Below, in pieces: positions 1-64,000 of a DNA stretch of 64,000 nt (its first letter is position 1; the number at the start of each line of letters is the position of its first letter). The stretch is from Polytrichum commune (Eukaryota; Streptophyta; Polytrichopsida; Polytrichales; Polytrichaceae): NCBI GenBank assembly GCA_950295325.1, contig OX485804.1, forward strand, positions 64,386,533 to 64,450,532, written 5' to 3'. Under the pieces are notes generated by a model, which was given only the letters and a program-made list of their open reading frames with translations, was not told where the DNA came from and did no database searches. The position numbers were made by a program, and so were the translations under genes.

Positions 1-183
1 GGCTCCACAAAACTTACCATTTATGAATGTACAATTCCCCGGTACCCATGTGCCCGTTTACCAGGGTTTTTTTCCCATGAGTATCTGCATGTTGGTTGCA
101 CAATGTAAAACAAAGAATGCCATTGGGTTGTTTGTTTGTTTGTTGTATTCAAATTTTAGTTTCATAATGTTATATGGTCGTAT

Positions 184-411
184 GCAATGATTAGGGAGAA
201 TCGGCAGTTAGTTACAAATGAATTGGTTGAGTTTGAGAAATAACTGGTTGAACTTCAAGACTGCAGGAGAATTATTGATCATTTTAGAGGAATTTATAGG
301 ATATACCCCAATTTAATAAAGGAAAACCGGAGGGTGTCAACATGTAACCGGTTGGACTTGCAAAACACTAGGATCTCAACCGATTATGCCCAAAAATCTC
401 ACTGATTATTG
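184..411 (+). mobile_element. Family A MITE, short copy
   Basis: The ends GCAATGATTAGGGAGA and, reverse-complemented, CAATAATCAGTGAGA form an imperfect terminal inverted repeat. The interior (AACTGGTTGAACTTCAAGAC, then ATTTTAGAGGAATTTATAGG) matches copies at 14617-15001, 16372-17300, 23571-23802, 51621-52757 and 52772-53000. It has no coding capacity. No clear target duplication is visible, so the ends are approximate. Confidence 0.75.
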
Positions 412-1560
412 GTCATATGGTTGAGTTACATTTTTATAGTCAATGTATGACAAAGGCCTCTATTGTCTTCCCTGCGTGGGAAGAAACTTAGGTAGTGGGA
501 AGAAACCGATGTTGGTATGAACAGTGAGTAGTGTTGCAATGAACAATGTTTCCAGTGAACAGTGTCGGGAATATAACTCCACCCAAATTGTCAAGTGTTG
601 GCATGTGTGTATGAATATCACCACATTGTTCACCAAGCCCACACAATAGAAGACCTTTATTTTACGGTCCAGTGAATGAGTAATGTTATGCTGATGATAG
701 GATGCAATATTCTTTTCCCGTAACATCAAAGTTAGGTCACTAGGGAGGAGCAATCATGGCCGATGTGTTGGCAACAACATCAATTGTGTACGTGACATTT
801 CATTCAAGGATGCCGCTAACCCGCCAAACCACATTCTTTTGTTAACTTTTTTTGTCCTTTGGAGGAAAAGAAATATACTCTATTCTTTTTATCTTTATTG
901 TTTTTGGTGCAATTTGATGTCACCAATTAATAAACAATATCGTTTACTATTGCAACCATACATGAAAGATGTATAGTAAGGCTTGGCTTAGCTCATGCAT
1001 CTATGAACTTAGTGTTATGTACGTTAAATCATTTTTTAGAGGCATTACATATAAGATCGAGCGAGCATGGCTCGAAGAGTGTTATGACGGTCATTTATTA
1101 TAAGGTATTGAGGCCTTAAAGCGTCACTTTTAGAAACTTTTGCTATTACATGCAATCTAGACAGTTTGGAAAAATTTCAGAAAAAACCATAGGTTAGCAA
1201 GTTAATGTACGGTCTTAAAAAAATTCACATGCAACCTACAAATATTCACAAAGTCATCTTAAGGAAAGAACCTTGTACTGTCCACTAGGGGGGTCCTATT
1301 GATGTTGGATTGCTAAGCGAGAATCACCACAAAACCGGCTTTATTGTGAGTGAGGATCTTCTAATAAATGACTTTGTTGTCCCCCTTTTTGTGGATCTCT
1401 TCTTACACCACCTTGTTGAGCGGATTGATCCCCGATTAGCATTCTAATATACCAAAGTTGGTGCTCTTCTAAAAGTGTTCTTGCATCCTTCTTACACCGC
1501 TATTATGAATGACCGACGTGGTGCTATTTTATACGTAATGTTGCATACGATTTAATCGAT
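412..1560. other. Unassigned AT-rich stretch
   Basis: I see no supported gene here. The 97-codon frame on the minus strand at 460-753 has no recognisable motif and no copy elsewhere in the window. Short homopurine and homopyrimidine runs occur, with no clear repeat boundary. Confidence 0.5.
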
Positions 1561-1634
1561 TTTAACAATGACTTACTTTTTGTTTTTGTTTTTTGAGACA
1601 GAAGACCAACACGGCCATTTAACAATGACTTACT
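1561..1634 (-). mobile_element. Ultra-truncated LINE tail with 17-bp target duplications
   Basis: The direct repeat TTTAACAATGACTTACT is perfect at 1561-1577 and 1618-1634. It encloses 40 bp (1578-1617). Read on the minus strand this insert is GGCCGTGTTGGTCTTCTGTC followed by TCA and an A-rich tail with interspersed C. That matches the 3' end of the LINE at 2127-2829 (TTGGCCTTCTATCTC plus A-rich tail). I infer target-primed insertion of only the last few dozen bases of a LINE transcript. Two similar cases lie at 43452-43548 and 61876-61957. Confidence 0.85.
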
Positions 1635-1833
1635 CGATGGCCCCGTTGCACTCGCTTGTCGACGGCTTAAGGATTAAAAAAGGTGTCACCAAAAGGAAGG
1701 TGACACTTTAAGACCTCAGTACCTTGAGCATATTGTTTACTCTATTGATGTACCCTTGACCTCACAAGCTAGGTAACCCCTCTTGCAGTGCGTCCTTCCC
1801 AAAGCAGTGTTGTTATATATCTTTGTCACTACA
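1635..1833. other. No recognisable feature
   Basis: This is the spacer between the LINE tail and the family-B element. No gene or repeat boundary could be supported. Confidence 0.5.
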
Positions 1834-2126
1834 CTAAAATATTGTACTTAGTGTCACCAAGTCTTTTTTTTTTTGCTCAATGTAGTGTCAATGTAATCGC
1901 CCATGTAGTGTCAACAACACTAAATGTAAACCTAACATTATATTGTCATTCCTTGTAAAAGAAATTGGGCATTATAGATTTACAATTTTGCAATCACTAG
2001 CACTTACTATGTGATTTTTCATCCAAATTTTAATAATCAATGATAATATTTCATTACATAATTGTTAAGACGTAGAGTATACCAAGACTTTGTTTCAATA
2101 ATTGGCATCGGATAAACTAACAGTAA

Positions 2127-2515
2127 GGTCAAACACAAGTTCTAGGATTGCATTCAAGCTAGGAGGGCATGGAGATGGCCCACGTTTATCATGCATGAAT
2201 TGTGTGGGATTAGATCCGGCAATTATGACAACTTTAACTGGAAGCAAGCATTGTTTGGAGAAAAGATCCCTAAGAAAATTGTTAAAAAAAATCAAAACTT
2301 GGCACCTCTTACGAGGTATTACAATGTGGACCATTTGGATTGAACGCAATGACAGAGTGTTCAACCATGAACAATGGCACGAGGCTAAGGTCAAACACAT
2401 GATTTGGGATGAACTGATCATCTACGGCAAGGCGGCGTGGGAGTGGGTGATCAAACACATTAAGGTTAGTAGTTTCTCAGCCGCGGCCATGCTCCAAGGT
2501 TTTGACAAAACTTAG
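2127..2515 (+). pseudogene. C-terminal fragment of a plant LINE ORF2 protein
   Basis: The frame open from 2102 to the stop at 2515 carries ITMWTIWIERNDRVFNHEQW. This is the characteristic C-terminal segment of plant L1-type LINE proteins, downstream of the reverse transcriptase and zinc-knuckle-like region. The fragment ends ...AAAMLQGFDKT. The first eight codons belong to the host MITE, so the apparent start is an accident of insertion. Most of the protein (endonuclease, reverse transcriptase) is absent because the element is 5'-truncated. A second copy of the same LINE 3' region, more decayed, lies at 27480-27960. The fragment cannot be functional. Confidence 0.85.
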
Positions 2516-2829
2516 GGTGCTAGGAATGTCTTATGTAGGAGGAACAATTTACATATTTCTTGGAACTAGAAGAGGCAACGTAGTTAGTCTAGTCGGCCCT
2601 TACCAAGCGACTTTGGTGGCCTAGAGGTTGTCCTTAGCAAGTGGGGTGGAGGTGGTCCTTGGCTTGGTGGGTCTGGTGGGTTGTCCGTGGTGGGATCCTG
2701 GGTTTGTTACTTTTACGTGACGGTGTTTCACGTCCGAGGGGCCCCGCGTCTCCTTGATGTGGGTGCGTTTTCTTGGTTCTTAATGCATTTGGCGTTGGCT
2801 TTGTTGGCCTTCTATCTCAAAAAATAAAA
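2127..2829 (+). mobile_element. 5'-truncated LINE, 3' end only, with 15-bp target duplications
   Basis: Flanking direct repeats are ATAAACTAACAGTAA (2112-2126) and ATAAACTAAAAGTAA (2830-2844), with one mismatch. The corresponding site in the family-B copy near 59825 is uninterrupted. The insert ends in TTCTATCTC followed by an A-rich tail. It contains the end of the LINE ORF2-type protein and a G/T-rich 3' untranslated region of about 300 bp. The 5' truncation, A-rich tail and target duplication are the standard marks of target-primed reverse transcription. Confidence 0.9.
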
Positions 2830-3017
2830 ATAAACTAAAAGTAAGTTGAGTTGACAATATTTTGTAAACTTACATAAGAAATGGCACTAGAAAACTTAGC
2901 ACAGTGATATAAACCATCATATGACACTATATACAACATTGAGTGTCGCTTTCTTTACAATACGTTATCTACTATAAGTTTGGATGTCCACAAGACTCTT
3001 TAATTGCATGCATGCGA

Positions 3018-3165
3018 GAGGTACGTAGTGTCTACGTGGTGGCTAAGGCATCCAAGTGGGACCCACAAGGTCCATGGTTTGAATCTCATGGGGCCCACTT
3101 AGGATGTGGAGAAATATGTCCTTGTAGGCGTTTAGAAGTTATAGGCGGTATTCCTTTTTAATATA
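3018..3165 (+). mobile_element. SINE-like, tRNA-derived unit
   Basis: The string TGGTGGCTAAGGCATCCAAG resembles a pol III A box. About 35 bases later, GGTTTGAATCTC resembles a B box. The block CCACAAGGTCC just before the B box recurs at 9484-9600 with ATGTTCAAACCT in the B-box position. No target duplication was identified. This could instead be a decayed tRNA-like segment. Confidence 0.4.
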
Positions 3166-3177
3166 CTAGAGACCCTT

Positions 3178-3580
3178 CATAACATTATTTAGATCCATAA
3201 TAGTGTTATGTGGGACTGACAATATTCTGTGAAATGTATTCCCCACATTCCGTCGGCCGGGGATTCGTGGCACTCAAGTAAAATCATCCGTGCGGATGAA
3301 AAAAACACAAGAATCATCTAAATGGCTATTTTGGGCAATTTGATTCCGGAAATAAAGTCAAAGGCCCCGAATTAGTCTAGTGACGTCACATTCGAATGAA
3401 TCGGCCCTCAACCCCATAAGGGGGCTTTTTTTATTGGAGCCACTTCATCCACGATATCTTGGATGGATGATTTTACTTGAGTGCCACGAATCCCCAGCCC
3501 ATTCCGTCTGAATGTGTGGAGTATTCCACATAATATTGTTAGTCCCACATAACATTATTATGGATCTGAATAATCTTATG
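3178..3580. mobile_element. Long palindromic (foldback) element, composite
   Basis: The left arm (CATAACATTATTTAGATCCA...) and the reverse complement of the right arm (CATAAGATTATTCAGATCCA...) match for roughly 130 bases. The arms include GTTATGTGGGACT and GGGGATTCGTGGCACTCAAG. The centre carries a GGCCCTCAACCCCATAAGG block and a GAGCCACTTCATCCACGAT block, also found at 6885-7005 and 53600-53790 (family E). A family-E unit therefore probably sits within or formed the inner part of the palindrome. No coding capacity. Confidence 0.75.
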
Positions 3581-6500
3581 TTCGTTCACAATGGATGAGC
3601 ACATTAAATGCCACGAAGCCCATGCTAGTCGTAAGGTGTGGTGAGGTGGACCACCCCGGGTATTTGGGTGGTCAACAACCCCGACCCTCCACCTCGCCAT
3701 CTCCTAATAACTCATTAAAAATATTACATCTTGGTACAAGTCGTCTTTACACTATGTCCCATAAGCGGGGCTTATAAAACCGATTTAGAATTTCTTGTGG
3801 CAATGATTGAGACCACCCACTATGACCTTGAGAAATCTTAATTCATTTGGTCTCACAGCCCATGGCCACGGTATGTGTTAAACAGTCATCATCCATGACC
3901 ACGTGAATGCCACATAGCAGTGTCCGGGGAGATGTTGGCCAAAATTAATCAAAATCCAAGTGATTCCAAGTCCAACGGGTTGCGTGTAGATTTCCTTTTG
4001 AATTTTTGATGTAACATATATAAATTTAGAATACGTTTGATCGATTCTTCTAAAAAGATTCGACAATTTGCCTAAAGCCTCGAAATTGAACTTGGAATTG
4101 GTCATTTTTCAAACCCAACCGGCCCGTCTGTAACTAGTGGTTGGCTTTCCGGGCTTTTTGAAGTGGATTTAAGGAATATGACCAAGTTGGGTTAGAACTC
4201 AAAAACATGGTTGTTGGTCCCCCCCCCCCCCCCCCATGTATAGATATGTCATGTTTCAATTTTTGGGGCAAACACCAACATAGGTTATGTGTTGAAGGAA
4301 GCCGTGTTATAGGTATACGTATAGTAAAGAATATGACATAGTGGTTGTAGTATACTTATATGTAGTCTAATGGTACCATCACATTCTCTATGGGGAACTC
4401 ACTCGCTCGAGTTCATCAACCGCCTTGACTTGAATAGGCTTTGACTCTCGGGGCCGGAGAGTATATTCATGTGAAAGCATCTCGTGTATCTTACACTCGG
4501 TTGTGTGTGTGTGGGGTTTGCTTTATTTGGGGATGCATTCCACCTACACACATGGCGTGAGCTTTCCCTTGAGATGGTGTAGTACCATATGTGAAGAAGC
4601 AAGAGACCAAATTTCACTCGCGTTTCAAGGGGAGGAAAAGATATCACCACACAACTTTGTGGTCCCACCGTTCTTGACTTACTTAAGTGGCATGAATCCT
4701 TGGCCCCGAAGGTTGGAGGATTTTCTTTCTTTCCTTTTTTTTTAAAACATATTTGAAAGAATTCATTGCAGAGAAATATAAAACATTCAGCAAGTCAACC
4801 CTCATTCATGGAGATCGGACGAAGACCTAATAGAACAAATCCACACTAACACTCTTTGACTTCCAAGTCATAATCTTGCCATGACAAACACATAGAATTT
4901 GCTTAACATCCCATGAGTTATCAAACTCGTCAAGGAAATCATGTTTCGCAACCTCCCTTGCAAACTTATGAGGCTCGAGAAGGTTGGAGTTCGAAGGGAT
5001 TCGTAACATGGATAAATATTCCGAGAATTATACAATAACATAAACACTTGGAGGGGGGGGGATCATGTATTGGAAGATGGGTTTAAGAAAAACACAACTT
5101 TACAAACACAAACTCTAGACTGCAGCTTGGGAAGCCACATGGGTAACCAATGCCTAAATCACTCAATCTTTCATGTTCAATTGTGCATAATAGGTAATAT
5201 GGATACCACTGGAAAACTGTACCTTGGCCAAATGCTTTAGAAATCTAATTGGTATCTATGCCATGCAAAATGCAAGGGACACATAGCCTTACATCTAGTC
5301 TATGTGTAACAACTAGTATCTTAAGGGGCTAAAGGATATCAAGGCATAACCTAGTAGTGCACGAGATTGTAGCCCTCATTGTAGCCCAAAGGACAGGGCC
5401 TCTTTCATGTTGGTTGTAAAGACCAATGTTTGACGATCTTTAAAATTTTGTTATGCAAACTTTGTGAATGTGGTTATAGTTGCAATGTTTATTCTAATTA
5501 ATCAATAGGAATTTTTTGGAGCACCTTTGAAGCAAAGCCACGAAGAGAGCCAAAGGTTAGAGCTCATAAAAGGATACTAGAGTTGATTCCTTTTATAGGG
5601 AACTTGAAACTCACTTCTCTAAAGGTTGTATATTTGGAGGGGTGGGAGGTTTTAGAGGGGAGAGAGCACTTCTAAGTTTCATGATGATGAGAATGCGTGA
5701 AATTTCCTTTTGACAAACTTCAACATTAAATCGGTGATATGAGTCCAGGGGTGTCCATATTGAGAATATATGGTCATATTCAAGGACATCTTCCCATGAA
5801 TACCACCCACCTCCTCCCTTCATGTCAAGCCTTCTCCATGCAAAAATTTGACACATGTTGAAAATAATCACATTCAACTTAAACCTTGCATTTTAGTTCA
5901 ATTTCATGTTAGTTGAGAAATAAAAAAACTTACTTTGAAGGATCATAACATTATTCAACTATTATAGGTTGTTCCATTCCTTTATTATGAGAAAGAGGAC
6001 TCCCAAGAGAATGCGAGTAATGTTAAGGAAGTCGAATCTACAAAGACAATTTGTTTGTTTCAAGCCATCCACTAGGCTAAGGTTTATGGGATTTACATGG
6101 ACATCGATCTTAGATTCAACAGGATCCAAACACAACCTACAAAATGGACTCCACAACTAAGGAGAGGAAAAGGAGAATGGATGATGAGCATCCATCTACT
6201 CGAGTCATTTTATGAGATATAATCGATTTTCTCATAAATAGAAACCACAAAATCTTATGGATGAAATGCTCTCTAAGTGGATGAAAAACACATACAATAC
6301 GTTGGAAGTGCTCTCCACTTGGATAAGTGATTGTTCAATGACACATTGTCCATGTTGTTTCTTCAAAAACCTAGGTCCATCTAAGCCCTCCTCTTTCTCA
6401 CCCGTTCTTAAGAAATTTTGAAAGGTTCGTCCTCCACACACGGCAATTTCCTCAAGCCTCCGTAAACCTCTAAGAAGGTTAAAAAAACCTTGCCGTAAAT

Positions 6501-6884
6501 AGTGAATTTGTACCACCTTGTGATTTGAACCCGAAAGTTGTTGAACACACGGCCATGCCTTTCAATCCCAAGGGTCCAAAAGGACGAGTCATTTGGGTTC
6601 TTGGAGTCTGGGTTAAGTTATGGTAACTGTTGTCAAGAAATGGGTACATGCCTGCCTCTGACACTACTACACATGGTTTCTGATCAAATAGCCCATTAAA
6701 GAGCAACTTAAGGACCATTTTTTTTTTACTACTAGGCTCACGGTGGGCCTCTTGGCTTCATGGTATAAGTACACTTCCAAACGGCTAGGGATTTATGGTG
6801 TCTACGTAACCTCATCCATTGCGAAGGTGAAGAATGGAGTGAATTATACTATAGTATGTGAATGGTTGTTTTTAGATGATACGA
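3581..6884. other. Unassigned intergenic DNA
   Basis: About 3.3 kb with only short scattered frames, none with a recognisable motif or a conserved relative in the window. Contains a 17-base C run at 4219-4235 and a G run near 5051. I cannot support a gene here. Confidence 0.5.
4219..4235. repeat. Poly(C) run, 17 bases
   Basis: An uninterrupted C homopolymer. It is one of at least a dozen C or G runs of 9 bases or more in this window. Confidence 0.95.
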
Positions 6885-7005
6885 CTCCGTAAGCAGAGGT
6901 CCCGAATCGGTCTAAAGAGGTTATGGCCCTGAACCGTGTACGGGACTTGTTTTGGTAGAGCCCCTTCATTCACGATGGATGAGTTTATACAGATGTCATG
7001 AATCC
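6885..7005. repeat. Family E repeat, partial copy
   Basis: Shares CCCGAATCGGTCTAAAG, GGCCCTGAACC and GAGCCCCTTCATTCACGATG with the core of the palindrome at 3178-3580 and with 53600-53790. Ends are uncertain. Confidence 0.5.
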
Positions 7006-7799
7006 CTAGTTGTTCGAAACGGTTCAAACGAGCATGAAGAAATATCAGGGCGTGTACATGCGTTGGTCTTGCATTGCCTTTTTTTTTGGTATACATCATT
7101 CAGGTTTCTCTAATGAGGATTCCACATTTTTGATACTAGTAGGGTGATGGTGTTTTTGTTTTCGGTACCCTTCTGATAGATACACCATGCAAAAACCTTC
7201 GTACTTAGGCAATATCATCCTCATGTTAATGATTTGGAACAGTCTTGGCCCAAATAACAACTTGAGTCTGCAAAGATTTTGTCACTTTGACATACCCACC
7301 AAATATCAATATTTCACTAGTAATCAATTTTTATGCCCATGGGTAGATTCTTTGGTACTACTATTGATGTTGATTATTGGTACTAATGCAGTCACCTATA
7401 TACCATACCAACACTTGTTGGTACCAACTAGCAACAACCTTTTGAGAAATGACCATGTGAAAGATGAAAACACCGTATCATATGGGCAAGAGGGAGCTAA
7501 CCAAGAATCTACGACTTGAGGTGAAGTTTCATGACACCTATCATGGGGGAGGGTGGAGACAAGGAGACATTTTATAACCCAAGTTATTTATTTATTTATT
7601 TTATATATAAATTTATTTAGTATTATTATTATACTTTAATAGCCGAAAGCCTTTTAAATTGTGGTCAAGAATCTCAATTCAAATTGATGTAACCCAATTG
7701 GAATGAATTGGTGACAAACTTGGAAGGGCTAGATTCTTGCCGCACCCAACATGGTACACCAAATAGTGTGTTTATTGTCATACAATTTCTATGTCAATG
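7006..7799. other. Unassigned; one unexplained 110-codon frame
   Basis: A plus-strand frame at 7187-7519 is open for 110 codons but shows no motif I recognise. The sequence just after it (CATGGGGGAGGGTGGAGAC, then a TTTATTTATTTA-rich stretch) has the flavour of a retrotransposon end. I found no primer-binding site, polypurine tract or long direct repeat to support that. Confidence 0.3.
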
Positions 7800-8126
7800 T
7801 GGTAACTTTTCAAATATTGTCATGGATGATCGAAATCCGGATTGATTCCATGCCATAATTTGAAACAAAGTTGGGTATGTTTTGCATCCTAATATTTCTA
7901 TGTTGAAATATTGTCATGGATGGTTGAACTTTGGATGAAATGCCACTTACAAAGTGACAGAAATTGCAACATGGTATATCTATAATGGCCAAACTTTTGT
8001 ACGGGGAATGACGACTAACGGCAGGTTTACGTTAGTGTTGGTGACACTACACGAGTGGTTTACAATTAGTAGTGAGCAAGACAAGTAGAATTGGTGACAC
8101 CAAACTCAACATTTAGTGTAGATGTC
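7800..8126 (-). mobile_element. Family B MITE, reverse orientation
   Basis: Contains ATTGTCATGGATG, GCCACTTACAAAGTGA, AGTGTTGGTGACACTACAC, AGTGAGCAAGACAAGTAGAA and TTGGTGACACCAAACTCAAC. These are the reverse complement of blocks in the family-B copies at 1834 and 59552. The outer end near 8126 carries ATTTAGTGTAG. Non-coding. Confidence 0.7.
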
Positions 8127-9483
8127 ATAAATTGTAATTTATATGACTCCATGCAAAACATGTGGTGGGACATGAAACAAATTGGTGCACACTACACTAA
8201 GAAGGATATTTAGTGTTTGAATATATTTGATGTTGTTACCATCCTATCCTGCCCAACATTGATTTTCAATTCCTTGATAATTAGTGTTAGACATAAATGT
8301 GCCGCTACCTTCCCTACTGTCACTTCCCTCCCTTTTATCATTGTTATTTAATGTTTCATATCCTCACTAACACTAAATTTGAACATGTAACTTCCACATA
8401 TTGCGATAGTTGATATTTAGTGTTTGAATCTACATTTAATGTTACTTACTTTCATAGGGTTATTGACATTTAGTGTATGTGTTTGTATTTAGTGTATCGA
8501 ACACTAAACATCCATCCAATGAAGCCATTGTAGATCGTTAAAACCAAATAATTGTTTTTCAAAGTTGATTTGACATCATGATCAACACCAATGATCCGAT
8601 TTCGTTCTCATTCTAGAGGTTGAGATGTGGTTATTGCTTATGAGAGCACCTCTCACCGGTTCGTGTTAAACACATGTCGCTTTTAGGTTTACCATAAATA
8701 CATGTAAAATATGCTTCACTACAAACAAGTTGGGTTTGCCAACTTCAAATAAGAAATGTATTTTCTCTTTGATGACGGGCTACAACAAATGGCCTCGCTT
8801 CCTTTGTCAACATTGCATGCTATAAAAATCATTAAAACCAAAATGAGATCCAAGAGTCTATAAATTTTTTGAGGTTTTCTTTAGTCTACTTTTTTAAGTT
8901 GATGGGAGAGGGTATTCATAGGTTTGGTTTAGCATGATGACAGTGCGACAATTTTGAAAAGAAAATAGTACAATGGGGATTTGGAAACTTTGTACATAGT
9001 CTCTAAACTAAGTGGAGTTTGACATTTTAGTGTGTGGCACACAAAAGGAGGTTGGCACTTCTTGGATCAACAAACAACATATATAACTTGCATGTTTTTC
9101 GTCCAAAGCAAAGAGCGAGCGCTTCATTGGAAGGGGCGTTTGATCATGTCGCCACACCTCTCTCTAATTTATTGTCGCCTACCATCAAAATGTATGTACT
9201 CAACGGATTCCCATTTGAACACACATTTCCAAAATGTGGTAGGTGGGTGCGGTCCTCCTTTGGGAACCGGTTTCACAACAACCAAGTGGAATAATGTTCA
9301 GGCTTTTGGGCTTTCGTTGGTGACTAGGTTGAGAAGTATTTCAATTTTCCACGTTTTGATGATTCTCATGTCTCCACATGTCACACACCTAATGTTACAA
9401 GGACGACCCACACGGCACTCACATCATAATATCCACAATGCTTGACCATGCCCAACAACACATACGTTTTATTGACTCCAAGG
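8127..9483. other. Unassigned, enriched in TTTAGTG words
   Basis: Between 8190 and 8510 the word TTTAGTG or its complement CACTAAA recurs several times, suggesting decayed MITE ends. Two overlapping frames at 9032-9445 have no recognisable domain and no support beyond length. Confidence 0.35.
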
Positions 9484-9600
9484 ATGATGGTATGTGGGTA
9501 CGGCTCGAGTTTTGGTGCCACAAGGTCCTATGTTCAAACCTGCTTGTGAACCAATGAAGGTTTAACGTGTCCACTTCTTTAAGCATGCTTCATAGGTGAT
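9484..9600 (+). mobile_element. SINE-like unit, second copy
   Basis: GGTACGGCTCGAGTTTTGG, then CCACAAGGTCC, then ATGTTCAAACCT (B-box-like). The order and spacing match those at 3018-3165. Weakly supported because the A box is divergent. Confidence 0.3.
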
Positions 9601-9818
9601 ATTTTCAGCGCCAAAATTTGCTTGTTGGGTCAATGTGTCGTATATCCAACATAATATAAAATAAGATTAAGACAATTCATAGGTAGGATGTATCCATGAT
9701 ATGTGTGTAATATTTATAATAAGCATTGTAGTAAATTAGTCATCGATGCATGACGATCCTAAATTTCTAAATTGAAATGTGCAATCTTGGAGCATCATCG
9801 ATGCAGACACTACATCTT

Positions 9819-9833
9819 CCCCCCCCCCCCCCC
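9819..9833. repeat. Poly(C) run, 15 bases
   Basis: An uninterrupted C homopolymer in otherwise AT-rich, C-biased sequence. Confidence 0.95.
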
Positions 9834-12254
9834 TAAAGAACATCACTACAATAACCTGATACACATAAGAACCCCCTACTTACAACTACTAACTCCAAAA
9901 CAACTATATTCACCCGACTACACACATTGCCCACCTAACTTACATCAACCACTTAAAACAACATTATTAAGCTCAAGAAATCCCATTGATGAATATCTTA
10001 AATGGGTTAAGTCGGTGCCCAACAAACCACAACTAAGGTAGACATTGTCATCCACCTACACGTGCATGCAACAAATAGCCAAGGCAACCACCATCGGTTC
10101 CAATACTAAACTACCATTGACTCCGTATCCACCGCCAATTTCAAGCTCCATATGATATATTTTTTCAATAATCACCGCTTTATTCACGGAGAACACATGA
10201 CAAACAAAAAAAAAAACATGTGGTTGTATCATATGGAAATTCCCTACCATATGCAATGGAAACTTGTTGAGATAAGTATAGACATCTCAATTGGGCGTGG
10301 ATTGGGTAGATTTAGTTGCCTATCACATCAACCCACTAATGTACCATTAAACACAAAGTCCAACTCAAAATTATAATGACAACACCATTTCCATCATCTC
10401 GAATTGCATCACCAATATCTACATTATGGGCTAACACAACCACCAATGATGACTATAGCCTCCACCAGCCATCGTGAAATATCCTTGCTATTATCACGTT
10501 GCAAGCTATTATCACACCACAAGCTAATATCACGTCACAACCAAATGAATTTTTTTTTTACCATATTTTCTCATTATTTTCCTCACACACCTTTTCTTAA
10601 GAGAGTATGGTGAAGTAGTTGAACGAAGGATTACAAATTGTCAACCCTCCGTTTTGATCACCAAGAAAAGAATTTATGTGAATTTGGGGGACATGTGGAA
10701 AGTTTGTGGCCCAACTGCTCTTATTGCTCCACACAATTTTCTTTACTATACATAATATCATGTGTAAAAAGAAGAATGTGCATGTGTTGATATCAATATA
10801 TCAACCATGCAAAGGCTATTATAAAATTGAATGCTATCAAAGAGTAGGTTATAGTATTGAAAGAGCATTGACTAGGATACAAGAACCCCTATTTTTCTTA
10901 CAATGAAATAGGTGACCACTTCATTATTTAGTTATGTCTTGATTTACTTTTATTAATATGGAGGAAGATGTGATGAAATTTGGTAGTGATCAATTTGCCT
11001 TTGTTTTGTGGCAATAATGTTGGTGGCATTAGTATAAAACATGGTCCTAAACATCGTGCTTGTATCGTTGACATGACCAATGTAGACCCAATTTATGAAG
11101 GGTTTACACAAGTACTAGATTTGAGTGTAGAAGTTGTTGTGGTTTTTCATGACTACAATTTTCATACGTTACCAACATGATTGTCTCATTTTGAATGAAG
11201 TTCAAAGTCATTATTTGGCTTCGATGTGAGTCATCACTCATGTTGTATGGATTGCATTGCTAATAATAATCAAAAGGACTTGGTATGAAATCCAAACAAT
11301 TTTTATTTGCCACTAGCCAATTATGTTTTGAAATAATACATGTGCCAAACCTACTAGCATATTTAGTAACAATCCACTTGTTTTGTTTTCTTGCGATTTT
11401 GAGATGGTACAAACTCTTATATGAATTTAACTACACATTAACCATAATCCACCACTTAAGGTTATCAGAACCTAAAACACAAGGGTTGCATGAGTTAAAT
11501 TACTTGCACCACCATCCAAATGGAGTGCCATAGCCAACTCTCCACACAAGTTCCTTTGATAATGTATGTTCAACAACATATGAAGACTTTTGACATTCTT
11601 ATAGCTTCTTTCGATCATCACAAGATAAGATTGGTTTGATTGGAATTTATTGAAATGCACATTTATAAAAATGCACGGGTTGAAGCATTTAGGATATAAA
11701 TGTTGCACTCCTTCGTTTTGGGAAAGCAAGAATTCATCCCATTCCAAGTTTTTGAGATTTGCACAATACAAGTCAATGTGTTCCAAGTTGGCTTTGAGTT
11801 TGTTATAACAGTCAAAGTTTGGATTGGATTGACAACAATGTCATCATTCCTATTTGAGATACTTTTTGAGTGTGATTGGACTCACTCGTTGCTCATCTAC
11901 TATGACATTGTTGTGGAAGGGATCATTTACATTGTGACATAGAGCATTGTTGATTCATCTACACTTATATGTGGAATTAGATTGCCCCCATGCTAATTTA
12001 TCAACATTCCACATTATATTGAGTATTTATTACCACAATAACATATACATGATTAATTTTGGTTTCTATATGGATGAGTAAATAAAGACATAGATTTTAT
12101 AAATTAATGTTGAACCAAGGTGATTTGCATGGGTAAAAAGGCAACCCATTCGCAAAGGCAACTTAATTGCACACATCAGTGCAAATTATTCTATTAAATC
12201 CACTTGCCTAAAGAGCCACTTATTGTGTACTTTAACATATTGAATTTCTTGGTC
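9834..12254. other. Unassigned AT-rich DNA
   Basis: About 2.4 kb of short frames. A segment at 11285-11533 reading ILRWYKLLYEFNYTLTII faintly resembles the Ty3/Gypsy RNase H end. It lacks catalytic motifs and neighbouring polyprotein domains, so I do not call an element. Confidence 0.4.
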
Positions 12255-12284
12255 TGAGATGACGTTAAACTACCGAATGATAGT

Positions 12285-12330
12285 GGAGAGGTACCCAAAC
12301 CAAACAGAGTGGTTGGCGGTTCGAATCCTG
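12285..12330 (+). other. tRNA-like B-box segment
   Basis: GGTTCGAATCCTGGCC is a consensus-quality pol III B box, preceded by AGTGGTTGG. The distance to any A box is too short for a tRNA and I cannot fold a cloverleaf. A second A-box-like string (CAGGTGGTCAAGCGCC) follows at about 12370. Best read as a remnant of a tRNA-derived SINE. Confidence 0.3.
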
Positions 12331-12486
12331 GCCATGAAATCGTCTCTCTACTTTGACGGAAAACTAGCCAGGTGGTCAAGCGCCTCATGTGTATCAAAAT
12401 ATATACTCGTATATAGAGAGAGAATTTCTCAACAACAATGGACAAGTGACTTGCAAATAATTAGTGACAACACAGGGGAGACCTAG

Positions 12487-13309
12487 TGCAAGTGTGGCAA
12501 GTATGATAAAGTATGTGAACTGAGTGTAATATAATTGACCCAAATGAAATGGGATACCACTTGCAATTTAGGAAGTTAAGTCATAGGGAAATATTTGCAC
12601 CCAAAGGTCACGTGCTTGTTGATATGTGACACCTTAGTTGAGAGCATACCCAAAGTTTGAAGATGAATGCCCTTCATGCCAAAATTAAGTGAGTACGAGA
12701 ATCCGGGTCCAAGAAACTTGGGTCATAAGCATTCCTTAACCCCCAAAGGTCAAGGCAGTCACCATTGTCTGACCATACCAATGTACATGTTTATGTTACA
12801 GTCTTTTGATATTGAATATATGAAATGTTGAAAAATTTAGTCACCATTCTAACTTTACAAAGATGTCATATGTACATGTAAATCTGTCATAAGAGGTGTC
12901 GATAGTTTTTAATAAGTTGTTGGTTTAGATTTGAATTGTTTGAAACGATTTTGATTTGACTTTTAGGGGTTAATGGACTTTACTTCTAAACTCAAGATTG
13001 GACCCAAACTTGAAGATCGATTTCCTAAACTAGGAGGAGTATTTTCTTAGGTGGAGACCATTGAGTTTTGATGGGGTAATGATACCACGTTAGCACATGT
13101 TCATTTTTTCAAACCTTAGAGCCATATACCTCAGGGTAAAATCTCTTAGGCCGAAATTGTTTTCGCTCTCGCGCAATAGGATCACATGAGTTCATAGTTT
13201 CTTTGGTCTTGGAGCCTAGTGTAAACCCATCCTTAGTGTTGTACCTAGTTTATCTCCTTACCCATGTGTGGCATCTTCTCATTCTTTTGAAAACATAATA
13301 ATATAATAT
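12487..13309. other. No recognisable feature
   Basis: AT-rich sequence without supported frames or repeat boundaries. Confidence 0.45.
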
Positions 13310-13990
13310 AATGGATGATGAATGATTGTTAAGTTCATCCATTGGCTAAAACCCAACCCTCTCTTGTCAACAACTTGTGACAAAATATTGTCATGGATGA
13401 TGGAAATTTGGATTAAAAAACACTTGGTAAGTGATAGTAATTGCTACACTGTAAATCTACCCCCCCCTTCTATTTTTTTAATATTTTCTACAAGGAACGA
13501 TAAATAATGTTGGGTTAACATTTAGTGTTGGTGACACTATACGCCCTGGGCTAGATCACATCTTCATTTGGCTGGGCCCCGCCCCTCACACACCTCCTCC
13601 AGTGCCCGCACTTGCATCGGAACTCTTCCTCGTTGGGAGCCAATGTCACACAATACCCGGTCAAAATTACAAATATTCAAGTTGACATCACTTCCATTAT
13701 TCTCAAGTTAATTGACGGAGTTCTTTCACATGCCAAAGGACCCTTAATGGCTTACACGACCATGTGCTTAATGGCTCAAGTGACCAGGTATTGTCACATT
13801 GGTTCCCAACGGAGAAGAGTCCCCACGCAGATGCAAGCAGGACGACCGGACAGTGAAGGAGGCGTGGGAGGGGCAAAACCCAGCCGAATGAAAATACGAT
13901 CTAGCCCAGGACACACTACACCGCGGTTTACAACTACTACTGAACAAGACAATTAGAATTGGTGACACTAAATACCACAAATAGTGTGGT
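13310..13990 (-). mobile_element. Family B MITE, reverse orientation, split by a foldback element
   Basis: The part before 13543 has the family-B blocks ATTGTCATGGATGATGGAAA and CACTTGGTAAGTGA. The part after 13912 has the matching right-hand blocks ACTGAACAAGACAATTAGAA, TTGGTGACACTAAATACC and AATAGTGTGG. The order is as in the uninterrupted reverse copy at 7800-8126, so the intervening 370 bp are a later insertion. Confidence 0.75.
13543..13912. mobile_element. Mutator-like foldback MITE with 9-bp target duplication
   Basis: The ends are GCCCTGGGCTAGATC and, reverse-complemented, GTCCTGGGCTAGATC. The inverted arms continue for about 120-130 bases at roughly 80% identity, leaving a core of about 110 bp. 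It is flanked by ACACTATAC (13534-13542) and ACACTACAC (13913-13921), a 9-bp duplication with one transition. Long terminal arms plus a 9-bp duplication are typical of Mutator-like elements. There is no transposase. The 114-codon frame over 13612-13956 simply runs through the element and out into the host MITE. Confidence 0.85.
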
Positions 13991-13999
13991 CGGTCATCT

Positions 14000-14522
14000 A
14001 AATACAAGAAAGACTTGAGGCTCCCTGAAACTACTATGTAACTGCAGACTCAGCATCTGACTCATCAGAAAAGCAAGGGGATGAAATCTCAGAATACAAG
14101 ATTTCTTGCAAATAAAGTATTCACTTATATAGAGAGCCGCCCTCCCGGCCATCATCATCGTGTCTTGAAGTAACCGCCTGTGCAGTGTGAGGTCCCTTGG
14201 ACATCGAATCACTAACTTTAATTAGTTCCTTAAATTTTCCTTTCACCCGCGAATCTGCAGTTTTCATTCGTCAAAGTAGAAAAACTAGAAATAGAAATTT
14301 CATGGGTTTTTTTTTTGAGGTAAGGTAATGTAACTTATTAGATTCCTTCAAGCCGGCTCCCTCTCGCTTGCAGTCTAACCTAGAAGTGGCTTGAACTTAA
14401 ACTTGGCCTGTGATGCAAGAGTGGCAGGCTATGACATCACCTCCCACTCTCTTGCCGATGTCAAGTGCGTCGTCGGGTGATGGCGGAAGCCCTACGTAGT
14501 AGTTGCTTATTAGGGTCCGGGG
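14000..14522. other. Unassigned, GC-richer towards its end
   Basis: No gene recognised. A T-run at about 14310-14320 followed by GAGG resembles a reversed A-rich tail, but I could not find matching target duplications. Confidence 0.4.
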
Positions 14523-14543
14523 TTTAGGGTTTAGGGTTTAGGG
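14523..14543 (+). repeat. Interstitial plant-type telomere tract (TTTAGGG x3)
   Basis: Three perfect tandem copies of TTTAGGG, framed by GGTCCGGG on both sides (AGGGTCCGGGG before, AGGGTCCGGGA after). TTTAGGG is the telomere repeat of most green plants. The short length suggests a repair insertion or a chance variant, not a fusion scar. Confidence 0.8.
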
Positions 14544-14616
14544 TCCGGGATTATATGCTTCGGTTTGGTCTCCTACCACCTACCGAGGGGGTGGTAGTGG
14601 AAACTACCTCCCCCTA

Positions 14617-15001
14617 AGGCAATGATCAGGGAGAGCCGGCGGTTAGTTACAGATGAACCGGTTGAGGGGTTGATCACACCGGCCGGTTTTGATATCATCT
14701 GTCGGTATTTACGATTGTAATAGTGTGGAAAGTGGTGGGCCGACATCTATTTTTGAACATGATCCCCAACAATTTCACAGTTGGAACCGGACGGAAAGTT
14801 TGGTGTGAATTGGTTATAAGTTTGAGAAATAACCGGTTGAAGTTCAAGACTTCGGGAGAATTCTCGATCATTTTAGAGGAATCTATAGGATGTACCCCAA
14901 TGTAATAAAGGAAAACCGGGGATATCAACATGTAAACGGTTGGACTTGCAAACACGAGGATCTCAACTGATTATGTCCGAAAATCTCCCCGATCATTGCC
15001 T
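14617..15001 (+). mobile_element. Family A MITE, most complete single copy
   Basis: The terminal inverted repeats are AGGCAATGATCAGGGAGA on the left and AGGCAATGATCGGGGAGA on the right, reverse-complemented. The flanks CTA and TTA are compatible with a 3-bp TWA-type duplication carrying one change. The interior holds ACCGGTTGAAGTTCAAGACT and ATTTTAGAGGAATCTATAGG. At 385 bp with no transposase, it is likely mobilised in trans, probably by a Harbinger-type enzyme given the 3-bp target. Confidence 0.85.
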
Positions 15002-15046
15002 TTAGGTTGGTTGTTGATTCATCCCAGTTTAGGTTTGATATATTAC

Positions 15047-15300
15047 ACTAAATATGATATTTAGTGTCACCAGTTCCAGTTGTCTTGCTCAATACCAATC
15101 GTGAACCGCGGTATAGTTTCACCAACACTAAATGCAAACCCAACATTATGTGTCATTCCTTGTTAACTTTTGGGGGATTGTAGATTTACAATGTTGTAGT
15201 TATTGTCACTTATGAAGTGATTTTTCATCCAAATTTGAATTGTCCATGGAAATGTTTCATCACAAGTTGATGGCAAGAGAAGGTAAGGGTTTTGACTGAT
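15047..15300 (+). mobile_element. Family B MITE, left part
   Basis: Starts ACACTAAATATGATATTTAG then TGTCACCAGTTCC, followed by the family blocks AACACTAAATGCAAACCCAA and GTGATTTTTCATCCAAATTT. The right end has diverged or is missing. Confidence 0.7.
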
Positions 15301-15732
15301 GGATGAACTCATCCATCATCCATGACAGTATTTGTTCCTTATTCATAAGAAGCATTATCCAAAAAGTTACCATAATGACATGAGTTAGTTTAGCTTAACA
15401 TAGTAACCATGAGGTTCTACAATGGAAATCAACATTTTCACTCTCCCCCCCCCCACTTCAAAAAAAGAGTCTTCTACATCTCATGAAGTGTTCTCATATC
15501 ATGAGATATTTTGACAATTTCAAATTCTCAAAATCACATCATGCTAGCAAGTTTCCTTCAATCTATAGTGTATGTAGTTTCAACCCATCTTCCCAAGTCT
15601 CGTGATTATGGTATAAAAGTATTTCCTTGTGGCGAGGTGGAAGTGTCACATACAAGTGTACCTCTCATCCATCCATCTATCCATGTTATCGGCCCTTTTT
15701 AATATGTAGGGCAGGTCAGCCCTTTGATAACG
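15301..15732. other. No recognisable feature
   Basis: Contains a 10-base C run near 15446 and the decayed right half of the family-B element. No supported gene. Confidence 0.4.
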
Positions 15733-15893
15733 AGATAGACATACCCAAAACCAACAAATCCCATCCCATGAAACAATATACATGATACTTCGTGCCATCC
15801 GTTGGCACGGGTATATTCAAAGCCTCCAAAACGTATGACCCATGATACATGAGTGTTGGTTTTCGGTTCGGCGGTTTGTTTTTGGGTATACAT
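15733..15893. mobile_element. Hairpin MITE, family I
   Basis: The ends GACATACCCAAAACC and, reverse-complemented, GTATACCCAAAAACAAACCG form imperfect inverted repeats. Both arms continue with AACC blocks and a GTATCATG-like centre. A tighter relative with almost complete arm pairing lies at 45663-45789. Confidence 0.55.
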
Positions 15894-16371
15894 ATAGAGT
15901 GTCCTAGCATATAAGCGGGAGAGGAAATTGAATGGAAAACCTTGAGGAGGATATTCTCGAGAAGGGTGGGGGCGGGTGTTGACACGGTCGCGGTCAAGGG
16001 GAGGGGAGGCCCTTCGCTCATATTACGCGAGCGGCATGTGGCCCGCATGTTTTGGGGTGGAGTGTCGACGATGATGATGACGATGGTGTTTGTTGTTGAT
16101 TAGGCTCCCGGAAAAGGAAAATTTTAAAGGGCGGTGGTCCCCAAACGGCTCGTGGCCTTGGACTTGTCAACCCGGAGCCGCCACAACAACAAATTAAAAA
16201 AGAGAGGAGAAGGGAAGAGAAGGCAAGGGGACAAGCCTACCCCACCCACCACCCCACCCCACCCAACCGATCCGGGACAGCCGTCCCTACTCCGTCCCAC
16301 CCCCAATAACACCCCCCGAAAACTAGGCTTATTCGCTTCGCTTCCCTTCCCTAAATTCCCTTCCCTTCGAC

Positions 16372-17300
16372 GCAATGAATGGGGAGAATCGACTACTAGT
16401 TATGGATGAACCCGGTTGAGCTTGAGAAAATGCCAGTTGAAGTTCATCGAGACTTCGGGAAAAAAAAAAATTGCCGGTCATTTTAGAGGAGTTTAGAGGA
16501 TATACGTCAACTTGAGTTGATGACTGATTGCTAGTTTAGATGAACCTATTGTCAGGACTGCAAGAACCAGAGAACAAGAAGTGCAATAGTACACAAGGAT
16601 AGCTTTCAAGAAAACATATTTGAACTGGATCGATAATCGGACAAGACACGGTTGAGCTTGAGATATAGCCGGTTGAAGTTCATCGAGACTTCGGAAAGAA
16701 ATTGCCGGTCATTTTAGAGGAGTTTAGAGCATGTAGCTCAAGTTGAGGAGTGGCTGCTAGTTTAGAGGAACCTACTGTCAAGGACGTAAGAACCACCATA
16801 GAACAAGAAGTACAATAGTACACAAGGATAGCTTTCAAGAAAACATATTTGAACCGGATTGAGAACCGGACAAGATACGGTTGAGCTTGAGAAAATAGCC
16901 AGTTGAAGTTCATCAAGACTTCGGAAAAATTGCTGGTCACTTTAGAGGAGTTTAGAGGATATACCTCAAATTGAAAACTGGTTGTTGGTTCAGATGAACC
17001 TATTGTCATGGACGCAAGAACCAGAGATCAAGAAGTTCAATAGTACACAAGGATAGCTTTCAAGAAAACATATTTGAACCAGATTGATAACCGGACAAGA
17101 TACAGTTGAGCTTGAGAAAATAGCCGGTTGAAGTTCATCAAGACTTCGGGAAAAGAATTACCAATCATTTTAGAGGAGCTTAGAGGATACACCTCAAACT
17201 AATAAAAGGAAAACCTAAAAGAGATCAACATGTAAGCGATTGGAGCTTGGAAACACTAGGATGTGGACCGATTGTGCCCAAAAATCTCCCCAAACACTGC
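16372..17300 (+). mobile_element. Family A MITE with internal ~227-bp tandem expansion
   Basis: The ends GCAATGAATGGGGAGA and, reverse-complemented, GCAGTGTTTGGGGAGA mark the family-A inverted repeats. The interior is a tandem array with repeat starts AAGAACC at 16562, 16788 and 17016 (periods 226 and 228). Each unit carries ACAAGAAGTNCAATAGTACA, a GGTTGAGCTTGAGA-like block and a TTTTAGAGGAGTTTAGAG block. Frames on either strand here are by-products of the array. Confidence 0.85.
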
Positions 17301-17416
17301 TTCAAGGCTCCAACCCCACCATGCTAGGTGGACATGGAAAAAATCTGAGGTGGGCTGGGCCCATTCCCCATTCCTTATGTGCCAATTGAATGTGGTGAAT
17401 TATGCGGCCACAGGAG

Positions 17417-17475
17417 CAACAAACAACACCAACACCAACACCAACACCAATAATAATAATAACAATAACACTATT
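17417..17475 (+). repeat. Microsatellite (ACCAAC / AAT)
   Basis: Repeats of ACCAAC followed by AATAATAATAAT and AACAATAACAC. The low-complexity proteins in overlapping frames come from this repeat. Confidence 0.9.
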
Positions 17476-17710
17476 ATGATAAAATCCCGATGGAACTGCT
17501 GAGTAGAAGTTGGGAGTGGAGTTGCGGCGCCGATTATACAAGCCGCCCTTTGACAAATGGCCCGGGAATAATATCCAAATGGGGAGTGGCGATAAGTACT
17601 CATGTGGTCACGTGTCCGGAAAGGAAGAAGATATGTGCCTTTCTCAATCCCAAAGACGGGGCTAGCATGTGCCGGATGCTTATACGATGCAAGGTAGTGT
17701 GCCAAAGTTA

Positions 17711-18017
17711 TGGTCTAAGATAGATGGCCAATGAGAGGAGAGAGAGTGGATGGCGAGCGGAGAGTCGTCCACTTATTCGAGTCGGTTACGAATCGTAACC
17801 GATCAACTCAAAAATAATATGAGAGTTGGGGATGATGTGTGTTGTTTCTATGGATGAACAATTTGCGATGAGTTTTGGTATAACCCTTTTGCTCTTGGAT
17901 GAAATAGGTATGAGAGCGTAAGCTATGAGTGGGCATGTTTTATGGGTTCTTAATCCATTTAGCAAATCACACTGATCGTTTGGTTTTTTGCCTTCAAGAA
18001 AAAAAAAATTAAAAAAA
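17711..18017 (+). mobile_element. Possible LINE 3' end
   Basis: TGGGTTCTTAATCCATTT near 17942 and TTTTTTGCCTTCAAG plus a 10-base A run near 18000 echo the LINE 3' end at 2760-2829 (TTGGTTCTTAATGCATTT, GGCCTTCTATCTC plus A-rich tail). No good target duplication was seen, so this is tentative. Confidence 0.35.
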
Positions 18018-21000
18018 GTTATTAGAATATGCATGATTCCTTGAAGTAGTGTGTACTTTTTATAGCTCAAAATATAGTTGAGATTCATTATCATGACATG
18101 CAAATTAGAACCAAGGAAAATGGTGCTAAGATTGTCTCTTTAAGCGTTGAGTGTATATAAAAACTATTATGTTGATATAGTTCAAGATGATTACTATTAT
18201 TGTGTAATTGAAAGGGGAATCCAACACACCGTAGTTGTCTTATTGGAAATTGGTGCGCAAAAGTTACAGGGCTTCACAATTTTATTGTTAGGTGATCCAA
18301 AACCAATAGAGGAGTTAGATGTTAGGGTTGCAAGCATCCTCAAAATTAATATATATTCACAATGCATAATTCTAGGTTGTTGAGTTTAGCATGCTTGACT
18401 TATATTTGGGATACATTATACACTAACCATTGGGTCATCTTTCCCTAACGACAACACCAAGACCCCATATGGCAATGTATGTGAATTATGTAATAGACAA
18501 GTGGTCTTAAACACAAATTTCCAACTTTAATCCCACATACACACTAATTAGACTATCAAGGGTAATTTCATCTTATTTTAATGAATAGCAACTTTAATAC
18601 CAACCCAATGTCATCAAATTCATTTGATTTGAGTGATCATGGATTTAAAATGAATTTATAGAGTTTTAAAATAAGGATGACTCATTAATGTTATACATGG
18701 GCGCTCAAAATGAAAAAGTGTTAAGCGGATGCCAAGTGGTTGATTGTGCTTCATTCAAGCCAATCAATTACATTTGTAGGTGTTATAATAACAATATCAA
18801 ATGGCCATCCTTAAAACAAAGAGTCCCCTTAAATGGTTTCTAATTAAACACATCCAAACATTTGAAATATACAAAATTGGACCCAAACACACACACACAC
18901 ACACACAATGAAATCTATGAAGGGTCTATGAGCAACACTTTAATTCCTAGACTCCAACAATATTAAGTTTGAATCTCATGTTTCTTGTTTGGATTTCCCT
19001 GCCAATTGATATTAGCATCTTCAAGAGGATATCAATGGAAGGAAGCAAACCAACAACAATGTCCATTCAAGCCAACTCCACCTCAACCCGTAAAGGATAT
19101 GGGACAACCTTCATTTCAAAAATGTGTCATAAAAGGTGATTTGGAGGTCCAATTTGGGATTGACATACACAAGAAAGTTGTAAAGGGCAAGTTTTAGAGT
19201 ACATCTATAACATAAAACTGTGGTAGGAATTAAAAAAACAAATCTACCTTTTACTCATTATGAGAAGACTAAAAATCACATCCTTCAAGAAATATTAAAT
19301 ACTCATGGTCGATCAAGCTGAAACGAGATTTGCTTGGTGAAACCAGTCATCATATAATATGATGGAGGATGAGAGAAAAGAAGTCAATATCCAGTTAGCT
19401 TTCTTCTAATAATAAATTATGCAATATAGAAAAATGTTTTGATGTTTGAGCACTTCAAAGTTTATATAAAAGTATTGGTAGTAGATACTTAGGAACAATT
19501 GTGGGGCTCATCAACATCAATTTATAACATATGACTTATGCACCTCACATAGGGCGAATGATCACACCACCTACAAAGGGAGAAGGGGGTCTTGAGAGGA
19601 GGAGGAGGTTGAAAATGTTGCTTATATTGTAGGATTGGATTGTACCTATTTATAGAATAAATACATCTAAATTGAGACCTTGAATTGGTCTCGTGAACTT
19701 AAATTGGGATGAATTATCAACCAACCTTTGAGAAATAGGTTTTTACTATTACCCCTCCGATAAGTGTCATGAAACCAATTCCCTTCACATAAACCCATGA
19801 GGGATACCCCGATCGTAAAAGTTAAAAAAATTGAAAACATATTACCACATGTTCAAATGATTTTCCCTGAACCCTAAACCACAAACCTACTTGAAACATG
19901 CTACCTCACTACTCATAAGTTAGTTCATGGAATCAACTTAGTGCAATCTACTCAACTAGGGCTTTTAGTGATAGCAAACAATGTCCCTTTCGAGTGACCT
20001 CACTCCAAGAGATATCAACGTATCATTAAACTAGATAAACAAACAAACAAACAAAAGCTAATACGTGTAGAGATGTGCCCAAGACAAGCAACCACTACAC
20101 TTTGTACCCGGGAATGAAAACGGACGCACGTTTTCATCCATCTCATACCTCCAAGATGTTTGGGTTTCTCGGATCCACCCGGTGATTGGTACAAGTGTGT
20201 GGGTTGATTTTCCAAGGGCGGCAATTAAGTACAAGGAGCATTGCATGGTCCGGTTTTCGTTGGCCCGACACATAACTTATACTTCTTACTAACATGCGTC
20301 CATCCGACAAAGCAAAAGTGGTGCATTGCCCCAAGGGTGGGAAGTAGTAGTGGCAAGTTCAAGTGCACGGGTCTTCTCCACACATACGATACACGCATTC
20401 AACAACAAGTGTGGTACTAAAACCGTGCTTGACAATGCAAAAAAGATTGTTTGGAGGTGTATAACACTATTAAATAGTTAACGTGGTACTCGTTTCCGCA
20501 TGACACCACTCATCGAATATTATGGCGAGACATGTGGCGATCTCTGCCCCCCTCCTTGTCATCTTTAGTGGGTGTCCAAGGAATGTAGATGAATTCTCAT
20601 GGAAAAGAAGAAGAGACTAATACATAAGTGATTTAACACTACAATGACCACGGGTCGTTGCCATTGGTTCTTTGCCACTACATTGTACGAGCCACCCGAG
20701 ATCATTCTAGTGAAACTAGCTATCTTTTCTTGCATGTTGGATAATATCGGAGGAATTGAAGTTCAGGTAATGTCACAACAAAATGTACTAGGTAGACCAA
20801 TTGTTTTACATTTAACTTGTGGGAGCTTATGGGTTGTATAGGTTTTCACAGTTGTTGAACAGAGTAAACAACCCTTAATTATCCACCAGCCAATTGAGTT
20901 GGAAGTAGCCACATCTCTTAATGAGTTTTGGTGTAGAATGATCAACATTGTACACTAAAGCCTGAAACACTAAAAGGCTTATGAGACTAGCAATACATTA

Positions 21001-21858
21001 AGGTTGAAATAAAAAGGCTCACCCCTACATCAACAAAGTGCATTGGCCTATACGAGACAAAGCTTAATATCAACATGATGAACAAGTTTGTAGGAAGACT
21101 CGAGGGCTACCTGGCACTACATCATTTAATAGGAAAGTGCCCACTCTCTCTAATGCAATGGTGAAGCAGGAGGGAGGGGGGATTTCAATGGAGGGTTTCT
21201 TTCATACTCAACTACATTGTAAGGGCAAAAGTGGCACAAATGGTCATTATGGGGGTTGGGTGATTGACAACCGACCAATTTCATAGTCTAGTATATGGTT
21301 TGAGGTGCAATAAGCAACAATGGTTTCTACAATCAAATTGTACGATAGATCCTTATATTACAATAAGGAATGAACAATTCCATGATGGAGAATGGTGACA
21401 AATAATATTAGAACATTGATATTTGACTTCCAAATTGTGTCTACACACTTCCAAACCCATATGTAAAGTATAGAAATTGGCACGTGCATTAGTGCTACAA
21501 GGTGAAAACGAGAAGTGTTAGAAACCACGAATGAAAGCCCCAAAAACTCAAACGGCGGAGGAAACTCTAAATGCGCAAGCACATCACTACTAGCATATGA
21601 ATCCTAGGCAATTGACCTACATCAGGAAACTTGTCTTATGTAACTAGAAAAATTTGCAAATCTAGCACAATGATAGATTTGCATTGTTCTTTCATTGACG
21701 TGGGACAATTGCGTAGGACTCGTATGCTAGTAGTGCATTCTAAACCAACAACATGCACCACGATCATACATTTGAAGGCCCAGTCATGTACATAGCGTTG
21801 GTTTTGGGTATAAGATAAATACCTTACACATGGACACATCTTTTAACAAGTGTAGTGC
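18018..21858. other. Unassigned AT-rich DNA
   Basis: About 3.8 kb. Contains a (CA)n stretch at about 18886-18907 and short frames without recognisable domains. The segment 20080-20380 is less AT-rich and has three overlapping minus frames, but none shows a motif or family. Confidence 0.45.
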
Positions 21859-22302
21859 CATACCATTTTGTCTAATTAGTGTGGGTCACCATTCGGAGTT
21901 ACGTGTTGCTATAACTTCTTACTAACATTATCATATTTTTTTTCATCAACTAGGATATAACCATATTCTTCGGCATGCATACTAACAACACTAAAATGAT
22001 ATTACATAGTGTCACTTACTATTTGAACTTTACACAATGCTATATCTTTTGACTATTGATGTAACATCTTACCAAGTAAAGTTGTTAATGTACTACTATC
22101 ATGTTCCAACAACCAATTTAACATTCGTCGGTAAACCATGAGAGATATAGTCTAAAGACATAGCATTGTGTAATTCCAAATAGTGAGCTACAGTAAACAT
22201 CCATCACAGTTAGTGTACTTAAGTTATGCAGGTAAAAAAAATCACACTCCAATGCAAAATGTTAACTCCAAATGGTAACCCACACTAATTAGACCAAATA
22301 GT
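21859..22302. mobile_element. Family C MITE, copy 1
   Basis: The inverted ends share TCTAATTAGTGTGGG and, further in, CCATTCGGAGTTA on the left against CCATTTGGAGTTA on the right. The subterminal TGTTGCTATAAC block recurs at 23520, 36075 and 61000. The interior ATCAACTAGGATATAACC provides the uninterrupted version of the site where a family-A element inserted in copy 2 (23571-23802). Confidence 0.8.
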
Positions 22303-22313
22303 GTTGCGGGGTG

Positions 22314-22891
22314 ACATGGGCATGTGTCGATTCAACCATTCCATGATACTGCCTTTGTAGGTGTGTCCAGCTGGGGCGAAACAACCCGTACACTGGTTCC
22401 TTGGAGGCAAGGGTTTAGGCATCCAACAAGGAACGAGTGTATGGGTACGTTGGTTCGCCCAACCCCTCACCAATGAAGGGCCGGGGTGAACCAACCCGTA
22501 CATTGGTTCCTTGGAGGCAAGGGTTTAGGCATCCGACAAGGAACGAGTGAATGGGCTGGGGCGAAACAACCCGTACACTGGTTCCTTGGAGGCAAGGGTT
22601 CACGCATCCAACAAGGAACGAGTGTATGAGTCAACTGGTTCGCCCAAATGCTCACCAATTGAAGGGCAGGGATGAAACAACCCGTACATTGGTTCCTTGG
22701 AGGCAAGGGTTTAAGCACCCGACAAGGCACGAGTGAATGGGCTGGGGCGAAACAACCCGTACACCGGTTCCTTGGAGGCAAGGGTTCACGCATCCAACAA
22801 GGAACGAGTGTATGGGGCTGGTCCGCCCAAATCGCAACATGGGCATGTGTCGATTCACCCGTTCCATGATCCTGCCTCCGTAGGCGTGTCC
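22314..22891. repeat. Higher-order tandem array of family H hairpins between 55-bp direct repeats
   Basis: A direct repeat starting ACATGGGCATGTGTCGATTC lies at 22314-22368 and 22837-22891 and encloses five hairpin units. Two types alternate. Type A (units at about 22375, 22558, 22741) has CGTACACTGG or CGTACACCGG and ends in GTTCGCCC or GTCCGCCC. Type B (about 22485, 22672) has CGTACATTGG and CATCCGACAAG or CACCCGACAAG. Equivalent bases recur every 185-186 bp (22388, 22573, 22759 for A; 22498, 22684 for B), so this is an A-B dimer satellite of about 2.5 periods. Each unit is itself nearly palindromic. Confidence 0.9.
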
Positions 22892-22902
22892 TATCATCCC
22901 AA

Positions 22903-22922
22903 TATATATATATATATATATA
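22903..22922. repeat. (TA)n microsatellite
   Basis: A run of about ten TA units immediately after the hairpin array. Confidence 0.9.
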
Positions 22923-23474
22923 TTTTCCCCATCCACACTGCCCACTCAAGGCTCCCCTCTTCGCGACCACTTATTAACCTTTACAAGGGAAAAAGGGTGT
23001 GTAAGGTAACATATATGTCTGCTGTCTGTCTGTCCGTCCGTCCGTCCGTCCGTCCATCCATCTGGCCATCTGGCGTAATTGAAGTAAAGTGGGGGTTGGG
23101 TACTGCCGGTGAACGGAGTGGAACGGTGCAGTTACGGCAGCAACTGTAACTGTTGCTTAACTTACAACAAACAGCAGGAAGCAGAAGCATCAGTAGACCC
23201 GATTCCCAGAGCATGTTCCGGTAGCTTATAGGCATGCAGGCAGGGCAGGGGAGGGGAGGGGAAAAAGCAGTCAGCCATTTAGAGCCCTCAATTGTTTTGG
23301 CAGAAGGCACAAAGTTACAAAGTCTAGCTTAGCAGAGTTGACGAACTAAAGTGAGAAAGGAAGGAAGGAAGGGAAGGGAAGGGAAGGGAAGGGGAGGCAG
23401 GGGAGGCGAGGCATATAAGTTAAGCTAGGTGAGGCAGCCTTTACTGCTGGGAGGAGGGCCTTGGCTACACTAGA
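22923..23474. other. GC-richer simple-repeat region
   Basis: Contains (GTCC)n at about 23031-23054, purine-rich AAGGG repeats at about 23358-23400 and no recognisable gene. A 138-codon plus frame across 22733-23149 runs through hairpin satellite, TA repeat and GTCC repeat, so it is not a gene. Confidence 0.6.
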
Positions 23475-23922
23475 TTGTCCTATTAGTGTGGGTAACCATT
23501 CGGGGAGGTACGTTAGTGGTGTTGCGCTATAACACTATTTACCCGACCTTGTCAGTTTTTTAACCAACTAAGGCAGTGATCGGGGAGGTTTTTGGGCATA
23601 ATGGGTTGAGGTCCTAGTGTTTGCAAGTCCGACCGGTTACACGTTGACATCCTTTGGTGTTTTCTATATTCATTTGAGGTATATTCCATGAATTCCTGTA
23701 AAGTGATCGGTGATTCTCCTGAAATCTTGAACTTCAACCGGTTGTTTCTCAAATTCAACCGGTTCATCTGTAACTAACTGCCGGTTCTCTCCGATCATAG
23801 AACTAGGGTACATCGTCTTCTTCGGTGTGCATACTACCTATGTGTGTTGGTTGGGGTGAAAAGTGAATGTTATAACCATGCATAACTCCCAAATGGTAGT
23901 CCACACTACACTAGTAGGACGA
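23475..23922. mobile_element. Family C MITE, copy 2, with nested family A element
   Basis: The left end GTCCTATTAGTGTGGGTAAC and right end TAGTCCACACTACACTAGTA, then GGAC, are inverted relatives of copy 1. The interior is interrupted at 23571-23802 by a family-A element in reverse orientation. Sequence resumes at ACTAGGGTACATCG, equivalent to ACTAGGATATAACC in copy 1. Confidence 0.8.
23571..23802 (-). mobile_element. Family A MITE nested in family C, TSD CTA
   Basis: Starts AGGCAGTGATCGGGGAG and ends CTCTCCGATCATAGAA. It is flanked by CTA at 23568-23570 and 23803-23805. The same position in family-C copy 1 reads AACTAGG with a single CTA, an empty site. The interior carries AACTTCAACCGGTTGTTTCT, the reverse complement of the 14617 copy. 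Confidence 0.85.
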
Positions 23923-24274
23923 GTTAGTGTCGATGATGGTTTTAGTGTAGCTAGCTAGGCAGCAGTTGTGAGCGTTTAGATTCTATGTCTGTGTTTTTTT
24001 GCTTCTAAAGGAGGACCAGGGAAAGGGGGGGGGGGGGGTAAATATCATCTTCTTCGGTGTGTATACTAACTATGTATGTTGGTTGGGTAAAAAGTGAATG
24101 TTATAGCAACGTGTAACTCCGAAATGGTAGCCCAAACTACACTAGTAGGACGAGTTAGTGTCGATGATGGTTTTAGTGTGGCTAGCTGGGCAGCAGCTGT
24201 GAGCGTTTAGATTCTATGTCTGTGTTTTTTTGCTTCTAAAGGAGGACAAGGGGAAGGGGGGGGGGGGGGGGGGG
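23811..24274 (+). repeat. 231-bp tandem duplication with poly(G) ends
   Basis: The segment from ATCGTCTTCTTCGGTGTGCA to the G run is present twice, with equivalent bases offset by 231 (CGATGATGG at 23931 and 24162). Each copy ends in a G homopolymer: 14 bases at 24025-24038 and 19 at 24256-24274. The first copy includes the right end of family-C copy 2, so the duplication followed that insertion. Confidence 0.9.
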
Positions 24275-27200
24275 ACTGCAATGGCTTCTTCACTCACTCA
24301 TCAGGCTGCAGGGGGTGTCGGCGCCGCCCATAACTTGTTAACTTAACTGGCCGGAGGGGAGCCGGCCGTGGGCCTGGCCTCACATCACATCGGCAACTGG
24401 GAAGTATGTCACCTGCTGCTTGTGTCTGTCTGTATGTAAGGAAAGGGAGGAAAGGGAGGGTAGGTACTTATAACGCAAGGGTGTGCCTAAAACGGCCACT
24501 TTCCCGCTCTGCACCCACTTCGTTTGCAAGCTACGAAACCACGTACACTATTTGCATAGGGCCTGAAGTAGATGCCTAGAGGTCTTTCAAAGTGTCCGTT
24601 AATTGGCCGATATGGTACTATTCGTCAACATACGTAACTTTCTCCAGTGAAAAGTTACTTACATTCTAACATGTAGCACGTCACATTGGAATTATACTTC
24701 ATATGGTAACTTTGCGTCTTTAGAATGATGCAAGGCGAGTGTCGTATGCTTATATTTCAGTGTACAAGAGGAAGATATTCTTGAGCATATTGATGCCAAG
24801 TGTCATTTGTGTACACTGTTGAAGACCGTTGTGTGAAGCAAGCGTACTCCTCATAACACTATTGAAACACACTTGTACCAAGTTATCAGGAGGCGCACTT
24901 GAACGCCAAGTGTCAAGAGATGATGCGAATGATGAAGTTCTTGATCATAAGTGTAACCTAGCGTACGCCTCGAAATAGGGTAAGTGACATTATGAGGTGC
25001 GTGACATTAAATACCATAAACCTTGTAAAATGACTAGCAAATTCCAATCTTTTCTAAGTTCGTATGGATAACCTATATCATTGTCTAAGCGAAGATTTTC
25101 TTTCTCATTGGATGATTGTATAGGTCCCTCCAATCATGTTCAATGTTGAGCCTAGAATGGCTAATAGACATGGAACATATAGTCCATCATTTCCGTACTC
25201 TTTGAGTCAACGAGCACTCATAGAACCTAGGCACCATGGTCTAGACACCATAAGTAGCGGGGCAACTTACATCAATATTAGTGGAGAACATGCCCCTCCA
25301 CTCATTGACTGCCACAACTTTGTGGAAAATCGACTACATGAAAACAAACTCTTGCACCTACCAACCTCGTGTCAAATCTCATGTAACTTACTTCTATCTT
25401 TTTCTCTTTTGTGAAAAATCCCCATATCAAATGTGGGACCCGTGGTAACATTAATTGTATTACCATCATTGGATGGCAATTAGAGAAGTTGTCATATAAC
25501 ACTTGATGCTTTATAACAAGTCATGAGACCACTCTATTTAACGTGGCACATCAATTTCAATGTCACACTTAATCAAATGTGTAATGTAGTAGGCAATTAT
25601 AAAGGTATGCACTGCGTTACCTTTGTATCTAAAGTAGGAATACCATAACATGTGAAAATAAGGTGTTTCGGCTAGAACGAGTGGCTTGAAATTTTGTGCA
25701 ATATTTTTCGGAGATGGAGAAGAGGAATGCAAGTTGTTTCATAATTTTATTCCTTGTAAATAATTAGTTACATTTTTTTCAAAGAGGCAAGTAAGTCAAA
25801 CCCCCTACTTGTACAATAGAGTCTCCCTAATCTAAACATCAAAATATTCTACTCCGCATACAAAGATAAGCAAAACAGTTAACTTAATGGCACCCAAAAG
25901 TGATTGCAAGTGGTGTGAAACAACACCTATCCGCCCAATCATTGCATCTCATCTAGCAATGCGTCCTTTTCGGGCCACCACTATTCCAATTAGCCATTTT
26001 GGGTCCACACAAGAACCACTCTGCCCCTAGTTTAGTGCACCACTAGTGGTCATTAACGGGTTATGGTATTCCTACCTTACATCAAATTTTTGGGAGGCTT
26101 TCCAAGATTAAGGATCCTTATAGGATTTGATTGATTCAAAGAAGGTAGCATTGTTTGAGATTCATGTTGCCTATTGTATTCTATTCAAGTTATGAGCATG
26201 CACAATGCCCTTATTAAAGTGTAAGGCATTGAATGTGAAGGCTTCTTTGATCAATTGTGACACTCAATGATGATATCCTTTGAAGGACAAGAGCAACTAT
26301 CTGGAATTTGGAGGCACATCCTTTCATTGGTGTGTTAGCCAAAAAGTCACCGATTTCAACAAATACTTCAGATTTACATGTGCATGCCCCACCAACGTCG
26401 TGTCTCCCAAGAAGTTTTCAAGCTCATGTTTCCAAGACAAAATGATCAAACCCAAGATCAAGCTCTCGCGAGTCTAAAAAAATGAGACATAAATGTCTTT
26501 AATTTGTGTTTATTTATAATTTCTATCACGTGAAGCTATACAATAAAAGAGGGTCCCTATGAAACTTGGAATTTGGTGTTGAACTACCTTGAGAAAAAAG
26601 AGGCCTTGTCACAAAGCCCCTTCCCTTAGGTAGTAAAGAATGAGGAAAGAATCTTATACATAGCATAGTGTACTTGTAACTTACAACTTTGTGACAACCA
26701 CCAAATAATCCAAAATGGGGCTTGGATGGATGAGGCATATAGACCATATCTTGCATGCATGGATGAAGACCGGAAGGCTATCATCTTTATTTTGTTCCCA
26801 AACGTAGTGTAGAATATCATACCAATGCTATTCGGTTGGGTTAAAAACAATGTCATTTTGTATTTGTAATTTTTTTAACAAACTCATAGCATACTAAAGT
26901 CAACTGGAGTTGGTCGGGAGTTAGTTGTTTTGCATACAAAACTTTTCACGTTTGGTAGATTTTTGGTGCATGCTTGGAGTCGGTGTGGACATTTGAACCA
27001 AATTTATCTTCTAAATTAATTCATTTGGGGCCAAACTCATTTTAGCACCTCTTGGTGCTAAATGTTTTTTTAGGAATTATTAAATTGACCACACATTGGT
27101 TAAAACGACCACGGAGACCCATCACACAGTCACATGACTTATCATAATTTGATTTTTCTTCGCACAAAGCCATAGTATTAGCTTTGACCTTTCCTATTGA

Positions 27201-27281
27201 TGATGATAGGAGACAATGAAGATTAGGATTATCTTAACAAACTATGTGGTCAATTAAATAGCCCCATGTATTTATTACCCC
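24275..27281. other. Unassigned DNA
   Basis: About 3 kb. The part 24730-25035 shares scattered blocks (GTGTAACCTAGCGTACGCCT and GTGACATTAAATACCATAAA) with 46500-46580 and, more weakly, with 33060-33330, so it is probably a decayed family-D repeat. The frame at 25136-25414 has no recognisable domain. Confidence 0.4.
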
Positions 27282-27960
27282 ATGAGTGTGTGTGATATGA
27301 GTAACTTACAAATAGTGCATCTCATGGGGATGGCATTCAAGCTACAAGAGCTTAGCAATGGACTACCTTCATTATGCTCAAACTTAGTGGTGCCGGGACA
27401 TGCAACTATAATTATCTTCATTAGAAACAAACTCTTTTTGGTGAGAAGATGTGGAAGAAATTTGTCAAATAGATCATGATTTGGTTGCTCTTTGTGGCAT
27501 CATCTTATGAACTATGTGGATTGAAAGAAATATTAAGATCTTTAGCCAAAATGAGTGGCATAAATCCATAGTTCCGCATCGCATTTGAGATGAATGCATC
27601 ATTAAACTAATTAAATATGTCAACATTAGCCCGTCATCGGTGGTGGCCATGGTCAAAGGATTCAATAAAACGTAATGTGCAAGAGGTGCTCTTTGCCAAA
27701 GGGACAGCCTTGTGATCAAGTGAAAGTGGAAGCTTCACATGCATTAGGCTCTTTTTGGTTGGTAAATTTGTGGCTTCCTTTGTGTCATTCATGGGTTGTC
27801 CTTGGCCGGTGGTTTGGTGGGTTGTCTGTGGTGGTGGTGTTATACTAAGGTTCGTCTTCCCTTTTACTTAGCGGTGTGGTGCACTTGAGGGGCTCTAGCT
27901 CCCTTCCAAGTGGGCATGTCATCTGGGCGTTGGCTTAATGGCCTCATGTCTCCCAATATA
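27282..27960 (+). mobile_element. Decayed LINE 3' end, second copy
   Basis: Across shifts of frame the plus strand reads LFGEKMWKKFVK, WIERNIKIFSQNEWHKS and VVAMVKGFNKT. These correspond to segments of the 2127-2829 fragment (WTIWIERNDRVFNHEQWHEA, AAAMLQGFDKT). The 3' untranslated part also matches: GTTGTCCTTGGCCGGTGGTT then GGTGGGTTGTCTGTGGTGG, against GGTGGGTTGTCCGTGG at 2667. The 5' boundary is uncertain. Confidence 0.75.
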
Positions 27961-28198
27961 TGCAATCTACATCGCTATACTTTATTTAATATTTGACTCA
28001 AATTACATATTTTCTTTATTAATTGGAACATGGATATGGAAATATATTTGGTGCAAATGTTAATTAAGACAACTTATGTTGAATGAGAAAATAATGGATG
28101 GATATGGAGTTCCAATAATGGATGCGTCAATCTAAATATAATGGGCAACGTGGTGATGGTGAGGCCATCGCCCTAACATTCCCTTATCATTCTTGGTA

Positions 28199-28231
<33 letters not shown>

Positions 28232-28639
28232 AAGAAAGAAAGAAAGAAAAAGGGTCACATGTCAAACATTTGACAAAAGGAGGAGGAAACAAATGTGAAA
28301 GGCAGGGGGACTACAAGTGCAAAAGGTGAGTATGGTGGGGGAGACCCAGGGGAGGCGTCGGGGATAAAGCCAAAGTGGAAACATGGTATGGGCGGGGCCC
28401 ATGGTCGTGGGTCATAGGGGGGCTTATGAGCATGGACATGAACTTGGCAATACATGCATGCATATGACATGTACGCATGGGCACATGGTGGGTTGGATTT
28501 TGTTGTATAGGATTGGGTTGACTCTAAACATCGATTCATATGCATGGCTGCAACGAGCCGACGCGGCATGGGTCCAACCTAGTAGTTGTACAAAGAGCTA
28601 ACTGTTGAGATTGTTGGTGATCTAGGATAATTTTCTATA
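27961..28639. other. Unassigned, with poly(C)-poly(A) tract
   Basis: Contains C20 at 28201-28220 followed directly by A10, then GAAA repeats. The frame at 28383-28601 has no recognisable domain. Confidence 0.5.
28201..28230. repeat. Poly(C)20-poly(A)10 tract
   Basis: Twenty C followed by ten A without interruption. It is the longest homopolymer in the window. Confidence 0.95.
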
Positions 28640-29179
28640 ATGGAGCTTGTGTGAGACCTACAAATAAACCCTATATGAAGGCGATTTCTTTGCCAGAGCT
28701 TGTTGGGTCCCAAGCCTGAGACCATTAAAACTTGTAGGTACCTAGGAGGCAACTTTGCAATTTGTCCACCACCCTAGTCATGTTGGGGATCCCATTGGTG
28801 ATTGAGTATCTACTAGATTTCGTGGTATAGTTAAGGAAGGAAAGACCTTTAACCGTCACCTATATGGGTCCCAACCAAGTGTGGCCAGCTTGTAATAGAA
28901 GGAGTTTTCCTCCTTCTTCCCATCCTTCTTCACCCTCTTGTGGTGTTAATGACTTTAACATGTGAAAAAAACCAGTAAAATCACCAGTGGAGTGCAACTA
29001 CTTGCTAAAACATCTAGAATGAGTACCAACCGTGAAACACTTGACCGAGAGAGGCATGGAAAGATAGTGTTGGTGCATGCTAGAGTGGACATTTGACCAC
29101 CTTAACACAAAAGCTAGGTCGTCCACATCATCACAATAAAACCCCACTGATTGACCTAGGTGAGTGACTTCTTGGTCGT

Positions 29180-31200
29180 CTTCTAGTATGTGCTTCCATT
29201 TGTTAATGATCTTGGATGTAAGTGTGATCGAATCCTCATTCTCCGCTACAATGAGATTGAACTTAATCTAAGCCTCATCCCATGAGAGAAAGATGCGGTG
29301 CTCACTATCTCAAATGTCGTCCACACATTGTATTCCTTTGCGGTAAAGTTTGTTAGCCTTAGCGTACATGAAACCATTGTCAATGAGTTTAAGGCTAACT
29401 ATTGTATGGTATAACTCCCAAGCATCTACCTCTTCGCGGGTTGCACCTAGCCATACCTAAGAATGAGTTGGAGGTCATACTCCCCCAATTCCAATGCCTT
29501 AACAATCCACTTGCAAAGAAGGCTTGTCTTGGCGGCTTCAGGATCAACTAGCCCTAGCCCACCAATTTTCTCAACTAACCCTAGTGTGTGTGAATTGATC
29601 TTTAATTGACCAGGGGAAATTAAGGATACCCCCCCCCCCCCCAATTCTTCTAAGGACCTTATTAGTTTTGCCCCAACCATAATGAAACACCATAGAGTGG
29701 AGAGGAGGACATGGTTACAAATAACTACTCTCTCCATCATAGAAAGTTCTCACGTGCTCCAATAATCAAGCTTCACGGAGATTTTTATTATAGAGAAATT
29801 GGTCCACATTTAATGTGTTGAGGTTTAACCCAAAGGGGGTGCCAGAGAAGCTTGGAAAGGTCCCCTTCTTCCACCCCATTTCCAATTGTAATCGGTGAGC
29901 CACTTCAGTTTATGAGTGTACTTGTTGAACCGATAGGCACACAATTTATCCAAGTTGATCGACATTCCCGATGCTTTGCTAAACATTTCAAGAAATCTAA
30001 CGAGTTCATCTACATGGCATCTATCCCCTCAAACCACAAACGAGGAGTCATTTGCATACTATGAAATGCAATGTTGTTTTTTCCCCCTTGGGAGACTAAT
30101 GCCCTTTAACCTTCCCTCCGCCACTGCTTTGTTGATAAGATGGGTGAGAACTTCACCAACAATGAGGAAAATGTGAAGTTGGAAGAGGGCACCCTTGCCT
30201 TATTCCTCTCTCCATCTTGAAATTCCTACTCAGGGGTGCCATTAAGGTTAATTGCGGCAGAGGCATTCCTAAAGAGAAATTTAACCACGTTAATAAATTG
30301 CTCATCATTACCCATTTTTTGTATATCCAAAAACAAAAACCTTTAGAAAACCTTGTCATCTTTTGAAAAAACCAATTTCAAAAAAATGGTAGGCTACTTA
30401 GGGCGGCTTTATATTAGGGGCCATTTGGCGGCCGGGCCATTTGGAGTAGAGGCAACTTGGACTTGAAGTGGCCCTTACTTTACTCTAACTTTAGCTCTAC
30501 TTTACAAAGTGGCCCGTTGAGTGGCCCTTGCAATATAAAGTCCATAGGACCACTTGTAGGGTCCAAATTGGAAATTCCGCTTTAAAGTGGGCCTTCCAAA
30601 TGGCCCTAGGGACTTTATATTGTAAGGGCCACTCAACGGGCCACTTTGTCTTAAATGAATTATGCCCTTTCTTGAACTAAAGTCATAAAGTCATAAAGTC
30701 ATAAATGACTATATGACGGAAGTTGGGTGAAGTGGCCTGTAGATGCGAAGTGGCTCTCCATAAACCCTCGACCCATTTTTTTGCCGGCGGGCCACTTTTT
30801 CCCCTCCAAAACGCTGCCATGTCACCCGCCACGCAAGCTTTAGGAGAAGTGGGCCGACTCTCAATATAATGCCCTCGGGGCCATATTAGGGGCCATTTGG
30901 GCAATCTAAGCACTCTCATTGGTTGATGCCTAGGGTTTGGAAACGGCCCCTAGAAATGGCCCCTAATATAAAGCGGCCCTTAGATTCTTTGGCCTAATGT
31001 ATTGATTTATGGAAAAATCTTGTAAATTACTATGAGTAGGATGATTGGCCGCCAAAAGATAGGATTTTGGGCATCCCCCCCCCTTTGGGAATAAGACTAA
31101 TGAGACCTCTAATAACACCTTCACGAAAGGGACCATGTTCGATCCATTTGAAAATTATCTAGTGGAAGTCATTCCCGAGTGTTGGTTATATGTTTTGTGA
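29180..31200 (-). pseudogene. LINE reverse transcriptase pseudogene (ORF2-type)
   Basis: Minus-strand motifs in order are GLISLIPK (about 31110), WRPI (31043-31054, the conserved block ahead of the palm), GIRQGCPL (30184-30208, RT motif), YANDSSFVV (30047-30058 for YAND, replacing the catalytic YADD) and SKASGMSINLDK. Further on comes GGLGLVDPEAAKTSLLCKWI (about 29505-29564), typical of the region joining RT to the C-terminal zinc-knuckle domain in plant LINEs. Loss of the second active-site aspartate side chain (D to N at the first D), several stops and at least two frameshifts make it dead. The insertion of a MITE postdates or contributed to this. No endonuclease part was recognised. Confidence 0.85.
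30401..30979. mobile_element. Harbinger-like MITE (family K), TSD TTA
   Basis: The ends GGGCGGCTTTATATTAGGGG and, reverse-complemented, GGGCCGCTTTATATTAGGGG are inverted repeats that continue as CCATTT. It is flanked by TTA at 30398-30400 and 30980-30982. It carries a second, inner pair of inverted repeats, GTGGCCCGTTGAGTGGCCCT (about 30500) and AGGGCCACTCAACGGGCCAC (about 30627), about 38 bases each, suggesting a nested or rearranged element. Its insertion site lies inside the LINE reverse transcriptase. Confidence 0.9.
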
Positions 31201-32740
31201 GTTTGCTTGTATTTGTTATTTTATTGAAAATGATAAGTAATTTACGGATAGAAAGAGGTTGTGTAACATGAGTACACTCTCATGGGATGATACATTTGTG
31301 GGCAACCGATGCAATGATTTGTGGGTTCATACTTATCACTGTCATGAGGCTGATGATGTGATGTTAGCATCAGCTTCCTTAGGAAGCAAAATGTTACCAT
31401 GTTGTATAAACTCCAACTTTATAATCTAAATAATCATGCATGTTTTAGGTATCATTGATAGGTACAATTCTAGATTGCGTAAATGGTGCAGTAAAAGATG
31501 TAACATTTTGTAACTCCAATTACTGACCCTAAAAATGATCCTAATTAATTTGGATGGAATGTTTGCCTTAAAATGTGTAGTAATGAAGAAGTATGTGACT
31601 AGACAATAATGCTTTTAGGTCCCTTGGTTCAATGTCTCACACTGCGAGTAAATGTGATAAATTGACTTGTATAGTCGGAGGGTTTGTGGAGATTCTTTCC
31701 AAGTTTCCAAATCAAATGAAATTTAATCAAACCCTTAAATGCATGGGTGACCACAAAGTGATCAATTTCTAGTCAAAGGGTCAAATCAACAATTTCCAAA
31801 CCTATGTTGGAGATACTCCTCTAATAACGTATTTTAGTTAGGTTACGATGCATTTTTTGATCCTCGGGGTTGAGCAAAAGACCTAATTTTGTAGATTCTA
31901 CACAAATGAAAAATTGAGATTTTGTTGTCCAAATTGCAAACCAAATTCAAGGATTGCTTCACTCATATGCCTCTTGTAGCTTTTTTTTCCCCTTTGAGTT
32001 TTCTTTATTGATGAAATACATTCTATCTCTACCACAAATGAAAATTTGGATGAAATTTTATACTTACAACATATTTATTTCCAGTCTCATCATTTTTACA
32101 TGAAATTTTTGATAACTATGTCAAATACGGTCCCAATCATGTTGAAATATTGGTTACAAATTCAATAAACATGTGCCTATTCATGTAAATATTTTACTTT
32201 AGAAATTTCGCTTCTTCAAACAAACAAAACTTACTCATATGCCATACTCTACTTTTTGAAATGCCCCCTTCACAACTTCCTTAGAGAAAGCTTTTCTTTG
32301 CTATTCCATAATGTAGTGCTTTCCAACCAACTTGATCATCATGTTGATATCAGATGTTGTCTCTCACAGAGGCCAATGCACTTGGTTACTCAAGAAAAAA
32401 GTAGCCTTTTTGACTCCACGTTGATGAACTTCTAGTCTAGTCCCTTAAGCCTTTTTCAACATGGACTTGAAATCAGTGATTTTGTTCCAATGTAAGGAAG
32501 TTAGATTTGACAACCAAAAAAAAACCCATATCACTCATAGCCATCTGGCCGGCCTATTCTGACACTTAGGGTTAACACGGTGCATGAGTCTGGAAAAAAG
32601 TATAGTGCAAGTGAACTTCAATAGAAGTTATGTGCCACCAAAATTTATACTCACATGTCGAGTCAGAAACTTGTTTGTAACAGCTTGCCACTCTTCACAT
32701 AACTCTTATAGTTACATTCAAACAATGTTAATTCAAATAC
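31201..32740. other. Unassigned AT-rich DNA
   Basis: No frame over 60 codons with any motif and no recognisable repeat. The first part may still be the 5' side of the LINE, but I could not read a conserved motif there. Confidence 0.4.
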
Positions 32741-32814
32741 ATAACTCGTTCCTTGTTGGATGTCTAAACCCTTGCCTCCAAGGAACCAGTGTACGGGTTG
32801 GTTCGCCCCAGCTA
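32741..32814 (-). mobile_element. Family H hairpin, single truncated copy
   Basis: CTCGTTCCTTGTTGGATG through CAAGGAACCAGTGTACGGGT to TTGGTTCGCCCCAGC matches the satellite unit at 22314-22891 and the solo copies at 45495 and 53265. The outer 15 or so bases on the left are missing. Confidence 0.8.
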
Positions 32815-33904
32815 AGTGCTATGTTGAGTGAGAGGGATGTTATCAAAGGAATGTTCACAACACCCACTGAAGGGGAGGGCAAACCAAGACACGAGGCTAA
32901 AACATTTAGTTCTATTGTAGATCCCAGATGGTGCGATATCTTTTAGCCAATTTTTAACCCCTAAATCGATGTCAAAGATTCTGAAAAAATCTTCACCGTT
33001 CATGGTCTTTGGTGACACATGCACAATAGTGTCGCTTACCCTATCTTTAAGGCGCATGATGGATCACACTGACTTCAACATTAGTGTCACCACATGACAG
33101 TTGGTGTTCGAGCGTGTTTCCTTATATCATGGCACGAGTATGTTCAATAGTGTTAGGAGATGTATCCATGTGCTACACAACGGTTGACTAAAGTGCACAG
33201 AGATGACACTTGACATCAGTATGCTCGAGAATACCTTTCCGTCGCATATTAAAATGTAAACACATGGCGCTTGCCTTTAATATGCTCCATAATGTAAATC
33301 ATGGGTGTAAAATAACCCATAATCAAGGACACTATAGTCCGTAAAGGGGACGTGAAAGCTTTTGTGGATTTTGTTCCCACTCTAGCTTAGCCGACCTGCA
33401 AGCTTGCAGGGGAATAACAAGCAAGGGTGTCTGGTCGGCCCGCCGGTGACCCTTTGACAAAATTAAAGCTTCCAGATTTTTCCACGGCAGCCGTGCATGT
33501 CAAAATGTTGCTGGTGGGGTACTTAACACTTACACAGTAGTGACTCTGTCCAAGGACAAGCAGGTGAAGAAGAAAATAAAGCTGCCCTGCCCGGCCACAT
33601 ATTAAATTTAAAAATAAAATAAAAATCCAAGATGCCCAACTTACCATGGGCAGGGTGAGAAAGCAAAGAAACATTTTCTAGCATGTCGGTTTCTACTTTT
33701 AGCGGCGTCGTCGAGTCGTGAGTTGGTCGAGTCGTCCGGAAAGTCGTAAGGTCTAAGACATAGAGCACACTAAGATGGTGTTACTTCATGTTGGTGGCAA
33801 ATTAGAGTCATCTTTCTTTATTTCTTGATTTAGATTCATTACATACATGACATAATGTGCAAAAAAATTGTAATGCAAAAATGTGAAGTAATGCTTACCT
33901 ATTT
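32815..33904. other. Unassigned; possible family-D remnant
   Basis: 33060-33330 shares short blocks (ACACTTGACATCAGTATGCT, ATGGCGCTTGCC) with 24730-24990, so it is likely a decayed repeat. Frames at 33387-33768 are unsupported. Confidence 0.4.
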
Positions 33905-33912
33905 GTGATTGC

Positions 33913-34018
33913 AGATTTGCACCCACTCATGTAGCTTCCAACCAACCCATAGAATTCTCACAACAAGTCACACCTCCAAAGAAGAGAGGCCGTCCTCATA
34001 AGCAAGCCAATCGTTGAT
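33913..34018 (+). CDS. Possible terminal exon or coding remnant with AT-hook-like motif
   Basis: After TTGTGATTGCAG, a good plant splice acceptor preceded by a T-rich intron-like stretch, the frame reads FAPTHVASNQPIEF...PPKKRGRPHKQANR and then stops at 34016-34018. KKRGRP is the core of an AT-hook, a minor-groove DNA-binding motif found in chromatin proteins and in some transposon proteins. No upstream exon could be identified, so this may be a fragment of a gene or of a mobile element. It is too short for certainty. Confidence 0.3.
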
Positions 34019-34619
34019 TTTGGGATCTAATATGACAATGTATGTGGTGGGCCTTGTGCCAAGCTAAGAGTTGCCAACATAATTTGATGGATGCATCATA
34101 AACACTATTATTTGTGTGATCTTTAAATATAAATGCTTATTGTAGAATGGACTTGGCTAATTTATGAAATTACAACACATGCGAGCTAAGATTATGTGAT
34201 TTGGGCATTATTTTCTATCTTTATTTAAATTTGCAAACCAAGTCAATACTTTCTAGAAATATAGCCACCCTTCTCTATATTTATTTATTGCCCAAATTGC
34301 TAGGAAACTACAATACATTGTAAGAGCCAAAGTGATGTCATTTTTCACTCTAGGGATTGGGATAGTTGACCACCGGCCATTTTCAATGGCCAGTCTATGA
34401 TTCAAAATGCGGTATGTAGCAATGATTTGGTGTTGGTGTGGTGTCAATGGTTGCTTCGAGTGTGATTTACATTCATAGTTGAGAGAGTCCTTGAGGTGGA
34501 GGTGATCTAAAGGTTAAGAAAGTAAGGTTGCTTGATTGACTAACCAAGAGGAGGGTAGGTGCACAAGGCATTAATGGAAACCTATAGTTAACTTCAGTAC
34601 ATGGGAAGTTCTATGAACC
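34019..34619. other. No recognisable feature
   Basis: AT-rich. The minus frame at 34253-34447 has no motif. Confidence 0.4.
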
Positions 34620-36060
34620 CAACCAAAAAATAATGGTAGGATGTTGGAGAACGCACTTTGATGTGAGACTTCATATATATCTTCATGTTCTTCTTATAAA
34701 CCTTTTAATAAGAATATTCAAATTACCCCCTCATATCTTTGTATCATATGTGAAAATTGGATGCACCAAAGCCTTGAATAGACGGCATTTGAGTTTGCAC
34801 CATGTGACTCCAACTATTGTTTCTTTCCTTAAGGTGGCCATCAAAGCTTCATACATGCAATGTGTTGCCTTTTACTTGATGGCGCAAAGTAACCATTTCG
34901 GTAGAAATCAATCCCAATGTAGCTATATTCATGGGTTATCTCATTTGGTCCTTACTTATGTAACACGCTTCTTGGTTTAATTTCCTTTGGTTTCAACCAG
35001 ACATCACGATTTTGGTCTTGAAAGAATGACATCAAAATTAGAGGAAATGTAAAACTCATATAGCTCATTGAGGAGTCTTTGTAAGCTTGCTCTTGATTAA
35101 TGAGCAAAACAACATTGTTGGCATAAAGGAGATTAGCAACCACAATGATTGTGGTTGCTAAACATGGAGAATCCCATTAATCTCGTTCAAACATGTCTCA
35201 AATTCATCAATGTACATGTTTAATAGTGTGGGAGAAAGGGGACATGTGTGTTCAACACAATATCAAACATGATTTCACCATGTGTATTACTATTATTTTG
35301 TACTTTACCACAAACTATGGTGTACATAGCTTTCACAACTTGTTGTAAATGAAGTGGTATCGCCTAAGAATAGAGACATCGACATGCAAATACTTCTTGT
35401 TCAATCAAAGTGTGTAATGTAATGATGTGGTCCTAAGTAGATATTCTTTTCCTAAAAACTCATTTGTCCTCTGGCTTTTTCACCTTTCAATTCTGCCCAC
35501 TAGTTGATTATTTTTTCTCAACAGAGCCACAGAGTTTGCCAAATATTGTGCCTCACAACATAGTCCCTTAGTTCCTTGTAGAATTTCTTTCGCTAGGTTT
35601 AAAGATCATTTGAATAATGTTAGTATGTCCATGAGATTGGGAAACCCTCTCTAGCTTTTAAGTCAAACAACTTTGTGATTGGCTCACATAGATCATTTGT
35701 TGCCCGTTTAAGAACCTCAAGTTTTAACCCATGAATATCTCATGCTTTGTGATTTGCTAAATCTTTCATGCTGAACCACATTTTCCTTGCAATATATATA
35801 TTTGGAAGTTGATTGTTTGGAACAAAATATGCACTAATACTTTAACGTGAAATGTACAATGTTGTGCAATAATAAATTCTTTCTTGCAATGTAAATGAGA
35901 GGATTGAATTGTCATTTTTTTTGAAGTTTTCACAAAACAATTTTGGATCCCTTTATTTAGCAAGAGGTGTAGTTCCTTTTGTTTGCGTTCCAAGTAAGAG
36001 CATTTCTTATACCTGGTCACCGTGCAATATGTTTTGAAAACTACATTATTTGTCTAAATT
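34620..36060 (-). pseudogene. LINE reverse transcriptase pseudogene, second LINE family
   Basis: Reading the minus strand from 36060 down, with frameshifts and stops, the conserved blocks appear in order. They are an upstream linker (HGLKLEVLKRATNDLCEPIT), a GTMLxGTIFGKLCGSVEKK block, AMYTIVCGKVQ, CPLSPTLLNMYIDEFETCL (35227-35244 for CPLSPT), LLYANNVVLLI (active site YADD degraded to YANN, about 35109-35123), YLGIDFYRNGYF, and LFKALVHPIFTYDT. This layout is the palm and thumb of a non-LTR reverse transcriptase of a different family from the one at 28640-31200. Both catalytic aspartates are now asparagine. No endonuclease, poly(A) tail or target duplication was recognised. Confidence 0.88.
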
Positions 36061-36062
36061 CC

Positions 36063-36135
36063 ATGGGATACTATTTGGAGTTATGTGTTGCTATAACTTT
36101 TTATCAACATTATTGTTGTCTACCAACTAAGTTCT
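36063..36135 (+). repeat. Family C MITE end fragment
   Basis: ATACTATTTGGAGTTATGTG followed by TTGCTATAAC and ACCAACTAAG matches the left arm of family C at 21880-21955. Only about 70 bp remain. Confidence 0.55.
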
Positions 36136-37349
36136 GTCATGCTAATTCTATTTAGTTATTTATTTATTATTTGTGTGGTGTGATTTTTATGTGCATTAAA
36201 TCTACAAATTCAACATAGAAACATCAGATACCCCAAAATTAGTGTAGAGGCACTTATTATCGGATTAATCAACCACAAATATATGGGGGGATCTCAAATA
36301 GCAAGACATCCAACCCCTAGCCCTACAACGAAAAGATATATTAAGACTTTAGAAAAATGAATTAAATCCAAGAAATGTGATTTTTTTATTGCATGGTTTA
36401 AATAACAAAAATATGCCAACACGAAATAAATTAGTTAATAGTATGAAAAATCTAGATTCTAGAATAGAAAGGGAGTTAACTCCACTCCCCCTCACAATTT
36501 TGTTAGCCATTGATTTATGTTCTTCAAGGGGGAGGGGGGAGGGGGGAGGGTTTATGCAAACTTACATGTGAAAGGGGGTTCCTTTGTTGTCGTTTGGTTT
36601 TCACTAACTTGGCCGCCACATGGAAATTTATCCTAAGAACACATGCAATTGGTGTCTGCTTCTTCTTCTCTTGCCACCATTGGAGTGTTGAGTTATTGTT
36701 CCTTGTGAACACATATGAAAAAACCAACCCTTAGCATGCAACGTATGCACGAGTGGCACTATAAAAAAATTCATCCAAATGTTTCATTTTGTTATTGGAC
36801 CCAAATGCATGCCTTCATATACGGTGTGACACAATGTCCCCCAAGGAGCAAGTGAATCACATGGTGTGGAAACAAGAGACAACCTTGCCCGTGAGCAACT
36901 TTCAACAAATCCCACTCACATTTCTTCCATGATGAGGCAATGCCACAACTTGATGTATTTAAGGGTCAGACCTAGACACCCACCTCTTTGAATTTACATC
37001 CCCCACCAACATTACCGAAGTAACACGGGGCTAGTAAAAATCTAACCTCCCTATATTTTTGGTTAATTTATTTCAAATGGGTTTCTCTGAACTAATTCAG
37101 AGTTGTTGATGTTAATGCTATAGTCAAATTGTTTGAAAATAAACGTATATGATATAATATAAATGAATACATTTTCACCTTGGGTAATGTTGGGTGGGGG
37201 GAGCTCAAAGAGGTAGGTGTTTAGCATTGGCCGTATGCCAAGCTGAATATGAATTTGGTTTGCAAAATTCCAGGTCCTGAAATGGGCGCCATGAGGCCCT
37301 AACAACATAGGCCTTAACTTCATGGGGGGCTTTGCAACACCCATAGCTA
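36136..37349. other. Unassigned DNA
   Basis: Short frames only. A GGGGGAGGGG purine block at about 36526-36550 produces open frames on both strands that are not supported as genes. Confidence 0.45.
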
Positions 37350-37854
37350 GTGTTCAATATTGAAGTCTTCAACACATGTCAAATGCCATTTTGGCCGTCA
37401 AAGAAGGTTTTTTTGTTTTGTTTTGGGCACTTCACAAAAATGTGCTCTGCAAAGTTTCTACCAGTCACAGTGAAGGCCTCTCCAAAAATTGCATGTCACA
37501 AAATACAGTGGCTACAATTTGCAAATAGAAACATAGCTGGACTCCAATCTTGGCACTCTAGCAAACACTTCCGAATTCCAATAACTCTTGCAATTTTGAC
37601 ACTGCAAATTCGACTAGGCATTGACTACAACTTCGGCTTGGCAAGCACAACTATATGTGAACGTGGATTCTCCAATCAGAATTGGGCGAAGAGTGATCGC
37701 AAAAGTCGATTGAAACTTGAAACATTGGACGCATTGATGTGAGTGTCATTATGCGGTCTTCTAATGGAAATTATGGATTGGGCTAGAATTTTTGACACTT
37801 GAAAATCGACCAAAAACCGGAGGGCTTTGCCTTTGGAGTTGGATGATGATTAAG
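37350..37854 (+). pseudogene. hAT-type transposase C-terminal remnant
   Basis: The 130-codon frame ends in CERGFSNQNWAKSDRKSRL followed by LETLDALM. This is the hallmark C-terminal dimerisation region of hAT-superfamily transposases (ZNF862/KIAA1586-like group). Past the TGA at 37740-37742 the same frame continues as VSLCGLLMEIMDWARIFDT, a second TGA, then KSTKNRRALPLELDDD and a final TAA. The two internal TGA codons are best explained by CGA to TGA and TGG to TGA transitions, as expected from decay of methylated DNA. The N-terminal zinc finger and most of the RNase H-like core are absent or unreadable. No terminal inverted repeats were identified. Confidence 0.8.
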
Positions 37855-38170
37855 TGCATTATGTAAGGAATCTACATAGTTTTAGTGCATCGTTTTATTG
37901 CATGTACTTCTTCAATATAGTGAGACATCAGTTTATTTTCATATTCAATACAAAATGGCCGATATCAAGTTTTTTTTTTTGAAGTGTTGCAAAAAAGTTT
38001 GAAAATTTGAGTGAAGTGTGATTATTTTGAAGCCCTTCACATTGAAATGCATGTGCACACTTCAAACTTGAACACTGCCCGTAGTCACACCTACTAAGCT
38101 TTTCAGGGTTAACTTCCAAACTGTAAGAATGCCACACGACTTTAGCAGCCCACACAAGGGCCTCATATGT

Positions 38171-38202
38171 TGAGTACATACACACACACACACACACACA
38201 TA
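38171..38202. repeat. (CA)n microsatellite
   Basis: A run of CA units. Overlapping frames show poly-Cys/Val from this repeat. Confidence 0.95.
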
Positions 38203-38376
38203 CGTACATACATATGTCATGTGGTCATGCACAATATTCGTTTTTATTTCTTTTGTAAAGACGCGCAGAGGACTTCTTCCACCAACATATGACATAAAAT
38301 CCTTGGAATGTAGACAATGATGTTATTTTGGAATGCGGCATCTGTTGTTGTTTTCATGATTCAAATAAGAGGTGTA

Positions 38377-38870
38377 AAGGCCCCTTCACACTTGGCTGTA
38401 GAGTTTAGGGTATCTAATGGCTAAGAAACGGGGAAACCTTTCAGGGTGGGGCCCTGTTCGCATGTCCAATTTGTCCCGAACCTCCTCAACCTGTTAGAAT
38501 TGCCTTCAAAGTCTGGTATCCTACTAGTTGTTTACACCTCCTATGCATTTTAGGCTCAAGCTCCAAGCGTTAAGTATCAGGGCTGGTTTACACATGTTGT
38601 TACAACATTTCTATGTCATGGACCCTTGCTTTTTTCAACTAAAGCACCTCTTTTGTTTCTCCCATCGCAAAATTCAAAGGACCATGTCAATGAATAATGT
38701 AGGTCTTAAAGTATGTATTTTGGGGACTTCGAACTCATGGTCACTCTCAATTTTCTTTTCCTTAGTGTAAACTGAAGTGGTCCCAAGACGAGGTCAACAA
38801 CCAATCACAAATTTTACAGGGCCTTGGGACGACTTCATGGTCCATGATGTAAACAGCCCCTCACCTCACA
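38377..38870. repeat. Family G repeat, copy 1
   Basis: Ordered similarity to 45985-46250: ACTAAAGCACCTCTTTTGTT, a TCGCAAAA block, AATGTAGGTCTTAAA, TTTTGGGGACTTCGAACTCA, GTAAACTGAAGTGGTCC, CAACCAATCACAAATTTTA and TTCATGGTCCATGATGTAAA. The right end resembles GTTTACGTCATGGACCACGA at 43634. Probably a non-autonomous DNA element with unclear ends. Confidence 0.6.
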
Positions 38871-40402
38871 TTGCTAAAACCTGTGACTTCTCACCTGTTG
38901 AGTATCTAAGTTGAGAGAGAGATTCCCCGCAAACCAAACGTTGATGTTTGAAGCTCCCGCATCTCTCTTCGCTACCTCCCATCGAGGTCTCCAAGTTGCT
39001 ACACTCAATTTTTCTCGAAGGGTTGAGCTCATGAGGAATCAGAGCTGCTTGTTCAAGTATATCTCCTTCTAAATTTCACCTTGTTGCCAAGTTGCCAAGT
39101 TGTATTCAACCCATTTGTGAGAAGCATTACCATCAACATTGCCATCCGTGCTTCCAGAATGGTTTACGCTATTCAGTTCTCGACTGCGAAGCTACTTTCG
39201 GCGTAGCCATGTAGTGATAACCTTTGACCATAATTGAATTTGCGAATCTACATCAGAGGAAAGAAGTGCTCCGAGAAGCAGGACCCGGTTCCTTTGAAAA
39301 TGAGAGTCCAATTTCCGGATGGTCAGGTGAAGGGTGTCATGGATCACTAAAGGACATTGCAACACACTGCAACTAAAAATTCGGTTTGACATCTATTGGG
39401 ATGCTCTGTTTTGTGCAACGTTGCCGGTTACAGTCGGGTTTATGAGTAAACTTCACTTTGCTCAAATCCGAGCTGCAGGCCACTCGGTCCCAGCTGAGCA
39501 GGGGTTGCGCTGCTCCGAGTCTACATTATTATTGCGAGGCTTGAAAGCCACCTTGCCGAGGCCCCTCTCTGAGGCAGCGATGGCAGCACACTGAATTTGC
39601 AAGCACTAAGAAAGGGAGAAACGAGACACCAAGGAGTGGTTTTGTATGATTTACTTTGGTTTTGCTTTCTACAGCGCATGGTCAGTGCACTGTTTTGGTG
39701 TTACTCTTATGGGCCGAAGAGCGCTACTCAAAGCCTGCTTCTGCTGCACTGCTCCGGCCCAGCAAGTGCCACAATGTGATCTAAAAACACTAAGTGTGAA
39801 TCGACGCCGTTTCCCAAAGAATCTCTCCGTGAGTAAACAGTGCAAACTCCACACCCAGAACTTGAAACTGACAGCCAGAGGAACTCTAGATCTATGGTCG
39901 TGGGGACTTCAGGCTCGCAAGCAGCAACAAGGACCTCATTTATATATATATAATTCTTTTTCAAACGTGTCCACCAGTTCACCGCGATCGCAATCTCCTT
40001 TGCGCCTTAATTACGTTGTAGAGGTTTGCACATAAATTTATAAAAGGAGGGGAGCAGCTGTGCTCCCAAGATTTGCCATGCTAGCGTGCCGAAGATGCGC
40101 GCTGAAAAGCCTTTGTGCCGCACAACACCTTCCAGCTCCCTCCAAACTCCTCCACTGCAATCTGCAAGCACATTAGAGTCGCACCCATGGATTGGAGTGG
40201 TTCAAGCAACTGTTATGATTCTCATCAGATGCCTTCATGCGGTCGTTGAGAACATCTACGGCTGCCGAGACCACATGAACCTCGGCAGTTGGCTGTTAAA
40301 TCCTTAATAGCAACATCATAGGTTTTAGATAATCTCTCATCAATTTGCACTGGGTTAGCTAAAACCTGTCGCCGCCAATTCCAGGCCACGCATGTTGCAC
40401 AC
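38871..40402. other. Higher-complexity, GC-richer stretch without an assigned gene
   Basis: Unlike its surroundings this stretch has balanced composition and frequent CpG. Two plus-strand segments in the same frame (39334-39594 and 39646-40035, 86 and 129 codons) are separated by two stops. I recognise no domain in them. It may be a decayed gene, an untranslated exon, or an unrecognised element. Confidence 0.35.
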
Positions 40403-40405
40403 TTA

Positions 40406-40960
40406 GGGCCACACCACACATGAGCCATGCGCCGTGACCTTGTATACCATGGGTGTTGGGAAAGCCGTTTTATGTAGTCACGGGCCCTCAAGCCCAATGT
40501 GAAGTGGGAATGGACCATGTTGCGAGACCATTGCATATTGTGTTGGCGGAAAAAGAGAAGCGATTTGGTTTAATATAATATGTCTCAAACTCTATCAATT
40601 TAAGAGAATTACTTGGAGGTGTTTGTTTGTCATGGAATCTATTCTGGAATTTGCCCTACAATTTGTCCTGAAATTTGTCATGCTTGGAAAAACATTAAAA
40701 AAATCGTGGTCTCCCGGAATTTGCATCAACCCACCTCTTGGAGGTGGGCCAGACGAAAATTCCGGGAGACCATGAAACCTTATCCAAAGTCCGCCATGTA
40801 GGACTCCATGTAGACTTTTCAGCCATAAAGTCTTCTTTGGGCCTTTAGGCCTTCACCTTCACGTGTGAAGTGAACTTGGACGGTCTCTGCCCTTTCGACC
40901 AATGAGAGCTCTTAAATTACAATGGTCACGGGTCTTCAGACTTTGTGTGTGAAGTGGCCC
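40406..40960. mobile_element. Harbinger-like MITE (family F), TSD TTA
   Basis: The ends GGGCCACACCACACATGAGC and, reverse-complemented, GGGCCACTTCACACACAAAG are followed in both arms by CCGTGACC. TTA lies at 40403-40405 and 40961-40963. The centre holds a strong hairpin (GGTCTCCCGGAATTTGCATC pairing with AAATTCCGGGAGACC, loop CCACCTCTTGGAGGTGG). Other copies lie at 50815-51154 and 58967-59474. Confidence 0.9.
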
Positions 40961-40973
40961 TTAACCACCATAA

Positions 40974-41423
40974 GAGCATCGCCACCCATCCCAGACTAAA
41001 CTGAAAATCGGATGTAGAGTAGTTCAATTCCATCTGGAATTGCCCCACCCATCTGCAATATCCGATATTCTGTGAATGTCTTGCAAAACTTAATTGTTTT
41101 GCAGTGAACAAGCTGCCCTGAACTACATCGATGGGAGAATAAAACAAGCAAATCAATTTACCCGGAGAAAAAAATGGGGCACTGGTTTTGCCCTAACGTA
41201 AAGACGGAGGGATGTTTCAGGAGAGCAGAGTTTATGAAATGGTTGAATTTGAGAAGTAACCAGCTGAAGCCCCTCAGGTGTCGAAAAATTACCGCGAAGA
41301 AAACTTCCCTGAAAATGCAGCGATGGGTGGGATACCTGAACAATCTACGACCTAAACTAAACTGAAAACTGATGGATAGCATCAGAGCATCAGTTTAGGG
41401 TGCCATCATGGGTGGTAATGCCC
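40974..41423. mobile_element. Harbinger-like MITE (family J), copy 1, TSD TAA
   Basis: The left end GAGCATCGCCACCCATCCCA and right end GGGTGGTAATGCCC are inverted. TAA lies at 40971-40973 and 41424-41426. The interior includes TTTGAGAAGTAACCAGCTGA, related to the family-A core (TTTGAGAAATAACCGGTTGA). Non-coding. Confidence 0.9.
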
Positions 41424-41426
41424 TAA

Positions 41427-41888
41427 GAGCATCGCCACCCATCCCAGACTAAATTGAAAATCAGATGTAGAGTAGTTCAATTCAGTCTGGAATTACCCCA
41501 CCCATTTGCAAAACAAATGAATTGAACTACTCTACATCCGATTTTCAATGAATGTCCTGCAAAACTTAATTGTTTTGCAGTGGACAAACTGCCCTAAACT
41601 GCAACAATGGGAGAATAAGATAAGCGAATCAATTTACCCGGAGAAAAAAATGGGGACACTTGTTTTGCCCTAAATATCATATTTAGTGTAGTTTACAGAT
41701 GAAATGATTGAGTTTGAGAAGTAACCAATTGAAGCTCCTCATGTGTCGGAAAATTACCGTGAAGAAAATTACCTTGAAAATGCAGCGATGGGTTGGGCAC
41801 CTCAACAATCTTCGATCTAAACTGAATTGAAAACTGATGGATAGCATCAGAGCATCAGTTCAAGGCGCCATCATGGGCGGTGATGCTC
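41427..41888. mobile_element. Harbinger-like MITE (family J), copy 2, sharing a TAA with copy 1
   Basis: Same ends (GAGCATCGCCACCCATCCCA on the left, GGGCGGTGATGCTC on the right) and the same orientation as copy 1. A single TAA at 41424-41426 separates them and TAA follows at 41889-41891. The copies differ by point changes and small indels. Copy 2 has an extra ATATCATATTTAGTGTAG in its middle. Confidence 0.9.
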
Positions 41889-41891
41889 TAA

Positions 41892-43171
41892 GAGTGGGCC
41901 ATATTGAAGCAACAGTAACCAGGCTAAGAGATTGTGGAGGCGGGACTTATTTTTTGGAGGATGCCAGCTGGGATTGCCACGTAGGCTCAGCATTAAAAAG
42001 CCTATGTAAATTAAGGCACAGTGTTAGGCTAAAACCTGGCACAATAAAGTCATGTGGGAGGGAGGGGGGGGGGTTAGGGCATGTGTTTTTCCTTAGTTGG
42101 TCACTTGCTATTTATGTGGTTGTTAGTTTGAGGGTGATAATTTGGGTTTTACCATCTGCACCGTCGGATCTATAGATTGGACTTGTTTTAGGCGATTTTG
42201 GTAAGGTTCACTCCGGCCTTTAGGGGCTAGTGTTGTTGTGTTCATAACGTGATTGCTAATCCAAAATAAATATTGGAAGATTTGTGTGTGTTGAGTAAGG
42301 GACCGTAGTGTTCAAAGTGTGTCTATAATAGGTGCTTCTACTGTAGAGCATGTTCACACTAAAGGGAGTGGACCATAGTACCTCGCTTTTCGGATGAGAG
42401 CATAGAGAAGGTCCATGGACTATAGCCCAAAGTCTTTTGGAGGTCACGAGCCCTTAGTGGAAACCCAAAATTTGAGCATTCAACAACATTTGAGCATTCA
42501 AGCTTTATGTATACAATATAATTTAGAAAAATAACAGTTACATAGAAAGCAACCCTCCGTAGTAGCTCCAACAATCACAATTTGAATCAAACACGAACAA
42601 TCTTAGTATATGTATCTTTTATAAGTTCTCATGAGCGTCCCCTTGCTGCCGCCGCACATTCCGCCCAGAATTCCCCTTCACGAGTTCTCCTGCAATTTCC
42701 CCTCTCTTTCCCCTACAACCCCGGTCAACATCATCCATACTTGCCATGTGAGATTCCACATAGAATTTTCAATCAGAGGATAATATCATGGGTTGATTGT
42801 AAACTGGAAATTGGAACCTCAAACACTCTCAACCAATGAGAACTCATCGATCCTCAAGAACCCAGGACCACCTAACGGCTTTCGTGTAAACACGACTTTT
42901 AGCTCCCACGGGACGGGAGGTGCGTCCGTTTCACGGTGTCCTTTTTCCTATGAAGGATTCCACATAAATGAAAAAGAGGGGAAAGTAGAGGAAAAGGAGC
43001 TATTACTACTCGCATGTCGGGGTAGGTGTGGAAAGTCGGAAACCATGGCCGGGTGGCGTTGTTTAAAATCGAGCTTTACTAGCCGCCATGGTGGGGGACC
43101 CGTGGGTCGTGTCATCATACAATGATGTCGGGTGACCTAGCACCTAAGTAACACCTATATAAGTTAATAGC
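41892..43171. other. Unassigned DNA
   Basis: Contains a 10-base G run at 42064-42073. Frames at 42582-42839 and 42793-43125 have no recognisable domain. Confidence 0.4.
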
Positions 43172-43205
<34 letters not shown>

Positions 43206-43221
43206 AGCTAGCTAGCTAGCT
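43172..43221. repeat. (CA)n then (TAGC)n microsatellite
   Basis: About 16 CA units followed by four TAGC units. Confidence 0.95.
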
Positions 43222-43451
43222 TCATGGTTCCACACACAAAGTTAAGTTTGGTGCAGTGGGGAGAGCAAATAAGATTGTTTGCATGTTGTGGGAAGGAGAC
43301 AAAAGGCCACATTCAACCTGGCCGGCCCGCTGCCCGAGCCCGCTGGCTTGCCCCACTTTACCCATGATTATGGAGGGGCCCATTTATGTTATGAGTACGG
43401 GAGGAAGATGGGAAATTAAACAACACCATAGCCGTATGTAGTTGCACACTG

Positions 43452-43548
43452 AAGGCAGGCAGGCAGCCTGCCCTTCTGTCTCAGGAAAAATAAATAAACA
43501 AAAAAACAAAACAAAAAGAAGAAGAAGAAAGGCAGGCAGGCAGCCTGC
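43452..43548 (+). mobile_element. Ultra-truncated LINE tail with 20-bp target duplications
   Basis: The direct repeat AAGGCAGGCAGGCAGCCTGC is perfect at 43452-43471 and 43529-43548. The 57 bp between begin CCTTCTGTCTCAGG and continue as an A-rich tail with C and G interruptions. CCTTCTGTCTCA is the terminal sequence of the LINE family at 2127-2829. Because the duplicated target is itself partly repetitive (GGCA units), slippage is a weaker alternative explanation for the flanks. Confidence 0.75.
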
Positions 43549-43713
43549 AGCCAGCCAGCCAGCCGTTTTCCGCTTTAGCAGAGGGAATCTGAATGGTAAT
43601 TAGGGGCGTCAGTGGTAATTAGGGGCGTTGTTGTTTACGTCATGGACCACGAAGTTGTCTCATGTCAGATGGCCTGCTACCATGGTCCAGTTTCCATGGG
43701 GGAAAACGATGTA

Positions 43714-45450
43714 CACCCTAACCTTGATAATGTCACACCCTCCGTTTCACCAAAAAGTGTGATATAAACAAGGTGTGACATACTTGATAATGTCACATTT
43801 TGTGCATAATGTGATATTATCAAAATATATGTAGAAAATCAAAATATAATTACAATTTTTTATTTTTTTTAAATACAAGACTTCAATGTTTACCAATGTA
43901 AAATCTAATTCAAAATTGTGAATAACAACAAGAGCACATCATAATGTGTCATTGAGATGAGGTAAAGACCTCTCACTAGAGACAAAGAAGCTTCTAATGT
44001 CACATTGTTTTGTTGATGTTAAATGTGCAACACCAATTCTAATGAGTTTGTCATGGATTTTTTCCATTTCTAACAACTCATGAGTGCTTAAAATCTGAGA
44101 ACCTTGGCTAGCCATAAAATTCAAAACATCTTTAGCATATTTTTGTGCATCGCTTAGCTTCACTACTTTAGACTCATCATCACTGCTATCAACAATCAAT
44201 GGGTCCACTTCCATGGAATCAAGAACCTGTACGCCATCTTGCACTAATTGCACAAGCTCCTCATTAGAAAATTCCACCTCAAAATCATCTTCACCTTCCA
44301 TGTTTATGTACTCCAAAGGACAAAGCTTTTCTATAGGCTTGCCTTCAACATCCAAACCCAAATTTAATGCGGCGATGAGTCTACCCAATTCCAAAGTTGC
44401 TTCCTCCATTTTGGACTTCATACGTTCATCAAGATTGTTTATATCTGCATTCCACTCTGCATGCAATATGGCGGACTTTCTCCAACAATTTCTAATGGTT
44501 TGATCATCTAATTCATGCCATGCCGCCACACACCATAGCATAGCTTGAAATACATCAACATTCAATTTCCCCAAATCTTCATTTGAGTTGTTATCAATTT
44601 GTTGCAAAGTCCAGGCAACAAGCTTGCGCTTATAGCACATTTTGAATGCTGCAATCACTCCTTGATCCAAAGGCTGAACAACTGAAGTCACATTTGGTGG
44701 AAGGAACAAGATAGTGATATGGAAGAGTACAAAAGCATGAAACCCATCTATAACTTTCTTGACCTCACCATGAATATCATGGCTTCCTGCATTATCCATA
44801 ATAATGCAAATCTTTTTGTCTTTCAATGCCATTCTTCGGTTCTCACTCTTCACCCAATGTGTAAAAACATCACCATTCATCCAGGCTGAATTGTTAAAAT
44901 TATAGTGTACTGTCCTATTTGGATCAAAATTCCGAGGAAAGCATATGGGACGCGCTGCTTTGTGAATGAAAACAAGCTTCAATTGCTCCTTCCCTGAGAT
45001 ATTAGTGCAAAGCCCCAATGTCACACGGTCCTTCTTTTTCTTATTTCCTTTCGCCTTCCCAATATTCAAATTCTTATAAGGAGAGGCTCTATAATACAAA
45101 CTTGTCTCATCATACGATGCATACGATGCAGGCGGAGCTACGAGAAGTTGATATGCGAGAGAAACCGTTGCTTCTTCGGCACATGAGATTCAAGAACCCA
45201 AGATTCAAGCGGAAGCAGGTGAAGATGCCGACGTCATCCATGGAATTTGTTGTCCATCCGGCCTTTTTTCATCCATGTTACTTGTTATTATCACACTTAC
45301 ACTACAAATTTTGAAAAACAAATGTGACATTATCAAGGGTGATAGTGATAATAACGAGGGAGTTTTACACTATGGAAATCGGTTTCAAACTTTTAGGTGA
45401 CAATATCAAGGTGTTCTATTAACAAGTGTGATATTATCAAGGTTAGGGTG
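43714..45450 (-). mobile_element. Tigger/pogo-like DNA transposon, internally deleted, TSD TA
   Basis: Terminal inverted repeats of 25 bp start CACCCTAACCTTGATAAT on both ends. They differ at one base (GTCACAC left, ATCACAC right). TA flanks it at 43712-43713 and 45451-45452, the canonical Tc1/mariner/pogo duplication. Further subterminal repeats of the TGATAATRTCACA type lie within both ends. The host sequence has a paralogous empty copy at 45588-45665 that contains a single TA at the same point. Total length is 1,737 bp. Confidence 0.93.
43939..45189 (-). pseudogene. DDE transposase of the Tigger/pogo (DDE_1) type, N-terminus missing
   Basis: The frame is open from just after a stop at 45190-45192 down to the TAA-type end at 43939, about 416 codons. 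It contains the complete catalytic core in order: YDETSLYYRASP (first D at 45109-45111), IIMDNAGSHD (second D at 44794-44796) and LPPNVTSVVQPLDQGVIAAF (third D at 44665-44667, 42 residues after the second). There is no in-frame ATG upstream of the core, and the CENP-B-like helix-turn-helix normally ahead of it is absent. A short ATG frame of 23 codons at 45205-45276, in another frame, may be the old N-terminus. A 9-bp tandem duplication (CATACGATG twice, 45111-45128) lies just before the first D. The acidic C-terminal tail is retained. The catalytic residues look intact, but the protein as a whole is probably not functional because DNA binding is lost. Confidence 0.9.
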
Positions 45451-45494
45451 TAACTTTAAAAAGTCTTTGGGCTTCTCACGAAGTTATGGGATTT

Positions 45495-45580
45495 GGGTGA
45501 ACCAACCCATACATGTGTGTCCCTGTTGGATGCCCAAACCCTTGCTTTCAAGGAACTAGTGTACGGGTTGGTTCGCCCCA
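45495..45580 (-). mobile_element. Family H hairpin, solo copy
   Basis: GGGTGAACCAACCCATACAT on the left and GTACGGGTTGGTTCGCCCC on the right pair as arms around GGATGCCCAAACCCTTGC. It lies between the Tigger-bearing sequence and its empty-site paralogue. Confidence 0.85.
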
Positions 45581-45587
45581 GCCTGTC

Positions 45588-45665
45588 AGATGGCCTAATT
45601 GTTGTGGTCCAATTTTTGTGGGAAAAAAAATGTATTTTTAAAAGTCTTTGGGCCCCTCACTAAGG
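45588..45665 (+). repeat. Paralogous empty site of the Tigger insertion
   Basis: AGATGGCCTAATTGTTGTGG, then GTCCAATTTTTGTGGG, AAAATGTATTTTTAAAAGTC and TTTGGGCCCCTCAC align with 43668-43713 joined to 45451-45483. The join falls exactly at the TA. Confidence 0.8.
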
Positions 45666-45789
45666 TATGTACACTCCTAAACCACCGCCGAACTGAAAAC
45701 CATCACTATGCATCACATGCATACATTTGGAAGCACCAAATGTAGTGCATGTGATGCATAGTGGTGGTGGTTTTGGGTATACGTACCTT
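45663..45789. mobile_element. Hairpin MITE, family I, near-perfect arms
   Basis: The left arm (AGGTATGTACACTCCTAAAC ... ACTATGCATCACATGCATAC) pairs with the right arm (reverse complement AGGTACGTATACCCAAAACC ... ACTATGCATCACATGCACTA). The loop is only a few bases. It is related to 15733-15893. Confidence 0.8.
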
Positions 45790-45984
45790 AGGTGTAAACT
45801 AAACGTGAACCAAGAGGAGTGATCATGCACCCAAAATTGGATGCACATATCTTTTTTAGTATATGCCCAGAAAAGCCAATATTGGGAATGATTTTTTTCA
45901 TGTTTTGCCTTCTCACCACCTTCTTCTTCGCTTCTTTCTCCCTAACTATAGCAACGTTTGGCATGAGGGAATATATATATATAT

Positions 45985-46250
45985 CAGGGCCTTTCTCTAC
46001 CATGGTCCCCTTACTTTTGTAGCGAGGGAACCTCTTTTACCTCTTTCACCGCAAAACATGTTGAACCATGACACTGGATGATGTAGGCTTGAAAATAGGC
46101 CTTTTGGGGACCTCAAGTTCCATGATCACTCATACATTTTTATTTCCTTGATGTAAACTAAAGTGACCCGATGACACGTTCAATGGCCAATCACATATTT
46201 TAGGGTAGCAAGGGATAACTTCATGATCTATGACATAAACAACCCCATAG
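45985..46250. repeat. Family G repeat, copy 2
   Basis: Aligns in order with 38600-38860. Shared blocks include TTTTGGGGACCTCAAGTTCC, GATGTAAACTAAAGTG and CCAATCACATATTTTAGGG. Confidence 0.6.
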
Positions 46251-46903
46251 TCAACGCACGGGGGGTGGAGCCCGGGATAAAAGGGGAAAAACCCCATTCA
46301 TAAGAAAGCCACTTGTCCCCATATCATTGGAAACTAAGTTGGTGGCCATCCCACTATGATGAAATCGAAACTAACCTAATCGTCTCATGTGAGGCCACAC
46401 ACGCTCATAACACTAGTTTTGAAACAAAGTTTGGTAAGCCAAGGTAAAAGAAGCTCGGCCATCACATGTGCAAATGTAATGGTGAAGTTGTTTATCATCT
46501 AGTGTAACCTAGCATATGCTTCAAAACAGGGTAAGTGGCACTATTATGCATGTGGCACTCAATACCATAAACGGTGTACTACAATAAGATATACTTGCAT
46601 GTAACATTCACTTAGGCATGTTTGCAATATCTTCTCACAATGACATGTACTCAATTATTTATTAGCCATATGTGCACATAGTGCAAACCCAGTAACTCTT
46701 TGGTGTGGGAAGTGACTACAATAAATTTACCAGTCTTGCAGCAATATATTGCCAATTCAACTTACATACCATGAGCTTGGAGTTACACTAATACCATCAC
46801 TCAAATAAGCTATCTAGAAAGAAATCACAACCAAGAAAATTAGAAAGCATAGTGATGCACTGCCCCTCTCCCCAACCTCCCTACAATATATATATATATC
46901 AAA
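46251..46903. other. Unassigned; family-D-like piece
   Basis: 46500-46585 shares AGTGTAACCTAGCATATGCT and CAATACCATAAACGGTGTAC with 24950-25030. No gene. Confidence 0.4.
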
Positions 46904-49560
46904 ATGCTCGACGTGGTAATTGGACCAGGTATAAGGTATGCGGTCTATGATGCCTTTCACTGTATTTTACACCAAAAACTAGACAAAATACTAGTTAAAC
47001 TCACCAAGTCCATATGCAACATCCTGCAAAGTTGTCCCAATATCCTAACTCATCTCCCTATACAAGTATTTGGCATTGAAGTCTTCTCCCTACTCCCATG
47101 CTACGCAACAATGCTCAGCGAAACACTTACCCAAATGCTAACATCCCAAGGCCCTTAGGAGATATTTACCAAGGCCTAGTCAAACATGGCGGCGCAAATC
47201 CCTCCCCACACACCAACTACCAAGCATGTGTATGGTCACCTACATCCCGCATCCTACAAGAATAGTTTCACATGCACATAGACTATATAGGCACCATGAT
47301 CCCCCTCCAAGCTCTCTACTACATGAAAATTGGTACAAAAACGCATTCTCCACCACACTCACCCCCTCAAAGAAAAACCAATACAAAAAATTCCTCAACA
47401 AACTAGCCACCTTCAATATAACAACGTTGCCCAACCACAAGACCCCACTAGCACCTGCATACTCACATTTTAGAAATTTTCAAACTAGGTAATATAAAAA
47501 ATCCATAACAATTAAAAAATCCTCCTATATTGCGCTATCATATTTTCACCTATAACTTACTACATCATACACACAACCCACCCCCTGTCACAACCTCCTC
47601 CAACAAAATCCTCTTCCACCATCCAACCATAACAATCTCCACACCCCCTTAGGTAAACCTATCACCAAAAGTAGAATAAGACAAATGAGGTGCCAAAATC
47701 TAATACACATGTTCCAATGCAAATGGGACACAAACTCCAACATACACAACAAACAAGTCCCCCAAAACCAACTCCTCAACATGGGCACCCTAATGTTTGA
47801 CCACAACCAACTATTACTAACAAAAGTCTTCAAACTAATTCATAGATAAACCTTATAAACCAAACTCCCGAAACCCCAAAATTCCACAATCTAAAGATAG
47901 ATGATATATTAGACTACTACTTCCACACCCAAAATTTATGGGAGGTGAAGGCAACCCATACAAAGATATTGTCACCAACACGCCCACCATCCAAATCCAC
48001 CCCCGCCCCCACTCCCCCTCATCGCACAAATACATGACCAAGAAGGTATGTGCCAAAATTTCATCCTCTAAACAGTCTCACATGGGTATGGGAGTGATTC
48101 TTGCAATATCCCAACACACCTAGAGACGAATTACCAACACAACCATTGGACTTTGCCACCAAATTCCTACTTCTAATTAATTGACACCTCAAACCACTAC
48201 CAAAACAACAATCCAAGTCAATCCCTTTAACCCACAACCACCATTGCCTCCCATCACTGATACTTGATAACTTAAACTTTGCCTTCCAATTAACTAAGAG
48301 TCAAAGACAAACTTCTCCAACCCACTAACATGCCCCGTGCAATTTACACAAACACTACTCTCCAAACCAAAGAGACACAATCTTCAGCTCACAAGCACCA
48401 TCCTTCTCTACACATTGGACAAAAATGGGATGAGTACACAATAATGACCCCACCCTCATACCGAAAGTTATGAAATGGGCCAAAACAACCACACATATTG
48501 ATCCGCATGCCACCACAATCTAGTCCTAACTTACAATGATTGGTCACAAGACCACGTCAACCCCACATTAGAACCATGGTCACTCCTATTCTCACACCCC
48601 CCCCCCCCAAGTGACACTACCCATATATTATAGCCTAATGGAACCCCTACTTACATCATACTATAGGTCACCAACATATACCTTCTACCTCAACTATTTC
48701 AAAAAATACCACTCATAATATTTTATGCAAGTACAACACACCCAAACATATCAAATAACACCCCCCTCTCTCCCCCTTCAACATAATCAAACTCCCTTAA
48801 AGAGTTGATGGAAATAAGTAAGCCCACCACCACAACCCATACCCCACATACAATATCCCACCACTTCCCCCATAAACAACCAAAATATGGCCACTACAAT
48901 ACCAACCCCACCTATCATACTACACAGACGGGTCACTCACTCCCCCGGTCGGGCAAAGGCAACGACAACATTGCAGGCTCATGAGTCTTCAATAGTCCAC
49001 TAAACAAACATATAGTTGCCAAACTCCCGGGTTACCCCAACATCCTATTTGCAAAGCTATACACAATACTACTAGCGGTAGAGCATACCTAGTCACTTAA
49101 CTTTGACACCTACATATTTATAGACAACCTAAATAACATATACCTATTAAATAAGCACGCCCAGCACCCTTCCTATCAATATAACCACCTAGATAACCTA
49201 CTAATCACTCACATAATCGAATAATCACACAATTCATTAAAAAATTCCAACACAAAGTAACTAACCATAAAGTTAGAGCACACATTAACATTCACGGCAA
49301 TGAGAAAGCATACAATATTGCAAAAAGAGGATTGGAAGACCTTTGTATAATGATCACCCCATTTCACCTCATAGGACACCATACGCCCTTTTGGCCATCC
49401 ATTCCCCAATATCCACACAACATGACAGCTATGTCCACAACATCAAAAGGTACATAAAAAAGAATATGAAAGCACACTCATCTCCTACGCACCAAGTACA
49501 TATCCGTAAATACAAAAGAGGCTAGACAACATATACATACATGAAAATGGTCTGACATAT
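46904..49560 (+). pseudogene. LINE polyprotein remnant: post-RT region and RNase H
   Basis: The first open segment (46904-47158) reads LDKILVKLTKSICNILQSCP and continues through two frames (GDIYQGLVKH; NWYKNAFSTTLTPSKKNQYK). This fits the region after the reverse transcriptase palm. Further on lies an RNase H fold with YYTDGS (48921-48935, first catalytic D), then FAKLYTILLAVEHT (49048 onward, catalytic E replaced by K), YIFIDNLNNIYLLNKH (D at 49133-49135 retained) and KVRAHINIHGNEKAYNIAKR (49269 onward, final catalytic D replaced by Y). Numerous stops and at least three frameshifts are present. An RNase H domain in a non-LTR element suggests an I-like or related clade, distinct from the two LINE families at 28-36 kb. 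Confidence 0.8.
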
Positions 49561-49900
49561 TTTGGGAGGCCCCTTGGATCACCAATGCAAAACCCTCCCA
49601 AATACTAAAATTAGATACAAACAATATATGAGAATATACCATTTTAATAACACATACCAAAGCAACACATATCTCAAACTTGCAACCTATGGCCACTAAG
49701 ACAAAATGAAAATCGTCTTCACTTATTATCATGTTGCATGAATTGCCAAATCAATAACTTGAGAACCATGAGACATAACAAAGAGGCATTGGTTAACACC
49801 CTCTTCACAAATCCTACAATCTGAAGCTCCACTCCAAAAAGAGGTGGGTCTCACACAAATCTAAGGTTTGTGAGACAATACATTGCCATTGGCTCCTAGA
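46904..49900 (+). mobile_element. Decayed LINE with RNase H domain on a C-rich strand
   Basis: Plus-strand sequence is strongly C-biased and G-poor throughout, and its frames, though broken, read as one long protein. The element starts at or before 46904 and fades after about 49700, where FWEAPWITNAK-like sequence occurs. No poly(A) tail or target duplication was seen. Confidence 0.75.
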
Positions 49901-50814
49901 AATATTACTTGCCAGTGTGAGGACCCGAATTTGAACATAAGTTGTGATCCTTCAATATGGTCCACTTTCACTTTACACTTAGCTTGATGGACCATCAATT
50001 CAAACTTGGATTTCTATTCCCACGTTATGTCCTTTATATGATTTTCATGGTCATAACTCTCATTCTATGTTTAAAGCAGGTCCTAAAAGCATGACCACAT
50101 GTCATCATTACAAGCCCCCACAACGGAACCATGTCATGTTTAGCCCCGTGAGCTAGACCCACGCATCAAGCCTAACTGTCACTTGACCGTTGGCAGGGCC
50201 CTCCCGGCCAAAATAGCTTGTTGCTTGTATTTACGACAAAGTTTTTGCAAGCTTTTGACATTTAACACGCAAAAACTTGCACAAAATTCAATTGACATGC
50301 ACAATTTAGAATTGCACATGTAGTGTGACTTGTGATGAAAAAATCCACACATCAGTTGACACGTTAGGTATTGAAGTGATACGTGCCACTGGGCATGTGA
50401 CATTGAGGTGACATTTTGTGAGAAAATGTAGATGTCAATTGACATTCATTTTATTTTTTTGAAAACATCATGTGACACTTGGAATTTTGAAGTTGAATGT
50501 CAAATGAAATTTGTCAGATAGTCACATTGATAGCTTGGGTATATTGCGACCCAACTTTCAACTCCTCTATAAGAGAATCAACTATCAATACCTCACAACC
50601 TTTGACCAAATGGAATCTTAGCTTCAACTATTTTTATGTAAAGCCGTGTGTATTGTAAGATGTTAGGTTTGATCATGGGACCCATAGTTTATGAAGCTCG
50701 TATAGAGTGAACGTGTAGGACGTATAATGAGACTACTCCCCTCTAAAATAGTGTTACTTGATTTAGCACCCCTTTGTGTTAGTGTTTGGTGTGCAATGTG
50801 TAATTATGCTCTAA
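49901..50814. other. No recognisable gene
   Basis: AT-rich sequence with a loose series of TTGACA and GACATT words between 50250 and 50520. No supported frame. Confidence 0.4.
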
Positions 50815-51154
50815 GGGCTACAACATACATGAGCCAAGGGCCGTGACCATGGAATTGTGAGGGCCCTTGATTATCATCCAAAGGCCATACTAGTTGTCTA
50901 AGGCCTTGACTCTGACATGGTTTGCCGGAATTTGCATGAAGCCCACCTCTTGGAGGTGGGGTTGATGCAAATTCCAACATAGCATGAAACATTATCCATC
51001 CCTGTAGACTTTCCATCCATGATAATTTCTTTGGGTCATTAGGCCTTCACCTTCTAGTGTGAAGTGAACTTGGACGGTCTTGGCCTTTTTGACCAATGAG
51101 AGATCTCAGAATGCAATAGCCGCGGGGCCTTCAGTCTTATGTGTGAAGGTGCCC
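50815..51154. mobile_element. Harbinger-like MITE (family F), short copy
   Basis: The left end GGGCTACAACATACATGAGC follows TAA (50812-50814). The right end, reverse-complemented, is GGGCACCTTCACACATAAGA, followed by AAA, a degraded duplication. The central hairpin GGAATTTGCATGAAGCCCAC with CCACCTCTTGGAGGTGG is conserved with the 40406 copy. Confidence 0.85.
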
Positions 51155-51620
51155 AAAGTATTCCTTATAAAATAGACTTGAGAATTTCTAGCAAACGAGC
51201 ATGTTGCACGTAGTCCAGGCCCTTCCGAACATGGACTCCAAACATAACTTTATCCAGCTAGTAATATGCATCGGGTGGGGCCGGGAATAAGCCATATCCT
51301 ATTCGAAACTATACCATGCTTATTCTTCCTTACCATGAAACTCTTTCTTACCATGAAATTGAACCAGATAAACTCGAGTGAAGCACTGTCACTGATATTA
51401 TTACAATGAAACGGCCGATAGCAGTGAATAATAATGTCCTGGAGTTAGAACTATAAAATTCATTACTTGGGGACAGGCTGATCTACATATCATATTAACA
51501 CTTTATCCATGTTGCCAGGCCTAGCCTATACACTTCTAGCCTTGTGTTCCATGCCAGGTGACCATGACTGATGCTCTTTAACCCTAAGGACCAAGAGGCC
51601 TTTTACCTGTGTACCAGCTA
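51155..51620. other. No recognisable feature
   Basis: No supported frame or repeat. Confidence 0.4.
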
Positions 51621-52757
51621 GTGCCCGGGAAGTTTTTGGGCAGACATAGTTGGTCGAGATCCTATATAGTGATGAGTCTAAATCCAGCCGCTTACATGTT
51701 GACATCTTCCGGTTTTGCTTTCATTCATTTGAGGTATATTCTTCCATAGATTCCTACAAAACGATCGGTAATTCTCCTGAAGTCTCCAACTTCAACCGGT
51801 TATTTCTCAAACTCCACCGGTTATTTCATCTGTAACTAACTGTCAGTTATTTCCAAACAAGTGCCCGGGAAGTTTGTGGGCATACAGAGTCGGTCAAGAT
51901 CCTAGTGATTCTAAATCCAACTAGTTACAAGTTGACATCTTCCGGTTTTACTTTCATTCATTCGAGGTATATTCTTCCATAGATTCCTCTAAATGATCGG
52001 TGATTCTTCTGAAGTCTCCAACTTCAACCGGTTATTTCTCAAACTCAACTGGTTATTTCATCTGTAACTAACTGTCGTTTATCTCCAAACGAGTGCCCGG
52101 GAAGTTTGTGGGCATATAGAGTCGGTCAAGATCCATGTGATTCTAAATCCAACCGGTTACAAGTTGACATCTTCCAGTTTTGCTTTCATTCATTTGAGGT
52201 ATATTCTTCCATAGATTCCTCTAAAACGATCGGTGATTCTCCTGAAGTCTCAAACTTCAACCGGTTATTTCTCAAACTCCACCGGTTATTTCATCTGTAA
52301 CTAACTGTCAGTTATTTCCAAACGAGTGCCCAGGAAGTTTGTGGGCATAGTCGGTCAATATCCATGTGATTCTAAATCCAGCCGGTTGCATGTTGAGATC
52401 TTCTGGTTTTGCTTTCATTCATTCGAGGTATATTCTCCTCAAGTCTCCAACTTCAACAGTTATTTCTCAAACTCCACCGGTTATTTCATCTGTGACTAAC
52501 TGTCAGTTATTTCCAAACGAGTGCCCAGGAAGTTTGTGGGCATATATAGTCGGTCAAGATCCATGTGATTCTAAATCCAGCTACTTACATGTTGACATCT
52601 TCCGGTTTTGCTTCCATTCATGTGAGGTATATTCTTCTATAGATTCCTCTAAAATGACCGGTGATTCTCCTGAGGTCTCGAACTTCAACCGGTTATTTCT
52701 CAAACTCAACCAGTTATTTCATCTGCAACTAACCGCCGGTTCTCCCTGAGCCCTGCT
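51621..52757 (-). repeat. Five-unit tandem array of family A units
   Basis: Units start at GTGCCCGGGAAG or GTGCCCAGGAAG at 51621, 51861, 52093, 52326 and 52521 (spacings 240, 232, 233, 195). Each is the reverse complement of a family-A body: CAACCGGTTATTTCTCAAAC, TCATTTGAGGTATATTCTTC, and a CTAACTGTCAGTTAT end. Only the last unit ends in CTAACCGCCGGTTCTCCCTG, close to the real family-A terminus. Proteins of 60-127 codons read through the units and are not genes. Confidence 0.9.
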
Positions 52758-52771
52758 GTGTACACTCTGTG

Positions 52772-53000
52772 CCAATGACCGGGCGAGCCGGCTACAGATG
52801 ACCCGGTTGAGCCTGCGAAATAACGAGTTGCAGTTTGAGATTTAAGGGACATTATCGAATCGTTTTATAGAGGGATTTTATAGAGCATACCCCGAGTCAA
52901 TGAAGCGAAAACCGGAAGATGTCAACCGGTGATTGGTTGGACTTGGAAACACTAGCTAGGATCTCGACCGATTATGTCCCAAAATATCCCCGGACATTGC
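52772..53000 (+). mobile_element. Family A MITE, inverted relative to the adjacent array
   Basis: Begins CCAATGACCGGGCGAGCCGG and ends AAATATCCCCGGACATTGC. The interior has ACCCGGTTGAGCCTGCGAAA and CGACCGATTATGTCCC. It lies head-to-head with the array, so the pair forms a large inverted structure. Confidence 0.8.
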
Positions 53001-53264
53001 TCTGCCGTCAAGCCCCCGGCGGCCATGGATTCATGGTGTCTATGCATGTACTCTCGTTCATTGGGAAGATGAGAACACATCGAATTATTATATAGCTTGC
53101 AAATTGTTATATGTAAATGGTTTGACTTGGAAGGTCGTATTAGAGACCCCGACCTACATTGATTATCCCAATCAACGAGGGAGGGCTGATAGTGAGTGTG
53201 GGGAATTAGTGAAAGTGATATTGAATTTCTTAACGATATGAAGTTAGTGCCACCAAAAGGTGGC
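53001..53264. other. No recognisable feature
   Basis: Contains GATTCATGGTGTCTATGCAT, weakly similar to 6760-6820. No gene. Confidence 0.35.
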
Positions 53265-53350
53265 TGGGGCGAAACAACCCGTACACTGGTTCTTTGGAGG
53301 CAAGGGTTTAGGCATCCAACAAGAAACGAGTGTATGGGTTGGTTCGCCCA
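53265..53350 (+). mobile_element. Family H hairpin, complete solo copy
   Basis: 86 bp. The left arm GGGCGAAACAACCCGTACAC and the reverse complement of the right arm GGGCGAACCAACCCATACAC pair for about 31 bases. The loop spans GGCAAGGGTTTAGGCATC. This is the cleanest copy from which to define the element. Confidence 0.88.
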
Positions 53351-53599
53351 CGTCCCAAAAGATCAAGGAAGCGTTGTTCATCCTAGCATTGTAAACTGAA
53401 AGTACCGGCACTTGGCACTATCCACTAACAAGCATGTGTTTCCATATTAATTAAGAAAAAAATCACTCTACAAGCACCTCAAGCATGCATTGATTTTCTT
53501 GAAATCTATCGTAAACGAGCACGTATTCATGAATTTTAGTGTCACTCGGTAAGACTTTCAGCCCTTGGTAACTTCAAAATTTGGCTAAATAGTGTGTGC

Positions 53600-53790
53600 T
53601 TCGGTATTAATGCCACCCTCACAAATCGGGATAATCAACGTATTTCCATACGACTCGGTTGAAATGAATAAGCCCTCAACATGTAGGAGGAGAAGTTGTT
53701 TTTCTTTTCTTTTCTACTAGAGCCCCTTCATCCACAATGGAGGGCTTTAAATAAAAGCCATGAACCCCGAACTAGGCTTGACCACCACGC
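53600..53790. repeat. Family E repeat, partial copy
   Basis: GAATAAGCCCTCAACATGTA, then GAGCCCCTTCATCCACAATG and GCCATGAACCCC correspond to the core at 3270-3500. Confidence 0.55.
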
Positions 53791-56515
53791 GTTTCTTCCA
53801 TGGGTGTTAGTGGGCCCGGGTAATGTGACCACAAGAGAAAACGATTTCCTTCGGTTTTAGGAACGGTGGCAAGATGGAGAATTCCCTTTTGAAATACAAG
53901 AGACCAACGCCCACAAAAGGAGGAGCTAAGGCGGTTGTCATCTATCATGGCACCTAGTAGTTGTATGCGGGCCCATTAGCACCAACGAATAAAGCATCGG
54001 CCATCATCTAGTGTGGTCGAGCCCTCGCCAACTTACAATGACCACACATGCGGAAATGTTATGAGGAGACCCTACATGAACATTCAAATCTCTTTATGAT
54101 GATTGTCTTTGATCATGAAATGGGAGATCTCCCTCAAACAAATCTCCTAAGAAATGATATTCTGAGTAAAAATCATACCAATGTGCAACTCCAAGTAGTC
54201 AGTGACACGAGATGCCATAAATAGTGTAGTCGTTTAGTTTTATGAGTTCATCTCGCTTCATTCCAAAAAGAAACATGATGAAGGAAACGAAGTCACATTA
54301 AATAAAAAGGGTAGAGCATTGATGGGTCTATTTTAAAAGTATGAAGTGGGTTGATTTTGAAGAAGCATGCGGCATTCGACATGGCTATTATTATTGAACG
54401 TTAAGATGTCCAAGCCCTAATCACTCACAAATGATCTAAACACCCAAGATTGAGTTTGAATCATATACTTTTACAATCACGGAAGGACATTTGATACCAA
54501 CCTTACGGATGGGCAAACTCCATACTCAAAAGAGCCCGCCCAAAAATTCACATCAGTCTTGGCCTTGAGAATATGACCATGGGATGCTAGGAGGTTAGTC
54601 TGAATTTGAATCTCCCTACGCAAGGTTTCACATCCCATGGTTATATTCTCAAGGCCCACAGAACGAATGCACAATGCTTAGTAATGTTACGTTTCACTAT
54701 TCATGTGTCACTAACTTAATATATTGATGATGTTATGGAAGGTGGTCATTTTGGACAACCCTGTTGAAAATGAATTCATGGTGCTTTGGAACGATGAATG
54801 GATGGTAAGAACAACTTTGTTTTGAACAATACATAGGCGAGACCCTTGACTTATCCAATGCCAAAGCTTTACATTTCTTGCCATCCCCAACTAAACATTA
54901 CTATTTGAGAGACATTGTTGTGCGTAAAGGTCATATTCATCCACGTAGGTGGATACCCATGCACCATTTCTAAAAGGGGAGGGAGAAGGCGAGTTGTGCA
55001 CTAGTTTTGGAATATATGAAGTCATTGACTTAAAGTACATAAATCATGTAACTAAGCCTTGGGTAGGTCACTCCATAGGAGTTTGTACACCACGTCCAAC
55101 TGAAGGTTATTTGCCTCAACAACATGATTGAAAAGCTCCTTATAATTACTTAATTAGAAAAAAACTTGTTTTATTCCACCCTATCATTAGTTTTATTTCC
55201 AATGTTATTGCATTTATGGTAATCTATATTCCTTATAATTGAAAATCAATAATTCAAAAGCTTACATATTGGAAAAGTGGTGCAAAAAATATGGCAAGAA
55301 CAATGCATGATTTATAGATACCATTGCAAAACCATATGAGTGCAAAACTTGAGAAGGACACAACATACAACAACATGAAGCAAATCACTCTAAAAAGTAT
55401 AACATGAATGGAAAATACAACAAGAAATTTCAGCACAATTTTAAAACTACTTACAAGTCTACAAGTTTAGGGTTTGATATTACATTACCATCATGCATCA
55501 CAAAAGAAGGCTCAGGGAACACAACAAGAGTGAATGTGTGTTTATAAACACAATACGCACTCCATGGCAGTCTAGCCCAAGCCACAATCCATTGTCAACC
55601 TATATACTACTCTTAGCTTCCCTTGTTTCGTAAACCCTAAACAAAACACCACTCTTGACAAAGTGGAAACAATACCCTAGGTTTTGGCAAATGGGAGTGC
55701 ATGTTGAGGAAGACAATCAATTTCGAACATTGGGAATTTCCATCCTTTTGGGGGAAACGATGTTGCAATTTTCATCCAATATCATGAAGCATGCGTGCAA
55801 AATTAAGCCTACTTGGCATAAACCCTAAGGTCTTTATCTTGAACCCATACATTGTTAATAATTTTGTTGAATGGTCCACATTTGACAACTATCTACCTTA
55901 CTTGTAACGGGATTATACACTTTTTACAATCCCTAACTTATGTGGAAGTCTTTTATAGATTTTATGTCAAATGAATTTAACTCTCCCTATATTAGGCCAC
56001 AAGTCGGTTTTAAAATGCTCTAAATGACCTACCCATGGACTAAACATGATAGCTAAACATGGCTAGCAAGTTCATGCCCATATTTTTGATAAATTTGTGT
56101 TATATTCAAGCAGTGAATTGTTGGCATGTCACGTTTTCTAAACTGCCAGTAAAATCGTAGATGATGTAGCATCTACCGATTTTGATGGCAATTGAATAAT
56201 ACTTAGGTTAAATAATGCTCATTTTATAAGAAAAAATTGTAATGAAAGAGACATATTGCCTAGTAAGTAATATTATGAAAGCACAACAATTCCAAATACA
56301 ACAAGTAGGCACAATCCAAGGGCATATCCGAAGTTTTGTTCAACTTGCCCAAGTTTAAAACACGACACTATTTATGATAGATTAGAATTTTGTGGCCCTT
56401 GCTAGTTGTATTTCATTATGATTAATAGAAATAACTAATATTGTTGTTCTAAATTTCGACATTGAAAATTATTTGAATAATAATTTATTAATTAAATGTG
56501 TGTGCTAATTTAGGA
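53791..56515. other. Unassigned DNA
   Basis: About 2.7 kb with no recognisable gene. 54185-54235 (GCAACTCCAAGTAGTCAGTG then ACACGAGATGCCATAAATAG) resembles the right end of family D at 61000-61050. Confidence 0.45.
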
Positions 56516-56627
56516 TGATGTAAGAATTAGTGTGGTCAACCTCATAGCAGAACAAAGAAGAGATAGAGAAAATGAATGGCGGGCATTCAAGAAAACAACT
56601 TGGGCTACTAATTTGAAAAAAATTAGT
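56516..56627 (+). CDS. Possible exon or coding remnant
   Basis: After GTGTGCTAATTTAG (acceptor-like) the frame reads DDVRISVVNLIAEQRRDREN and EWRAFKKTTWATNLKKIS, then TAG. The composition looks protein-like and charged, but no family is recognised. No partner exon was found. It could equally be part of a decayed transposon protein. Confidence 0.25.
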
Positions 56628-57337
56628 TAGCGTTCATGGTACGGATGAGTTAAGATTTGTTCACCAAAGCAAGGTCCCAAAAGTTAGCTAACTTCTTGTT
56701 TGATAGCTTTTATTTAAACCTTAATATTGACTAAGTGGTGTAGCCGTGAGATAGATTAGCTCTCATATAGGTTAGCTACCTCATATCTTAGCTAGCCCTC
56801 TTAACTGGGCAGTGTATGCACAGTATAAACTCTAACCTCCGTAATAACACGTATGTGGCAAGCAAAGTGCACATGATAGTAAGGGGGTCTATAGTGTTAA
56901 TATAGATGCATGATAATAGAGAATTGGTGTAGCCTACGACATTATAGAATAACACAAAAGTCGACGATGCAACAATGACAATGATGACAATGTGATGCGT
57001 GCAAGCGTGTGATTTGAATTCTCTATTGGATTATTTTGATGTCAAAACCTAAAATGTGACAATAAGGAGGGATATTTAAACTAGGCACGTTTTTTCCCTA
57101 GGGTTTCATGATATAAGAGAAGGAGTTACATTGTGGAGGGTGGCATTACGGAGGTTAGGGTGTAACTAATTTGAGTGGGTCACTTTGTGTAACCGGAGCC
57201 TTAACCAAGACGTGTGGTTGGATTGCAAGGGTGAGTTTTCATGTAGGTCGTTGCCCCACTAGATTCTAGATGATAGTGGGTGGGAGGTGTTCTCGTGTAT
57301 ATAAGCACAAGCCGCCAACCAACCACATTTTGGTGGC
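56628..57337. other. No recognisable feature
   Basis: No supported gene or repeat. Confidence 0.4.
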
Positions 57338-58020
57338 CTCCTAGAATGTGGAGGGTTGTGGACATGGGTCGTCGGACTTTTGTGTGCCCACTAAAACACT
57401 TTTTAACCTACAAGTGTTGGTCATTAAAGTATTGAAGACCAATTTTAGGAGGAGGAGATTTTAACCCGGAGGAACATGTTAGTGGACAGACCCGGATTTG
57501 AAAACATGAGAGTAACTAAGTTGGCACATACGAACCCTACCCCACCCGATTTCATCTACATTCGGGCCAGCTTGTCCTTATTCCCACTAGAATCTGGTGA
57601 GTGAGCAGCAATGTTCAAGATTGAAGCCCTTTAATGAGTTTCATTTTGAAGGACTCTCAAATTTCATCCCTTCAATTGAAGGACTAGTTCAAATCCAAGA
57701 ATATAGAAACGAATCACAAAACTCATATCAGACTTGTGCATGAACTGTATGGTACATATTTCCGGTACAATGTGAAGAATTAAGAATCAACCATCTAACT
57801 CCACTTCTTGTAGTGACAATGCCCTACACTTGTTGGTTTTTGTGGCGGGCATATTCTATTGAGGACTTCAAGTGACATCTTCATTTTCAAATTGGGGCTG
57901 CGTTTTGAAGGGTTGTTTTGAGAGAGGTATATTTTGAAGCACAAAATCGCGTTTGAAGGGCATCGAAGACTTCAATCTTGAACACCGGCGAGCGGCCCAC
58001 ACGGAAACTCCCCCCAAAGC
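57338..58020 (+). repeat. Family L repeat, copy 1, with an insertion
   Basis: AATGTGGAGGGTTGTGGACA, GTGCCCACTAAAACACTTTT, GGACAGACCCGGATTTGA and TTGGCACATACGAACCCTAC match 61195-61500 in order. The match is interrupted at 57610-57987 and resumes with GCGAGCGGCCCACACGGAAA. A third, terminal piece (CCCACTAGAATGTGGTGGGT) is at 58920-58965. Confidence 0.8.
57610..57987. mobile_element. MITE inserted in family L, imperfect 9-bp duplication
   Basis: The ends share GTTCAAGATTGAAG as inverted repeat. Both arms also carry TTGAAGGG/TTTGAAGG words. The flanks GTGAGCAGC (57601-57609) and GCGAGCGGC (57988-57996) differ by two transitions. 378 bp, non-coding. Superfamily uncertain: 8-9 bp duplications fit Mutator or hAT. 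Confidence 0.6.
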
Positions 58021-58966
58021 AACATGAGGCTTAACTAGGAGTGGAGTTGGATGAATGTTTCGACCTAATGCGGATGAAAATGAAACTTAGAGTAAAAAAG
58101 AGGTTGAAATCCAAGGTAGATAGATAGGTGGGGACGTCACTCATACATAAGAAGACCCTACTTAAGCTTTGCAAATATAGAGCAATGAGAGCGTAAGCAA
58201 GCGCTCATTTTGCTTATAAAATTATTAGTACACTTCCCAAGACGGAGGCTAAAATTAAGGGGCTCAAATAAATCAAGGAATGTCTCCAAATAAGAAGACA
58301 CACCCAATCCCCCCCCACACCCACATCTTTACTAATAATGCCACTTCATGAGGAACCTTATTATTTGACCAAAGTGAAGTTTTCATCCCCCTCCCCTCAA
58401 TGGCGCTCCCCAAATTGGGAGGGGTGGGTTTGGGCGGTGATGGGGGCGGCTTACTCCTACCTCATTGGCTTGGCTTCCATTTAAAACTCCATTCTATTTA
58501 GGCTTAACTTGGGCATCTACTACTTGTAGCTAGATGGGAACGAGATTTGAGGCCCAATTTTGGGGGGGGGGGGTGTGGGTGATGTATTAGTGCTTGGAAA
58601 CTTTTTATAGTATCGCCCCCCATCTCCGCCCATCTCCTTAACAAGTTGCTCACGGATGAGGGCCCATATACTATTATTCCCTTGTTGGATCTAGACTAGA
58701 TCATCTAGTCAATAGTACCCAATTGGGTTTAAGTAACTTATTCCCCATTATAAATATACAAGTATTTTTACAACCTTGGCAAATGTCCAAAGGGGCCCAA
58801 ATTGCTCTCAATCATCAGCTACGCTGGCTTGGGCCCCACTAGCTAAGGAACTCTTTTTCTAAAGGAAGCTTGTGAAATTCAATCCATCATCAAACTAACT
58901 TGGGGTGGAATCTACATTTCCCACTAGAATGTGGTGGGTGATCGCCTACATGGGAACTAACCCTAA
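58021..58966. other. No recognisable gene
   Basis: Contains G12 at 58562-58573 and the family-L end fragment at 58920-58965. Confidence 0.45.
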
Positions 58967-59474
58967 GGGCCACTTCACATACGAGCCAAGAGCCATGACC
59001 ATGTAATTGTGAGAGCCCGAATGAAACTGCCCAAAGGGCCGTCCCAACACACCTCCAAAATCATGTAGTGTGGTCACGGACCCTCAAGTGTAGTGTTGAA
59101 GTCATATGTGACTGGACCCTCGACCAAATGCTATTTCAATGCTATTTTCATTCATGCGGGTCCTCACATGTGATAGAAGTGAATATATCAATGGTTATGA
59201 GCATTCGGAGTGGCATGGTCTCTTGCTTTAGTGTTAGACCTACCTTTAAGAGGTGGTTTTTGAAAATAGTCCAAGTGACCATGAAACATGATCCATTGGA
59301 TGCCATGTGGAAAACGGTGTAGACTTTACATCCATCATCTTGCGTTCACATACTCCGTTGGTCCCTCAAGCGTAGTGTGAAGTAGTGAACTTGGACCGGC
59401 TCTACCTTTTCCACCAACGAGAGTGCTTGGAGCGTAATGGTCACGGGCTCTCAGTCTTGTGTGTGAAGTGGCCC
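58967..59474. mobile_element. Harbinger-like MITE (family F), TSD TAA
   Basis: The ends GGGCCACTTCACATACGAGC and, reverse-complemented, GGGCCACTTCACACACAAGA are flanked by TAA at 58964-58966 and 59475-59477. 508 bp, no transposase. The 84-codon frame at 59068-59322 runs through it and is not a gene. Confidence 0.92.
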
Positions 59475-59551
59475 TAACCCTTAGTGAAGTGGGGCTTTCA
59501 ATATTTGGGGTGGGCTTATTTATCTACTACTACCAGGCCGCTACACCAGGC

Positions 59552-59936
59552 ATATTGTATTTAGTGTCACCGATTCTATTTGTCTTGCTTAATACTACTC
59601 ACTGTAAGCCGCCCATGTAGTGTCATCAACACTAAATGTTAACCTAATAGTACTTGTCATTCTTTGTGAAAAAAAAACCTTGGGCAATCTAGAACTACAA
59701 AGTTGCAATTGCTATCACTTAGAAGGTGATTTTTCATCCAAATTTCAATCATCCATGACAATATTACATAAGTGTTAGGATGCACAATATACTAAACATT
59801 GGTTCAATAATTAACATTCAAACGAACTACAAGTACATTGAGATGACAATCCTTGTAAACTCATGCATAAGAGTCGTCATTAGAAAAGTTACCACAGTGA
59901 CATAATATACCATATGACACTAAATACAATATTTAG
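59552..59936 (+). mobile_element. Family B MITE, uninterrupted copy
   Basis: The inverted ends are ATATTGTATTTAGTGTCACC on the left and, reverse-complemented from the right, ATATTGTATTTAGTGTCATA. At about 385 bp it serves as the intact reference for the split copies at 1834 and 13310. Confidence 0.88.
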
Positions 59937-60828
59937 TGGAGTATCAGGGCCTCCGTTTTCATTCTCTAGTTTAGTTGGTATAAGCAGCAATTAATTCCCA
60001 CTGAAGAGCAAAATATTCACCACATTATAGGCACCCGATTACGGCAAGTTGGGCTTCGGGGATTAATGCAAAAAAAATACTCATTAAAAAAAATTATGAT
60101 ATAAAATCAACACTAGCGTGACCAAAAACAATCAACCAATCAAATGAATAAGTGAAGAAAAATATGAGTGGCTGCAAGAAGAAGTAAATGGAAGGCTAAT
60201 CTTTAAGCGTCAAAGTTGCCCAAATTGGGCCTCTCCAAATAATAATAATAATGTACATTATTAGCTAATCATGTCAGAAGTGACCCCTACTTAAAATCAA
60301 CTTATTCTTCAAGTGCATTGTTTGAGTAAGTTAAGCATCGTTATGTGATTGAAGATTTTAAGTTCAAGTACGCAGCGTGAATGCCCTTGGATGCAAATAC
60401 AGACATTATGTTTTGATTATTTGTCTTGTATGAGTATGTTTACATTTTCTTCTTGACACAAGACAATGTATATAATAAGGTTTTAAATGCTTCAATGTAT
60501 AAAATATGAACTTGGACAATCTATGTATAGATTGTGTATATGACCGTATATTAAGACCCTACATCCTTTAAGGCTTAAAGCTTAGATACATGAATATGTT
60601 TATGTTGAAAGCCATGAGACTTAATTTGCCATGAAGTATGCTATGGATCTGGGTGATATGACAAGGCCAACAATATAAAGAAAAAAATGTGTGTCAAAGG
60701 GGGCATGACCCTTAGAACACAACCCAAACAACATTTTTCGTACATATTTGGACCACCTAGAATGAGTTTTCGACAATAGTCTAAATGGCTCCTTTTCTAA
60801 TAGTTCATAAGAGTCATGTTAAGTACTA
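59937..60828. other. No recognisable feature
   Basis: AT-rich without supported frames. Confidence 0.4.
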
Positions 60829-61051
60829 CACCATTTACGGTGTTCATTGTTAGTTACCATTGGAAGTTGTTACGCAATGCAATAACCTCTTATTTAGGAG
60901 CTTGAGTTTTACTAGCTTGATTTTGAATAGGTTGTTCAGACATCATAGAACATAATGACTTTGTTTGGTAAAATATTACATTCTCAATTAATAGTTATAG
61001 CATTGTGTAACTCCGAATAGTTAGTGACACTAAATACCATGAATGGTGTAG
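60829..61051. mobile_element. Family D MITE
   Basis: The ends CTACACCATTTACGGTGTTC and, reverse-complemented, CTACACCATTCATGGTATTT. Next inside are GTTAGTTACCATTGGAAGTT on the left and GTCACTAACTATTCGGAGTT on the right, related to the family-C subterminal block. About 220 bp. Confidence 0.75.
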
Positions 61052-61194
61052 TGGCTACAACTGACCTAGAAGTTATGCAACCACAATGGAATTGATCTCA
61101 CAATCTCTCCCATAAGTTGATAAGCAAGTGACAACACTAATAAAGGATGTCCACGTTTACATGAGGAATATATGTGCCTTCATATGAACATAGA

Positions 61195-61500
61195 ATGTGG
61201 AGGGCCGTGGACACATGCCTCTAGACATCCATGTGCCCACTAAAGAATTTTTAACCCACATGTGTCGGTCACTGAAGGATTAAGACCGGTTGAAGACTCA
61301 ATACAACCAATGATGGTCTAGAACTCCATCCTTGACAATTAGGAGGAGGAGGTTAGTAGGTGGGCCCGGATTTGAGAAGATGGGAGTAGCTAGTTGGCAC
61401 ATACAAACCCTTACCCACCATATTCCCTCTACATTTGGGAGGTTTTGTCCTTATTCACACTTGAAAATGATGGGCAAGCGGCCTACATAGAAACTCACCC
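61195..61500 (+). repeat. Family L repeat, copy 2
   Basis: The uninterrupted counterpart of 57338-58020, with GGGCCCGGATTTGAGAAGAT, GTTGGCACATACAAACCC and GGCAAGCGGCCTACATAGAA. Confidence 0.8.
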
Positions 61501-61875
61501 TAAGTCTCCAACTTTGGTTGTGGTATCACCAAGGAATCAATAATGCCATGACACATGTCCTTGGTTTTGAGTGCTAAAGTGAAGAGGAATTCGTCTCAAA
61601 ATGAGCGGTTATGACAAACTCTAGACATCGGTAATGTGTTTGGACCAACTTTTGGCTTCAGTAATCCATAGTAATTTCAATTTAAGGAATAAAATTACAA
61701 AAAGCCACGCAAAAAGCTTGCAATTGTCTTGATTTCTATCGTCATACATGGGAAAAATTTACACCACCTTATACTTCTTCATATTTGACACAAAATCTCT
61801 GAAGTGATTTGTTATGGGTGTGTGTACTATATATTTGAATGGTGTGTGCTTTGGAGTGGCTCTAAGAACAGATAC
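61501..61875. other. No recognisable feature
   Basis: No supported gene. Confidence 0.4.
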
Positions 61876-61957
61876 CAAAAAGATACGTGCTACATTCACT
61901 TGGCGTCGACTGTGTTGGCCTTCTGTTTCAAAAAAGAGAACAAAAAGATACGTGCTA
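61876..61957 (+). mobile_element. Ultra-truncated LINE tail with 17-bp target duplications
   Basis: The direct repeat CAAAAAGATACGTGCTA is perfect at 61876-61892 and 61941-61957. The 48 bp between include CACTTGGCGTCGACTGTGTT, GGCCTTCTGTTTC and a short A-rich tail. That matches the last bases of the LINE at 2127-2829 (TTGGCGTTGGCTTTGTTGGC then CTTCTATCTC). The 62-codon frame over this site is accidental. Confidence 0.9.
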
Positions 61958-62017
61958 AAATATGATAGCCATTATAGACTCACTAATCAACATAAGGGGT
62001 GAGGGAGAATATGACCA

Positions 62018-62221
62018 TTTAATGATGAGCACAACAATCTTCACTTTGATGAGAAGGAAGATATGTATATGAGCTCCCAAAATTATGACAAAAGTGGCTA
62101 CAACCTAGATATGGATCTTGTCCTAATTGCATGTTCCATGTCCTAGGAGAAGTGGGCTAGTTGGAAAACATCTTCAATTGATAGGTTCATATTACCTTTC
62201 TTGATTCCAACGAACCCATTA
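62018..62221 (+). pseudogene. Unidentified coding remnant
   Basis: One frame reads NDEHNNLHFDEKEDMYMSSQ, then NYDKSGYNLDMDLVLIACSM, a TAG, and EKWASWKTSSIDRFILPFLI before a TAA. Composition and length suggest decayed protein-coding sequence, but no family is recognised. Confidence 0.25.
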
Positions 62222-63630
62222 GGATAATGCTTTCTTTGTGTTTGGTGTGTTTGTGCTCATGGAAAGAATAGCCTTATGGAGTCAATGGCAACAAGCAAGA
62301 ACATACAACAACAACATGTAATTGTGACCCCTACCTCCAAAGGTGACCCACATAGTAGATTGTCGCCTAAAATGAACATGGTTTGAACATGATGGTTTAG
62401 GACCAAATTTGGACACACCAATAATCAAACCCTTGAAACATCATAGTTTATCCATACCATGTCCAAATATTGTATACTAAGAAGTGTTGAAACCCTCTTT
62501 CAATATTCACCAAGATCCAACCACATTTTAAGATACTAGAATCATAAACATCGTGTTGATATGACCAATGCTTTGAGGAATTTTTGTTGGGAGATGTAAT
62601 TAACATAATACATCTCATAATGTAATTACAGCCGTGAGAATGAATAATCTATTTATTGCATGTAGTGGGGGGGGGGACATTGATATGGAGGGTTTATAAG
62701 GGTACCTAGGCTCCATTAAATCATATACTGAGATACTCGGTGTGTATTATGGCATCACACCAGCGTCATAGTAGGCATGTAAGGGAGTCTAGTAAATATA
62801 CGCCCCTTAAAAAATTAATACATGTAAATTTTCTTAACGTTTTCACATTGAGTTTACATGCATGGTGCGAAGTTTACATACCTTTAGTTTATTGAAATGA
62901 CATTGATTTAAAAGTCCGGGAAGCCAAAAGTGGACCACACTAGTTTTCTTCAGCCAGTGTGGACTGCACTCATGGACTAGTAATGGTAAGCAACATCAAC
63001 TATTATGTACCAATTTGATGCTCACTATGTCAATGAAACTCTACATGCCACAGGAGAACAAGAATGCCAAACTACGTGTTCTGAAATAGAACTATTTACA
63101 AGTGGTGAAAAGGCCATCAAAACAAACTTGAGCGAATTGAACTCACTTAAAATATGAAAGAAACCAGACTAGATCATCCCACATCTTGGCCATGAAGTTT
63201 TGGTTGTCATCAGAAGAAAGTTGCACATGTTTGTACTGGAATTTCTTTACAAAACATGCTACTGATTAGTAACCTTCAAACGAAATCTGTGTTAACACCA
63301 AAAACCTTTCATCGACCATGAAGCAACATAATTTTATTCTGACAGTTAAATATCATCTATATTGGTTGAATATACCTTGGAATCATATTCCTAGACCCCA
63401 AATTGACCTGAAGATTAGCCTGCAAACCTAGTCATGGGAACCTCTTTGGTGGAAAAACTATGTCCGAATTTAAGAACCTATAAATCCATTCTCACTAAGT
63501 TTCAGTGGCAAATATATAAATGTCCAATCATATTGCATGAAAGTTAACATGCCACATATTTACCATGGCTACATTTTCATGCAAACTCTTCAAAATTTCA
63601 CGTGTTGTTCTTCTACAAATTCCTGGAGCT
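62222..63630. other. No recognisable gene
   Basis: AT-rich. A 9-10 base G run occurs near 62668. Confidence 0.4.
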
Positions 63631-63631
63631 T

Positions 63632-63745
63632 CTTGTCTTAGTGTCACCTGTCATAATGTCTATGCCGCTTGTCATAAATTTTGCGCCATTTACCACAACT
63701 TCAGGACAACCTGTCACAATTTCTCCTCCACTTGTCACAAGGGTA
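63632..63745 (+). repeat. 20-21-bp minisatellite, about five units
   Basis: Units built on CYTGTCAYAATNTC (starts near 63647, 63668, 63689, 63709, 63730). In one frame they give a run of CHN/CHK-spaced residues, which makes the overlapping 74-codon frame look cysteine-patterned. I regard that as a by-product. Confidence 0.65.
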
Positions 63746-63789
63746 CTTATACTGCAAGGTTATTGACCCACATTATTCTACGTTCATGA

Positions 63790-64000
63790 TAAATCATGTG
63801 GCCCACAATACTAAACATTAGACTTGAGAAAAGGTGTAGCTAGGAAAACTATGTGAACCACCATGATTAGTCTCATGCTCATTATTGTGGGCCAACAACG
63901 GATTATAGTGTGGCCCATACAAGTTCAGATTTAATGTGTATTCATCACATTTTGAGTCTTGGTGGTGAGAAAGTTGAATGACAACCGGATTGTCCCAATA
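63790..64000. other. No recognisable feature at window end
   Basis: No supported gene or repeat. Confidence 0.4.

Follow-up and report, generated by a model that had tools for sequence, protein, structure and literature searches.

The window analysed here, a 64-kb stretch of the Polytrichum commune genome, contains three short inserts that share a LINE-like 3′ end, together with two longer copies with the same or a similar end. The first insert (case A, 61876-61957, forward strand) is 48 bp long (61893-61940) and lies between perfect 17-bp direct repeats, CAAAAAGATACGTGCTA, which are identical at 17/17 positions. Repeat scans and alignment of the boundary place the 5′ copy of this target site duplication at 61876-61892; the 3′ copy, found in the repeat scans, occupies 61941-61957. 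Between them, the first 37 nt of the insert (61893-61929) align without gaps to window positions 2782-2818, the 3′ end of a longer copy (copy D, 2128-2818), from which they differ at 8 sites (29/37 identities), and the remaining 11 nt (61930-61940) read as an A-rich tail, AAAAAAGAGAA. The initial annotation had described a 48-bp insert with a perfect 17-bp duplication, and its coordinates proved exact. It had also ascribed about 30 bases to a LINE; the LINE-like part proved slightly longer, since 37 nt align to copy D.

Two companions had been proposed at 1561-1634 (40 bp) and 43452-43548 (57 bp), and both are present, with duplications identical at 17/17 and 20/20 positions, respectively. The 40-bp insert of case B lies on the minus strand and comprises 23 nt of LINE 3′ end (1595-1617; 19/23 identities to copy D) and an A-rich tail, AAAAAACAAAAACAAAA, assigned by reading the sequence (1578-1594). 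In element sense, the 5′ copy of its 17-bp duplication, AGTAAGTCATTGTTAAA, is located at 1618-1634 and the 3′ copy at 1561-1577, both recovered by the repeat scans. The 57-bp insert of case C, on the forward strand, has only 11 nt of LINE 3′ end (43472-43482; 10/11 identities to copy D) and opens with an exact CCTTCTGTCTC once the full 20-bp duplication is assigned; by sequence reading, the rest is an A-rich tail with AGG at its start and an AAG repeat at its end (43483-43528). A tract scan located the two copies of the duplication, AAGGCAGGCAGGCAGCCTGC, which is partly GGCA microsatellite, at 43452-43471 (5′) and 43529-43548 (3′). All three inserts have the common 3′ terminus (C/T)CTTCTGTYTC and differ in their 5′ ends, and in each the A-rich tract separates this terminus from one of the two duplication copies.

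Longer copies and the identity of the element

Copy D (2128-2818, forward strand) has the same 3′ terminus as cases A-C. It is a 5′-truncated, LINE-like copy of about 690 bp with a reading frame that extends to about 2512, and the wide tract scan placed it between the copies of a 16-bp duplication that agree at 15/16 positions (2112-2127 and 2830-2845). Its A-rich tail begins at 2819 and is overlapped by the 3′ copy of the duplication; as in the three short cases, an A-rich or simple-repeat tail thus stands at the 3′ end. Measured from the common end, the LINE-derived parts are 11 (C), 23 (B), 37 (A) and about 690 nt (D) long.

An older and diverged copy, E (27324-27952, forward strand), is related to copy D and has a similar 3′ end. 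The two were matched by blastn (58.7% identity, alignment length 661, 5.8e-21), by linked tblastx pieces on one strand (8e-30) and by global alignment (404 of 701 columns identical). We looked for a clear tail or duplication at copy E and saw none. Copies D and E begin within about 17 nt of one element position, which may be due to chance or may point to a short non-autonomous family. Their existence implies that the tails of cases A-C belong to an element with longer, seemingly once-coding copies.

The reading frame of copy D presumably resembles the C-terminal end of plant LINE ORF2. Since the frame had no significant match in Pfam (best E-value 0.37, to an unrelated family), we base the label LINE on structure and on resemblance to the C-termini of plant LINEs. 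Of the 13 frames given to Pfam, some of them overlapping, none had a match at the curated cut-off, and neither an endonuclease nor a reverse transcriptase domain was seen in them; the copies represent 3′ portions. When the frame at 2201-2512 was searched at the protein level against viral_contigs, it returned 48 pattern matches and no relative. A 20-base tail pattern occurred 5 times in viral_contigs and 8 times in genome_contigs, and we judged all 13 to be chance matches, because the 5 viral ones are one identical stretch and because the flanks (about 45 bases before and 40 after each match) showed neither an A-rich tail nor upstream LINE bases.

Two further frames in the window lie on the minus strand. 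One, of 100 aa (29450-29749), had no Pfam match; we take it to resemble plant LINE coding sequence. The other, an open frame of 416 aa (43942-45189), carries a transposase domain, DDE_1 (Pfam 1.1e-33), and is the sole Pfam-searched frame to reach a curated cut-off; we take it to resemble pogo/Tigger transposases.

Direct repeats at A-rich tracts

The duplications of cases A-C could be direct repeats that arose by chance beside equally fortuitous motif matches. Taken alone, case C, whose repeat consists partly of GGCA units, would be open to this doubt. Our main scan covered 150 A-rich tracts on both strands, made no use of the LINE motif and sought exact upstream direct repeats of at least 8 bp at a distance of 20-160 bp from start to start, with the best repeat kept per tract and with limits on start offset and low complexity. 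Ten of the 150 tracts had such a repeat: three of 20, 17 and 17 bp, corresponding to cases C, A and B, and seven of 8 bp. In the opposite direction, the same tracts gave 10 matches with a longest repeat of 11 bp, and 60 order-1 Markov windows, each scanned in two directions, gave 499 matches with a longest repeat of 13 bp. The motif CCTTCTGTCTC, allowed up to two mismatches and located within 18 nt upstream of the tract, precedes 4/150 tracts, namely those of cases A, B and C and the tail of copy D at 2819. A null maximum of 13 bp against observed lengths of 17, 17 and 20 bp, and the presence of all three cases among the four motif-bearing tracts, make an origin by chance the least probable of the explanations we considered. 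The claim that this 64-kb window holds three near-empty retrotransposition events of one family is thereby supported, as the inserts belong to one 3′-end family and their duplications exceed the null expectation.

Three other scans differed in scope. A direct-repeat scan (at least 12) returned 160 repeats, and an A- or T-rich tract was placed as in an insertion in 5 of them and in control geometry in 2; the five comprised cases A and B plus three more at 442-1031 bp, of which two lie inside a tandem array, and case C was lost to the complexity filter. The first tract scan (score at least 11, up to 6 kb) produced 12 matches against 11 controls and missed case C, due to the complexity filter, and copy D, probably due to the start limit. 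The 11-bp candidates at tracts 32218 and 4721 were no better than controls and were rejected. The wider scan (score at least 12, up to 6 kb) had 10 rows against 11 in its opposite-direction control; these were cases A-C, copy D and six rows that we set aside after inspection. Rows 24004, 41645 and 41642 lie inside longer local repeats, the motif of row 45321 recurs in controls, row 10213 matches over 12 bp at a distance of 2058 bp, as controls also do, and row 45636 belongs to a two-copy repeat of 34 bp (85%), longer and less exact than the others.

The last of these repeats spans 45455-45669, with an A-rich tract ahead of its second copy, and may be an old A-tailed insertion. On the minus strand, at 4718-4990, two 11-bp repeats, CTCCAACCTTC, enclose a segment of about 260 bp that has an A-rich end; it is perhaps a retrocopy, though its repeat length is only at the level of the controls. 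The window also contains four tandem arrays, whose periods range from 186 to 232 bp (51620-52733, 16413-17198, 22370-22814 and 23812-24269). By eye, the unit of the array at 16413 (ATTTTAGAGGA...) also occurs singly near 300 and 14890. A short repeat with GGGTTTA units is found at 14510-14549; together with the type of LINE, it points to a land plant.

Mechanism of insertion and age of the inserts

Because the 3′ terminus is constant, the 5′ end variable, the A-rich tail adjacent to the duplication and the duplication 16-20 bp long, we read each short insert as the product of one event of target-primed reverse transcription by an L1-type LINE family, with a probability of roughly 0.88. In the sequence of events that we infer, the endonuclease of the element would nick one strand and the exposed end would prime on the A-rich tail of the element RNA; the enzyme would then copy the tail, go on into the 3′ end for no more than 11, 23 or 37 nt and stop, and second-strand cleavage 17-20 bp away, followed by end joining, would leave the duplication. 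Determined by eye, the last bases of the putative priming strand are TACT in case B, CCTT in case C and TTTAT in copy D; in case A they are TTTTT if an ambiguous C is assigned to the tail and TTTTTG otherwise. A nick of the TTTT/A-like kind is therefore, by eye, not classical in B, C and D and is obtained in case A only with one ambiguous base. Against the mechanism proposed here, case C has just 11 nt in common with the element, and part of its duplication is microsatellite.

Filler DNA is known in plant genomes and gives short inserts with duplicated flanks. Applied to the present cases, a staggered double-strand break would have been patched with a scrap of LINE sequence. The likeness to such repair lies in short inserts flanked by duplications; the constant terminus and the side on which the A-rich tail stands are unlike it. 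Since patching offers no reason for the same LINE terminus and an A-rich tail before the duplication in 3/3 cases, we consider it quite improbable.

Still less probable is an origin from a SINE with a tail acquired from the LINE. In maize and sorghum, SINEs whose 3′ ends resemble those of LINEs do occur, according to the excerpted text of PMC3747384, but the inserts seen here are 40-57 bp long and headless, with too few bases for a tRNA, 5S or 7SL head. Neither a tRNA gene (ARAGORN) nor an Rfam family at the gathering threshold was found in the window.

Target-primed reverse transcription is also the reading under which the inserts most resemble a known system, the 5′-truncated insertions of L1-clade LINEs, with which they share the constant 3′ end, the A-rich tail, the variable 5′ end and the duplication of 16-20 bp. 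For human L1, the excerpted text of PMC12016303 gives duplications with a median of 13 bp and quartiles of 10-15, a range near the one observed here.

The initial annotation had concluded from the perfect duplication of case A that the insertion is recent. The perfection holds, but it is a weak sign of recency: with one perfect 17-bp repeat, divergence of up to 16% remains compatible (95%), and with the 54 sites of the three cases combined, up to 5.4%, limits that are generous because the cases were noticed for being perfect. The LINE-derived parts differ at 8/37 positions between D and A, 4/23 between D and B and 5/23 between A and B, the 11 nt of case C differ at 1/11 from each of A, B and D, and the A-rich tails of cases A-C are not pure A. 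From the tail differences it follows that the inserts are old, or come from diverged source lineages, or both. We consider it probable that the sources diverged and possible that the inserts are recent.

Insert length: truncation or early stop

The clearest difference to other truncated LINEs is length. Against the 11-37 nt of LINE sequence in cases A-C, human insertions have medians of 394 bp (somatic) and 1240 bp (germline) in the excerpts of PMC12016303, and truncated LINE members are given as 100-1,000 bp in those of PMC3747384. Four A-tailed inserts have a credible duplication, and three of these contain at most 37 nt of LINE sequence. The set comes from the wider scan, in which 10 rows stood against 11 control rows and six were dropped after looking; with row 45636 counted, the ratio becomes 3/5. 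Under an exponential model of truncation with the human medians of 394 and 1240 bp, the probability of at least 3/4 inserts this short is 9.5e-4 and 3.4e-5, respectively, and that of at least 3/5 is 2.3e-3 and 8.3e-5, values to be read in the light of n=4, of a window picked for this feature, of human lengths as a poor yardstick and of survival that may favour short inserts. The excess over exponential truncation hints at something beyond the ordinary process. Most likely, the inserts are nevertheless the short end of ordinary 5′ truncation, and short ones are perhaps favoured because they do little harm and so persist.

The same excess would be expected if the reverse transcriptase stopped unusually often at a small hairpin in the 3′ end, so that tail-only inserts would form a peak of their own. 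Folding predicts a 4-bp stem (GGCT..GGCC) within the terminal 22 nt of copy D, and one with the same arms in copy E. By eye, case B can form the stem as GGCC..GGTC and starts 1 nt before it, and case C starts inside its 3′ arm. In case A, however, the stem has a mismatch, the predicted fold of the 37 nt differs and the breakpoint lies 15 nt before the stem. Moreover, none of five stretches folded better than mononucleotide shuffles (z -1.34, -1.86, -0.76, 0.09 and -0.82), and the excess itself comes from four inserts in a window that drew attention for this feature, set against human lengths. We therefore regard such an early abort as unlikely, albeit less so than filler DNA or a SINE. Slightly more doubtful still is its strongest form, a family with a built-in stop in the last 40 nt, at or near the hairpin, in which most integrations would leave a 40-60 bp tail and a large population of inserts would be hidden.

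A conserved, structured 3′ end has been described for a plant L1 lineage that comprises maize LINE1-1_ZM and ZmSINE2/3 (excerpts of PMC3747384). The element studied here resembles this lineage in its recurrent 3′-terminal sequence and possible small stem, and differs from it in the weakness of the stem and in that the window yielded no SINE partner. The CGAG flank and UCU loop that the excerpts give for the maize lineage are, by eye, absent at the stem: CGAG occurs once in copy D (2735-2738), about 80 nt upstream, and TCT is found in the terminus, not in the loop.

Under ordinary truncation, the reading we prefer, cases A-C are ordinary in mechanism and extreme in length; as they stand, they are truncations carried to an extreme, within a process that is well understood. 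Inserts reduced to a tail preserve the first steps of LINE integration, and cases A-C supply an exact pattern that can be counted in the genomes of relatives. If such inserts are common, they would add 40-60 bp insertions that have so far escaped counting, and would reveal at which point the enzyme halts.
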